Assembly (NCBI GenBank): GCA_026394715.1
Contig: JAPKXR010000210.1
Location: forward strand, 1-49,442
Length of the DNA: 49,442 nucleotides
Direction of reading: 5' to 3'
DNA from: Methanomicrobiales archaeon
GTDB taxonomy: Archaea; Halobacteriota; Methanomicrobia; Methanomicrobiales; Methanospirillaceae
The stretch's first letter is position 1; the number at the start of each line of letters is the position of its first letter. The position numbers were made by a program, and so were the translations under genes. The notes below the pieces were generated by a model. It worked only from the letters and a program-made list of their open reading frames with translations, made no database searches and was not told where the DNA came from. Shown in pieces: positions 1-49,442 of this stretch.

Positions 1-257
1 GTCTGGTACTGGTCTATCTTCGGAAATTGCGGGGAAACCCAGGGGTTATAACCCCCGCTGGAAAGGAAGAGCACATCTGCCGGTGTCAGCAGTTTCACAC
101 TAATACAGTAGGATCAGGGACCCAGACTCGTTGTTACCAGCGGTAGCCGTAAGGCAGACGTTGTACCGGCCTGCTTTTGGTAAAGGTGTGGGCAATTTTC
201 TGGCCGGTTGTGGTTTCTGGTAGCGGGCTGCCATTGCTGGAAAAGGTCCATGCCTGG
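1..257 (-). pseudogene. PKD-domain protein relic (fragment P1a)
   Basis: Read on the minus strand this stretch resembles the second PKD domain and the linker of the intact gene at 7636-8811, matching roughly 8080-8335 of that gene, but stops and frame changes interrupt it. Readable pieces include AWTF followed by a segment like the parent's TTGSKIVHTFTEAG. The similarity stops sharply near 257, where a repeat unit begins. A 14-bp perfect palindrome (GGGGTTATAACCCC, 42-55) sits in the linker; a near-identical one occurs in the relic at 5139-5152. The fragment runs off the left edge of the window. Confidence 0.7.
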
Positions 258-508
258 AATAGCATTGGCTCCCTGCATTCCAGCCACTCTAAAATTCCTC
301 CATTTTCCGGCCTCGTTATCGCAAAAATTAGCCTGTTCCACCACTCACCCCGCCCGTCGACAACCCCCATTTTACAGCACCCTGATTTTTGGGCAGTATC
401 GCCCGTATTTTAGCCTGTTAATCAAAATACACCATTATTGGCTGTATTTTAACACAACACCAATATTGCCTTTTTTCACCCGGATCCGGGCCCGGAATGG
501 CGTGGGTT
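258..508. repeat. 238-bp repeat unit, copy A
   Basis: This is the first of three related units (others at 7067-7317 and 10229-10480). Each is bounded by a degenerate 13-bp direct repeat related to AATGGCGTTGGTT; here the copies are at 258-270 and 496-508, 238 bp apart. The interior is about 80% alike by eye between copies and ends in a palindrome around CCCGGATCCGGG (479-490). On the minus strand it keeps a partly conserved reading frame containing NRLIFAITRPENGG, read straight into the adjacent PKD AWTF motif. No transposase gene or terminal inverted repeat is visible. Confidence 0.7.
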
Positions 509-810
509 GGCCTTACCCTTGGCATAAACTGACTGCTGTTATGGCGGGGAAATGGGTGCGTTGGGTGGCGGGGAATGGGGGATTCGTCGAGTCACTGGAT
601 TTCACATGCATTCCCAAGGGTCCTGTCGAAGGGTTCCCGACGAGGTCCCGGCCTGAAGGGATATGCTAGAGATCGCGATCGGTTGCGTGACCTGGTAATT
701 GAACGTAAGTGGGGGGCCTCACGCTCTGAATATGCCAGGAGACCCCTTCAAGCGGAAAAAGTAAAGAGTGGTGGCGGGTATTTTTACATAGCGGTTGACA
801 ATCATCAGAG
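509..810 (-). pseudogene. PKD-protein C-terminal domain relic (P1b)
   Basis: From about 608 the sequence resembles the C-terminal domain of the intact PKD gene (around 7828-7990), including the segment encoding a GYPS-like motif and the LEG(I)WVYS region, but with frame breaks. The first 100 bp (509-607) and the end around 777-803 match the equivalent sequence after repeat copy B (7318-7620) rather than the intact gene. The relic therefore belongs to a composite block of about 550 bp shared by copies A and B. Confidence 0.65.
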
Positions 811-844
811 AATTGATATTCTTCCGAGACAATTTTTATATTAT

Positions 845-994
845 ATGCCTGAACTTGTGAAGCGGAAATGTCATAATCCTGATGCAGTCCTCGATGAACA
901 GGATTTGAAAGACATTGCCGAAGCAGAGGAAGATATCCGCCAGGGGCGGATCTATACCACAAAAGAATTACGGGAAAAACTAATGATCAGATGA
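845..994 (+). CDS. RelB-like antitoxin (49 aa)
   Basis: This acidic 49-residue protein begins MPELVKRKCH and ends with a predicted helix of the type AEEDIRQGRIYTTKELREKL, a C-terminal signature common in antitoxins paired with RelE/ParE toxins. It would bind and neutralise the toxin encoded directly downstream; its stop and the toxin's start overlap in ATGA, implying translational coupling. The frame is open further upstream, but that part is PKD-relic sequence, so the ATG at 845 was chosen. An AT-rich stretch (833-843) abuts the start rather than lying 25 bp before it. The true 5' end and promoter are therefore uncertain, and the antitoxin may be N-terminally truncated. Confidence 0.6.
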   Translation: MPELVKRKCHNPDAVLDEQDLKDIAEAEEDIRQGRIYTTKELREKLMIR

Positions 995-1245
995 GTTATT
1001 CTCTTTATTGGACAGAACGGGCCAGTAAAGATTTAGAGAAATTACCTCGCCTCATCTCACAACGGATAATAAATAAAATTGAATCTATAATTGAAGACCC
1101 CCACCGGACGGCAGAGCCTTGTGAGGGGTACTCCCTCTTTCATCAGCGGATTGGGACTTACCGCATCATCCTTAAAATTGATGACTCCGATTTATTAATA
1201 TCCATTGTCAAGATTGGTCTGAGAAAAACGGTTTACGATCGGTGA
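991..1245 (+). CDS. RelE/ParE-family toxin (84 aa)
   Basis: The 84-residue basic protein has the RelE-fold pattern: an N-terminal strand (SLYWTERASKDLEKLP), a central helix pair (RIINKIESI), then GYSLFHQRIGTYRIILKID and a final strand ending near GLRKTVYDR. Length is normal for the family, which are mostly ribosome-dependent mRNA interferases. The frame is undamaged and starts inside the antitoxin stop codon (ATGA). In an island full of broken toxin genes this is the only toxin-antitoxin pair with both frames apparently intact. Whether it cleaves mRNA or, like ParE, targets gyrase cannot be told from sequence alone. Confidence 0.75.
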   Translation: MSYSLYWTERASKDLEKLPRLISQRIINKIESIIEDPHRTAEPCEGYSLFHQRIGTYRIILKIDDSDLLISIVKIGLRKTVYDR

Positions 1246-1454
1246 TTTTTTTCTTTTACTCCTCTGTGTGAAAAGGGGAGGACATTGCATCTCCCTTTCC
1301 CTGGGCCCAATCCTTGGTGCCTGAGTTATCATATTGTAAACTTTGTCCATGCGATTATCATTCACAAACTATTATTTCCTGGTTTTTTATTGTTGCTCAA
1401 GTATCCACCTGCTAAAAATACGGCAAAAATTTCAGCCATTGTTGTGACACGACC
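1246..1454. other. Intergenic, nothing recognised
   Basis: AT-rich sequence between the toxin gene and the start of the 2.3-kb duplicated block. I see no open frame with family resemblance, no tRNA and no clear hairpin. The T-rich stretch at 1245-1260 just after the toxin stop could serve as an archaeal terminator. Confidence 0.4.
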
Positions 1455-1485
1455 AAATAGTTGCAACCCGGCACAAGGATGAGTT

Positions 1486-1665
1486 TTAGATCCCAAGTTC
1501 ATCTGCCAGAGTTTCAAAATCGCGGGAGGTTGTATCCGTGTATCCGGCTTCCCTGACCTGCACCATGAGCTCTTTATCGGAAAGTTTCGTCAATTGTCCG
1601 TTTCATGGACTCATATTCGTCAATGGAGATTGTGATCCATTTGGCTTCGTGCGTCCCATGCACTA
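1486..1665 (-). pseudogene. Antitoxin relic with frameshift
   Basis: On the minus strand one frame reads EAKWITISIDEYESMKRTID. After a single-base frame change it continues SDKELMVQVREAG and later ETLADELGI, then a stop (1486-1488). This is the size and pattern of a small type II antitoxin. The stop overlaps, tail to tail, a RelE-type C-terminal stub on the plus strand (VATRHKDEF, ending at 1489). The second copy at 10987-11160 has the same frameshift plus a stop, so the damage predates the duplication. Confidence 0.55.
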
Positions 1666-2029
1666 GAGGTCCACTCATAATTGATCAGCAGTCTATCCGG
1701 GGAATCATAAAATGTTTGTGGAACTAACTGATCTCCCCCGCCTTCCTTCAATCGTATTCGCCGTCCAATAATATAGCGAAATAGCGCTGCTCAACGCCCG
1801 GTTTTCCCAAGTCCTCTCACATTAATAACAGACCCTCTCATATGAACTGTCACGGCCGTGAACAATGCACCACCATCTACATCTTATCCCCGTGCAGCTT
1901 CTTCGTGAGCCTCACGCGACTTCCAGATTTGGTAGAAATATCAGAGGTGCATCAGAGACCAAGGGTCAATCCACTTCGCCTCGTGGAGGTAAACGATCTC
2001 TTGAGCGTTCCACGTTATGCATAGCACGA
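1666..2029. other. Degenerate sequence upstream of ATPase
   Basis: This stretch is duplicated at about 11161-11530. On the minus strand copy 2 is open for about 78 codons around VEHYGVICLHEAKWSDPW, whereas copy 1 is shifted by an indel. A dead gene common to both copies is likely, but I cannot name the family. Confidence 0.35.
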
Positions 2030-2056
2030 AATTTAAATAGTATACTTACAAGTATA
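2030..2056 (+). promoter_or_regulatory. TATA box plus palindromic operator of ATPase
   Basis: An A/T-rich TATA-like element (around 2030-2039) is centred about 29 bp before the ATG at 2063, the spacing expected for a leaderless archaeal transcript. Between the two lies a palindrome with 7-bp arms, TATACTT-AC-AAGTATA (2041-2056), exactly where a repressor would block the start site. The palindrome is preserved in the dead copy (11544-11559). Confidence 0.55.
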
Positions 2057-2062
2057 ATACTT

Positions 2063-3487
2063 ATGAGTATCTTCATTGACCGAGTGGTTGAACTCGCTGT
2101 CCTCAATGAGCGGTATGCACGGAAGGGAGCAGAGTTCATCATCCTGTATGGAAGGAGGCGGGTCGGGAAGAGCGAGTTGATTGAACATTTTTTAAAAACC
2201 AGACGGGGAATCCGGTTTCTCGCCCGGGAGGAATCAAAGCACCTTCAACTAAAAAAAATTTCTCGAAATTGTGCAGAATTTTTTCATGATACTTTTTTAC
2301 AACAGAGCCCTTTTGGCGATTGGGACAGTTTCTTTTCCTACCTTGCCGGAAAAACTAAGGAGCGCATTGTAATCGCGATCGACGAATTCCCGTACCTGGT
2401 CAAAGAAGACCCCTCCCTCCCATCAATCATCCAGGAATACTGGGATACCCGCCTGAAGGATTCAGGCATCGTACTCATACTTTCAGGTTCCAGCATTTCG
2501 ATGATGGAAGAGTATACCATGCAGCATTCAAGTCCGTTATACGGAAGGCGTACAGGCCAGATCCTGCTTCACGGTTTCCGGTTTGTGGATGTGCTGGATT
2601 ACATGGGGGACTTTGTACAGGCAGTAGAATATTATTCGGTGTTTGGCGGGACGCCAGCCTATCTCATGGCGATCGATAAAGAGAAGGGAGTCTTTGAAAA
2701 TATTACAAAAAAAATCCTCTCCGCAGATGCCGGCCTCTTTAAGGATGTGGAATTTGTCCTGCGTATGGAACTTAATGAGCCGAGGTACTACTTCTCCATT
2801 CTCTACTCCATCGCAAAGGGAAATAACCGTATCGGTCTTATTATGAACGATACCGGGTTAGATAAGGGACTTATCACAAAATATCTATCCATCCTCATCG
2901 ACCTTCAACTGGTAAGGCGGAAAATTCCCATCACCGATAATCGATTGAGTCGGAAAGGTTTGTACCAGTTATCAGATAACCTGTTTACCTTCTGGTTCCG
3001 TTTTGTTCATCCAAATATTGAACGCATCGAAAGGGGAGAGGGAGACCTGGTCATCCAAACAGACATCCAGCCGCAGTTTTCCCAGTACATTGGAAAATTA
3101 TTTGAATCCATGGCAGAGGACCTGTTCCTTGAGTTCAACAGGGAAGGACTTCTCCCCTTCAGGTTTGATATGATTGGTAGCTGGTGGGACAAAGGTGAGG
3201 AGATCGATCTCGTTGCCTACCAAAAAGAAGGTCCCTCAATCCTGTTTTGCGAGTGTAAATGGCAGGACCAGGTCAATGGGGAAAAACTTCTCGCGCAGCT
3301 CAAAGAAAAATCGGCAGGTGTACCGTGGATGGGTAAAACCAGGAAAGAATATTATTGTATCATTGCACGGTCGTTTTCACCTCCCCAAAAAAAGCAGGAA
3401 AACGACGAAAATACCCTGTATCTCGATACGGGAGACCTTGCGTCATGGCATCAGAAATGTCATCAAAAACATCAAAACAAACCTTGA
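2063..3487 (+). CDS. Archaeal AAA ATPase with DUF234 nuclease-like C-terminus
   Basis: This 474-residue protein has an N-terminal P-loop ATPase domain with Walker A GRRRVGKS (residues 30-37) and a Walker B-type IVIAIDEF near residue 120. The middle region resembles winged helices. The C-terminal DUF234 domain has a PD-(D/E)XK-like pattern: EEIDLVAY, then FCECKW around residues 380-400. The architecture is typical of the large archaeal ATPase family (COG1672), often linked to mobile or defence loci; its biochemical role is not established. ATG 2063 was chosen because the promoter and palindrome lie just upstream, although the frame is open 66 codons further. It is the intact member of a duplicated pair; the other is a pseudogene at 11566-12616. 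Confidence 0.85.
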   Translation: MSIFIDRVVELAVLNERYARKGAEFIILYGRRRVGKSELIEHFLKTRRGIRFLAREESKHLQLKKISRNCAEFFHDTFLQQSPFGDWDSFFSYLAGKTKERIVIAIDEFPYLVKEDPSLPSIIQEYWDTRLKDSGIVLILSGSSISMMEEYTMQHSSPLYGRRTGQILLHGFRFVDVLDYMGDFVQAVEYYSVFGGTPAYLMAIDKEKGVFENITKKILSADAGLFKDVEFVLRMELNEPRYYFSILYSIAKGNNRIGLIMNDTGLDKGLITKYLSILIDLQLVRRKIPITDNRLSRKGLYQLSDNLFTFWFRFVHPNIERIERGEGDLVIQTDIQPQFSQYIGKLFESMAEDLFLEFNREGLLPFRFDMIGSWWDKGEEIDLVAYQKEGPSILFCECKWQDQVNGEKLLAQLKEKSAGVPWMGKTRKEYYCIIARSFSPPQKKQENDENTLYLDTGDLASWHQKCHQKHQNKP

Positions 3488-3545
3488 GTCAGAACCACTC
3501 ATGGAAAATAAAGTATCACCAAATTTCGAAGAGTTTGTTTAATTT

Positions 3546-3755
3546 TCAATAAACCGGCTTAATTTTTAGTTGTGACCGGAAAATCCACATACGGCCTTTA
3601 TATTCTAGGTGTCTTGCTGCAGAGAACCTTTCATTTTGACCAGGAATTGCATCGTGCAAGGGAAAATCTTTTAAATCGGTTTCTTTACATGAAAAAGAAG
3701 ACAAATCGTGATGTGAGCCTATAAATTCAAATTTTAACTCGTCAAAGGAATACAC
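3546..3755 (-). pseudogene. Truncated GNAT acetyltransferase
   Basis: The 69-codon minus-strand frame starts at a GTG and reads FEFIGSHHDLSSFSC followed by ETDLKDF and SAARHLEY. This is the conserved N-terminus of GNAT acetyltransferases found in toxin-antitoxin pairs, which usually span 160-180 residues. The acetyl-CoA-binding half is absent, so the product cannot be a working acetyltransferase. The start lies 4 bp beyond the stop of the small gene at 3760-3912, the usual antitoxin-toxin order. A second copy of the same truncated fragment lies at 12677-12889. Confidence 0.7.
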
Positions 3756-3759
3756 TAAT

Positions 3760-3912
3760 TCACACTCGATCTTTTTCTTTATTGGATTGCCTGACTGCTT
3801 CACGAATCAACGCCATTCCTCTGTCCGGAATAGTTGGGTGTTCCATATACTGGTGAAATCGTAATGCGTCTTCACCGGTGAGTTCTAAACCCAGCTCAAT
3901 TGGCTTTGCCAC
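3760..3912 (-). CDS. Small antitoxin-like protein upstream of GNAT fragment
   Basis: This 50-codon gene starts with GTG at 3912 behind a very strong Shine-Dalgarno (GGAGGGG, about 6 nt away). It encodes a protein beginning (M)AKPIELGLELTGEDALRFHQYMEHP and ending RQSNKEKDRV. I recall this pattern as a short protein preceding GNAT genes in methanogens, which suggests an antitoxin partner; that recall has not been tested by search. The frame is clean although its presumed partner is truncated, so it may be an orphan antitoxin. The sequence is not present beside the second GNAT fragment at 12.9 kb. Confidence 0.6.
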   Translation of the reverse strand: MAKPIELGLELTGEDALRFHQYMEHPTIPDRGMALIREAVRQSNKEKDRV

Positions 3913-4147
3913 CTGTATCCCCTCCTTCTACTCGCTGACTATACCTGTGTCTGTAGTTGGTTATAAAAGATTTTGGCTTCTCCATAAAATGAGTGAATAA
4001 ATTTTCTTTCGTCATTAAGTTGATGGGGGGCTCGTGCGCACAACCACTTTTTACCTCTAACCCGTATTATTCAACATCGTGTGATTGTTTTCAACATAGA
4101 ACAACCTCACGTGTAGCTTCGAACCAGGGTGACGTGTGGTCAGACAT

Positions 4148-4175
4148 AATGCACATTAAATATGTGAATGCACAT
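4148..4175 (+). promoter_or_regulatory. Promoter with AATGCACAT repeats before vapB-like gene
   Basis: Two direct copies of AATGCACAT (4148-4156 and 4167-4175) bracket an A/T-rich TATA-like stretch (around 4155-4164), and ATGTG/CACAT (4162-4166 and 4171-4175) form an inverted pair. The gene start is at 4195. This arrangement fits autoregulation by a ribbon-helix-helix antitoxin, which is known for the family; here it is inference. Confidence 0.4.
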
Positions 4176-4194
4176 AATTGTGTGAGGTAGTCCA

Positions 4195-4449
4195 ATGCCC
4201 AACATGACACTTTCCCTGCCCGAAGATACCTATAGGATTGTAAAGAACCACAAGGAAATCCGCTGGAGCGAGATTGCCCGACGGGCAATTGAAGATTACG
4301 CGAAAAAAATTGCACTCATGAATGAGATAACTGCACAAAGCGAGCTTACCGAAGATGATAGTATGGCAATCGATAAGAAAATCAAATCAGGGGTCCAGCA
4401 GCGTTACACGAGTGATGCAGCAAGTATTACCGGAAGTGAGTCTGAATAG
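4195..4449 (+). CDS. VapB-type antitoxin (84 aa)
   Basis: The 84-residue protein starts MPNMTLSLPEDTYRIVKNHKEI, a ribbon-helix-helix DNA-binding N-terminus, followed by RWSEIARRAIEDYAKK, the usual helix of archaeal VapB proteins, and an acidic C-terminal tail (LTEDDSMAID) that would wrap the toxin. A GAGGT Shine-Dalgarno lies about 8 nt before the ATG. The cognate PIN-domain toxin would be expected immediately downstream. Only a short remnant is there (4493-4645), so this antitoxin appears orphaned. Confidence 0.75.
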   Translation: MPNMTLSLPEDTYRIVKNHKEIRWSEIARRAIEDYAKKIALMNEITAQSELTEDDSMAIDKKIKSGVQQRYTSDAASITGSESE

Positions 4450-4492
4450 TTGTTCTCTAAATCTTTCTGCCATCCGGAACATCAGGACATGA

Positions 4493-4645
4493 ATGATCAA
4501 AATCGTCATCGATATAAACAAAATTTTGGCCTGGCTTATTGAAATTGTGAGGAGATTCATCTCATATTGGTGTGCCAGGTGCAATATCTTTCACAAAAAA
4601 AACCTGTGTAAATCCTATGCCCAAATCCCGGGCGAAGAAGTTTAA
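4493..4645 (+). pseudogene. Truncated VapC-like PIN toxin
   Basis: The 50-codon frame opens MIKIVIDINKILAWLIE, which matches the first strand and helix of a PIN domain including the first catalytic Asp (residue 7). It then loses family resemblance and stops where a full PIN protein would continue to about 130-150 residues. It lies 43 bp after the vapB-like gene. Identification rests on a short motif, so confidence is moderate. Confidence 0.45.
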
Positions 4646-4681
4646 TCAAAAAATTAACCATTTCTTACCCTACCAACACCG

Positions 4682-5600
4682 TCAAGTTACCCTTCTGTCA
4701 GCATAAATATCCTGTATCCCTGCATCGGACTCATCTGGCCCCCCAGTCCCCCGGACCATCGTTGAGAATAGTTGATGCGTACTGTTCGCGTGACCGGGTC
4801 GAAACACGAAATTGTCGACCTGATGGTATTGATGTAGAGAAAACCTATTCGAGTATTCTGTGGGTACCCGATGAGGTCCCAAGCTCGAAGGCATATGAAA
4901 TTGAGATTGTGATCATTCGTGTGACGCGGTAATTGAACATCAGGGAGGACTCACCCTTTGGATATGTCATAAGATCCCTTCAAGCGGAAAAATTACCGAT
5001 TACAAATTCAAGGGACGAAATGTTCTGACCCGGCGCCATGCGAAAATATTGAGCGGGAGATTCCCTTGTCTATACCCGCAACTACCCTGGCATGCCGTCC
5101 GGTACTGGTATGTCAACGGAATTTGAGTGGAAACCCAAGGGGTTCAAACCCCAGCTGGTGGGGAAGATTCCATTCTCATGGGCCGGCAGTTTCACACTAA
5201 CACATCAGGACTTTTCCATGGATGCCGACTCGTTGTTTACATCTAGAGCCGTAAGGCGGAAATTGAACTGGCCTGCTTTTGGTAAAGGTATGGACAATTT
5301 TCTGGCCAGGGTGGTTTCTGGTAGCGGGATGCCATTGCTGGAAAAGGTCCAGGCACGGGATATGAGTACTCCATCGGTAGAAAGACCCGCGAATTTGACC
5401 TGTTATGGTGCATACCCTGATGCGGTGTTCGTAGAAAAATCAACAACAGGAGTGGGTAGGGCGAGGGTGTTTACTCCCAAGCAGCTCGTTTTTGCAATTG
5501 AATTTCCGCCATACCCGTTGCCTGCGGTCAGCGATCCGGGATAAATGCCGGGACTGGCAGGTATGGACCGTGGCTTTATCATTTTAAGTCTGGGTTGGAA
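4682..5600 (-). pseudogene. PKD-domain protein relic P2
   Basis: On the minus strand this parallels most of the intact gene at 7636-8811. The C-terminal domain falls in 4682-5110, the second PKD domain in about 5180-5440 and part of the first PKD domain in about 5440-5600. Frames are broken many times, and the signal peptide end is missing. Unlike relics P1, P3 and P4 it has no 238-bp repeat, so it probably represents an older or separate duplication of the parent gene. A GGGGTT-CA-AACCCC hairpin is at 5139-5152. Confidence 0.75.
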
Positions 5601-5656
5601 TGGTTCAGGCATATAGTTATCCATTCGCTTGAGCTTTTTCAGTTATCCTCTCCTTC

Positions 5657-5941
5657 TCACCTGCACGGGTCCTCCTTCGGGGCCATCATCACCCGGGAAG
5701 GCATAACCGGTGATCCTTTTCGCCGGTCTGATTTCCGTCGCGCAGATTCGATCATCATGAGGTACTGTTCTTTGTTGAGTCTGAAATTTGCCCTGTTTAC
5801 GAAAAGGGCATTGATTAAGGCACATTGTCTCTCACTCCATACTTCATTGGGAACAGACCTCACCCAGTCAGCCGATTTTTTGACAAACCAGATCCGCTCT
5901 CTTCTGTTCTGCTGACGAAATTCTGGATCAGGCGGGATCAT
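5657..5941 (-). CDS. Hypothetical partner of nucleotidyltransferase (94 aa)
   Basis: The start ATG at 5941 overlaps the upstream gene's TGA (ATGA), so translation is coupled to the nucleotidyltransferase. The 94-residue product is basic and has a conserved-looking core (RRERIWFVKKSADWVRSVPN, then EVWSERQCALINALF) with a Trp- and Arg-rich helix pattern. I recall similar small proteins beside archaeal nucleotidyltransferases but cannot name a family. The basic C-terminal tail (from about SDRRKG) may be read-through after damage. Its position argues that it acts with the upstream protein, possibly as a toxin-antitoxin-like pair. Confidence 0.55.
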   Translation of the reverse strand: MIPPDPEFRQQNRRERIWFVKKSADWVRSVPNEVWSERQCALINALFVNRANFRLNKEQYLMMIESARRKSDRRKGSPVMPSRVMMAPKEDPCR

Positions 5942-6516
5942 ACGTTCACTCCGAAGGATGAGCAAAATTCTTGTAAAAGGTCTTCATCGATGAAATCACG
6001 GGAGATCTCGCGAATATAAATTGCATCCTCAATATCTTTCTCACTCCCGAGCCAAAACTTATATGCTATCTGCATTTCAAGAGGGCCAATCCAGAAGGTC
6101 CGATCATTCATAATAAGGGGGATCCGATTTTTGAATGAATAGGCATCAGCTTCATTCCGGGTAAACTTTATCTCAATGTTAGGTATGAACTGGTCCTTTT
6201 CAGAGAGGCGAATTCCGGAACCAGAGGTAAGGATTGAATGCAGCCCACAACCATCTTCAGCATTTAAAAATTCGTAACCCTGTTCTATGAATTCATCATG
6301 GAGTAGAAGAAATGTGGATACATCGCAGACCGGTATCAGAAGATCAACATCTTCTGTGCTCCGTGTCCTTCCAAATAATATTGCCACGTATCCGCTCACT
6401 ATTACGTATGGGGTGTGAGGGGTAAGGATATTCAGAACGCGGCATACAAAGAGATCCAGCTCAGAAAGACGGCGACCTGAAATCACAAGAGCTGTTCCAT
6501 TTTGTATGATATCCAT
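5938..6516 (-). CDS. Nucleotidyltransferase-fold protein
   Basis: The 192-residue protein carries the polymerase-beta-like nucleotidyltransferase signature YVAILFGRTRSTEDVDLLI at roughly residues 45-63, with the metal-binding Asp pair in TEDVD, followed by a mixed domain ending DFIDEDLLQEFCSSF. This resembles AbiEii/MenA-like or minimal nucleotidyltransferases, many of which are toxins or phage-defence components; the subfamily is uncertain. The frame is open 25 codons further upstream, but MDIIQNG at 6516 was preferred as the start because the preceding part lacks family-like sequence. It is the first gene of a two-gene coupled unit with 5657-5941. Confidence 0.7.
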   Translation of the reverse strand: MDIIQNGTALVISGRRLSELDLFVCRVLNILTPHTPYVIVSGYVAILFGRTRSTEDVDLLIPVCDVSTFLLLHDEFIEQGYEFLNAEDGCGLHSILTSGSGIRLSEKDQFIPNIEIKFTRNEADAYSFKNRIPLIMNDRTFWIGPLEMQIAYKFWLGSEKDIEDAIYIREISRDFIDEDLLQEFCSSFGVNV

Positions 6517-6692
6517 ATTACTGGATCTGATTGAAAGATAATAATACCAACAGACTCCTTTTGCATTTCTAAAAACCCGGCCTTTATCCACATCCGTGAG
6601 TCAGGTCATCCTTCTGGTAGAATGGATGTATAACGAAACAATCACCCTGGTCGAAACCAAATGGTAAAGATAATTTCCCTGATTTCAGACGG

Positions 6693-6835
6693 GGTATAAT
6701 TCCCGCTGGAAGCCATTCAATGGATGGCCGGGTTGGGAGGTACTCTCTGGTTAATCCGGAATGGTCCTTAATTTATCGGTGAACCCTCAAGAGCAGAATG
6801 GATCTATATGCATGGATCATGGTAAAATTATCTGC
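6693..6835. repeat. Shared 3' flank of PKD relics, copy 1
   Basis: This stretch resembles 9400-9530. Both contain ATTCC(C/G)GCTGGA, a GGATGG-rich segment, a GTTAAT(C)...AATGG motif and TATCGGTGAACC, followed directly by the 3' end of a PKD-protein relic. The duplicated unit behind relics P3 and P4 therefore included sequence beyond the gene. No coding function is seen. Confidence 0.5.
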
Positions 6836-7066
6836 CTACTCTATCAACACCATCAGCTTATCATTGCCCGGTATGTATATCTCGTACCCTTGTGTAGGGA
6901 ATCGCCCAAATCTCCCCGCCCCCTTCGTTGAAGATAGTCGGTGAGTGCTGTCCGGGTGACCGGGTCGAAACATCGGAGAGTCGATCAGAAGGTACCGATT
7001 GAGATAAAACATTCTCGTGCATCCCAAGGGTCCTGTCGAAGGGTACCCGACGAGGTGCATGCCCAT
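6836..7066 (-). pseudogene. PKD-protein C-terminal relic (P3a)
   Basis: On the minus strand this encodes a recognisable C-terminal domain end: HLVGYPSTGPLG, then RPGHPDSTHRLSST and GYEIYIPGNDKLMVLIE. These parallel GWNLIGYPS and GYWIFMPSEGDLSVLIA of the intact protein. At 7060 the sequence jumps directly from this C-terminal domain into the 238-bp repeat unit, skipping the PKD domain found at the same junction in copies A and C, so an internal deletion is likely. Confidence 0.7.
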
Positions 7067-7317
7067 AATAGCTTTGGCCCCTTGTATTCCCGCCACTCAA
7101 AAATTCCTCTATTTCCCGGCCTCGTTATCGCAAAAATTAGCCTGTTTATCCTCTTACCCTGCCCGTCGACAACCCCTATTTTCCAGCACCCGGATTTTTG
7201 GGCCATATCGCCCGTATTTCGTCCTGAATTGCTAAATATTCCATTATTGGCCTTATTTTAACACAACGCCAATATTGCCTTTTTATATCCGGATCCGGAC
7301 CCGTAATGGCGTTGGTT
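7067..7317. repeat. 238-bp repeat unit, copy B
   Basis: The unit is bounded by degenerate direct repeats at 7067-7079 (AATAGCTTTGGCC) and 7305-7317 (AATGGCGTTGGTT), 238 bp apart. Interior landmarks shared with copies A and C are a TATCGCAAAAATTAGCC stretch, a CCCTGCCCG(T/G) stretch, TTTTTGGGC and a terminal TCCGGATCCGGA palindrome. The minus-strand frame NRLIFAITRPGNRG is still open here. Confidence 0.7.
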
Positions 7318-7620
7318 GACCTGACCCTGGCATAAACTGACTACAGTTCAGGCGGGGAAAAATGGGGCATTTTGCAGCGGGGAATGTGGGATTCGTCAAG
7401 TCACTGGATTTCGCATACATACCCAAGGGTCCTGTCGAAGGGTACCCGACGAGGTCCCGGCCCGAAAACATATGCAGAGAGATCGCGATCGGTCGTATGA
7501 CCTGGTAATTGAACGGAAGTGGGGGAGCCTCACGCTTTGAACAGACCATTAAGATCCCTTCAAGCGGCAAAAGTACCGGATGAAGGCAGGTATTTTTCCA
7601 CCGCGGTTGACAACCGGATC
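7318..7620 (-). pseudogene. PKD-protein C-terminal relic (P3b)
   Basis: This fragment follows repeat copy B and parallels 509-810 after copy A. The minus strand shows FNYQVIRPIAIS and DLVGYPSTGPLG, matching FKYQVTRPVVIS and NLIGYPS of the intact gene. It abuts the 3' end of the intact gene (stop at 7636), making the two copies near-tandem. Confidence 0.65.
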
Positions 7621-7635
7621 GGGTAAACTATCCGC

Positions 7636-8811
7636 TTACGCTATCAACACCGATAAATCACCTTCAGATGGCATGAATATCCAGTACCCGTTCATCGGGT
7701 ACATTAGTTGCTGGTCGCTCGGTCCCCCGGCCTGTTCATTGAAGATAGTTGATGAGTACTGTTGCATGGTCGTGTTGAAACATAATATGGTTGACCAGGT
7801 AGAACCGATTGAGACAAAACCTTCACGTGCATTCCCAGGCTCTACCGATGGGTATCCGATGAGGTTCCAGCCCGAAGTCATATGCTTCGAGATCACGACT
7901 GGCCGCGTGACCTGGTATTTGAAGGTCAGGGGAGCTTCATTCTTTGAATAGACCCAGATCCCTTCAAGCGGGAGAAGTATCGATTGTGAATCCAGGGGGG
8001 TATAATGTTTCGATCCGGCATCATACGAAAATAATGAGCGGGAGTCCATATCGACGCCCGCAAATATCAGGCCTGCCGCCCGGTACTGGTCTTTTAAGGG
8101 AAGTGGTGTGGACACCAGGTTCCACCCTCTCATGAGGGTAATTGTACCCTGTTCAGTTGCCGGTGGTTTCACACGTATAAAAGAGGTCTTTTCAAGGGAT
8201 GCCGATTGATTGTTTTCAGCCGTAACCGTAAGGCTTACATTGAACTGACCTGCTTCGGTAAAGGTATGAACAATTTTTGAGCCCGTTGTTAATTCAGGTA
8301 CCGGGATGTCATTATCGCCAAATGTCCATGCCCGTGATATGATTATTCCCCCTGATGTGAGGTCAGTGAATTCGACCACCAATGGTACATTCCCCAATGT
8401 AATGTTCGCGGAAAAGTCCACAACCGGTGTAGATGAAGCCGGGTTTACTACCACGTAGTTCGTTTTTGTGATTGAATTTCCACCATACCCGTTACCTGCA
8501 GTCAGCGATACAGAGTACATGCCAGGGGACTGGTACGTGTGGACCGGGTTGTTATTATTTGAAGTCTGACCATCCCCAAAATTCCAAGCCCAGTAGGTCG
8601 GTACATTCGTAGACCTGTCCGTGAATAGAATGGCCAGGGGTGCGTAGCCCTGCACCGGGTTCCCGGAAAAATCTGCAGCAGGGGGATAATAACCATTCGG
8701 GAGGGTCCCAGGACTGTCATCGTACGGGTTCGTATCGACACCACACCCTGCATATGCACCAGATATCAGTGCCACACACAAGATATAGAAAATTAAGGCA
8801 AAATAACGCAA
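7636..8811 (-). CDS. Secreted PKD-domain surface protein (391 aa)
   Basis: A signal peptide (residues 1-22) ends in AYAGC, so Cys23 could be a lipidation site. Two PKD domains follow, at about residues 38-125 (WAWNFGDGQTSNNNNPVHTY) and 130-215 (RAWTFGDN). A 165-residue C-terminal domain built on GWNLVSTPL, LEGIWVYS, GWNLIGYPS and NGYWIFMP repeats comes last. PKD domains mediate extracellular protein or glycan contacts, so a cell-surface role is likely. The start is a TTG at 8811 behind a GGGGGAAG Shine-Dalgarno; a TATA-like TTATTATA lies near 8860. This is the only undamaged member of a family with four relic loci in the window. Confidence 0.85.
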   Translation of the reverse strand: MRYFALIFYILCVALISGAYAGCGVDTNPYDDSPGTLPNGYYPPAADFSGNPVQGYAPLAILFTDRSTNVPTYWAWNFGDGQTSNNNNPVHTYQSPGMYSVSLTAGNGYGGNSITKTNYVVVNPASSTPVVDFSANITLGNVPLVVEFTDLTSGGIIISRAWTFGDNDIPVPELTTGSKIVHTFTEAGQFNVSLTVTAENNQSASLEKTSFIRVKPPATEQGTITLMRGWNLVSTPLPLKDQYRAAGLIFAGVDMDSRSLFSYDAGSKHYTPLDSQSILLPLEGIWVYSKNEAPLTFKYQVTRPVVISKHMTSGWNLIGYPSVEPGNAREGFVSIGSTWSTILCFNTTMQQYSSTIFNEQAGGPSDQQLMYPMNGYWIFMPSEGDLSVLIA

Positions 8812-9150
8812 CCTGTTCTTCCCCCGCGAGTATTAAACAATTGGAAAATTCTGGTATAATAACCTGCTCCCGGAAACCCTGACAAAAAATATTCAGTACT
8901 GAATGAAATCCCTGGGTAATGATCTGCAGAATTTTGTTTGAACGTCCAATTTAGGTAGACCTGGTGTCTGTCCTCTCATAAGTTTATCCAGATATCAGGT
9001 ACCGGTGATTGCCAGAGGACCCCACGTCCGGGTGCTGTGCGGTTGGGCCAGGGGTCACGTTTGCGTACGGGTAATCATGTGACAGACTCCGTGATATCTA
9101 TGTTGCGATCATTTGTATCATGGAGAACCTCCCAACAACGCAGGTGAAGT
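8812..9150. other. Intergenic, little recognisable
   Basis: The first 80 bp hold the likely promoter of the PKD gene. The rest may include the eroded 5' part of the HepT relic that follows, but I see no frame I can assign. Confidence 0.4.
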
Positions 9151-9400
9151 TCCACAATTCAGATCTTCTCCAGGTATGGCCTCTCTCTCATATCCAGATC
9201 ATCGGGGAAGCTGCAAAATGGGCTATCCCCAAAAATTCCTAAAACCTCCTCAGATAATTCCTTGGAAAGACATCATCGCCATGCGGCATCTTCTCGTCCA
9301 CCAGTATTTTGATGTGGACCTGGATGAAGTCTGGCATACCGCACTGTCAGGATCTCCCACGACTCAAGCAGTAAATCTCCATTATTGTAAAGGTGTGTAA
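9151..9400 (+). pseudogene. HepT (DUF86) toxin relic
   Basis: Two adjoining frames give LSHIQIIGEAAKWAIPKN and, after a stop and frame change, IPWKDIIAMRHLLVHQYFDV followed by DLDEVW. This is the C-terminal half of HepT/DUF86 HEPN proteins. The diagnostic R-x4-H motif of HEPN ribonucleases is present (R and H of MRHLLVH). HepT normally pairs with a minimal nucleotidyltransferase antitoxin (MntA); none is adjacent. The N-terminal half is missing or eroded. Confidence 0.7.
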
Positions 9401-9530
9401 TTCCGGCTGGATATTACAGGTGGATGGCAAGGATGGCAGGCTATTTCCTGTTAATCTGAAATAATGGGAGTGTTTATCGGTGAACCATCAGGAGAAGAAT
9501 GAATCTCTCCTCTTGGATCACGGTAATTTT
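9400..9530. repeat. Shared 3' flank of PKD relics, copy 2
   Basis: This is the counterpart of 6693-6835 (see that entry). A run of eleven T at 9528-9538 marks the junction with the P4 relic. Confidence 0.5.
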
Positions 9531-10228
9531 TTTTTTTGCCTGCTCCATCAACACCATCAGCTCATCATTGCCCGGCATGTAAATCTCGTACCCGTGTCTA
9601 GGAATCCCCCTAATCCTCCCGTCTCCTTCGTTGAAGATAATCGATGGGAACTGTTCGCGTGACCGGGGCGAAACATCGATTTGTCGATCCATTGGTCCCG
9701 ATTGAAGCATAACTTTCAGATAGATTGTAAAGGTACCTGACGAGATTCCGTCCCAACGACATATGCATTCGAGATCGCGACCGGTCGTTTGACTGGGTAA
9801 TTGAATGTCAGGAGCATCACCCTTTGAACGAACATAAAGATCCGTTCAAGCAGAACAATTACCGATTAAAAATTCAAGGGGCTAAATGTCCTGACCCGGG
9901 CCTCATGCGAAAATATTGAGCGGGAGTCCCGTGTCGGTGCCCACAACTACCCAGGCCTACCCGTCCGGTACTAGTCTGGCAACCGAAGTTGCATGGAAAC
10001 CCATATGCCCCACCCCGGTTGAAGTGGAATAGTATCCTCTCCAGGGTGCCGGCATTTTCACACTAATACTATGGGGACTTTTCAAAAACCGCCGACTCGT
10101 TGTTTTTAGCGGTAATCGTAAGGCAGACGATGTAATGGCCAGGCTTTTGGGAAATGAATGTAACATGTCCGTGCCTGTTGTGGGTTTCTGGTAGCGGGAT
10201 GCCACTGCTGGAACATGTCCATGCCCGG
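9531..10228 (-). pseudogene. PKD-domain protein relic P4
   Basis: On the minus strand this parallels the C-terminal domain (9531-9960) and the second half of PKD domain 2 (10000-10228) of the intact gene. Pieces such as RSREQFPSIIFNEGDG and GYEIYMPGNDELMVLME match the parent's YSSTIFNEQAGG and GYWIFMPSEGDLSVLIA. The PKD domain breaks off at the codons for AWT, exactly where repeat copy C begins, the same junction as in P1. Confidence 0.75.
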
Positions 10229-10480
10229 AATGGCGTTGGTTCCCTGCATTCCTGCCACCCGGAAATTCCGCCATTTTCCGGCCTCTTTATCGCAAAAATT
10301 AGCCCGTTTCTCCTGTCACCCTGCCCGGTCCCAACCCCCCATTTTTCAGCACCTGAATTTTTGGGTAGTATCGCCAGTATATTCGACATTTAATAAAAAT
10401 ACGTCTTTATTGGCCCTATATTCTCCCAAATCCAATAGAGCCCTTTTTCACCCGGATCCGGACCCTTAATGGCGTTGGTT
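10229..10480. repeat. 238-bp repeat unit, copy C
   Basis: This copy has the best-preserved boundaries: AATGGCGTTGGTT is perfect at both 10229-10241 and 10468-10480, 239 bp apart. Similarity to copies A and B continues past the second direct repeat through GGCATAAACTGACTGC to about 10570, then stops. A CCCGGATCCGGA near-palindrome sits at about 10451-10462. On the minus strand the frame contains NGLIFAIKRPENGG. Confidence 0.75.
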
Positions 10481-10729
10481 GGCCTTACCCTGGCATAAAC
10501 TGACTGCCGTTATGGTGGGGAAAATTGGGGCTTTGGACGGCGGGGGGATGTGGGATTCGTCAAGTTACGGGATTTATAGGTACTTCCTGCACCCGTAGGG
10601 GTGGAGATTGCAATATTTCGGCTTACGGAATATTTGGTATTTCCTGGTGTCCAATCGTGATGTGGAAATCATGACGCTAAAAAATGCATACCACTAGTCG
10701 TAAGTGCATCACACACGTAAAGGATATCC
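10481..10729. other. Intergenic after repeat copy C
   Basis: The first 90 bp continue the homology with sequence after repeat copies A and B. The remainder shows no gene I can support; it would be the place for an antitoxin partner of the RelE relic, but none is readable. Confidence 0.4.
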
Positions 10730-10990
10730 GTGGAAACGTTTCGTATCTTGATCAAAAAGTCTGCCGAAGACTGGCTCATAAGTTATGATAAGGAAATACA
10801 GAGACGTTTCGCTGTTAAAATTCGAAAATTAAAAGAATATCCAGAATCATTTGTAAAACCTTTGTGAGGGAGTACTCCACGGTTTTTGGGAACTCTGTTG
10901 TGAGAACAGGTTCAGAATTATCTACACTATTGACCATTGATCCAAAAAATTGTCGAAATAGTTGCAATCCGGCAGAAGGATGAGTTTTAG
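10730..10990 (+). pseudogene. RelE toxin relic
   Basis: The first 45 codons from a GTG read METFRILIKKSAEDWL, then KEIQRRFAVKIRKLKEYPESFVKPL, a RelE N-terminus. Frame changes follow, with pieces LHGFWEL, RFRIIYTID and VAIRQKDEF in successive frames before the stop at 10988-10990. All the RelE landmarks are therefore present but split over three frames. The last part of this gene is also the start of the duplicated block, where copy 1 (1455-1489) retains only the tail. Confidence 0.75.
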
Positions 10991-11160
10991 ATCCCGAGTT
11001 CATCTGCCGGAGTTTTAAAATCGCGGGACGTTGTATCCGTGTCTCCCGCTTCCCGGACCTGTACCATGAGCTCGTTATCTGAAAGTTTCGTCAATTGTCC
11101 GCTTCATGGACTCACTATTCGTCAGTGGAGACCGTGATCCATTTGGCTTCGTTCGCCCCG
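10987..11160 (-). pseudogene. Antitoxin relic, second copy
   Basis: This parallels 1486-1665 on the minus strand with EAKWITVSTDE followed by a stop, then the same frame change before DNELMVQVREAG. It overlaps the RelE relic tail to tail by a few bases. The shared frameshift shows that the antitoxin was already dead before the block was duplicated. Confidence 0.5.
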
Positions 11161-11543
11161 TGCACTGCAGGCCCACTCATAATTGATCAGGAGTTTATGC
11201 CGGTGAATTATAACCTGTTCGTGGAACTAACTGACCTTCCACATTCCTTCAATCCTATTCACAGTCCCATAATATGGTGAAATAATGCTGCTCAACGCCC
11301 GGTATTCCCCGGTCTTATCACATTCATAGCCGTCTATCTCATTTCAGCGGTCATAGCTGCGAATGATATACCACCACCCGACATCTTATCCCCATGCAGA
11401 TTCTTCGTTGAGTTTCCACGCGACTTCCCGATAAGGCAGTAATCGCAGATGTGTATCAGAGACCAGGGGTCACTCCACTTCGCCTCGTGGAGGCAAATGA
11501 CCCCGTAGTGCTCCACGTCATGCACATCACGAAATTTGAATGG
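11161..11543 (-). other. Degenerate region upstream of dead ATPase
   Basis: This is the counterpart of 1666-2029. The minus strand from about 11590 down to 11334 is open and reads PFKFRDVHDVEHYGVICLHE, then AKWSDPWSLIHICDY. This looks protein-like but has no recognised family, and copy 1 has indels in the same stretch. It may be an unnamed relic gene divergent from the ATPase. Confidence 0.35.
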
Positions 11544-11559
11544 TATACTTGCAAGTATA
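11544..11559 (+). promoter_or_regulatory. Conserved palindrome before dead ATPase copy
   Basis: TATACTT-GC-AAGTATA keeps both 7-bp arms seen at 2041-2056; only the 2-bp spacer differs. The TATA-like element upstream has been altered (ATTTGAATGG instead of ATTTAAATAG). The operator-like palindrome is thus better kept than the coding sequence it precedes. Confidence 0.5.
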
Positions 11560-11565
11560 ATACGT

Positions 11566-12616
11566 ATGGGTTTCTTCATTGACTGAGTGGTTGAACTCGC
11601 TGTCCTCAATAAGCGGTATGCACGGAAGGGAGCGGTGTTCATCATCCTGTATGGAAGGAGGCGGGTCGGCAAGAGCGAGTTGATTGAACATTTTTTAAAA
11701 ACCACGCGGGGAATCCGGTTTCTCGCCCGGGAGGAATCAAAGTACCTGCAACTAAAAAAAATTTCTCGAAATTGTGTAGAATTTTTCATGATCCATTTTT
11801 ACAACAGAGTCCTTTTGGCGATTGGGACAGTTTCTTTTCCTACCTTGCCGGCAAAACAACGGAACGCATAGTGATCGCGACCGACGAATTCCCATACGTG
11901 GTCAAAGAAGATTTCTCCCTCCCGTCAATTATCCAGGAATACTGGGGATACCCGCCTGAAGGATTCAGGTATCGTACTCAAACTTTCAGGGTCCAGCATT
12001 TCGATGATGGAAGAGTATACCATGCAGCATTTAAGTCCGTTATATGGAAGTCATACAGGCCAGATCCTGCTTCACGTTTTCCGGTTTGTACCATTTATCG
12101 GATAACCTGTTTACCTTCTTGTTCCGCTTTGTTCATCCAAATATTGAACGCATCGAACGGGGAGAGGGAGACCTGGTCTTCCAAACCGACATCCAGCCTC
12201 AGTTTTCCCAGTACATCGGAACATTATTTGAATCCATGGCAGAGGACCTGTTCCTTGAGTTCAACAGGGAAGGACGTCTTCCCTTCAGGTTTGATATGAT
12301 AGGTAGCTGGTGTGGGACAAAGGTGAGGAGATCGATCTCGTCGCCTACCAAAATGAAGGTCCCTCAATTCTGTTTTTCGAGTGTAAATGGCAGGACCCAG
12401 GTCAATGGGGAAAAACTTCTCGCGCAGCTCAAAGAAAAAGCGGCAGGTGTACCGTGGATGGGTAAGACCAGGAAGGAATAGTATTGTATCATCGCACGGT
12501 CGTTTTCACCTCCCAAAAAAAAGCAGAAAAACGACGAAAATACCCTGTACCTCGATGCCGGAAACCTTGCGTCATGGCATCAGCGATGTCATCAAAAACA
12601 TAACAACAAACCTTGA
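11566..12616 (+). pseudogene. Dead copy of DUF234-type ATPase
   Basis: Aligned to the intact gene at 2063-3487 this copy has an in-frame TGA at codon 7 (MGFFID-stop) and several frameshifts. The 377-bp deletion joins the ATPase domain to the C-terminal part at GGTTTGT (12083-12089). The Walker A (GRRRVGKS) is still readable after the stop, and the C-terminal half is still recognisable in two frames. A restart at GTG 11587 would give only about 94 codons. No functional product is expected. Confidence 0.85.
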
Positions 12617-12676
12617 GTCAGAACCACTCATGGAAAAGAACGTGTCTTCCAAATTGCAGAGAGTTTGTTTGATTGT

Positions 12677-12889
12677 CTATAAATAAACCGGCTTCATTTT
12701 TAGTGGTGACCGGAATGTCCACATACTGCCGTTATATTCAAGGTGTCTTGCTGCAGAGAGCCTTTCATTTTGACCAGGAATTGCATCGTGCAAGAAAAAA
12801 TCATTTAAACTTGTTTCTTCACATGAAAAAGAAGATAAATCGTGATGTGAGCCTGGAATTAAAATTATATCTCGTCGAAGGGAAGACAT
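12677..12889 (-). pseudogene. Truncated GNAT acetyltransferase, second copy
   Basis: The minus strand reads GSHHDLSSFSCEETSLNDF and SAARHLEYNG before a premature end, the same truncation point as at 3546-3755. Upstream the sequence diverges from copy 1, and the small GTG-start partner gene is absent, so the edge of the duplication falls within this gene's 5' end. Confidence 0.65.
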
Positions 12890-12966
12890 CGCACGCTCAT
12901 CATTGTATTGAGTGGCTTGCCCGATAATAGGATGCCAGGGGTGGGGGACCCATTCCCCCTCCCTCA

Positions 12967-14187
12967 TTACAGGATATGCTTGGTGGAATATGGGCGAGGA
13001 TCCCAGTATCGCACGGAAATATTGTTAAGTACATCTGAAAATGATTTTATGTGGGGTTTCCGGGTCAATAAATCCAGATATACTGAAGCGTTGTTATCCT
13101 TTCTGTTCACTATCGCTTCTATGCTGGAATTATCAAGGACGTGATATATCACTATTTCCGAATCTGCACCGGTAAGGAATGCTTCATTGGGTAAACGGAA
13201 TATCCCTGACAATTGCATATCAGGTAGGGCTCCTGCTACCCGGTTGTGTCGTACCGCAGTAAAGAACTTACCCGTCTGATTGGAAAAGGAGACCCACTCA
13301 TCAGACACAGGTCCTTGTTTTGTTATCTTCCCATTCTCAATCACTTTCCGATCATCAATCTTCCAGTCTCCTGCCATGACCGGATACGAAAGGTCAGATT
13401 GTGGTATCGGGGTCTTATTTTTTGTTACCACGCGATCAACCACATAGGTCCCGTCGGTATCTCCGGGTATGATGAAAGCACTCTGAATGCGATCATCCCC
13501 CGCCAGAGAGCCGAACATAAATGCCCCGTCTGATGAAGCGGCATATAATCTCCCGGTCTCTCCGACAGTTCCTGCAAGCGTTACATTGATAGTGGTTCCG
13601 TCATCATCCAGGACCTCTTCAGTTCCGCTCCAGATTCTGCCCTGCTGCGTATCAATGGTGATGTGGCCCGTAGTACTTGCTGAACTTTTCCGATTGTGAG
13701 TGAGGTTCCATGTTCCGATCAGTTCTGGCACTTTACCTGATGGAGTGGCATTTGTCCCTGATTTCACCATATGAAAGGAGATGATCATCGGACCCCTTTC
13801 AGGAAATAGCATTGTATTGTAGAACTCATGGTCTGAAACAATCTCCCCAAATGAGATACCACTTCCCTCATTATCCAGTTCGTACATGTGACCATCAGGT
13901 GATAATGCACCAGAGAATATTTCAGTCACATTTTTGCCTGTTGGCTGATCGTAATACGTCTCTTTTCCAACATATACCCGACCATCCTGCCCGGTAATCT
14001 GGAATGATTCCAAGTCAGCAGTCCCGTTTTCAAACCCGCCGGTCGGGGAGTACTGTTCCACGGAAATTCCGGTCCAGGTACCTTTCAGGTCAGGAACCGT
14101 TCCGGCTGATACTGACATTATCCCACCTATCAGGAGAATAACCAGGACCCCCATAATTATTCGCAGATGTATTCGTATGTTTCTCAT
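12967..14187 (-). CDS. Exported protein with three lipocalin-like repeats (406 aa)
   Basis: A signal peptide or anchor (residues 8-29, MGVLVILLIGGIMSVSAG) precedes three repeats of about 120 residues. Each begins with a proline-hydrophobic-GTW motif: VPDLKGTWTG (about residue 31), VPELIGTWNL (about 153) and YPVMAGDWKI (about 273). Each continues with short beta strands, typically ending in a D-G-R-(V/I)-(Y/W)-x-G turn, suggesting small beta-barrels. It probably acts outside the cell or at its surface. I know of no assigned function for such proteins in methanogens. The gene is intact and isolated, with relics on both sides. Confidence 0.7.
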   Translation of the reverse strand: MRNIRIHLRIIMGVLVILLIGGIMSVSAGTVPDLKGTWTGISVEQYSPTGGFENGTADLESFQITGQDGRVYVGKETYYDQPTGKNVTEIFSGALSPDGHMYELDNEGSGISFGEIVSDHEFYNTMLFPERGPMIISFHMVKSGTNATPSGKVPELIGTWNLTHNRKSSASTTGHITIDTQQGRIWSGTEEVLDDDGTTINVTLAGTVGETGRLYAASSDGAFMFGSLAGDDRIQSAFIIPGDTDGTYVVDRVVTKNKTPIPQSDLSYPVMAGDWKIDDRKVIENGKITKQGPVSDEWVSFSNQTGKFFTAVRHNRVAGALPDMQLSGIFRLPNEAFLTGADSEIVIYHVLDNSSIEAIVNRKDNNASVYLDLLTRKPHIKSFSDVLNNISVRYWDPRPYSTKHIL

Positions 14188-15217
14188 GGCCTTACATGGT
14201 CAATGAGCAGGGGAAGATTATGAAGGTTTCGAAAAGAGTCCGCGATGTGCCTGCAGCTTGCAGATGGTAAAGAAAAACGCGGAAAATAAGCCCATTTATG
14301 GAGTTATTTTGAGTGCTTCATGAATAAGTTATCATCTCCCATTCCCCATATGCAAGTACGATGATCCAACCAAACCGGGAATCCGCATCCTGACTATTTA
14401 GAAACCGCATCGTACCGGGCAATGCCATATCCGACTGCCTGGATTATTTGGATCGATACACAAAGGAGATATTTTACTTGAATTGGTAAACTCAAAAAGC
14501 CATCTTCAAAATTTCAGTAGAAATGCAGATGTTTCTCCTTCATGGTTAACAATTCCTGGATGTGCAACCTTGAATTATATGAAAAAGATCGAGTTGATTC
14601 AATTATTTTTGAATCTTAATTGGATTTTACAAAAAAACGCGAAAAAGATCTCTCCCTTACGGTACAGGTGGAACCCGATTGTTCTCCGTATTTCTAAAGA
14701 ATCTGTTCAGAACGTGTTTCAATCAAACGGATTTCCCAACTCAAAGCTTTATCTCCTCTCGTTTTTGGGTACTTTCTCATCCTGCCTAACCACACTCTGA
14801 ATCTGATATCGTTGACATGGTTAATCGAATCCGCTAGATCTCCTGTGGATAATTGTCGCAAAGTTTTTTGTGACGAGTGATTGTTACAATCTTGGGTTAA
14901 CGACAAAAGTATTGACCTTTCCGCGAAATATCGCTGACGTGATAAAAGAAACAGATAGGTAGTTGAAGAAAGCGCAATGAGGTGGAGCCAGGATTCCCAA
15001 CCCCTTTCTCTGAGTTATCCAGGTCGCACAAACTGTTTTTTTCGTCTTCGAAATTTCTGTCTATCCCGTATCGGTTTGTCTGATATTAAATGATATTATG
15101 CAAGGTCTGCTTCAAGTATATTAAAAAATGCAAACCGGATTATTTCCACATCAGGATAACGGATCATGATCAATCGGATAGGAAGATCCATGGGTCCCCC
15201 ATCCTGACGGCGCCTAT
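14188..15217. other. AT-rich gap with possible gene remnants
   Basis: This kilobase shows no confident gene. A plus-strand frame around 14468-14800 (about 105 codons from a TTG at 14483, containing SPSWLTIPGCATLNYMKK and SPLRYRWNPIVLRI) looks protein-like and may be the tail of a degraded gene. A neighbouring frame just upstream reads NAISDCLDYLDRYTKEIFYL, consistent with a frameshift. I do not recognise the family. From 14800 to 15200 nothing is recognisable. Confidence 0.35.
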
Positions 15218-15319
15218 AAAGCAATTTTAAAAGATAACTCTATCGAATGGGATAGTGATGTAAATGGACGCATTAATTCGGATCCTGTTGTGCCTGTTCA
15301 TATTACCCTGAATAGATGA
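15218..15319 (+). pseudogene. Antitoxin fragment upstream of PIN toxin
   Basis: A 33-codon open segment, KAILKDNSIEWDSDVNGRIN followed by SDPVVPVHITLNR and a stop, resembles the short antitoxins that precede this PIN-toxin subfamily. It lacks a start codon in frame, and the preceding sequence is disrupted. It ends 150 bp before the toxin gene, rather than overlapping it as an intact pair would. Confidence 0.45.
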
Positions 15320-15469
15320 ATCCGTCACTCCGGTGAATATTGCATACAGTTGGGAAACGCATGATTTCTGCTCTGAATAAACTGTTGGAGATCCACGCTT
15401 TTGCAGATATCGCAGGTACTGTAACATGGGAGCGTAAAATACACCGGGAGAGACGATTACCTGGTAGGC

Positions 15470-15934
15470 ATGATGCTGATTGGTAGTAATATCATAATAC
15501 ATGCCACTTATCCGGATCATGAAGATTTACGGAATTTAATTGAAGAACAGGTACCATTTGTATCAGCGGTTAGTTATGTTGAGATACTGGGTTATCATAT
15601 GTTGACAGAACAGGAACAGTACTACCAGGAAATGTTTTTTGACGATGCAAGAGTTGTACCGCCATCTCAAGAAGTTTTGGATCAAGCCGTTGTTCTCTGT
15701 AAAAACCGAACGATGACATTAGGGGGTGCATTGATCGCCGGAACTGCAAGAACGTACAATCTGATGTTAATCACATGGAACATGCAGGACTTTCAAAGGA
15801 TTGAAGACCCCGTAATTCTCAATCCCTTTGAAACAACCAAAAAAGCATTAAAACAGGTTATTCGGATTGAGGTATCCATCAGTGGATCTATAGTAAAATT
15901 ATGCAATATGGTTTACTCCCGGTTTTTTTTGTAG
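15470..15934 (+). CDS. PIN-domain VapC-like protein, probably inactive
   Basis: The 154-residue frame matches a PIN toxin throughout: MLIGSNIIIHA, PFVSAVSYVEILGYHML (Glu38), VLDQAVVLCKNRTMTLGGAL and LITWNMQDF (Asp107). Family members begin L(I/L)DSN and have a GDALIA motif. Here both aspartates are glycine (Gly5 and Gly86), and the usual TRN is TWN. Loss of two of the four metal-binding acids should abolish ribonuclease activity. The last 30 residues after NPFE look like read-through past a lost stop. The antitoxin upstream is a fragment. The gene may be a pseudogene with a long open frame, or a repurposed PIN protein. Confidence 0.7.
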   Translation: MMLIGSNIIIHATYPDHEDLRNLIEEQVPFVSAVSYVEILGYHMLTEQEQYYQEMFFDDARVVPPSQEVLDQAVVLCKNRTMTLGGALIAGTARTYNLMLITWNMQDFQRIEDPVILNPFETTKKALKQVIRIEVSISGSIVKLCNMVYSRFFL

Positions 15935-16882
15935 TTGGACCACCGTGAGAAATGTTTACTGGACTTTGTTCCTTTTGTGGTGAATAGTTTGCACATGCTT
16001 GTCCTGATTGCACTACGTGTAATGTTCTAGAAACTACGTAGTTCCTCTACCTCGTGTCCCCATGGATTTTGGCGTTTATAGTGTCCGTGACGGAAGGTGA
16101 GGTTCGCCACCAGGACCGAGCGAGTCAATCCGGAAATCAACAACCACCTGCTTCGATTTCCCCGGTTATACTTTTTCAACCCGCCCACAGACTGCGCCCG
16201 TCAGCCGGGACTTGTGCGCCCCCAGAAAAAAATACATGCCGCCGGCTTTACGAGCAGGGAGCTTTAATGACAAGGCTCCGTGCAGTATGTGACCCGCTGG
16301 TGCAACGAGCAGTTGGCCGGGGTGTACGGCCGCATGAGCAAAAAAGGCGGGGTGAGGCGATAGGGGGTATTCCAGTCTGACTATGCAACGACCTCAGTAG
16401 GTATCTGCAATAAAAGACGCAGTCCTTTCACTCAGCACACGGGGACCCGTCATCTGGATGAACCAGGATTGTGCATCAATTGGTACATCCGGAATCACCA
16501 GAAAAAGGTGTGCATGCTGTGACGGGTCAAAGGGTTGCCGGGTGCTGCCGGTGTTCCACCTGCAGGGGGTCAGGTTATGCGAATGGTATCACGAGTAACG
16601 ATAATCAACGGGAGACCCCTCAATTGTAACAGGGCAAAAAAACTGTAATTCGCCATAATTTCAGGATCAAAACAATCGCGTGACCCAAAAAATGGAATAC
16701 TCAATCAGCCCTACCCAATCAACAAGATCAGGAATGATACATAACTCGAATTAACGTTACCTTGGCTCTCCCGGCATCAGCCGTGATTGATGGCAATGGT
16801 GTTACCAACACTTTTTTTGCTGTTAACGCCGGGGGGAAATATTGGATACAAACGGTAGTATGGAAAAATAGAGGGTATCATA
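15935..16882. other. Gap without assignable genes
   Basis: About 950 bp lacking a supported gene. Two short open stretches on the plus strand (about 16099-16269 and 16270-16380) are GC-rich and stop-free but give no family resemblance. The part from 16380 to 16700 looks like eroded coding DNA with stops in all frames. No tRNA or repeat was seen. Confidence 0.35.
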
Positions 16883-18730
16883 TTATTTTCCGTTGACCCG
16901 GACCAGGCCGTTCCGGACAGATGCATTACCAACAACCGAACCATTGCTTCCATCATATTTCATGATTGTCAGGGTGACATTGTAGACCCCGGGGAACTGG
17001 TAAATATGGGCTGTATTTGGGCCCGTTGCGTTCATGCCGTCACCAAAATCATAATTCAGAAACATTGGAGATCCGGTTGACTGATCGGTGAAGGAAACTT
17101 TCAGGGGAGCTGTTCCGGTTACGGGTGATGCGTTGAATTTCGCTACAAGGGGGACCCCCGGTACCTTGTTCACCGTGATGACGCCCGGTTTTGTTGCGGT
17201 GCTGCCGATAACTGAATTTGTCGTGGTGTCATATTTCATAATTGACTGGCTAATCGTGTAGACGCCGGGGAACCGGTAGGTATGGGTAGGATTTGGCCCG
17301 GTCACATTCGTTCCGTCCCCGAAATTGTAGACCAGCGTGGTTGGGTTTCCGGTGGACTTATCGGTGCATTTAACGGTCAGCGGGGCGGTACCGTTCACTG
17401 GCCCGACCGTGAAATCAGCATGGAGGCCTGCCGGGATTTGCATATGGACTATCCAGAAGTCTGCGAGGCCATGGTTCCCGGTCACATCCCCTCCATTTGC
17501 GTACGAGTATCCTGTCAACGAAAACATGCCTTTCCCTGACAGGTCCGGCTTGATGCACTGGCCCTGATCGAGGCCCGGGCCCCCCAGGGATTTCTGCCAG
17601 AGGGCCGATCCGTCCTTATCAAATTCCATCACCCAGTAATCCCCGTCCCCATGGTTACCCGTGACATCCCCGTCTTTTGAATACGATACCCCGAACGCGA
17701 CATAGTTCCCGTCAGGGGTACGTTCAAGGTCGTATGCGTTATCATAATCTGATCCGCCGAAACATTTCTGGTTGATGATACTCCCGTTCGTGGAGATCTT
17801 TACCCACCAGTAGTCGAACGATCCGTGATTCCCGTGGACATCTCCGTCGTTGGAGTTGGTGAATCCCATTACCGCATACTCTCCTTCCGGGGTGACAACA
17901 ATCTCCCTGCCTTCATCGTAGAGGCTCCCGCCAAGACATTTCTGCCAGAGAAGTGTACCGGCATCATCGAGCCTGAACAACCAGGCATCGTATGAACCAT
18001 GGTTCCCGCTGACATCCCCGTTATTGGAATTCGTATACCCGATGGCGATGTACCCGCCACCCGGGACTGGCAGGATGTTGTCACCAAAATCATCGCCTGT
18101 CCCGCCGAGTAATTTCTCCCATGTAATCGTGCCGTTCATGTCGGATTTTACGACCAGCACATCATAGCCCCCATGGTAATCAGGGATTGCGGGATCAGAG
18201 TATGCCTGGCCAATCATGATCATTCCGCCATCCGGGGTCTCTTTTCCGTCATTGACAAAGCTCGAACTTCTCCCGGGGTAGCACCGTTTCCAGAGTATCT
18301 TCCCGTAAGTATCGATCTGGATATTAAAGATCGCATAGGGCTTGGTGTTATCGGAAAAATCCCCGTTGTGAGACCAGGTGTATCCCGATAACAGGTACGT
18401 GCCGTCGCTCAGCCGTTCGACGCAGGTTACGGCATCATCCATCGAACCACCGATGGTTTTTTGCCATTCCTTCCCTCCGGCGGCATTAAGTTTTACCACC
18501 CATATATCCATCATGCCGTGTGAATAGGTGATATCCCCGTTACTCGACATGGTGTCACCGACAACGATATACCCCCCGTCATCAGTTGGCTGGATTGAGA
18601 ATGCGTTATCTTCACTGGAGCCTCCGAGTGATTTCTGCCATAGCAAACCGGGGCTGTCTGCCAGCACCGGCGTTACGAAGGCACAGAGCACAAGGAAAAG
18701 GGCAACCATTCCTGCCTGTGTTATTTTCAT
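16883..18730 (-). CDS. Secreted seven-repeat beta-propeller protein with two PKD domains (615 aa)
   Basis: A signal peptide (residues 1-24, ending VLADS) is followed by seven repeats of about 55-60 residues. Each is built around a W-Q-K-(S/C)-L-G-G-(S/T)-x-x-D core, a DGGYI-(V/A)-x-G strand and a (S/N)-N-G-D-(V/I) turn, up to about residue 430; seven copies suggest a seven-bladed propeller. Two PKD domains follow (about 438-520 and 530-605, with FGDG cores). The gene starts inside the stop of the upstream GH81-like gene (ATGA), so the two are coupled. A role in adhesion or carbohydrate binding outside the cell is inferred. Confidence 0.8.
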   Translation of the reverse strand: MKITQAGMVALFLVLCAFVTPVLADSPGLLWQKSLGGSSEDNAFSIQPTDDGGYIVVGDTMSSNGDITYSHGMMDIWVVKLNAAGGKEWQKTIGGSMDDAVTCVERLSDGTYLLSGYTWSHNGDFSDNTKPYAIFNIQIDTYGKILWKRCYPGRSSSFVNDGKETPDGGMIMIGQAYSDPAIPDYHGGYDVLVVKSDMNGTITWEKLLGGTGDDFGDNILPVPGGGYIAIGYTNSNNGDVSGNHGSYDAWLFRLDDAGTLLWQKCLGGSLYDEGREIVVTPEGEYAVMGFTNSNDGDVHGNHGSFDYWWVKISTNGSIINQKCFGGSDYDNAYDLERTPDGNYVAFGVSYSKDGDVTGNHGDGDYWVMEFDKDGSALWQKSLGGPGLDQGQCIKPDLSGKGMFSLTGYSYANGGDVTGNHGLADFWIVHMQIPAGLHADFTVGPVNGTAPLTVKCTDKSTGNPTTLVYNFGDGTNVTGPNPTHTYRFPGVYTISQSIMKYDTTTNSVIGSTATKPGVITVNKVPGVPLVAKFNASPVTGTAPLKVSFTDQSTGSPMFLNYDFGDGMNATGPNTAHIYQFPGVYNVTLTIMKYDGSNGSVVGNASVRNGLVRVNGK

Positions 18731-21700
18731 CCCGTCACCTCCGTGGTCAGGGAACCCTGACCCGTGATACGGTTGTCCGGAACCGCACCGCCGCCACCGG
18801 CAACATCAGTAATCGTCCCTGAAGCACTCGTGCTTATCTTCATGGTGAGGTTAATCGTCATCGTGCTCCCGACTGGAAGTGAGCCCCCGTTTGGTAAGTA
18901 ATTAGGAGTCCAGATTATACGGCTCGGTGCGATGTTCTGCGGAGGATAGTTGGAACTGATGAACGTAGAACCCACTGGAGGTATATCATATGCATCAACT
19001 CCTACAAGGTCCTGCGTCCCGTTATTGTTGATCAGTATGCTGTACGTAAGGAGTCCGCCTGGTGCGACCGATGTCCTGTTGGCAGTAACAGTGAAATTGA
19101 TCGACGGGCCTCCCGCGACCTGGATGGGCACGATACTGGTGCCTTTTACCGATATATTGCCTGTTGCATACCCGGTTGCTTCAGCCACGTCGGTGTAGAT
19201 GCCGTTTGCAGAACTCGGGAATGTTCCGGTCACCAGGTAATTCTGTGTTTCCCCGGGCGATAATGTCCCGGTATTCCAGCTCACGGCATTTCCTGAAACT
19301 ATCCCGGAGGGGTTACTCGAAACGTATGTTACCGTATATGGCAGGTACTCGGAAACGACCACCCCTGAAACCGGACCTGGCCCTGTTGCAGTAACGGTGA
19401 CATTAAACGTTACCGTGCTGCCAGGACCTGTTTTTCCCGGTGCGTTCACATTCACGACGAGTTGCGCATCGGTTGGCGGGGCGTTACCGGCCACCGCATA
19501 CCATCCGGGAGGGACAACGAGGTCCTCTGGAAGGGCCCCACCTGCAGACCCGGCCTGGGAGCCGACCTTCCACCAGTTCACCGTCACCGGTACCTGGTGG
19601 GGGTTCCACGCAACGAAGGTCTCCTGGTTAGCCGGCGAGATAAAAGCCGCACAGAGCGGCTGTGAAAGTCCGTTCGACATTGCATCGGAAGAGTAACCGA
19701 AATAAGAGAAATCAGGTGTGCCGTACGCATCGATCGCCCAGAACCAGTCCAGTACTTCGGACGGGCTCGTGGAATCGTCGACCTGGTTCGTCATACCATT
19801 CCACCACGTCCCGAGATCGTACGGATACTGACCAGGGGCGGTGTTCCGCGAGGACTGGACGGTATTCCAGTACCAGCGGTACGGGGAGACGGGTATATTC
19901 TGTGCTGACGTGTCCCTGATCCCTGCCAGTGCACGCTGCTGGTTCACCACTGCCAGGTAGGAGACCCCGGACGGGTCTGATATATTGCAGAACCCTCCGT
20001 TGGGGGCGTAATCAAGGGCCCGTTCTGAGAGTTCGACATATTTTGGATCTCTTCCGAATGAAAGGGTGTACCCGGCCATAGGGAGCCACATGTTGTACAT
20101 CGAGGAGGTAGGGGAGATCCCGAACTCCGAGGCTGTCTGAACAACCGACTGGGGCATTTTTGGTGCGAATGACGTGGCCTTCGGGTACCCGGGCGGCATC
20201 ACCGGCCAGCTGGACGAGACCTTCGGGTTCCCCCAGTTGTACCAGCGGTTCCACATCGTGTCGCCCATCGAGAAGGCAGTCGGGTCGGCCGGGGTGCTTG
20301 CCGCTGGGATATAGTCCCCGTTCTTTGACCATTGTGCCGCGTTTGGAGCTGAAATTCCGGTTGCGTCAGGAACGTAGGCAAGTTTCTTGTCAGACCAGTA
20401 GGCGTCTGCATTGTAAAGGTTCGTGGTGTAGAGGTAAATCCCGGTATCGGCAATATCCTCCCGGTTTGTTACGGTCCCCCACATGATGATGCCTGCCCAG
20501 GCCTGCATCGTCTCGCCGAGGGAGTTGTCGTCTTTGCCGTTCTGCAGGAGAGACCCGACACCGATCCCTCCGCCCGGGCCTGTCTGCGGAAGCCCCTGTG
20601 TCCATGCCTGCCCGGCCCACTGGTCAAAGAAATTCATCTTCGCATAGTTCAGTCCCGGTACCATGTAGTATGCGGAGTCCCGGTCCGGGTCGTAGGCGAT
20701 CGACATGACCAGCTGGTCAATGAAAGCCCCGTAATTGGTCTCTTCTGCCCACGTGGGGTCGAACCAGGCCACCTGTGCAGCGGCAGTAATCAGGTACCCG
20801 TTCTGGTAGTGCACATCGTTCCATTCGGCCGTGCTCCCGAACCCATCCTCACCCCATGCCCTCGGGTAGGTGACATTCATATCGGCCATCGGCCAGTACC
20901 CGTACGCGGGCGCTGAGTCATCGGTGTCCGGCCCTTGTGAGGGGAACATGTGGAGTGTCCCGAGGGTCGGGTCTGCAAGGAAATAATAGGGGGAGTACTG
21001 GTCCGGCGACCCGGGAGTCGTCTTATTAGTCCGGAACGCCTGCTCCTGGGTATAGAGGGCGAAAAAGTCCTCGATGCCCTCTATGTTCCGGGACTGCGCA
21101 AGCTTCGGGTCGTACGGGTTGTTATAATAGTTATTGTACCACGCGGTGCCGCTCCATCCCGAGCTTGGGTTCCACGGAGTGATATTATAATCGGTAATCC
21201 CGGTGATCTCCGGGTTCGTGGTGGCGATATTCCCTAACTCCTTTGTTATGGCGAGTTTTGCCGACATGTACCTGACCATCTTCGCTAGGTTGTAGGCTGC
21301 GTTCTGGTCTCCACCATCAAGCATGGTAAACAACGGGGGATAGGTCCCGAGGCTCTTCTGGGTATAATCTTGCTCGTCGTTGTTGACAAGGTACCAGAGC
21401 GGCACCCCGTCCATGGTTGCGTTCATGTCCATCGGCGGCATGAAGGGCAGCAGGTTGTTGGTGACGTATGTCGTGGAAAATGAGCCTACACCGACGGGGA
21501 TGAGTTTTCCCTTGGCGATCCAGTACTGGTAATGTCCATTATTTGCAGAAGGCATTGAAGAAGTCCACTGGCCTGGATCTGACGGCCCGACCATGTCCTC
21601 CGCGAGGTTACGGTCATAGACCGGCTGGTTCCGGCCGTCGTTGAACGTATCGTACTGGTGTCTCTGGAGGAGCATGACCGTCTTCCCGAATGTGCTGTTC

Positions 21701-23016
21701 CCGATGGGGCCACGGTTGATAGTCGTCGCAGTATAGGTCGTGTGGAGAAGCCCGGCAGTCCTGTCTACAAAGTATTGTACCGTAGTGTCCGTGATGAAAT
21801 TGTACGCATAGGGGGCAATGGCATTCGCCCAGTCAAGGGACTCCGTGACAGACTGGTTCAGCGTTGGCGTATTGGGGTCCGGGTTTTGGGGTCCCCGCGG
21901 ATACGCCACCACAGGAAGGCCGGCGATTGCAAAGTGACGGGTACCTCCTGAAGATACAGGGGTGAGGAATATCCCGTGCCCGTCGTAGACGCTTGCGTTA
22001 AACGAGGCAGTATCGTAATAAACCGCAAAGAAATTCCAGTTCGTGGTGGTGCCGTCCACGACACCCCCAAGGAACAGCATGTCCTGGTCCGTCCCGACCA
22101 GGTAACAGCCAAGCCCGGGGACCCCAGTATCTACGGGCACGACGTAGACCTGCCCGCGTTGCACGTTATTGGCATTGAATGGCGGGCCGTTGTAGAACTG
22201 GAAGGCCATCGACTCGTTTTGCGGGACTCCGTACCAGGTGAACCATGCAAACGGGGACCCCTTGGCCATCGTGAGTTTCACCTGTTCGTCCGTACCCGAC
22301 CTGTTGAGGAGGAAATCGATGTCCCAGTCCCCCATCCGGTCGGTAACGAGGTTCTCGGGAAATGCCGATCCCCAACCAGGTTCGGTGTCGGTCAGGTTGG
22401 CTGCCGGGAATACACGAAGTCCTGATTCCCATTGACCCGTCTGGCTTATTTCGGTGGTTTTCCCATCCGGTGAAAAGCTTGTTGCCCCTGGTGTGCAGGA
22501 ATTGGGGCCGTAATTAGATCCATCTGATGCCGCAGGGATCGGCATGGAAAAGACGAGCCCTTTCACACGGCCCTGGCCTTCGACATTGGCATAGGCATTC
22601 CTGAAGGTGAGGCTGAGCGGGTCGGCATAGAGTGTGGACTGTACGAACGGCGTCCAGCTCTTCACGAATGGATCGCTGTCTGACGCTTTGTAGGCCCCCA
22701 CGTACTGGAGGGAGTTGTTTGCCCATATCGTGTAGCCGGCCCACGAGTGCAGCCCTTTGACAAGCTGGCCGTCCTTCATGTTGTCTGTCACCGCGGCCTG
22801 GTCGGCGAAGATAGGTGTCGGATTTAAACACCAGTTGCAGGTGAATGGGGCGCTTCCCCGCCACTGGCAGTTATCAGGCCGCTCGGTTTGGACATACGCT
22901 TTCCCGAGCTGGATGGTCCCAGCGGTGACCACCACGGAAAAAAGCATGTTTACAAAAATTATCATGGCAAGGGCACGAATAATACGTTGTCCAGGCCTTT
23001 TGGGTACCAGGGTCAT
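18727..23016 (-). CDS. GH81-like secreted glycoside hydrolase with DUF11 repeats (1429 aa)
   Basis: A hydrophobic N-terminal signal (residues 13-33) leads into a large domain that fits endo-beta-1,3-glucanases of family GH81 in key places. WNDVHYQNGYLITAAA (about residues 730-745) parallels the ND-HHFHYGY motif carrying the general acid Asp. FDQWAGQAWTQGL (about 795-808) parallels the GHSWASG motif, and DDNSLGETMQAWAG (about 824-838) parallels the NQESTSEAxNAW motif. The second glutamate of the last motif is kept; the first is Asn. Two DUF11-type beta-sandwich repeats (about 1180-1290 and 1305-1415) form the C-terminus. It would act extracellularly on a beta-glucan-like polymer. Family assignment is by motif only. 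Confidence 0.65.
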   Translation of the reverse strand: MTLVPKRPGQRIIRALAMIIFVNMLFSVVVTAGTIQLGKAYVQTERPDNCQWRGSAPFTCNWCLNPTPIFADQAAVTDNMKDGQLVKGLHSWAGYTIWANNSLQYVGAYKASDSDPFVKSWTPFVQSTLYADPLSLTFRNAYANVEGQGRVKGLVFSMPIPAASDGSNYGPNSCTPGATSFSPDGKTTEISQTGQWESGLRVFPAANLTDTEPGWGSAFPENLVTDRMGDWDIDFLLNRSGTDEQVKLTMAKGSPFAWFTWYGVPQNESMAFQFYNGPPFNANNVQRGQVYVVPVDTGVPGLGCYLVGTDQDMLFLGGVVDGTTTNWNFFAVYYDTASFNASVYDGHGIFLTPVSSGGTRHFAIAGLPVVAYPRGPQNPDPNTPTLNQSVTESLDWANAIAPYAYNFITDTTVQYFVDRTAGLLHTTYTATTINRGPIGNSTFGKTVMLLQRHQYDTFNDGRNQPVYDRNLAEDMVGPSDPGQWTSSMPSANNGHYQYWIAKGKLIPVGVGSFSTTYVTNNLLPFMPPMDMNATMDGVPLWYLVNNDEQDYTQKSLGTYPPLFTMLDGGDQNAAYNLAKMVRYMSAKLAITKELGNIATTNPEITGITDYNITPWNPSSGWSGTAWYNNYYNNPYDPKLAQSRNIEGIEDFFALYTQEQAFRTNKTTPGSPDQYSPYYFLADPTLGTLHMFPSQGPDTDDSAPAYGYWPMADMNVTYPRAWGEDGFGSTAEWNDVHYQNGYLITAAAQVAWFDPTWAEETNYGAFIDQLVMSIAYDPDRDSAYYMVPGLNYAKMNFFDQWAGQAWTQGLPQTGPGGGIGVGSLLQNGKDDNSLGETMQAWAGIIMWGTVTNREDIADTGIYLYTTNLYNADAYWSDKKLAYVPDATGISAPNAAQWSKNGDYIPAASTPADPTAFSMGDTMWNRWYNWGNPKVSSSWPVMPPGYPKATSFAPKMPQSVVQTASEFGISPTSSMYNMWLPMAGYTLSFGRDPKYVELSERALDYAPNGGFCNISDPSGVSYLAVVNQQRALAGIRDTSAQNIPVSPYRWYWNTVQSSRNTAPGQYPYDLGTWWNGMTNQVDDSTSPSEVLDWFWAIDAYGTPDFSYFGYSSDAMSNGLSQPLCAAFISPANQETFVAWNPHQVPVTVNWWKVGSQAGSAGGALPEDLVVPPGWYAVAGNAPPTDAQLVVNVNAPGKTGPGSTVTFNVTVTATGPGPVSGVVVSEYLPYTVTYVSSNPSGIVSGNAVSWNTGTLSPGETQNYLVTGTFPSSANGIYTDVAEATGYATGNISVKGTSIVPIQVAGGPSINFTVTANRTSVAPGGLLTYSILINNNGTQDLVGVDAYDIPPVGSTFISSNYPPQNIAPSRIIWTPNYLPNGGSLPVGSTMTINLTMKISTSASGTITDVAGGGGAVPDNRITGQGSLTTEVTG

Positions 23017-23027
23017 AGTAATTTAAA

Positions 23028-23043
23028 ATAGGTGTACACCTAT
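23028..23043 (-). promoter_or_regulatory. 16-bp palindrome in promoter of GH81-like operon
   Basis: ATAGGTGTACACCTAT is a perfect 16-bp palindrome lying 12 bp upstream of the start codon (23016) of the minus-strand gene. An A/T-rich TATA-like GATATA overlaps its far edge (about 23042-23048), around 27-30 bp before the ATG, so a protein on the palindrome would sit over the start site. This suggests a dedicated repressor or activator, not identified here. Confidence 0.5.
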
Positions 23044-23336
23044 ATCAAAGTGCCAGATCCAAAACAGAAAAAAAATTACCGGTGCAATATGTTGACGGGT
23101 GGATTTTGCAATTGGCCAACTATTCATTATATTTAATTCAAATAAGGCGCTATTGACATTATCTCCTTCATAAGTTTCGGAACTGTATTATTTTTAATAA
23201 AATCTGGGTTCTGATAATTATTCATGGTCACACCAGGTACAGTAGTCTTTTCAAATCAGATAAGATATTAGTTTAAAAGATCCCAATCATTCAAAAGGAA
23301 TTCCCGGAAACCCGGGGCAGGAAGGAAGAACGTACC
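23044..23336. other. Divergent intergenic region
   Basis: AT-rich region between the GH81-like gene (minus) and the alanine-dehydrogenase-like gene (plus). Besides the palindrome it holds TATA-like stretches on the plus side (around 23260-23275) and an AGGAAGG Shine-Dalgarno at 23320-23326. Confidence 0.4.
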
Positions 23337-24272
23337 ATGAAATATTACCCGAGACCTGAGTCCGGACTTGATATCCACGACGTAAACCTCGCCGTTGAAG
23401 CAGCATTCAGGGAACATGGAATGGGAAATGTCCAGATGCCGCCCAAGGTCTATATTTCTTTTCCAAACGGGGATTTCCGGACTATGCCAGCCTACATACC
23501 AGCATTGCAGCTGGCCGGAATAAAATGCGTGAATGTCCACCCCGCGAACCCTGAAAAGGGACTACCGACGGTCATGGCCCTGACGACCATCCTTGATATT
23601 GAGACGGGGCTGCCTCTTGCGATCCTGAATGCTACGGGTCTTACAGATTTAAGGACCGGTGCGGCAGGTGCAATTGCGACCCGGTATCTGGCAGGCAAAA
23701 GATCGGTGACCGTTGGCCTGGTAGGCACAGGACGCCAGGCCGCAGCCCAGCTCGAGGCGATATCACGCGAAATCGACGTGGTAGGAGTCCGTGCCTGGAG
23801 CAGGAAAGATGTGTCTGCGAAAAAATTTGCAGAGAGATTCTCTCGTTTTGACTGCAGGACGGGAACACTTCCCTTTGTCTGCGATTGTGATGTGATTGTT
23901 ACTACGACCCCTTCACGAACTCCTATCCTCATGGATGAGTGGGTCCACGAGGGGACTCACATCAATGCAATCGGTGCGGACGCACCCGGAAAAGAGGAAT
24001 TAGACCCTGAGATTCTCAAGCGGGCGATGGTAATTGTCGATGACCCTGTCCAGGCCATCCATTCGGGAGAGATTAATGTCCCGATAAGGGAAGGGAGATT
24101 CTCTCCGGAGGAGATTGCAGGGACGCTTGGAGACGTGGTACTTGGCCGGAAGAAACGGAGGGACAACGAAGAGATTACAATCTTTGACTCAACAGGCCTC
24201 GCTATCCAGGACCTTGCGATCGCTTCAGTTGCGATGAAGAACGGAAACTACCTGGAACTGGAATTCCCGTAG
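23337..24272 (+). CDS. Ornithine cyclodeaminase / alanine dehydrogenase family enzyme
   Basis: The 311-residue protein belongs to the OCD/mu-crystallin family. It has an N-terminal substrate-binding part with MPPKVYISFPNGDFRTMPAY (the Arg and Lys contact the substrate carboxylate in the family) and a Rossmann NAD-binding motif VGLVGTGRQAAAQLEA at about residues 120-135. The C-terminal signature FDSTGLAIQDLA is near residue 285. In archaea such proteins include the NAD-dependent alanine dehydrogenase first described in Archaeoglobus; ornithine cyclodeamination or another imine reduction is also possible. A good Shine-Dalgarno (AGGAAGG) precedes the ATG. It stands alone, divergent from the GH81-like operon. 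Confidence 0.85.
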   Translation: MKYYPRPESGLDIHDVNLAVEAAFREHGMGNVQMPPKVYISFPNGDFRTMPAYIPALQLAGIKCVNVHPANPEKGLPTVMALTTILDIETGLPLAILNATGLTDLRTGAAGAIATRYLAGKRSVTVGLVGTGRQAAAQLEAISREIDVVGVRAWSRKDVSAKKFAERFSRFDCRTGTLPFVCDCDVIVTTTPSRTPILMDEWVHEGTHINAIGADAPGKEELDPEILKRAMVIVDDPVQAIHSGEINVPIREGRFSPEEIAGTLGDVVLGRKKRRDNEEITIFDSTGLAIQDLAIASVAMKNGNYLELEFP

Positions 24273-24846
24273 GAATGAAATATTGCACCGGTCCCGGTTG
24301 GTTTTTCAAATTGCGATGTTTGCACCATTCTCTTGGTGCATTGTTGAAGGTTCCTGATCACGTAATATTAAAAAAAAGCGGTGCCGTCAATTCAATCGTT
24401 TCTGCTGACCAAAAAAATTGAAAATTTCTGTGCTACCGTTCAGCCTGCCGTATTACACGGGAGGCGTCAGTATGAAATTCTGGAAGAACGCGATGAGCAA
24501 TTTTAATAGTGCTGCCCAGTCAATTGTCGTAATGTCAAACACAACTATCACCTCCTTGATGCATGTCATACATTATATCGTATAACTGTATTTAGGAGTT
24601 GACATTTTGACACATTAACGTATTTTGAGTTTAATTTTATTTCAAGAATAAAACGGTTGTGCAACCCGATTTACTGAGCGGCTAGGGCATTAGCAAGTAC
24701 ATTGGCAAGGGGGCCGGTAATCCAACACTGCACAAGGCGGGAGCGTAGGGAGCGGTCTAATCCAGGATTTTCAAAAGAGCTACGGGGACTTTTGTAAAAA
24801 AAAAGTACTGGTATTTCCCGTTATCTACGGAAAAACAGATCTAAAA
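24273..24846. other. Intergenic, one possible small ORF
   Basis: A possible 37-codon ORF (24472-24585, plus) starts MKFWKNAMSNFNSAAQSIVV behind GGAGG at good spacing and ends with a hydrophobic stretch. I do not recognise it, and the length makes it unreliable. The remainder is AT-rich with several T runs after the 24272 stop that could act as terminators. No RNA gene was seen. Confidence 0.3.
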
Positions 24847-26310
24847 TTATTCAGCGGTCTTCTTCCATTTCTGCCAGACCTGTTCCCGGTAGACGGGGCC
24901 GGAGTTATAGGTGCAGAACGGTATGAGCGTTCCGTCAGGGGTCGCATAATGGATACAGCAGCGCTGGACACGGCCGATGTCATAGTTATACCGGTCCATG
25001 AAATGCATGGTACCAATAAAGAGTGCATTCCAGTGAAACTCCCGTAACGCATCAAAATTCTGCAACAACAAGGCTTTTCCGATCAGCTTCCAGAAATCTA
25101 TTGCACTCCCCTGTTCGCTTTTCTTCACGGAATCATGAAGTGCCTTGATGCCTTCAAGCAGGGTCTTGTACTTGTTCAGGGACCCTCCTTTTCTGAGTTT
25201 TCCTGCCATTGCATCGATCGATTCAAAGAAAAGGTCTACATCAAGCATGCGGTTAATGGGGACCAGGCCCTCTTTTGTTACAAATACATACGTTGCCGCC
25301 CCGCAGTGCTGGTGGGCAGTAAACCGTATCTGGGGTTTTCCGGCGTAAGCTTCGAAAAGGTCGGATATTGGTATTACGCAGGGGATCGGGTAAAAGTCTG
25401 ATTTCCTGATCACACCGTCAGTCTGTGCCTCAACAGCTGCAGATATATCCGGCACCGTGACCCTCTCCCGGATGATATCGTCCTGGCTTGCGGCACCGGT
25501 AAATGCGATCGGCTGGAAGTTCACACCGCGGACCACTGAAATATGGTCGGCCGCATACCGGATGATATCCCCTACCTGGTGGTCATTCCGACCCCGGATT
25601 ATTGTGGGGACCAGCACGATGCCAAGGCCGATTTTGATGCAGTTCGCCACTACTTTTTCATCAATTGCAAGGTTCGGGTTCGTATCACTGGTCACCCCGT
25701 CAAAATGAAGATAAATGGTATTGGTACCTGCATCTTTGAGTCCCTGGGCATAGTTGATATCTTTTGCCAGTTTTATCCCATTCGTCGCGACCTGCACCTG
25801 CGGAAATCCGAGTTCTTTCGCCTTCCGGATAATCTCCGGCAGGTCTTCGCGCATGGTCGGCTCGCCACCCGAGAACTGCACCGCGGGGGCCGGGACTGGT
25901 TTTTCAGCCCTCAGAAGTTTGAGCATCTCAACAACCTGGTCAAATGAGGGCTCATAAATATACCCACAGGCGCGGGCATTGGCGAAACAGAAGTCACAGT
26001 TCAGATTGCAACGGTTTGTGAGGTCAATATTCGCGAGAAGAGTCCCGGACTTATGATTGTTGCAAAGTCCGCAATTGGCAGGGCAGGTCTCTTCTGAACC
26101 ATCCCGTTGTGGATTTTCAATACCCGATCCGATATTTTCGTACCCATCGAACCTTCGGTACATGTCCACGTCAGACCAATAGAGATCACGGAATGACCCA
26201 TGCTCATTGCATGAACGGCGTATCCATACTCCGCCATCTTCCTCTACGATATCCGCGTCAATAACCGTATTGCAGACAGGGCACAGGCTCTTTGTCTTTT
26301 TGATCAGCAT
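24847..26310 (-). CDS. tes: Radical SAM protein, tetraether lipid synthase type
   Basis: This 487-residue protein carries the radical SAM motif C101-x3-C105-x2-C108 (CNLNCDFCF), a GGEP motif at 148-151, an N-terminal cysteine pair CPVC (10-13) and a further cluster of cysteines (C76, C80, C83), implying extra metal centres. The C-terminus has paired cysteines (QRCCIHY, PFCTYNSG). This layout matches the MJ0619-type enzymes shown to join two archaeol chains into tetraether lipids (Tes/GDGT-MAS). Its divergent neighbour encodes CDP-archaeol synthase, strengthening a membrane-lipid role. A GGAG Shine-Dalgarno lies about 8 nt before the ATG. Substrate specificity among Tes paralogues cannot be read from the sequence. 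Confidence 0.75.
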   Translation of the reverse strand: MLIKKTKSLCPVCNTVIDADIVEEDGGVWIRRSCNEHGSFRDLYWSDVDMYRRFDGYENIGSGIENPQRDGSEETCPANCGLCNNHKSGTLLANIDLTNRCNLNCDFCFANARACGYIYEPSFDQVVEMLKLLRAEKPVPAPAVQFSGGEPTMREDLPEIIRKAKELGFPQVQVATNGIKLAKDINYAQGLKDAGTNTIYLHFDGVTSDTNPNLAIDEKVVANCIKIGLGIVLVPTIIRGRNDHQVGDIIRYAADHISVVRGVNFQPIAFTGAASQDDIIRERVTVPDISAAVEAQTDGVIRKSDFYPIPCVIPISDLFEAYAGKPQIRFTAHQHCGAATYVFVTKEGLVPINRMLDVDLFFESIDAMAGKLRKGGSLNKYKTLLEGIKALHDSVKKSEQGSAIDFWKLIGKALLLQNFDALREFHWNALFIGTMHFMDRYNYDIGRVQRCCIHYATPDGTLIPFCTYNSGPVYREQVWQKWKKTAE

Positions 26311-26390
26311 AATACTCCAACCGATGCATCCTTTAGAGGAATTTCTCCCTTAGATACCTTAATGTTTATACCTGCTCTTTATTTTAGGTA
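26311..26390. promoter_or_regulatory. Divergent tes/carS promoter region
   Basis: Only 80 bp separate the two divergent starts. On the plus side GTTTATA (around 26364-26370) is about 25 bp before the TTG start of carS, consistent with a leaderless mRNA. Such close packing could allow joint control of the two lipid genes. Confidence 0.5.
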
Positions 26391-26954
26391 TTGGGGTGCT
26401 CCAGTATTAGTATCGAAACAATAATAATAGCATTGGTATCCGCTCTTTGGATCATGCTCCCGGCGTATATTCCGAACTCCTCGGCAGCTGCATTCGGAGG
26501 GGGCGCACCCATCGACGGAGGGAGAAATTTTTCTGATGGCAGGAGACTTTTTGGAAGTGGGAAGACCTGGCGAGGGCTTATTCTTGGGATTGCATGCGGG
26601 GTGCTTGTCGGTTTAGTCCAAATCTTCCTTGCTTCATATTTCAACTGGGATTTTTTTCCCGTGCTGACAGTGGCTGCGGTGTTTCTCCTTGCGACCGGGG
26701 CCCTCCTGGGTGATCTCGGAAAGAGTTTTTTCAAGCGCCGCCTCGGGAAAAATTCTGGGGACCCCTGGCCGGTGGCAGACCAGTATGACCTGGTTGCAGG
26801 GGCCTTCCTGCTGACGGCAGTTTTCGACCCGCAATGGTTCTTTACGGTAATGACCATTCCGATTGTGATCATCATCCTTATTATTACACCCCTGCTTCAC
26901 CGGGCAACCAATATTATCGGGTACCTGGCAGGCGTGAAAGAGGTACCATGGTGA
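26391..26954 (+). CDS. carS: CDP-archaeol synthase
   Basis: The 187-residue membrane protein transfers CMP from CTP to unsaturated archaetidic acid, giving CDP-archaeol for polar lipid synthesis. Visible family features are an N-terminal helix leading into MLPAYIPNS, then FGGGAPIDGG followed by RNFSDGRRLFGSGKTWRG (the substrate loop). Two or three more helices follow, with the second signature GDLGKSFFKRRLGKNSGDPW and then VADQYDLVAG. The start is taken as TTG at 26391 because a TATA-like box lies at leaderless spacing and no ATG occurs before the first helix. It heads a plus-strand series with pyrE, purD and argF. Confidence 0.9.
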   Translation: MGCSSISIETIIIALVSALWIMLPAYIPNSSAAAFGGGAPIDGGRNFSDGRRLFGSGKTWRGLILGIACGVLVGLVQIFLASYFNWDFFPVLTVAAVFLLATGALLGDLGKSFFKRRLGKNSGDPWPVADQYDLVAGAFLLTAVFDPQWFFTVMTIPIVIIILIITPLLHRATNIIGYLAGVKEVPW

Positions 26955-26994
26955 GTGAGATGAGGAGCACCGTGACTTTTTGGGAGGAGATATC

Positions 26995-27534
26995 ATGATA
27001 AACAGGATCGCAGATGCACTCATCCGACATGGTGCCGTTGAGTACGGCCATTTTGTCCTGGCTTCAGGCGCGACCAGCTCGTATTACCTGGATGTAAAAT
27101 CCGCTATGACAGACCCGGCCCTGCTGGGACTGGTGTGCGGGGAAATTGCGGGTCGGTTCCCTTCAGATATTGTTGCAGGGGTCGCGGTAGGCGGAGTCCC
27201 CCTCGCGGTAGGCGTCTCACTTGCCAGTAACCGTCCGTACGCAATTATCCGGAGCGGGGAAAAAGACCATGGAAAAAGTGGTCGGTTGATCGGGGATGTG
27301 AAAGGAAGAAATGTCCTCCTCGTTGAAGATGTGACCACCTCAGGCGGTTCGGCATTATACGGGGTAACAGCCCTCCGGGACGCCGGCGCCAGTATCAATG
27401 TGGTCGTGACGGTCGTCGACCGGGAGCAGGGCGCCGCCGCTGCACTGGCAAAGGATAATGTGACACTTCATGCACTTGTTAAAGCAAGCGAGATAACCCA
27501 AGGAGTAACCAGTAGTAATGGACGGTTGGTCTGA
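26995..27534 (+). CDS. pyrE: Orotate phosphoribosyltransferase
   Basis: The enzyme joins orotate to PRPP to make OMP in pyrimidine synthesis. The 179-residue protein has the PRPP-binding motif VLLVEDVTTSGGSA (about residues 104-117), a conserved SSYYLDVKSAMTDP start region and the AGVAVGGVPLA loop. GGGAGGAG at 26980-26987 is a strong Shine-Dalgarno and fixes the ATG at 26995. It lies 40 bp after carS and 3 bp before purD, so the genes are probably co-transcribed. Confidence 0.92.
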   Translation: MINRIADALIRHGAVEYGHFVLASGATSSYYLDVKSAMTDPALLGLVCGEIAGRFPSDIVAGVAVGGVPLAVGVSLASNRPYAIIRSGEKDHGKSGRLIGDVKGRNVLLVEDVTTSGGSALYGVTALRDAGASINVVVTVVDREQGAAAALAKDNVTLHALVKASEITQGVTSSNGRLV

Positions 27535-27537
27535 TAC

Positions 27538-28830
27538 ATGACAATGAAGATCCTGGTTGTAGGGGGAGGGGGCAGGGAGCATGCGATTGCAAGCGTCCTT
27601 TCCCGCAACAGCGAAGTAGAGCTTTATTCTGTAATGTCGAAGAAAAATCCCGGTATCTGGTCTGTTGCAAAACGGGTCCTGGTCGGGGATGAGACAGACG
27701 TCAAACGAATTGCAGACTTTGCATCAGGTGTTGGTGTCCAGTGCGCAATGATCGGGCCTGAAGCTCCCCTGCAGGCGGGCATTGCCGACGAACTAGAAGC
27801 CCGGCAGATTGCATGCGTGGGCCCGACCAGGGAAGCTGCGCGCCTCGAGACCGACAAAGGGTTCTGCAGGGTCATGATGGACCGTCACGGGGTGGCGGGC
27901 TGCCCGAAGTACCGTGTTTTTCACAACCAGGTGGATGCCGAATCTTTCATTTTACATTACCCCGGAGACCTTGCCATCAAGCCGATCGGTCTCACTGGTG
28001 GAAAAGGTGTACGTATCATGGGGGAGCACGTGGACCGGAACGGTGCGATCGAGTACGCAGGACAACTGGAAGGCCAGGTCGTTGTCGAGGAACGTCTCAT
28101 CGGTGAAGAGTTCACCCTCCAGGCATTTGTTGACGGCTCACACCTGATACCGATGCCCCTTGTCCAGGACCATAAGCGTGCATTCGAAGGAGACCAGGGC
28201 CCGAATACCGGGGGTATGGGTTCCTATAGCATGCCAGGTCATTCGTTGCCGTTTGTATCCCATACAGACCGGGAAAAGGCACTTCGCATCATGAAGGACG
28301 TGGTCCGGGTGATGGCAAAAATCGGGCAGCCGTACCGGGGAATATTATATGGCCAGTTTATGAACACCAGAACCGGTCCGATGGTGATTGAGTTCAATGC
28401 CCGGTTTGGTGACCCGGAAGCTATGAATGTGCTCTCACTCCTTGAGTCCGACATGGCTGAAATTATGATTCGGATTACGGAGGGAACACTTTCTTCGGGG
28501 TCGGTAAAATTTTCCCGGGAAGCTACGGTCTGTAAGTACCTCGTACCGGAAGGTTACCCTGATACACCGCGTTCCGGCAGGCCCCTGGCATTCGGGGACT
28601 ATGGCAATGCTCTGCTGTTTTATGGTAATGTCGAGTTGAATAACGGGGAACTCTTAACCCAGTCTTCCCGGACTCTTGCATTTGTGGGAAGGGCTGACAC
28701 ACTGGATGAGGCAGAGAAAATCGCAGAATCCGCTGCCTCATCGGTCGGTGGCGACGTTTGTCACCGTCGTGATATCGGGACGGAAGCGTTGCTCCAGAAG
28801 AGAATAGAACATATGAAGGAGATACGATGA
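27538..28830 (+). CDS. purD: Phosphoribosylamine-glycine ligase
   Basis: GAR synthetase catalyses the ATP-dependent joining of phosphoribosylamine and glycine, the second step of purine synthesis. The 430-residue ATP-grasp protein begins [16 protein letters not shown] and contains the [18 protein letters not shown] region. ATP-grasp motifs are visible in [28 protein letters not shown] and [13 protein letters not shown], with the metal-binding [12 protein letters not shown] near residue 285. ATG 27538 or 27544 could start translation. The stop overlaps argF by ATGA. Confidence 0.93.
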
Positions 28831-29747
28831 AAAAAGACCTTCTCTCGCTTCTAGATATTTCAAAAGAGGAATTGCAGAAGATCCTCGCAGAAGCGAAACA
28901 TCTCAAGAAAATGAAAAAAACCGGCGTGCCTCATGAACTGCTGAAGAGAAAGGCACTCGCAATGATATTTGAGAAGCCTTCAACGAGGACCAGGCTATCC
29001 TTTGAAGTCGGTATGCATGACCTGGGTGGGCATGCCCTGTACCTGAATTCACAGGACCTCCAGCTTGGCCGTGGAGAAGAGATCAGGGATACCGCACGGG
29101 TTGCTTCACGCTATGTATCAGGCCTGATGATCAGGGCCTACAAGCACCAGACGATTGTCGATTTTGCCCGGTATTCTACAGTCCCGGTCATCAACGGGCT
29201 TTCAGACAGGGAACATCCCTGCCAGCTGCTCGCGGATATCCTCACGATCTGGGAACATTTTGGTTCTACGATCGATGTAAAGGTGGCGTGGGTAGGTGAC
29301 GGGAATAATGTCTGTAACTCGCTTGTGTTGTCCTCAGCGATTACCGGTATGATTGTGAATATTGCAAGTCCCCGAGGATTTTTACCAAAAGAAGAAGTTG
29401 TGGAGAGGGCGACCGGACTTGGCGGGCGTGTGGAAGTAATGCATGACCCCGTGGAAGCGGTCAGGGATGCAGATGTGGTGGTCACCGACACCTGGGTCTC
29501 AATGGGTGAAGAGGCCCGGTATGATGTCCGTATCAAGGCATTCCAGGGCTATACTGTTGATAGTAACTTATTGAAACACGCGTCCCCCGATGCAATTGTT
29601 ATGCACTGCCTCCCCGCGCACCGGGGCCATGAGATAACGGATGAGGTGATCGAGGGGCCTCAGAGCGTGGTCTGGGACGAGGCAGAAAACCGCCTGCATT
29701 CCCAGAAAGCGTTATTAGTAAAAATGTTGGGTGATATGAGGGAGTAA
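28827..29747 (+). CDS. argF: Ornithine carbamoyltransferase
   Basis: The enzyme makes citrulline from ornithine and carbamoyl phosphate in arginine synthesis. The 306-residue protein has the carbamoyl-phosphate motif [15 protein letters not shown] (about 50-64), [11 protein letters not shown] (about 130), the ornithine loop DTWVSMGEE and the catalytic HCLPAHRG (about 258-265). Length is normal. Its ATG lies in the purD stop, so it is translated from the same message. Confidence 0.93.
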
Positions 29748-30440
29748 CCGGGAATCATCCGGATATTACCTGTTTTTTATGGATATTATTGTTGTTTGGT
29801 CTTTATCTCTAAAAATTGCCTACTTCAAACCTGCAATTGCAATTAAGAAATTACCCCCTATTGTACCTGCATCCCAACATTATGCCGGGGGACATTGTTA
29901 TCTGAACTCCCCAAAAAAAGGTTCTGATCCATAAAAAAGTCAAAATTATAGACCCTGTTACTATTCAGCAACGGCGGTCCCCCCCGCAAACGTTTATATT
30001 TTTTGGACAGATGACTTTTATTAACCTCAATTTGAAATTGGAATACCGCGCAGAAAATTGACCCGCGGTCCATGCAAATACGTAACCTGGCTTAAGGTAC
30101 CGCGTAACGTTGCATCACACGAATCTAACGTCCCCGTGGAGACGTTGAATTCAGGATTGGGATCCGGGTGAAATTGATCGATTGGCAGAATCGGCATTTA
30201 CAAGGCGATTTCAGAATGGAAAAAATTGTGGTTTTCATCGTGTATATCAGGTCCTTGAATGAGGAGTGAAAGGGTTTGAGATCTTCCCTTCACCATTGAC
30301 CCGGTATTTTTTTAGTAGACCAAGGCCAGAGTGGGGTGATGAAAATAATTGGGCGACACGGCTAAAAGGAGTAAGAGGTGGAAAAAGACCTGATTGTCAG
30401 AAAGAGAATTTATGATGGCCTCTTGAATCTTCCGAAGGTA
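29748..30440. other. Gap with weak coding traces
   Basis: Just after argF there are T-rich stretches suitable for termination. From about 30180 to 30415 the plus strand has an open run containing FPSPLTRYFFSRPRPEWG and NNWATRLKGVRGG after a stop, which looks like degraded coding sequence of unknown family. No start codon or complementary RNA feature is seen. Confidence 0.35.
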
Positions 30441-30554
30441 TTCTGACCTGGTGATGTCAACGTCCAGCGTATTCTTCATGGTGAAACCGCGACAGGCCTT
30501 ATCTCTCTACTCGGGTACCCTGACCAGGAGGTCCAGCGAAAATCATCCGATAGA

Positions 30555-31397
30555 TTGGCAGACATTGGCGAACCTGCAGTTTTGCCCCTTATTGGATCAC
30601 TAAAACACAGGAAGACGGCCGTCCGGATAGGATCGGTTGAAGCACTCGGCCTGATAGGGTCCCGCCAGGCGGTCCATCCCCTGGTAGGACTGCTCAACAA
30701 TGACAAGAGCAACGAAGTACGGTGGGCTGCGACGATTTCATTGGCATCAATAGGGGACGAAGCCGCAATTGCACCGCTGATCTCCGCATTACGGGACCCC
30801 GATAAATATGTACGGTCGGGGGCGGCAGCGGCATTGGATATATTCGGGTGGAAAACTCCGGAAATCCAGATGCAGGCATACTATTACATCGCAAAACAGG
30901 AATGGGGGAGGATTCCACCTCTTGGAGAACCGGCCAGTGCTCCTTTGCTGTGGGCATTAAACGACCGGGACCCACGGGTACGTGCGGCAGCGGTGGATTC
31001 ACTGGGGGAACTCCATACGCCGGTTGCCAGGGGTGCCTGTAGTATTGCGTTACGTGACCCGGACCCGTTTGTGCGGAAGCGGGCAGCCCTTGTATTTCCT
31101 AAATGTGGCATCCCGCTGACGATTCTCCCCAGGGGTCTCTCCAGGCGACCAAGAACGAAACCCAGCCCTTATATTGCAGCCATGCTGAACCTGATGTTTC
31201 TTGGTGTCGGGTACAATTACCTCGGGTACTGGTTTGGGTTCGTTTTATTCCAGGTCTTTATTACTATCAACTTAATGACAATTGCAGTCACCGGGAGTCC
31301 GCTTCCCCTCCTTGTTATTCCTCTGATGTCTGTGCCGTATTCCATACTGTTTGCCATTCACGCATGGTACCTTGCGAACAAAATCCCTGACTTGTGA
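30555..31397 (+). CDS. HEAT-repeat protein with C-terminal membrane segment (280 aa or longer)
   Basis: Tandem HEAT (PBS-lyase type) repeats occupy about residues 1-180. They alternate phrases such as AVLPLIGSLKHRKTAVRIGS, VEALGLIGSRQAVHPLV and DEAAIAPLISALRDPD. Two hydrophobic segments follow (MLNLMFLGVGYNYLGYWFGF and a second near the end), finishing AWYLANKIPDL. The TTG at 30555 is the only usual start in frame. However, HEAT-like sequence runs in frame upstream to about 30440 (RILHGETATGLISLLGYPD) with no ATG, GTG or TTG, so the gene is either 5'-damaged or uses another start. It is the first of two paralogues in tandem; its partner is unknown. Confidence 0.7.
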   Translation: MADIGEPAVLPLIGSLKHRKTAVRIGSVEALGLIGSRQAVHPLVGLLNNDKSNEVRWAATISLASIGDEAAIAPLISALRDPDKYVRSGAAAALDIFGWKTPEIQMQAYYYIAKQEWGRIPPLGEPASAPLLWALNDRDPRVRAAAVDSLGELHTPVARGACSIALRDPDPFVRKRAALVFPKCGIPLTILPRGLSRRPRTKPSPYIAAMLNLMFLGVGYNYLGYWFGFVLFQVFITINLMTIAVTGSPLPLLVIPLMSVPYSILFAIHAWYLANKIPDL

Positions 31398-31536
31398 TAC
31401 CTTGAATACGTTTTTTTTACACCCTGACGGAGGAACATCTCCTGCAATAATGGAACATTCCAATTTTAAAAGGAGCATCTGGAATATCTGCCAGTTTTTC
31501 CGATATCAGCAACAGGTGGTGGAGTAACTGAACATA

Positions 31537-32487
31537 TTGAATATATTCTGCCCGGAACCACCGGATATCGAACAGATGAAACAACAGAAGGATATCGGGG
31601 CCCTCATCCAGGCCCTCAGATATAAGGACCTCGATATCCAGTGGCGGGCCGCCGAAGCTCTTGGTGAGATGGGGACAGACGGGACGGACCACCTGCTTTT
31701 AGCGTTGCAGTCCAGGAACAAACATGTCAGGCTTGGAGTGATGGAAGCTCTTGGTGAGATAAAGGCGAACGAGGCAGTCCAGCCCCTGATAAAGGCACTC
31801 AAAGATCCCGACAATGAGATCCGGTGGGAAGCCGCATTTGCACTGGGAGAGATTGGGGATGAACAGGCGATACCATCACTTGTGGAGGCCTTAAAAGACC
31901 ACGACCGTTTTGTCAGGTATTGGGCAGCAGTAGCCCTTGATAAATTTCATTGGCAGCCAGGCAACGATGGGTTGCATGCCTACCTGCACCTTGGTAAACA
32001 GGAATGGAAGGAGATGGTGGCGATTGGAGTGGCAGCGATTGAACCCCTCAGTGTTGTATTGACCGATCGGGACAGTGAAATCCGTGAGGAAGCAGTATGG
32101 GCACTGGGATCTATCGGGTCAGAAAAGACCATTCCCGTGGTTTATCGTTCACTGAGCGACGTGAGTGATTACGTTCGCTGGAATGCGGTTAAGGCTGCAC
32201 CGCGTGTCGGCCTTTCACTTGCATATCTTCCACGCGGGCTCTCACTCAGACCGAGGCTCCGGAAAAACCCATACATCGCCGGGTTCCTGAATTTCGTCCT
32301 GCCCGGGATGGGGTATTTCTACCTTGGTAAATGGTGGGGCATTATCATATTCCAGATTGATGTGTATGCAACAACACTGATGTTTGCGACGAATGGAGAA
32401 TTCACCGCCTATGGTCTCAATTATCCGGTTTATTTTATCCTTGCAGTCCATGCGTGGTACATGGCCAGTAAAATGCCGGACCTGTAA
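31537..32487 (+). CDS. HEAT-repeat protein with C-terminal membrane segments (316 aa)
   Basis: This paralogue of the preceding gene has the same plan. The N-terminal segment PEPPDIEQMKQQKDIGALIQ is followed by five or six HEAT repeats (for example QWRAAEALGEMG and IRWEAAFALGEIGDEQAI). A conserved bridge around PRGLSLRPRLRKNPYIAGFL comes next, then two transmembrane segments (NFVLPGMGYFYLGKWWGIII and YGLNYPVYFILAVHAWYM). It ends MASKMPDL, almost as in its neighbour. The start is given as TTG 31537; ATG 31576 is an alternative. The HEAT part probably binds a protein at the membrane face. No function is known to me. Confidence 0.75.
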   Translation: MNIFCPEPPDIEQMKQQKDIGALIQALRYKDLDIQWRAAEALGEMGTDGTDHLLLALQSRNKHVRLGVMEALGEIKANEAVQPLIKALKDPDNEIRWEAAFALGEIGDEQAIPSLVEALKDHDRFVRYWAAVALDKFHWQPGNDGLHAYLHLGKQEWKEMVAIGVAAIEPLSVVLTDRDSEIREEAVWALGSIGSEKTIPVVYRSLSDVSDYVRWNAVKAAPRVGLSLAYLPRGLSLRPRLRKNPYIAGFLNFVLPGMGYFYLGKWWGIIIFQIDVYATTLMFATNGEFTAYGLNYPVYFILAVHAWYMASKMPDL

Positions 32488-32645
32488 CCGGGATGAATGC
32501 GTTACAGGGCGGAAAAGGGAGTCCAGGTGGCCACTTATTTTTTTTGGGACGAGAGTAATAACCGGCCACCAAAATCATTTCAGTACCAGGCCCGGAAACG
32601 TTATGATTCATGGTACAATGCTTCTAATTCAGGCTAAAGAACCTC

Positions 32646-33716
32646 TCATTCATCGGCATCTTCCTGGACCTGGGGATCAGTTGCGACCACATTTTTTTCA
32701 TTCGTAATACGAAGTTCCCGCCTGAATATATTGAGGCTTGCCACCAGGCCGACAACGATATTGAAATAGAAGAGGAGGACCCGCCAGAGAAGGACAAAAA
32801 GCCCGAGTACCGATGCCGGCACAATCAGTGCATAGAGTGACGTGGCCGAGAGTTCGGCAATTCCCGATGAGCCCGGTGTCAGTGGTATCATCATTACGAT
32901 GGCGATAATCAACTGGAAAAGGTAGGACTCGGCAATAAACGGGGGTTGTGCGAGTGAGAGCAGGAGAAGAGACGCGACAAAAAATTCGGATGCCCAGAAT
33001 AACGTGGTAAAGACGGTACCGTAGATCAGTCCTTTCCGTGCACTTGTGGTAAACCGGTGCAGGCTCACAAAGAAATTGTCCATTTCCTCATCTGCGTACC
33101 GCACAACCTTCTGCATCGTCTTTCCTTTCCAGCGGGTACCTGCCCAGGTGATTATCCGGGTCAGAAATACTTTTGCACGCTCAGGTTTCCGTGCCGAGTA
33201 GAAAAGGAGGATGATTAGTCCGATCATTACGGCAAGCCCGACAAACATACCGATAATCAGGCCAATGTTTAAGCCCCTCCATATACTCTGGAGGAATACC
33301 ATGGCCAGTACTCCCATGATGACCAGGACAACGCCATCAAGTACCCGTTCCATGAGAACGATCGCGGTCGCATCACCAATTTTTAAATCCGCCCGGTACA
33401 ATTCATGGATCCTGACTGGTTCACCTCCTGCCTGTCCCGGTGTAATTGCCCCGGCAAGAAGGTTTGCGATAACGAGGTTGAAGCAGTGCGAAAATTTCAC
33501 CGTGTAACCAAGCGACCCGGACATGGTCCTGATACGCAGCGCCCAGAATAACAACGAGGCTATCCGTAATAGTGTGGCGAGTAAAAGGAACCAGAGATTG
33601 AGCTTGAGAATGGTAAGGAGCGTGTTGGTATCGAAAGTTGTGGCGAGGACGATGACCAGTACTACGGTTGAAAATGCGACTGATATCCAGATCAAGCGTG
33701 CCTGAGATTTGTCCAT
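32646..33716 (-). CDS. Flippase-like membrane protein (UPF0104/LPG synthase TM family)
   Basis: The 356-residue protein has eight or so hydrophobic helices and the family signature around NLVIANLLAGAITPGQAGGEPVRI (residues 78-101), plus the later MIPLTPGSSGIAELSATSLY pattern (about 275). This family (PF03706) includes the membrane part of lysylphosphatidylglycerol synthase and archaeal AglD-like proteins implicated in glycan-lipid handling. Here it starts 30 bp after the stop of the potassium transporter gene on the same strand, suggesting one operon. The acidic tail ends DPQVQEDADE. Substrate is unknown. Confidence 0.8.
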   Translation of the reverse strand: MDKSQARLIWISVAFSTVVLVIVLATTFDTNTLLTILKLNLWFLLLATLLRIASLLFWALRIRTMSGSLGYTVKFSHCFNLVIANLLAGAITPGQAGGEPVRIHELYRADLKIGDATAIVLMERVLDGVVLVIMGVLAMVFLQSIWRGLNIGLIIGMFVGLAVMIGLIILLFYSARKPERAKVFLTRIITWAGTRWKGKTMQKVVRYADEEMDNFFVSLHRFTTSARKGLIYGTVFTTLFWASEFFVASLLLLSLAQPPFIAESYLFQLIIAIVMMIPLTPGSSGIAELSATSLYALIVPASVLGLFVLLWRVLLFYFNIVVGLVASLNIFRRELRITNEKNVVATDPQVQEDADE

Positions 33717-33746
33717 CCTTGTGCTATTCCTCCAACAAAATCAAAT

Positions 33747-35573
33747 TTACATCTCGATACGGGTGACTACTCCATGGATCTTATGGGACGGGAGCTTATA
33801 GAACTGCACAAAGGATGGCGAGAGTCGTTTAATTGCTGAGAATATTTTCCATATGAGATTATCGGTGACAATTTCTTCCAACCCGTAAAAGATCGTTTTC
33901 TCCCTGATTTCGGCATCACGGAGAATTTTTGTCATGTTGATGATCTCCATGTACCCGTAGTCGATCTGAAAGACCCGGAGACCGTCTTCCAGGTCTTCCC
34001 CAAATTTCCAGTTGACCCCGAACGGAGTTTCGAGCTGGTGAAGGCTGATGATAATATTGTCTTCATACAGGATGTTGTTGTTGAAGATGGTATGGGAGAT
34101 GTAACTTGGGATCTTCTGGATATCCCGGGCAAAAAAGAGTGCTGTGCCCTTGATTTTTTTCACATGAGTATAGACATAGCTATATTTTTCCCGGAATTCA
34201 ACCAGGTCCATCGGGTTCATCACGGTAAATAGCCGTTTCTGGCCATAGATATAGATCATGATCAGGGTGAATGGTATTGCCGCGATTATCAACGACCAAT
34301 ACCCACCGTTTGGAATCTTGAATGTGGTTGAGAAGAGGTAGACCAGGTCCACCAGGAGAACACAAAATGCAATGGCCGTCCTGATATACTGCCGTTTTAG
34401 CAGGAAAATTGCGGTGATCATGATACCCGTTACCGTCATCGTCCCCATCACGGCAAGCCCGTACGCGGCTGCGAGGCGCTCGGAATATTCAAACTGGAAC
34501 AGTACATAGAGTACCGCCAGGAGCAGGAACCAGTTGACCGAATCGATATAAATCTGGGAGCGCAACTCGGCAGAAGTATAATCGATCTTGAGCAGGGGTA
34601 TGACACGGGTGGTGATACCCTGGTATACAATTGAGAATATTCCCGAGATAATTGACTGGGAGGCGATAACCGTGGCGATGATGGCAAGGATCAGGAACGG
34701 AATATACAGGACTGGTGCGACATTGTATGCCATTTCAAACAGGATGTTTTTTGATTCCGGGTGCTGCAGGAGAAATGCTCCCTGGCCAAGGTAGTTCAGT
34801 ACGAGGGCACAAAAAACAAGTCCCCATGCCTTCAGGATAGGGTCCCTTCCCAATTGCCCCATGTCTGCAAATAACGCCTCACCACCCGTGGCACAGAGAA
34901 TCACCTGTGAAAGGATGAAAAATGCGGTGATCCCGTTGGAGGTGACGAAATTAATCGCATAATAGGGGTTCAGTGCGTTGATTATGGCAGGCACCTGGAC
35001 AATATAGAATATTCCGAGGACGGCAAGAATGAGGAACCATATGAGCATGACCGGTCCGAATGCCCATGCTACCTTTTCCGTCCCTTTCTTCTGGAAGGAG
35101 AAGAGCACGATGGCAATGACGGCCGCGATAATGACAAGGATACTCTGGCTGATACCTGCTACCCCGGGGATAAGCCTGAGCCCCTCCACCGCGGAAAGGA
35201 TACTGATGGCAGGGGTGATGACACCGTCACCAATCAGAAGTGATACCCCGATAATCGCGAGGAGTGAGAAGAACGTTATGGCCCGGCCTGACTTGAGCAT
35301 CGGGAGAAGGATCTCTTTCAACACGATCGTCCCACCCTCCCCTTTTTTACCCAGTTGCATCGCAAGCCAGGCGTATTGTATCGTGACGAGGATAATTAAT
35401 GTCCAGACGATCATGGAAATGATCCCGGTCAGGTTCTGGATGGTAGGCTGGACCAGCAGGAAAATCACGGTGAGGGTGTAGATAGGGCTGGTCCCGACAT
35501 CCCCGAAGACAACACCCATCGATTTGATGACACCTTTAAAATAATTCGGGGAATGGACGTCGGACATCTTCAC
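33747..35573 (-). CDS. kup: KUP-type potassium uptake transporter
   Basis: The 608-residue membrane protein starts with the KUP signature MGVVFGDVGTSPIYTL (residues 19-34) and includes GEGGTIVLKEILLPML, LIGDGVITPAISILSAVEGL and about twelve hydrophobic helices up to residue 430. A cytoplasmic C-terminal domain of 170 residues follows. It imports K+ with protons. GTG 35573 or ATG 35567 may start translation. Potassium is a major compatible solute in methanogens, so import capacity is expected. It is transcribed ahead of the flippase-like gene. Confidence 0.92.
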   Translation of the reverse strand: MKMSDVHSPNYFKGVIKSMGVVFGDVGTSPIYTLTVIFLLVQPTIQNLTGIISMIVWTLIILVTIQYAWLAMQLGKKGEGGTIVLKEILLPMLKSGRAITFFSLLAIIGVSLLIGDGVITPAISILSAVEGLRLIPGVAGISQSILVIIAAVIAIVLFSFQKKGTEKVAWAFGPVMLIWFLILAVLGIFYIVQVPAIINALNPYYAINFVTSNGITAFFILSQVILCATGGEALFADMGQLGRDPILKAWGLVFCALVLNYLGQGAFLLQHPESKNILFEMAYNVAPVLYIPFLILAIIATVIASQSIISGIFSIVYQGITTRVIPLLKIDYTSAELRSQIYIDSVNWFLLLAVLYVLFQFEYSERLAAAYGLAVMGTMTVTGIMITAIFLLKRQYIRTAIAFCVLLVDLVYLFSTTFKIPNGGYWSLIIAAIPFTLIMIYIYGQKRLFTVMNPMDLVEFREKYSYVYTHVKKIKGTALFFARDIQKIPSYISHTIFNNNILYEDNIIISLHQLETPFGVNWKFGEDLEDGLRVFQIDYGYMEIINMTKILRDAEIREKTIFYGLEEIVTDNLIWKIFSAIKRLSPSFVQFYKLPSHKIHGVVTRIEM

Positions 35574-35825
35574 TAAAACTTCTCAATCTGAGTATAATAT
35601 AGGTTCGTAGATGACCTGGTACCCTGGGGGCCATAACTGTTGCCGGTAGGCAGATCCCAGGTTTTTCACACGCCGGCGCGAAGTGCAAATCCTGGACTCC
35701 GCGGAGTAACCCGCGAGGTATTTTTTCTTCATGTAAAATGGCCCTGTCCAATCTTGTAAAATTCCCCCTCGGGAAGGATACTTTAACTTGATCCGGTGCA
35801 AATTACTCGGGTAAAGGGATATGGC

Positions 35826-36893
35826 ATGGATGAAAAACGGTCGTTCTTTACTTCGGAACCCCCGGAAGACCCCGGACGGTTCTATGAAAAAATAGATACG
35901 GCGATACGGGGCCAAAGAGAGTTTTCGCTGATCAGTGCGGCAGTTGAGCTTGGAATTTTTGATGTATGTGCAACCCCGGTGACGGCGGAGGATCTGGCGT
36001 CCCGTATTTCTGCCGACCGGGAAATGTGCCGCCTGCTCTGCGAGGCACTGGTTGCGGAAGGCCTGTTGACCTTTGATTCTGGGAAATACTCAGACACAGC
36101 GATGACATCGACGTACCTGGCCCGAAGTTCTCCCTATTCACAGGTCCATTATATCGGGCAGCTTGGAACGATGGCCAAGGAATTGTGGGCCCCGCTTGCC
36201 CGCATTGTCCTGAATGGACCGGTGCAGTATGGGAAAGAGGATTTTTTTCGCGGGTACTCTCTTCCTGCGATGGCTGAAAACGCCGTATCCGGAAGGATAC
36301 AGGCAGTCACCCGTGCAATTATTGGTCTCCCTGGTTTTTCCCGTATCAGGCGGGTACTGGACCTTGGTGGCGGGCATGGTCTCTACGCGATCGCACTTGG
36401 CATACAGCGCCCTGATATTCAGGCATGGGTGTTTGACTTACCCCACGTTGTCACCCTGGCGGAACGTTACCTGGAACAGTACAGGGTGGAGAACGTGCAC
36501 CTGATACCAGGGGATTTTTTCACGGATTCGTTTGGTGAAGGCTATGACCTGGTGATATCATCATCAAATCCGAGTGGGAAATCCATTCAACTGCTGCCAA
36601 AAATCAGCGGGGCCATGAATGAAGGAGGTTTCTTTGTCAATATCCAGTCTGCCGGTGGCCCCCCCGGTGACCCGCTCCAGTCGCTGGAATGGAAACTCTG
36701 GACATTTACCGGGGTTAACAAATTACAGGGGGAATGTACCAAGGAACAGGTGTTTATGACTCCTGCATATCGGGAGGCATTATTGGAGAACGGTCTGCTT
36801 GTCATTGATGAACGGGATATCCGGGACCATTACCACAAGGATACGTATGTTCGGATGGTAATTGCCCGGAAAGGGATAGAGACAAACGGATAG
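35826..36893 (+). CDS. SAM-dependent O-methyltransferase with dimerisation wHTH
   Basis: The 355-residue protein has an N-terminal winged-helix dimerisation domain (EFSLISAAVELGIFDVCATP, then TAEDLASRISADREMCRLLC) followed by a Rossmann methyltransferase domain. That domain has the SAM motif VLDLGGGHGLYAIAL near residue 183, VFDLPHVVTLAERYL and the GDFF motif. The layout resembles the family of plant caffeate and bacterial hydroxyneurosporene O-methyltransferases (PF00891 type). The acceptor is unknown; in methanogens such enzymes often act on corrinoid-free small molecules, but that cannot be decided here. ATG 35826 was preferred over an in-frame upstream GTG. It is divergent from kup. Confidence 0.8.
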   Translation: MDEKRSFFTSEPPEDPGRFYEKIDTAIRGQREFSLISAAVELGIFDVCATPVTAEDLASRISADREMCRLLCEALVAEGLLTFDSGKYSDTAMTSTYLARSSPYSQVHYIGQLGTMAKELWAPLARIVLNGPVQYGKEDFFRGYSLPAMAENAVSGRIQAVTRAIIGLPGFSRIRRVLDLGGGHGLYAIALGIQRPDIQAWVFDLPHVVTLAERYLEQYRVENVHLIPGDFFTDSFGEGYDLVISSSNPSGKSIQLLPKISGAMNEGGFFVNIQSAGGPPGDPLQSLEWKLWTFTGVNKLQGECTKEQVFMTPAYREALLENGLLVIDERDIRDHYHKDTYVRMVIARKGIETNG

Positions 36894-37018
36894 GACCGTT
36901 GTACCGCCGGTACCGATGTGCACAGCGATTCCCAAGCAATGGAATTACTACATTGCCAGGGACAGGTGCAGATGCTGGCGCCATACCTTTAACCTAATCA
37001 GCCGCAATGTAAACGATA

Positions 37019-38236
37019 ATGACCCTAAATCCTCTTTCCACTCGTATTGAGTATATCGGGTTCTGGAAAAGAATAGGTGCAACGGTCCCTGATCTGGCCG
37101 TAGCCGGAATATTTGCTTTTTTCTTACAATTGCTTCTCATCCAGCTGAACGTTCCCTATATCGTATTCTGGACCGTGCTGAGTACAGGAATATTTTACCT
37201 GGTTTTTTATTCGCCCCTCTGGACTAGTTCATCATACCAGGCGACACCCGGCAAACTGCTATTCGGCATAGTCGTCGTCGATGGTAATGGACGGCGGCTG
37301 GGAAGGCGGCTGACATTTTCCCGCGCCCTTGTGCGGGAACTCGGTAAGTATGTCTCGTTATTGTTGTTTGGGGCCGGCTTTGTTATGATCGGGTTTACGA
37401 GCCGGAAACAGGGGCTGCATGATCTCCTGGCACTTACGGTTGTGACTTGGAGATCGCAGGTATTTACGAATAACCCTGCCAGGTCTCCAGGTTTTGTTCC
37501 GGTTACGGGAAGGCTCAGGCTGGCAACCGTGATAATTACGCTCTGTATTCTTTGTACCGTCATCCCGGCATTTTATTATGAAACGGTTGCCCACCAGCCA
37601 GTTACCCCGGCACGTGTCGCAGCCCGCAGTCTTGCAACCGCCGCCGATACACTCAATGGTTCAAAGTATCCCGGTTATTCACTGGTTGCATATGATGCCG
37701 CTATCGCGCTCCAGCCGGACGACCCGGAAATCCTGATGAAAAAATTGTATTTCCTGGGAAATATCGGACGGGTGGACGAAGCACGCGTTTCCCTGGACCA
37801 GATGGTCAGGATGTATCCCAATGAAACGACACCGCTGATTTTCCAGGGGGACCTCTATCTCCGAGAAGGGAAATTCCGGGACGCAGTGTCCTCCTACGAA
37901 CAGGCAATTGCAAAAGACCCTAAAAATGCCCGGATATGGGTAAAAAAAGGTGATGCATACCTCACCGAGGCGATGATTGAAATGGCAAAGATGCGCGATA
38001 TGTACCGCAACCTGACATCAGCAAAACCCGGTACGGCGCAGGAGGCGGTGTCTTCCGACGCATTCCGTTCCACACAGCCATACCAGGAAGCAGTCAAGGC
38101 TTACAATAAGGCAATTGAACTCGACCCGTTGACAAGTGTCGCGATTACTGAACGAATCCTTTCATCCACGCAACATCTCCTTGATTCCTATAGTGGCATC
38201 CTGGATGATATTGGGGGTGGAAACGCTGCACGGTAA
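37019..38236 (+). CDS. RDD-family membrane protein with TPR domain (405 aa)
   Basis: Residues 10-150 form an RDD domain with the starting motif GFWKRIGATVPDLAVAGI, hydrophobic helices, the signature SSYQATPGKLLFGIVVVDGNGRRL and RKQGLHDLLALTVV. After a transmembrane helix (about 165-185) an extracytoplasmic tetratricopeptide region contains PGYSLVAYDAAIALQPDDPEI and REGKFRDAVSSYEQAIAKDP, with a third repeat ending KAIELDP. TPRs bind proteins, so the protein may be a membrane scaffold. No neighbour reveals its partner; the gene is convergent with 38368-39111. Confidence 0.75.
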   Translation: MTLNPLSTRIEYIGFWKRIGATVPDLAVAGIFAFFLQLLLIQLNVPYIVFWTVLSTGIFYLVFYSPLWTSSSYQATPGKLLFGIVVVDGNGRRLGRRLTFSRALVRELGKYVSLLLFGAGFVMIGFTSRKQGLHDLLALTVVTWRSQVFTNNPARSPGFVPVTGRLRLATVIITLCILCTVIPAFYYETVAHQPVTPARVAARSLATAADTLNGSKYPGYSLVAYDAAIALQPDDPEILMKKLYFLGNIGRVDEARVSLDQMVRMYPNETTPLIFQGDLYLREGKFRDAVSSYEQAIAKDPKNARIWVKKGDAYLTEAMIEMAKMRDMYRNLTSAKPGTAQEAVSSDAFRSTQPYQEAVKAYNKAIELDPLTSVAITERILSSTQHLLDSYSGILDDIGGGNAAR

Positions 38237-38367
38237 CGTTAGGTGTGCATTCGTACCACATGACGTTCCCGATAGTCCGGTCAATGGGGTATTCACCCGA
38301 TTGGGTTGACTCCGCCCCCTGGTCATTCCAGAAATGATGTAACGCGAAAAGGTCCACCAGGCTGGTT

Positions 38368-39111
38368 TTAGGTGGTATGGTCAGGACGATGAAGGGTAGT
38401 GCCGCAAAACGGGCAAAAATTTGCGCCTTCGGGTGCTTTTTTCCCGCAATGATGGCAGAATGCAATCTCCGTTGCATCCGGGGCATATCCACTATTCTGC
38501 CTCGCGACAGGTCGCTTCTCTTCCATGATGACGGGTCTTGCGATGAGGATTGGGGAATTATCCGGCCCCCTGAGATGGGCTTTTCCAGTGCCGCGGTGGT
38601 GCCCTGTCCCCTGATCCACTGCGTCAGGAGCCTCATGTTGCTGATGGACCGGTTTTTCGGGAGGTTTTGACGGGTGAAGATCATCCTTATGGACCGTTAC
38701 CGGGAACTCCCGGTGACGCGTGATGGATTTTACCGGCTTTAACGGTCTCCCGTGAAGGAGGCTGATCCATTCCTCGATCTCGGCGGTCCGGTCAGCGCCT
38801 TCCTGGACGAATGCAATTTTCATTGTCCTTGTCTCGTCAGCTGATGTCCTGATGGTGAGGACCAGGAACGGGTCGGGTGATCCCGGTGATTCGAGATGGC
38901 TTCCCATGACGACGTCACGCGGGAATTCCTTGGAAATTACCCCTGGTTTTTTCTCGTCCTGGTCGATTAAAAAAATCCGCTTGTCGGTAATACAGGCATT
39001 AAAGGAGAGTTTCTTGATGCCGACAGAGCTGGAATACCGAAGTACTCTCTCACCTGGTTCCAGGTACTGTTCAGGTCCGTTTCCCGGGTCGTTTTCATAT
39101 GCCTGGACCAT
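38368..39111 (-). CDS. PH-like domain protein with C-terminal zinc ribbon (247 aa)
   Basis: The N-terminal 120 residues look like a small beta-rich PH-type domain (EPGERVLRYSSSVGIKKLS, NACITDKRIFLIDQ). A charged, low-complexity linker rich in His and Pro follows (about 145-205), and then a double-CxxC zinc ribbon: CHHCGKKAPEGANFCPFCG at about residues 219-237. Proteins of this layout are common in Methanomicrobiales without known function; the zinc ribbon may mediate protein or nucleic acid contacts. The frame is clean and the start is an ATG. Confidence 0.65.
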   Translation of the reverse strand: MVQAYENDPGNGPEQYLEPGERVLRYSSSVGIKKLSFNACITDKRIFLIDQDEKKPGVISKEFPRDVVMGSHLESPGSPDPFLVLTIRTSADETRTMKIAFVQEGADRTAEIEEWISLLHGRPLKPVKSITRHREFPVTVHKDDLHPSKPPEKPVHQQHEAPDAVDQGTGHHRGTGKAHLRGPDNSPILIARPVIMEEKRPVARQNSGYAPDATEIAFCHHCGKKAPEGANFCPFCGTTLHRPDHTT

Positions 39112-39289
39112 TTTTTATTTCTCCTGTCTGTGAATCTGATTATCCATCAACTCTCATCTCCCAATCCATGCCGGTTACGTAATGATTATGTGTACCCATC
39201 CCTTTATTTTAATTTTCCAATGGCACCCGTGGATGACTCCGGTCCCGGGCAATCCCGTGTGCCCCGAAATTGTTACCCTGTGGAAAAAA

Positions 39290-40156
39290 TTAAATCAGGT
39301 TGTGGATCAGGCGTGGCACTTCTGATGGTCGTTGCGCAACCGGGACACCCATCGCTTTCAGTCGCTCGATCTTCGATCGGGCATCGCCTTCTCCACCTTC
39401 GATGATGGCGCCTGCATGCCCCATCCGTTTTTCAGGTGGTGCGGATATTCCTGCGATGTATGCGACGATCGGGATCTCGGCTGACTTTGCCCCTTCCTCT
39501 TCAAGGGCCCCGCCAACTTCCCCGATAATAACGACTGCTTTCGTCTCCCGGTCTTCGGAAAACCTGGTCAGGACATCGGTAAACGTCTGGCCGATTACGG
39601 GGTCCCCTCCAATGCCGACAACGGTACTCTGGCCGAGCCCTGCGCGGGTGAGTTCATCGACAATTTCGTAGGTAAGGGTACCACTCCGCGAAATCACGCC
39701 GATGTGACCTCGTGTGAATAATTGTGCCGGCATAATACCCAACTTTACCTCCCCGGGTGAAAGCAGGCCCGGGCAGTTCGGACCGATGACGCAACAATCA
39801 TTCATTTTTGCATACGAGATCGCTTTCATCGTATCATGGACCGGTATATGTTCGGTGATGGCGACCACGAGCGAAAGGCCGGCGCTTGCAGATTCCATGA
39901 TCGAGTCCCCGGCTGCGAAGGCCGGGACAAAAAGGACGCTTGCACTGGCATCATGTTCTTTCAATGCGTCACGGATGCTGTTATACACCGGGACACCATG
40001 GACTTCCTGCCCGGCCTTACCGGGTGTTACGCCAGCGACTACACCCCTGCCGCCAACACTTTTCGCGTACTCGTTCATCAGGGCGATGTGAAACGCCCCC
40101 TGGTTACCGGTGGCCCCGGTGACGATCACGCCTGTTTTTTTATCCCCGAAGATCAT
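39290..40156 (-). CDS. sucD: Succinyl-CoA synthetase alpha subunit
   Basis: This subunit forms succinyl-CoA from succinate, CoA and ATP with SucC. The 288-residue protein shows the CoA-binding start GVIVTGATGNQGAFH, the GPNCPGLLSPGEVKLGIMP region and the phosphorylated histidine in KRMGHAGAII (about residue 240). It is the last gene of the eight-gene operon and overlaps sucC by 4 bp. In methanogens it works in the reductive direction. Confidence 0.93.
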   Translation of the reverse strand: MIFGDKKTGVIVTGATGNQGAFHIALMNEYAKSVGGRGVVAGVTPGKAGQEVHGVPVYNSIRDALKEHDASASVLFVPAFAAGDSIMESASAGLSLVVAITEHIPVHDTMKAISYAKMNDCCVIGPNCPGLLSPGEVKLGIMPAQLFTRGHIGVISRSGTLTYEIVDELTRAGLGQSTVVGIGGDPVIGQTFTDVLTRFSEDRETKAVVIIGEVGGALEEEGAKSAEIPIVAYIAGISAPPEKRMGHAGAIIEGGEGDARSKIERLKAMGVPVAQRPSEVPRLIHNLI

Positions 40157-41238
40157 CGTGTCATCTCCACTGCTGCTTTTACCACCTGTTCCATGGTGTC
40201 GGGCATCTGGTAACCCTTGTCTGAAAGCAGTTTTCTGCCTTCTGTTTCGTTTGTACCTGCGAGACGGACGATGACGGGCTGCGCTACGTCTGCACTGATG
40301 ATCCCTTTTGCGACCTCGTCACACCGGGTAATCCCGCCGAGAAGGTTCACGACAATCGCTTTCACGGACGGGACACTGGCAACAAGCCGGACCGCATTCA
40401 TTACCCGCTCCTGTTCGGCACCACCACCGACATCGAGGAAGTTCGCGGCCCTGCCGCCATAATATTCAATCAGGTCGAGTGTCGCCATGGTCAGCCCGGC
40501 GCCGTTCCCGATGACGCCAATCGTGCCTTCTAGTTCGACATAAGAAAATCCGAACCGTTCCGCTTCACGTTCCCGGTCTGAAAGGTCACGGTTCACCGTG
40601 ATACCCTGCCTGTTCAGGGCATTATCATCGACGATCAGTTTTGCATCGGCGGCGACCACCCCCCCGGGCGTTGTGACAAGGGGGTTGATCTCTGCTAGTA
40701 ATGCGTCTTTCTTCTGGAATACATGGTAGAGACGGTTGATTAACGGGCCCAGTTCCTTTGGTGCTTTTCCAAGAAGGTCCCGTACCATGAACTGCGGGAC
40801 ATCGTGCATGATCAGGGGGAGTGATGCCCGACGGATAGCGTCCGGGTCCTCTTTTGCGGCTTTCTCGATCTCTACCCCGCCGGCATCGGCAAAGAGGATG
40901 AGTGCATGCTGTGTTGACCTGTCGACCGCGATAGAAAGGTAATATTCATGCGTAATATCGAGCCGCTCCTCGACCAGCACTTCTTTGACCGGGATATGTT
41001 TAATCTCCCGCGAAAAAAGGTCCTGCGCGGTCTTCACCGCAGTGGCCTTATCCGCCATCAGGACACCACCGGCCTTTCCTCTCCCACCGACATCCACCTG
41101 TGCCTTCAGGACCAGCTTGTCCGGGAGCGCCGGGAGGTGCGCTGCAAGTTCATCCGGTGACCTGATCAGGACGCCGCCTGGGATCCGTATGCCCGACTCT
41201 TCGAGCACCTTCTTTGCTTCATACTCGAGTATCTTCAT
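40153..41238 (-). CDS. sucC: Succinyl-CoA synthetase beta subunit
   Basis: The 361-residue ATP-grasp subunit carries KILEYEAKKVLEESGI at the N-terminus, KAQVDVGGRGKAGGV (ATP loop), LLAEINPLVTTPGG (metal site) and IGNGAGLTMATLDLI with ANFLDVGGGA toward the C-terminus, followed by NLLGGITRCD. It contributes the nucleotide site of succinyl-CoA synthetase. It is joined to korC and sucD by 4-nt overlaps, which should fix expression ratios with the ferredoxin oxidoreductase that consumes its product. Confidence 0.94.
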   Translation of the reverse strand: MKILEYEAKKVLEESGIRIPGGVLIRSPDELAAHLPALPDKLVLKAQVDVGGRGKAGGVLMADKATAVKTAQDLFSREIKHIPVKEVLVEERLDITHEYYLSIAVDRSTQHALILFADAGGVEIEKAAKEDPDAIRRASLPLIMHDVPQFMVRDLLGKAPKELGPLINRLYHVFQKKDALLAEINPLVTTPGGVVAADAKLIVDDNALNRQGITVNRDLSDREREAERFGFSYVELEGTIGVIGNGAGLTMATLDLIEYYGGRAANFLDVGGGAEQERVMNAVRLVASVPSVKAIVVNLLGGITRCDEVAKGIISADVAQPVIVRLAGTNETEGRKLLSDKGYQMPDTMEQVVKAAVEMTR

Positions 41239-41777
41239 GCTGACTGCCCTCTCTCTTTTACCAGTTCAAACCCGCGGGACATCGCGCCCAGGTTCAGCTT
41301 TTCAGTCCCTTTTGGTACACTGTCAAGAATTGCACGCTCGATTGCCGTTTCAGATACCAGTTTCGTCGCTGCGACCAGTGCCCCGAGCATGACAATATTG
41401 GCAACAATATCCCGTCCCAGCTTTTCCCTTGCTTCCTTCGTCGCCGGTACCTCGATACAGGTGCATACCGGTCTTGAATGGACAAGCGTGGAATCGATGA
41501 TCATGATGGCATCCTCCGGTGCCGACGCACCATATTTTTCGAACCCTTCCTGTGACATGATCACGTAGATGTCCGGGACGGTGACTTTCGGAAAGAGAAT
41601 AGGCTCGTCATCGATAATTACCGCACTCATGGATGCCCCACCCCGGGCCTCGGGCCCGTATACCTGCGTCTGGACTGCAAACTTGTTATCATACATCACG
41701 GCGGCACGCCCGATGATAACGGCAGAGAGGATAATCCCCTGGCCGCCAAACCCTGAAAACCGTACTTCGTGTCTCAC
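41235..41777 (-). CDS. korC: 2-oxoglutarate:ferredoxin oxidoreductase gamma subunit
   Basis: The 180-residue protein starts RHEVRFSGFGGQGIILSAVI, the typical gamma-domain motif, and contains YGPEARGGASMSAVIIDDEP, which binds at the interface of the oxidoreductase. It belongs to the four-part Kor complex with korD, korA and korB, all adjacent and overlapping by 4 nt. The complex reversibly carboxylates succinyl-CoA to 2-oxoglutarate using reduced ferredoxin. Confidence 0.9.
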   Translation of the reverse strand: MRHEVRFSGFGGQGIILSAVIIGRAAVMYDNKFAVQTQVYGPEARGGASMSAVIIDDEPILFPKVTVPDIYVIMSQEGFEKYGASAPEDAIMIIDSTLVHSRPVCTCIEVPATKEAREKLGRDIVANIVMLGALVAATKLVSETAIERAILDSVPKGTEKLNLGAMSRGFELVKERGQSA

Positions 41778-42562
41778 TTCGGTAACCCCATGACCGGACG
41801 TTTCCGGTTGACAAATTCGCCAACGACAATCGTTGCATCAGGCACCGGCTCGCCCCTCTCTTCATGCTGGAGATATTTCAGCCTCATCATAGAATGCGAC
41901 CTGAAGTACTCCACCTGGTCGAGTACCTGCCTGAATTTGTTTCTCCTGCCATAGTTCGTCGGGCATTGGACCATGGCCTCAATAAACGACAAACCGGGAG
42001 TTTCCATTCCTACTTTCACGGCTTTTGTAAGCTCTTTCACGTGGTAGGAGGTCCAACGGGCCACGTAATTCGCACCTGCGGCAATGGCAAGTTCACAGAG
42101 GTCGAACGCAGGTTCGGCCGATCCAAACGGGGTGGTCGTAGAGAGCGCACCCATCGGGGTAGTCGGGCTCCCCTGCCCGCCGGTCATCCCGTAAATCTGG
42201 TTGTTCATGCAGACCACCGTGATATCGATGTTTCTCCGGCATGCGTGGATAAAGTGGTTCCCGCCGATAGCTGCAAGGTCACCGTCACCGGTAAAAACAA
42301 CCACGTGAAATCCGGGGCGGGCCATTTTTACCCCTGTTGCAAACGGGAGGGCCCGGCCGTGCGTGGTATGGAGGGAGTCGGTGACAATGTACCCCGGGGC
42401 TCTTGAGGAACAGCCGATACCTGATACGAAGATGGTTTCATCTTTTTTCCAGCCCATTCCGTCTATGGCTTCGAGTGTGCAGTTGATGATTGTCCCGTTC
42501 CCGCAGCCTGCGCAATAGATGTGCGGCAAGCGGTCCTGGCGGAGCCACTCATCGTAGCTCAT
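41774..42562 (-). CDS. korB: 2-oxoglutarate:ferredoxin oxidoreductase beta subunit
   Basis: The 262-residue thiamine-diphosphate-binding subunit has the CAGCGNGTI motif (about residues 18-26), GIGCSSRAPGY, the TPP/Mg motif GDGDLAAIGGNHFIHACRRN and the NNQIYGMTGGQGSPTTP signature. These specify the beta subunit of 2-oxoacid:ferredoxin oxidoreductases. Assignment to 2-oxoglutarate rather than pyruvate or branched-chain acids rests on the adjacent sucCD and fumarase genes. Confidence 0.92.
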   Translation of the reverse strand: MSYDEWLRQDRLPHIYCAGCGNGTIINCTLEAIDGMGWKKDETIFVSGIGCSSRAPGYIVTDSLHTTHGRALPFATGVKMARPGFHVVVFTGDGDLAAIGGNHFIHACRRNIDITVVCMNNQIYGMTGGQGSPTTPMGALSTTTPFGSAEPAFDLCELAIAAGANYVARWTSYHVKELTKAVKVGMETPGLSFIEAMVQCPTNYGRRNKFRQVLDQVEYFRSHSMMRLKYLQHEERGEPVPDATIVVGEFVNRKRPVMGLPK

Positions 42563-43659
42563 ATTCCCACCCCTGTTAATTTTTTCAGTTCTGCAGGCAG
42601 GTGAAGGTCTCCTCCAAGTTTCGGGACCTGGATTACGGGGACCCGTGTATGACGGTCAAATTCACGTGCTATCTGGCCGAGGTTCAGTTCAGGAATGATG
42701 AAGCGTGTTGCATTCGGGAACTCGGCTATCGCGTGCTCGGGAAATGGCCATACCATCTTCAGGCGGAGGTGCCCGATATTTTTGCTTCCCGTATCATGGA
42801 GTACCTGTTCGACCGAACGGGCTGGAACGCCGTACGTGACAAAAACCGTTTCGGCTTCCGGGTTCGTGACGACGTAGTCGGCAATCTCCTTCCGGGCATT
42901 TTCGATCTTATTACAGAGGCGCATGACCAGCTGTTCATGAAGTTTCGGGTTCGTGGCACACGGGTACCCCCGTTCATCATGCGTAAGGCCGGTGACGTGG
43001 ACACCGAACCCTTTTCCAAACCCGGGGAACCCTGGTACAAGGTCCTTTTCCGGGTGGAAAGGAAGGACTCCGGACTCGAGAGGCCTCCTTGCCGTGTGTT
43101 CGACCTTGTCCGGGATGATGATCCGTTCGCGCATATGCCCGATAATTTCGTCAGCCATCAGGAAAACCGGTACCCGGAACCTGTCGGCCAGGTTAAATGC
43201 CTTCACCGTGAGTTCGTACATCTCCTGCACGGATGATGGACAGAGGGCGATGATGCTGTAGTCACCATGGGACCCGAACCTGCACTGCATCATGTCGCCT
43301 GCTGCGGCCATGGTCGGCTGCCCGGTGCTCGGGCCGCCGCGCTGGATATTGACGATCACACAGGGGGTCTCGGTCATCACCGCGTAGCCGATATTTTCCA
43401 TCATGAGCGAAAAACCCGGGCCGCTCGTTGCGGTCATTGCCCTCGCACCCGTCCACGACGCCCCGATTATCGAGGCCATCGATGCGATCTCGTCCTCCAT
43501 CTGGATGAACGTCCCGTTCTGTTTCGGGAGTTTTACTGCCATGTGCTCGGCAACTTCGGTAGAAGGTGTAATCGGGTAGCCTCCGAAGAAATTGCACCCG
43601 GCTGCGAGGGCGCCTTCAGCACAGGCAATATTTCCCTGCATGAATTGTATCGTACTCAA
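42559..43659 (-). CDS. korA: 2-oxoglutarate:ferredoxin oxidoreductase alpha subunit
   Basis: The 366-residue protein has the pyrimidine-binding domain with FMQGNIACAEGALAAGCNFF, GGYPITPSTEVAEHMAVKLP and a TATSGPGFSLMMENIGYA motif, and a C-terminal transketolase-type domain. It pairs with KorB to form the active site. Both junctions are ATGA-type overlaps. The protein lacks a fused gamma domain, consistent with the four-subunit form used by methanogens. Confidence 0.93.
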   Translation of the reverse strand: MSTIQFMQGNIACAEGALAAGCNFFGGYPITPSTEVAEHMAVKLPKQNGTFIQMEDEIASMASIIGASWTGARAMTATSGPGFSLMMENIGYAVMTETPCVIVNIQRGGPSTGQPTMAAAGDMMQCRFGSHGDYSIIALCPSSVQEMYELTVKAFNLADRFRVPVFLMADEIIGHMRERIIIPDKVEHTARRPLESGVLPFHPEKDLVPGFPGFGKGFGVHVTGLTHDERGYPCATNPKLHEQLVMRLCNKIENARKEIADYVVTNPEAETVFVTYGVPARSVEQVLHDTGSKNIGHLRLKMVWPFPEHAIAEFPNATRFIIPELNLGQIAREFDRHTRVPVIQVPKLGGDLHLPAELKKLTGVGI

Positions 43660-43928
43660 TATTCAATCGCCACCTTGACCGTTTCTCCAGGTTTTTCATC
43701 CCTGAACCGGATTGCCTGGTCAGGGCATGTCATCTGGCAGACCCCGCACAGCACCCGGCCATACAGGTGCCGGAGCCTGCAATTTGTGCAGCGTTCAGGC
43801 CGGTCGAGCAGGGGGACCAGGACCCCTTTCCTGTTTGGTTTTTTCCCTGCCTGGAATATCTTGTAAGGGCATCCAACGGTGCAGAGGTTGCAGCCTTTAC
43901 AACGGGACTCGTCGATCTCGATCTTCAT
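43656..43928 (-). CDS. korD: 2-oxoglutarate:ferredoxin oxidoreductase delta (ferredoxin) subunit
   Basis: The 90-residue protein has one canonical cluster motif, CKGCNLCTVGCP (residues 9-20), and a second group that is spread out: CTNC, then LRHLYGRVLCGVCQMTCP. The cysteines are sufficient for two 4Fe-4S clusters if the inserted loop is tolerated. It would pass electrons between the TPP centre and external ferredoxin. It is the first Kor gene, 43 bp after the fumarase beta gene. Confidence 0.88.
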   Translation of the reverse strand: MKIEIDESRCKGCNLCTVGCPYKIFQAGKKPNRKGVLVPLLDRPERCTNCRLRHLYGRVLCGVCQMTCPDQAIRFRDEKPGETVKVAIEY

Positions 43929-43971
43929 GTGGGTGTCCGTTTTATCATTTAGACATTTTGGTTCCTTATGC

Positions 43972-44517
43972 TTATCTGAATAGCGAACTGAATTGTAGTT
44001 TTGCTTTGCAGCTCACGTCATGAAAGAGATCGTTGCCCCGCGAGTCGATGCCGACCACCAGCGGCACCGTGTCAAATTCAAGTTCCCATACGGCTTCTGC
44101 CATGCCTAACTCTTCGTAGTAGATGTTGTGGTATTTCATGCATGAAGCGGCAAGGGCTGCACAGCCACCCGTGAACGCCAGGTACACGCCCCTTCCTTTG
44201 AGCTGCCCGCGAACTGTTTCACCCATACCACCCTTTCCAACCAGTGCCCTGACACCCTTGTCCAGAAGGGGCCCTGACAGGTTGTTCATCCGTGCCGAGG
44301 TGGTAGGGCCTGCAGCAATAACCCTTCCGTTTATTATTATCGGGCCGCAATGGTAAATTGCTGCTCCTTGTGGATCGAACGGGACCCCCCGTTCTTCCAT
44401 CATCAGGTGGGCTTCATCACGTGCGGTGTATACCCGTCCTGACAGGGTCACCCGGTCCCCGGCCCGGAGGGACAGGACCTCATCTCCAAGCGGTGTACGT
44501 AATGCAACGACATTCAC
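43972..44517 (-). CDS. fumB: Fumarate hydratase beta subunit (class I)
   Basis: The 181-residue subunit of the iron-sulfur fumarase interconverts malate and fumarate with FumA. Visible features are NVVALRTPLGDEVLSLRAGD near the start, IYHCGPIIINGRVIAAGPTTSARMN and LAFTGGCAALAASCMKYHN. The start is taken as GTG 44517, whose GTGA overlaps the fumA stop in the same way as other junctions of this operon; the frame is open 13 codons further upstream. Confidence 0.9.
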   Translation of the reverse strand: MNVVALRTPLGDEVLSLRAGDRVTLSGRVYTARDEAHLMMEERGVPFDPQGAAIYHCGPIIINGRVIAAGPTTSARMNNLSGPLLDKGVRALVGKGGMGETVRGQLKGRGVYLAFTGGCAALAASCMKYHNIYYEELGMAEAVWELEFDTVPLVVGIDSRGNDLFHDVSCKAKLQFSSLFR

Positions 44518-45353
44518 CGGGACACCACCACCGTGGCCCGCCGCGATGCCCAGCACTGCACATTTACCGCCACCGGAAGGGAGGCTGTATGACAGGAAGC
44601 ACGTTTCACCTTCACGGCAATTGCTGTTGTATCCCCGCCGAGGCCCATCGGACCAATCCCCAGTTTATTCACCGTATCGCACAATTCCTGCTCGAACGGG
44701 TCCATGCGATCCACGGGGAGGAGAAGTGCTTCCTTTGCAAGGGATGCCACCTGGTCAAACGTGCCCCCGATACCAACACCGAGGATCACCGGTGGGCAGG
44801 GCCTGCCCCCTGCAATAAGCATCGTTTCAGCGACAAACTTCGGTATACTGGTCTTTTCTGAAGGGAGAAGCATTGCGATGCGCGACATGTTCTCGGCACC
44901 GGCCCCTTTCGGCAGCACGGTGATCGCCAGCTGATGGCCGGGACTGACATGGATGGACGGCATTCCAACGCCGGTATTGTCAAGGGTATTTTCCCTGCTG
45001 ATCGGGTCCACCACGTTCGGGCGGAGCGGGACTTCTCTTGTTGCTTTCCGGACGCCGTCCCGGACCGCATCAAGTAACGCGGTGCAATAAGGGACTTCGG
45101 GGGGGATGGTCAGGTAGATGACCGGTACCCCGGTATCCTGGCATATCGGGAGTTTCAATGCTTCCGCGCGCGAAAGGTTAGCAAGGATATTATGGAATTC
45201 ACCTTTTGCAACGGGACTGGTCTCCCGTTCCATCGCGTTCGTAATTGCTGATTTTACATCGGCCGGGAGAAAAATTTGTGCCTGCCTGATCGCGTCGCAG
45301 GTCGCCTGCACGATGGTATGATAGAGTGCCTGATCGATTGCGTTTGCATTCAT
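44514..45353 (-). CDS. fumA: Fumarate hydratase alpha subunit (class I)
   Basis: The 279-residue subunit carries the 4Fe-4S site of the two-subunit archaeal fumarase: KLPICQDTGVPVIYLTIPPE (first cluster Cys), ENTLDNTGVGMPSIHV and RPCPPVILGVGIGGTFDQVA. It heads the eight-gene operon, with a TATA-like TATAAGAATTA near 45465 on the minus strand at some distance. Position at the head of the operon gives an uninterrupted order fumarase, Kor, succinyl-CoA synthetase. Confidence 0.92.
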   Translation of the reverse strand: MNANAIDQALYHTIVQATCDAIRQAQIFLPADVKSAITNAMERETSPVAKGEFHNILANLSRAEALKLPICQDTGVPVIYLTIPPEVPYCTALLDAVRDGVRKATREVPLRPNVVDPISRENTLDNTGVGMPSIHVSPGHQLAITVLPKGAGAENMSRIAMLLPSEKTSIPKFVAETMLIAGGRPCPPVILGVGIGGTFDQVASLAKEALLLPVDRMDPFEQELCDTVNKLGIGPMGLGGDTTAIAVKVKRASCHTASLPVAVNVQCWASRRATVVVSR

Positions 45354-45781
45354 TTCCGGTTCGGACTAACGGCTGCATGGATACCGGGCCGGTATTCCCA
45401 AATTCACCTACAGACTCTCTTCTGCACCTGTAAAAAAGATTTGTGATCTGTTCACGATGAGTCAATTAATTCTTATACATCAGTCCACCTGGAAATGTCC
45501 TTATGCCATTTTACGGTAATTTCACCGGGGGTCAGAAAGGTGTAAATGGTGAATTTGCCCCAAGAGTCTGGTTCCAGTTCGTTGTTTTTTTAATCTGATG
45601 CGTTGTTATTTCAAGTAAAAAACCGAAGGTTCAAGGTAAAAATAGATAATCTGTATTCGCCTGTTTCATTGGAGAGGTACCATTCCCCTGATCATGACCC
45701 CCGGTCTCACTATGCTTTCAGGACTGAACCGAATTCAAAATGATTGTTGAGTTTCATCAGGACCGATAAAAAAAGATGGGA
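45354..45781. other. Intergenic between fum operon and KaiC-like pair
   Basis: The fum-side promoter is expected here; a TATA-like stretch (GTATAAGAATTA on the minus strand, about 45458-45469) lies about 110 bp before fumA, giving a possible leader of around 80 nt. T-rich runs at 45590-45600 could end transcripts. No gene or repeat was seen. Confidence 0.4.
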
Positions 45782-46480
45782 TCAGAATACATTTGCCTCG
45801 CTGTGGACGCGTATCTGGTCCTGCTGTATCTCATAGGGCTTAATCTCTCTTGAATGGCTGGATAGCCGCATTTTTACCACTTCAAGCGCAAGATGGACTT
45901 CTGTTAAGTCGCTTGGCCTGACATAGCGCAGGATAATAACCGTATCACACAGGTACTCGATAAGGTTGTGGCGGCTTGCATAGGGGTTGTCCTGGTCAGT
46001 CTCACTCGTCATAACAACCGTGCACTGCTGGTCATGGAGTACTTCAACAAAACGGAACATCTCCTGCCGCCTCATTGCATTGCTCTCGAAAAGGTCTTCA
46101 AATAGGGATATCGGGTCGATCACCACCCGACTGGCACCAAGGGAGCGGATAAGTTCCGGGAGCTCATTTTTAATCTGGCTGATGGCGAGGTTGAAATCTG
46201 ACGGGTCGAGTTTTAACACGGTGATAAATTGATTCATGTACTGTTTGTAGTCCCATCCTTTCTGGGACATGTATTCATAAATCCGTTCTTCCCGCTCTTC
46301 GAGACTGATATAGATCGTATGTTCCCCGAGCAGTACACCTGACCATAGAAACTGGAGAGCGAAGGACGTCTTGCCGGTACCGTAGGAGCCGATAATTGCG
46401 GTGATGCTCCCCGGGACGAGGCCCCCATCCATCATCTGGTCAAGTCCATCAATACCTACCTTCACCCGGTTCAGGCTCAT
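45782..46480 (-). CDS. KaiC-like RecA-fold ATPase (232 aa)
   Basis: This single-domain KaiC-type protein starts VKVGIDGLDQMMDGGLVPGS, the usual KaiC opening, and has an intact Walker A GSYGTGKTSF (residues 31-40), EEREERIYEYM and a Walker B-like VVIDPISLFED near residue 120. KaiC-like ATPases are numerous in Euryarchaea and generally act in signalling or in the archaellum (ArlH); nothing nearby suggests motility. It starts in the stop of the upstream gene (ATGA). The partner is a sequence relative with a damaged P-loop, so a hetero-oligomer is plausible. Confidence 0.85.
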   Translation of the reverse strand: MSLNRVKVGIDGLDQMMDGGLVPGSITAIIGSYGTGKTSFALQFLWSGVLLGEHTIYISLEEREERIYEYMSQKGWDYKQYMNQFITVLKLDPSDFNLAISQIKNELPELIRSLGASRVVIDPISLFEDLFESNAMRRQEMFRFVEVLHDQQCTVVMTSETDQDNPYASRHNLIEYLCDTVIILRYVRPSDLTEVHLALEVVKMRLSSHSREIKPYEIQQDQIRVHSEANVF

Positions 46481-47316
46481 ATGATCACCCTGATGTTACT
46501 TACTTCAAATCCAATTGCCGAGGAAATCCTGACTGAAAACTTAACCAGGTCCTTTTCTTCCAGATGTGGCATGAGGCCCCTGAATTTTTCGAAATACATC
46601 ACCCGTTGCCGCCGGGCAGACGAGCTCTCCTCCCAGTTGAAAAGGATCACGGCATCAGCGATATCTGCGATCTCCCGCTCGTTTTTAATATCCAGGATCC
46701 CCTGTGCAAGGGGCAGGTAAATAGTGGTATTCAGTTGTTTTGCAATCCGCTGGAGCCCTCGCATGTAGGCCATCAGGTCCCCCCAGCGTGGTGTCCCGGT
46801 ATATTGCGTGGCAAGGTCTGTAAGGGAATCAAGGACGATAAGGCTGTCCTTCGCCTCCGGACCAAATGTTGACGAAAGTTGTGAGAGGATATCACGGGTG
46901 TTGCGGTTCTGGAACCGTGAGACCAGGTCTGATTTACTATACCAATCGGGTGGGACGACGCTGGCGTCGAAATAGACCTGAGACAGGTCTTCGAATTGTA
47001 TTGAGTCCATACCTGCAAGCAGGTCCTTGTAAAACGAGAGTTTCATCTCACGCTTGACATCATCAAATCTCTTTGTGAACGTGACATACAGGATTCCGGA
47101 AGGTAGGAGTAACGAGTCCGAAATTAGTGTTTTATCTTTCTTTGCTGAAAGGGATAGAATTGAACTATAGATGAACTCATAGCTCCCTGCACCGATTTCC
47201 GATAGCAGGAGGATCAATGAACCGGGTGGGATCCCCCCCTCCATCATCGGGTCAAGTGATGAGATGCCGGTAGGCATTTTTTTTGTTGAAAGGTCGTGTA
47301 TTTCTGCCGTTTCCAT
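46477..47316 (-). CDS. KaiC-like protein with degenerate P-loop (279 aa)
   Basis: The protein begins MPTGISSLDPMMEGGIPPGS like KaiC, but the P-loop position reads LLSEIGAGSYEF (about residues 38-49): the Lys-Thr/Ser of Walker A is missing. A Walker B-like SLIVLDSLTDL remains (about 160). It therefore probably does not hydrolyse ATP by itself and may regulate the intact neighbour (45782-46480), with which it is translationally coupled. The frame is clean and conserved in pattern, arguing against decay. Confidence 0.8.
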   Translation of the reverse strand: METAEIHDLSTKKMPTGISSLDPMMEGGIPPGSLILLLSEIGAGSYEFIYSSILSLSAKKDKTLISDSLLLPSGILYVTFTKRFDDVKREMKLSFYKDLLAGMDSIQFEDLSQVYFDASVVPPDWYSKSDLVSRFQNRNTRDILSQLSSTFGPEAKDSLIVLDSLTDLATQYTGTPRWGDLMAYMRGLQRIAKQLNTTIYLPLAQGILDIKNEREIADIADAVILFNWEESSSARRQRVMYFEKFRGLMPHLEEKDLVKFSVRISSAIGFEVSNIRVII

Positions 47317-47863
47317 GATTACAGGTACGGTTGTCCTTCGTGCAATGTTAATGTTTTCCAGGCCGACCCCTGATGCAACCGGCCTGTCGGATCGAACCCA
47401 CGAAATCAGGAAGTATTCCTTATCCTACGATGTGGCGAATACGATTGGTAAAACGAATTGTTTTCGCTCTGTACAATATGTGAAATATTCCCGTGTAATG
47501 GACCCTTGAGGGACCCGATCCGTTCTATCCCCCGTCTGGTTGTATCAGATCTTACCACGGAAGCAAGGTTAAAGCCCTGATGGATGGCATGAACAATATG
47601 GCTTGATAATTTTTCCAGTTTGTATGCGGAAGACTGCGTAAACGTAGTGTCAGTACATTAAAAAATCCCGTATTTTTCCCACAATACCCCATCTAGGCGT
47701 TGGGATAGTAAACTACTTTTAAAACAGATCTGCTAAATACAGGCATCCGCGCGCATTATCAAAAACGCTCATATCATGCTTGTAATATTACCATATTGAC
47801 TATTTTTTGCGCCGTTCGAGATAGAATCCCGGTAAGTTTATAAGGCTGTAAAATTCCCCCTAT
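47317..47863. other. Intergenic before ISH3-like transposase
   Basis: Contains the promoter of the KaiC-like pair near 47320-47360 and, from about 47700, possibly the left end of the insertion sequence. A TACTTTTAAAA stretch (47714-47724) resembles the reverse complement of 49158-49168 and is a weak candidate for a terminal inverted repeat. No genes were recognised. Confidence 0.35.
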
Positions 47864-49178
47864 ATGGCCTCAAAATATAAATTAAAGTCCATTATTAGAC
47901 AGAATCGTGAAAAGACCACCCGCCACCTGGATATAATCACTGGAATCGTCAACGACAGCATCAAGTTTCCTTCGGGTGCGAGGAACGATACCCAAGTCAT
48001 CCTTAAAGGATGTGTAGCGATAGCAAGTTGCAAGGGATCGATCTCTGGGTACTCCCATCGTCACGAGGGTTTACCTTCCCATACGACATGTCTCCACACA
48101 CTTCATCAACTTGACATGGACGAAATGATTAAGCAATCTTCGGATATGCTCTTAAATGCTGGAAAAAACGTGATTCACCGTGGTCAAACTTACAAATTCG
48201 CGATTGACAAAACCCAGGACCCGTATTATGGCAAACATGACAACGCCCCTGACTCACACATTGTTGGGGGTAAGAATAAGAAGTCTACAAACTACTTCTT
48301 CACGTACCTGACGATGAGTATTATAGATCAAGGCCGTCACCTGACCTTATTTTCAATTCCCTGGCAGAAAGGGAAGAAAAATATTGACGCTATACAACAG
48401 TGTATCAAACTGATCAGAGACCTCGGATTAAAGATCCGATGTCTTTGTCTTGACCGGGAGTTTTATGCCGGCGAAATCTTTCAATATCTTCAGATTGAAC
48501 ATATTCCACATATCGTTCCGGTACCGAAGAAAGGAGCTAAGTTAAAACAGAATCTTTCTGGAGAGAAGTCAAAAACTTTCAAGTACACTCTGAATGAAGA
48601 ATCAAACGATCCTGTGGAACTTGTTATCACGGATTGTATAGTATACCTGATGGGAAAGAAAGGCAAACACGGAATTGAGCATCATGCGTTTGTCGTCTTC
48701 GGAACATCGTCATCTCCCAGAAACGTTCGGGAGGTATACAAGCATCGATTCGCTATTGAATCCACATACCGTATACGAAATGTTTCTCTACCAAAAACTA
48801 CATGTAAGAAACCGAATGTCCGATATTTCTATTCGCTCATTGCATTCCTTATTCAGAATTATTGGGTTTGCATTAAATGGAATCAATTTGCTCGAATTCA
48901 ACAGGGGCCGAAGGTGATTGAAGATGATCTCTTCCCCTTGGCTCATTTGTTGGAGATCATCTGCTATAACCTGAAGATCAAATTTTTTTCAGGACCCAGA
49001 TGCGAAAGTTGATGGTTCGCTTGAGCTTGTGCGGTGTTTCTTTTTTGATATTTTACAGTGGAACTTGGAGTTCTGCATCTCGAAGATATTTTGGTCTCGT
49101 AGAAGAAGGGAAAGTTCTTCCAGACCTGTGGGGGATATCAGATGATGAGATGAGCTTTTGTAAAAGTACTTAACTTAC
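47705..49178 (+). mobile_element. Putative ISH3-family insertion sequence (ends uncertain)
   Basis: The element is defined by its full-length transposase. Imperfect inverted repeats built around TACTTTTA (47714-47721) and TAAAAGTA (49161-49168) would give an element of about 1.47 kb, near the family's usual size, but they are short and no target-site duplication was found. The ends given are provisional. Confidence 0.4.
47864..49012 (+). CDS. ISH3-family DDE transposase (382 aa)
   Basis: The 382-residue protein has the pattern of ISH3-type transposases: an N-terminal DNA-binding part and a DDE catalytic core. AIDKTQDPYYG carries the first Asp (about residue 116), CLCLDREFYAGEI the second (about 200) and YKHRFAIESTYRIRN the Glu (about 303). 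The frame is complete and without stops, so the enzyme could be active. TATA-like and T-rich sequence precedes the ATG. It is the only transposase gene recognised in the window. Confidence 0.88.
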   Translation: MASKYKLKSIIRQNREKTTRHLDIITGIVNDSIKFPSGARNDTQVILKGCVAIASCKGSISGYSHRHEGLPSHTTCLHTLHQLDMDEMIKQSSDMLLNAGKNVIHRGQTYKFAIDKTQDPYYGKHDNAPDSHIVGGKNKKSTNYFFTYLTMSIIDQGRHLTLFSIPWQKGKKNIDAIQQCIKLIRDLGLKIRCLCLDREFYAGEIFQYLQIEHIPHIVPVPKKGAKLKQNLSGEKSKTFKYTLNEESNDPVELVITDCIVYLMGKKGKHGIEHHAFVVFGTSSSPRNVREVYKHRFAIESTYRIRNVSLPKTTCKKPNVRYFYSLIAFLIQNYWVCIKWNQFARIQQGPKVIEDDLFPLAHLLEIICYNLKIKFFSGPRCES

Positions 49179-49442
49179 ACCTCTGTGCGATTCTAAGCAT
49201 AATTTAGTAGTATTTTAGAATTTTAACCATAATGGTAACTATTATGTAGATCTTTAGGGTCCGGACGGATGGAGCCAGTTCTTTAAAACTTTAATCTACT
49301 GAAACCCATGAACGGTGAACCAAGACAGAACACCCGATAGGAAACCATGGCATGGCAAACAACTTAGAACCCTCCGGATACAATGTGTTCGTTGATCTAA
49401 ATATCCACGAATTTTTGGTCTAAATAAATTTTCCTTCAGATT
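49013..49442. other. Sequence after transposase gene
   Basis: About 430 bp without a recognised gene. The first 170 bp may belong to the insertion sequence; the rest is AT-rich and probably intergenic. Confidence 0.35.

Follow-up and report, generated by a model that had tools for sequence, protein, structure and literature searches.

The window, by which we mean the whole 49,442-nucleotide stretch of contig that was analysed, carries on its reverse strand an intact gene for an exported protein that combines a GH81 core with two DUF11 repeats, followed by an overlapping gene that encodes a second protein with a signal peptide-like start (Table 1). Since the first of the two conserved glutamates of GH81 is replaced by asparagine, we treat the product as a GH81 homologue rather than as a proven GH81 glucanase, and refer to the group that it represents as Asn-type GH81. 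The mcrA gene is present in the same assembly, in agreement with the methanogen host supposed by the sequence-only reading of this DNA. Hydropathy rises above 1.6 only at residues 11-38 of the GH81-like protein, which has no other hydrophobic segment, and Pfam detects DUF11 in two stretches (76.3 bits), so that the predicted signal sequence and the C-terminal repeats, both proposed from the sequence alone, are supported.

Table 1. Features of the Asn-type GH81 locus (positions in the window).
Feature	Position	Strand	Evidence or remarks
GH81-like secreted protein (Asn-type GH81)	18727..23016	(-)	1429 aa, ATG start, intact ORF
Predicted N-terminal export signal, ~residues 1-34 (RR and hydrophobic stretch)	22914..23016	(-)	by inspection
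D734, Asp of NDxH motif	20815..20817	(-)	Asp in 40/40 aligned sequences, Asn-type and ordinary
N831, codon AAC, in place of catalytic Glu	20524..20526	(-)	Asn in 11/11 relatives, Glu in 38/38 ordinary GH81
E835, second conserved Glu, kept	20512..20514	(-)	invariant in all 40 aligned sequences
C-terminal part after GH81 core, DUF11 repeats, residues 1186-1429	18730..19461	(-)	Pfam, NCBIfam TIGR01451
Partner gene, 615 aa, signal peptide-like start, propeller-like (SBBP-like) repeats, two PKD	16883..18730	(-)	Pfam, NCBIfam

The profile match and the predicted fold, the two points on which the proposed GH81 homology could have failed, both proved to be those of GH81. The C-terminal domain model PF17652, whose cut-off is 25.6 bits, matches the protein with 47.5 bits (E 2.1e-12), and the sole sequence matches in the PDB are solved GH81 enzymes, with 6fop found at 1.7e-19 from the single sequence and at 2.3e-55 from a profile. 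Comparison of the Asn-type group with ordinary GH81, profile against profile, gave an E-value of 5e-39 and an alignment that is gapless across GKDDNSLGETMQAW / GNNQESSSEAINAY. The N-terminal model PF03639 found no match in the genome that contains the window, which is a weak test since control genomes were silent as well; the N-terminal GH81 region is nevertheless covered by the structure and profile-profile comparisons. A first AlphaFold2 model built from 15 sequences was too poor (pLDDT 43), its best six structure matches all being GH81, and the prediction was repeated with 40 aligned sequences, yielding a pTM of 0.80 with pLDDT values of ~90 in the surroundings of the acid-Asp motif and in the helix after N831 and of ~53 in the block containing N831. 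All 15 Foldseek matches of this second model with E-values up to 0.001 are GH81 structures, the best being 6fop (E 4.3e-32, TM 0.76 by target length), a comparison that partly repeats the sequence homology, since the model's alignment contains ordinary GH81 sequences. The protein is thus predicted to adopt the beta-sandwich plus (alpha/alpha)6 fold of solved GH81 enzymes. It shares this fold and the Asp and second-Glu motifs with the GH81 endo-beta-1,3-glucanases (PF17652; CtLam81A 6fop, BhGH81 5t4a, RmLam81A 4k35), is ~20-26% identical to ordinary archaeal GH81, and differs from ordinary GH81 in the Asn that replaces the catalytic Glu, in ~10 further switched sites, in long insertions and in its archaeal surface repeats.

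The active-site region departs from that of its homologues at one of the two conserved glutamates. The Asp of the GH81 acid motif NDHHFHYG, which we take to be the proposed general acid of the family, is kept as D734 within a motif that reads ND(V/I/D)(H/Q)Y in the Asn-type group. The position of N831, presumably that of the catalytic-base Glu, lies in a stretch that reads GNNQESSSEA in ordinary GH81 and GKDDNSLGET in the window protein, and the E542/E546-type pair of glutamates, spaced four residues apart, is represented only by its second member, the first being Asn in all 11 relatives that span the motif. By contrast, Glu occupies this position in 38 of 38 ordinary GH81 sequences, drawn from 4 other Methanomicrobiales loci, 31 haloarchaeal loci and 3 bacterial plasmid loci; the Glu to Asn exchange noticed in the sequence-only reading is real. 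Misalignment of the two residues was rejected because N831 faces the Glu, with no gap, in every one of the independent alignments made by four methods (phmmer, hmmsearch, MAFFT and hhalign). The natural protein differs at the position that crystallographers chose to mutate: the 6fop sequence, titled 'Mutant E515A', reads GNNQASSSE with Ala at the equivalent of N831, and the 5upi, 5upm, 5upn and 5upo sequences read GNNQQSSSE with Gln in place of Glu, 5upi and 5upm being titled 'BhGH81 mutant' and having laminari-oligosaccharides bound.

A search of the whole order identified Asn-type GH81 in 13 of 232 genomes of Methanomicrobiales, the named relatives being Methanolinea and other metagenome-assembled members of the order. 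The assembly containing the window is split into 402 contigs, which could raise the concern that the gene comes from a contaminant contig or contains a sequence error, but the same gene is found in one-contig and two-contig genomes (G121, G156) as well as in the others of the 13, and the Asn is specified by the synonymous codons AAC and AAT among the relatives, so that we regard this explanation as having a negligible probability. N831 is neither an error nor a product of decay. Within the databases that could be searched the subfamily is confined to Methanomicrobiales; bacterial genomes were covered only by a single scan with strict peptide patterns, which matched Methanomicrobiales alone. 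Spread by viruses was considered and rejected since no relative was found among the viral contigs searched, and the matches on plasmids were all distant (27-34% identity, with 13-16% of the query covered), with Glu retained at the three plasmid loci examined (L072-L074). The Asn-type sequences group together in a single clade (SH-aLRT 100), whose stem has a length of 1.87 changes per site, and they have a single origin; the exact sister group is uncertain because long branches meet at this stem. The GH81 proteins of Haloarchaea (L041-L071) and of four other Methanomicrobiales genomes (L017, L018, L019, L020) belong to the same family, come from the same phylum and in some cases have PKD domains, but they keep Glu in GNNxES(S/I)SE-type motifs and fall outside the clade, and none of these four genomes contains an Asn-type gene.

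Several observations indicate that the altered site has been maintained by selection. Between close pairs of Asn-type genes dN/dS is 0.06-0.13. In a comparison of the lineages that have diverged most (the window protein, L021 and L029, ~50% identical), no 25-residue segment is more conserved than the one that begins at 826-828 and includes N831 and E835, and only one other equals it. Moreover, N831 is accompanied by ~10 positions that switch as a set, each showing little or no variation in ordinary GH81 and being fixed for a different residue in the Asn-type group; they include P452R, L732W, R795N, Y800W, H803Q, A806T, N828K, S834G and I975N. Taken together, the co-switched invariant positions, the low dN/dS and the conserved motif imply that the base was not simply lost, but that the site was rebuilt and then held. 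The suggestion from the sequence alone that activity may be changed receives indirect support from these substitutions in the active-site region, which make a change of activity probable; the protein probably either catalyses an altered reaction or serves only to bind a polysaccharide. The same positions bear on the possibility that the protein is an ordinary GH81 endo-beta-1,3-glucanase of unchanged specificity, in which E835 acts as the actual base and the exchange is tolerated. Both groups keep E835 without exception, and the second Glu was reportedly considered as the base in an early structural proposal for GH81, but the constancy of the first Glu in ordinary sequences and the switching of ~10 more positions that are (nearly) invariant there render this possibility improbable.

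In our best reading, the Asn-type proteins constitute a GH81 subfamily of the cell surface whose active site has been re-tooled, acting either as a hydrolase with a non-canonical base or as a non-catalytic glycan binder. Our first choice, to which we give slightly less than even confidence, is an inverting hydrolase of changed specificity that uses either Asn or E835. In such an enzyme the GH81 barrel would keep the acid Asp D734 and E835, with the base Glu replaced by N831 and the surrounding pocket re-tooled as a set; D734 would protonate the leaving group, and water would be activated either by E835 acting as the base or by the imidic form of N831, a mechanism proposed for GH45, GH95 and GH139. 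The target would be a polymer unlike plain laminarin, located in the cell envelope or close to it, and its cleavage would not serve feeding. In the families that activate Asn (GH45-C, GH95 and GH139) a second acid usually assists the Asn. Asn has been proposed as the base in inverting glycosidases, including GH95 and GH139 (PMC12282258), and in GH45 subfamily C (PMC5829257), and amide bases have been put forward for GH45 subfamily C, GH95, GH139 and GH43_24 (PMC12282258, PMC5829257). The GH95 and GH139 fucosidases, which also have the (alpha/alpha)6 fold, and the GH45-C cellulases belong to other families and act on other substrates, and serve here as a comparison of how such a site might work, with no membership claimed. 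The more specific proposal of an active extracellular enzyme in which the base was swapped from Glu to Asn and the pocket re-tooled, giving a new mechanism and substrate within GH81, seems to us possible but rather unlikely.

Other arguments weigh against a hydrolase. The Ala and Gln crystal mutants, some of which contain laminari-oligosaccharide, suggest that loss of the Glu at the N831 position blocks ordinary GH81 hydrolysis, and a non-catalytic glycan binder with a conserved groove would look identical. Our second choice, a serious contender that we hold to be somewhat less probable, is accordingly a GH81 pseudoenzyme that has lost its base and serves as a secreted or surface adhesin or lectin, binding glycan through the old groove and displayed with the help of DUF11 and PKD partners. 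This would agree with the replacement of the very residue mutated in the PDB entries, with the change of the canonical pocket residues R795, H803 and Y800, and with DUF11, PKD and propeller repeats that are typical of surface display. On the other hand, neither D734 nor E835 ever varies, few parts of the protein are as constrained as the altered motif, and a protein that only binds would have no need of the acid. An inverting phosphorylase or transferase, whose acceptor is phosphate or another molecule instead of water as in related (alpha/alpha)6 phosphorylases, would likewise have lost the base and retained the acid, and an invariant, clade-specific Lys (K828) lies three residues from N831. 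Phosphorolysis would be unusual for an exported protein, and no phosphate-binding motif was identified, so that we consider such an activity very improbable.

The inverting hydrolase that we prefer, like a glycan binder, is probably held at the cell surface by the DUF11 repeats together with the PKD/propeller partner that is co-translated with it. In all eight loci with enough sequence, the GH81 stop codon and the start codon of the partner gene overlap within ATGA, and full-length copies of the partner (at least 61% identity) occur in 9 genomes only, all of which carry Asn-type GH81. The other genes of the window have no counterparts beside the GH81/partner pairs of the relatives, and the neighbours sampled in three relatives differ. 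In the outlying relatives L021 and L029 no partner gene follows directly after GH81, and PKD domains are located on the GH81 chain itself; L029, which lacks the partner gene, has four of them, and together with the two DUF11 repeats these domains point to a surface role. L021 (L021:654-11756, reverse strand, in G121) encodes a GH81 relative of 3701 residues that unites 13 PEGA stretches with carboxypeptidase-regulatory-like and PKD domains in one chain. The C-terminal PKD part of the window's partner protein (residues ~380-615) recurs with 65-76% identity at four other places in its own genome (G000 contigs C85, C115, C164 and C299), which suggests a shared surface or display module, and a 391-residue PKD-repeat protein encoded elsewhere in the window (7636-8811, reverse strand) has PKD domains related to those of the partner.

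As to biological role, the supposition that the organism does not feed on glucans is favoured by a search of its own genome that found no GH1, GH3 or GH94, an argument that weighs little because other families could do the job. None of the neighbouring genes in the window names a substrate, and the two roles raised from the sequence alone, reshaping the sheath of the organism itself or attacking the polymer of a partner, find no support in the evidence gathered and would be guesses. A 2925-residue protein in G121 (L086:3595-12372, reverse strand) is encoded ~3 kb upstream of the Asn-type GH81 gene of that genome and contains two GH94 supersandwich stretches, a GH94 catalytic domain, a Glycoamylase domain and a weak glycosyltransferase match, an architecture that, judged from its domains, resembles cyclic beta-1,2-glucan synthase. 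Glycoamylase-family proteins, many of ~2930 residues, are found in 20 of the 232 genomes of the order; because G121 is the only Asn-type genome among these 20, we rejected a beta-glucan synthase as the general partner.

A literature search of titles and abstracts found no paper linking GH81 and methanogens that concerns a methanogen GH81, and the Asn-type proteins are a real and coherent GH81 variant in methanogens without earlier description in the papers found. A change of the catalytic base that has become fixed throughout a clade, with strong selection on both the acid and the pocket, constitutes a rare natural experiment on glycosidase mechanism, and here allows the idea of an amide as base to be tested in a family for which several structures have been solved. 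A surface polysaccharide of methanogens that has gone unrecognised, or a means by which they hold on to a polymer, would be revealed as well. Near the GH81-like gene and unrelated to it, the window (24847-26310, reverse strand) also encodes a radical SAM protein with an HMPTM N-terminal zinc ribbon.
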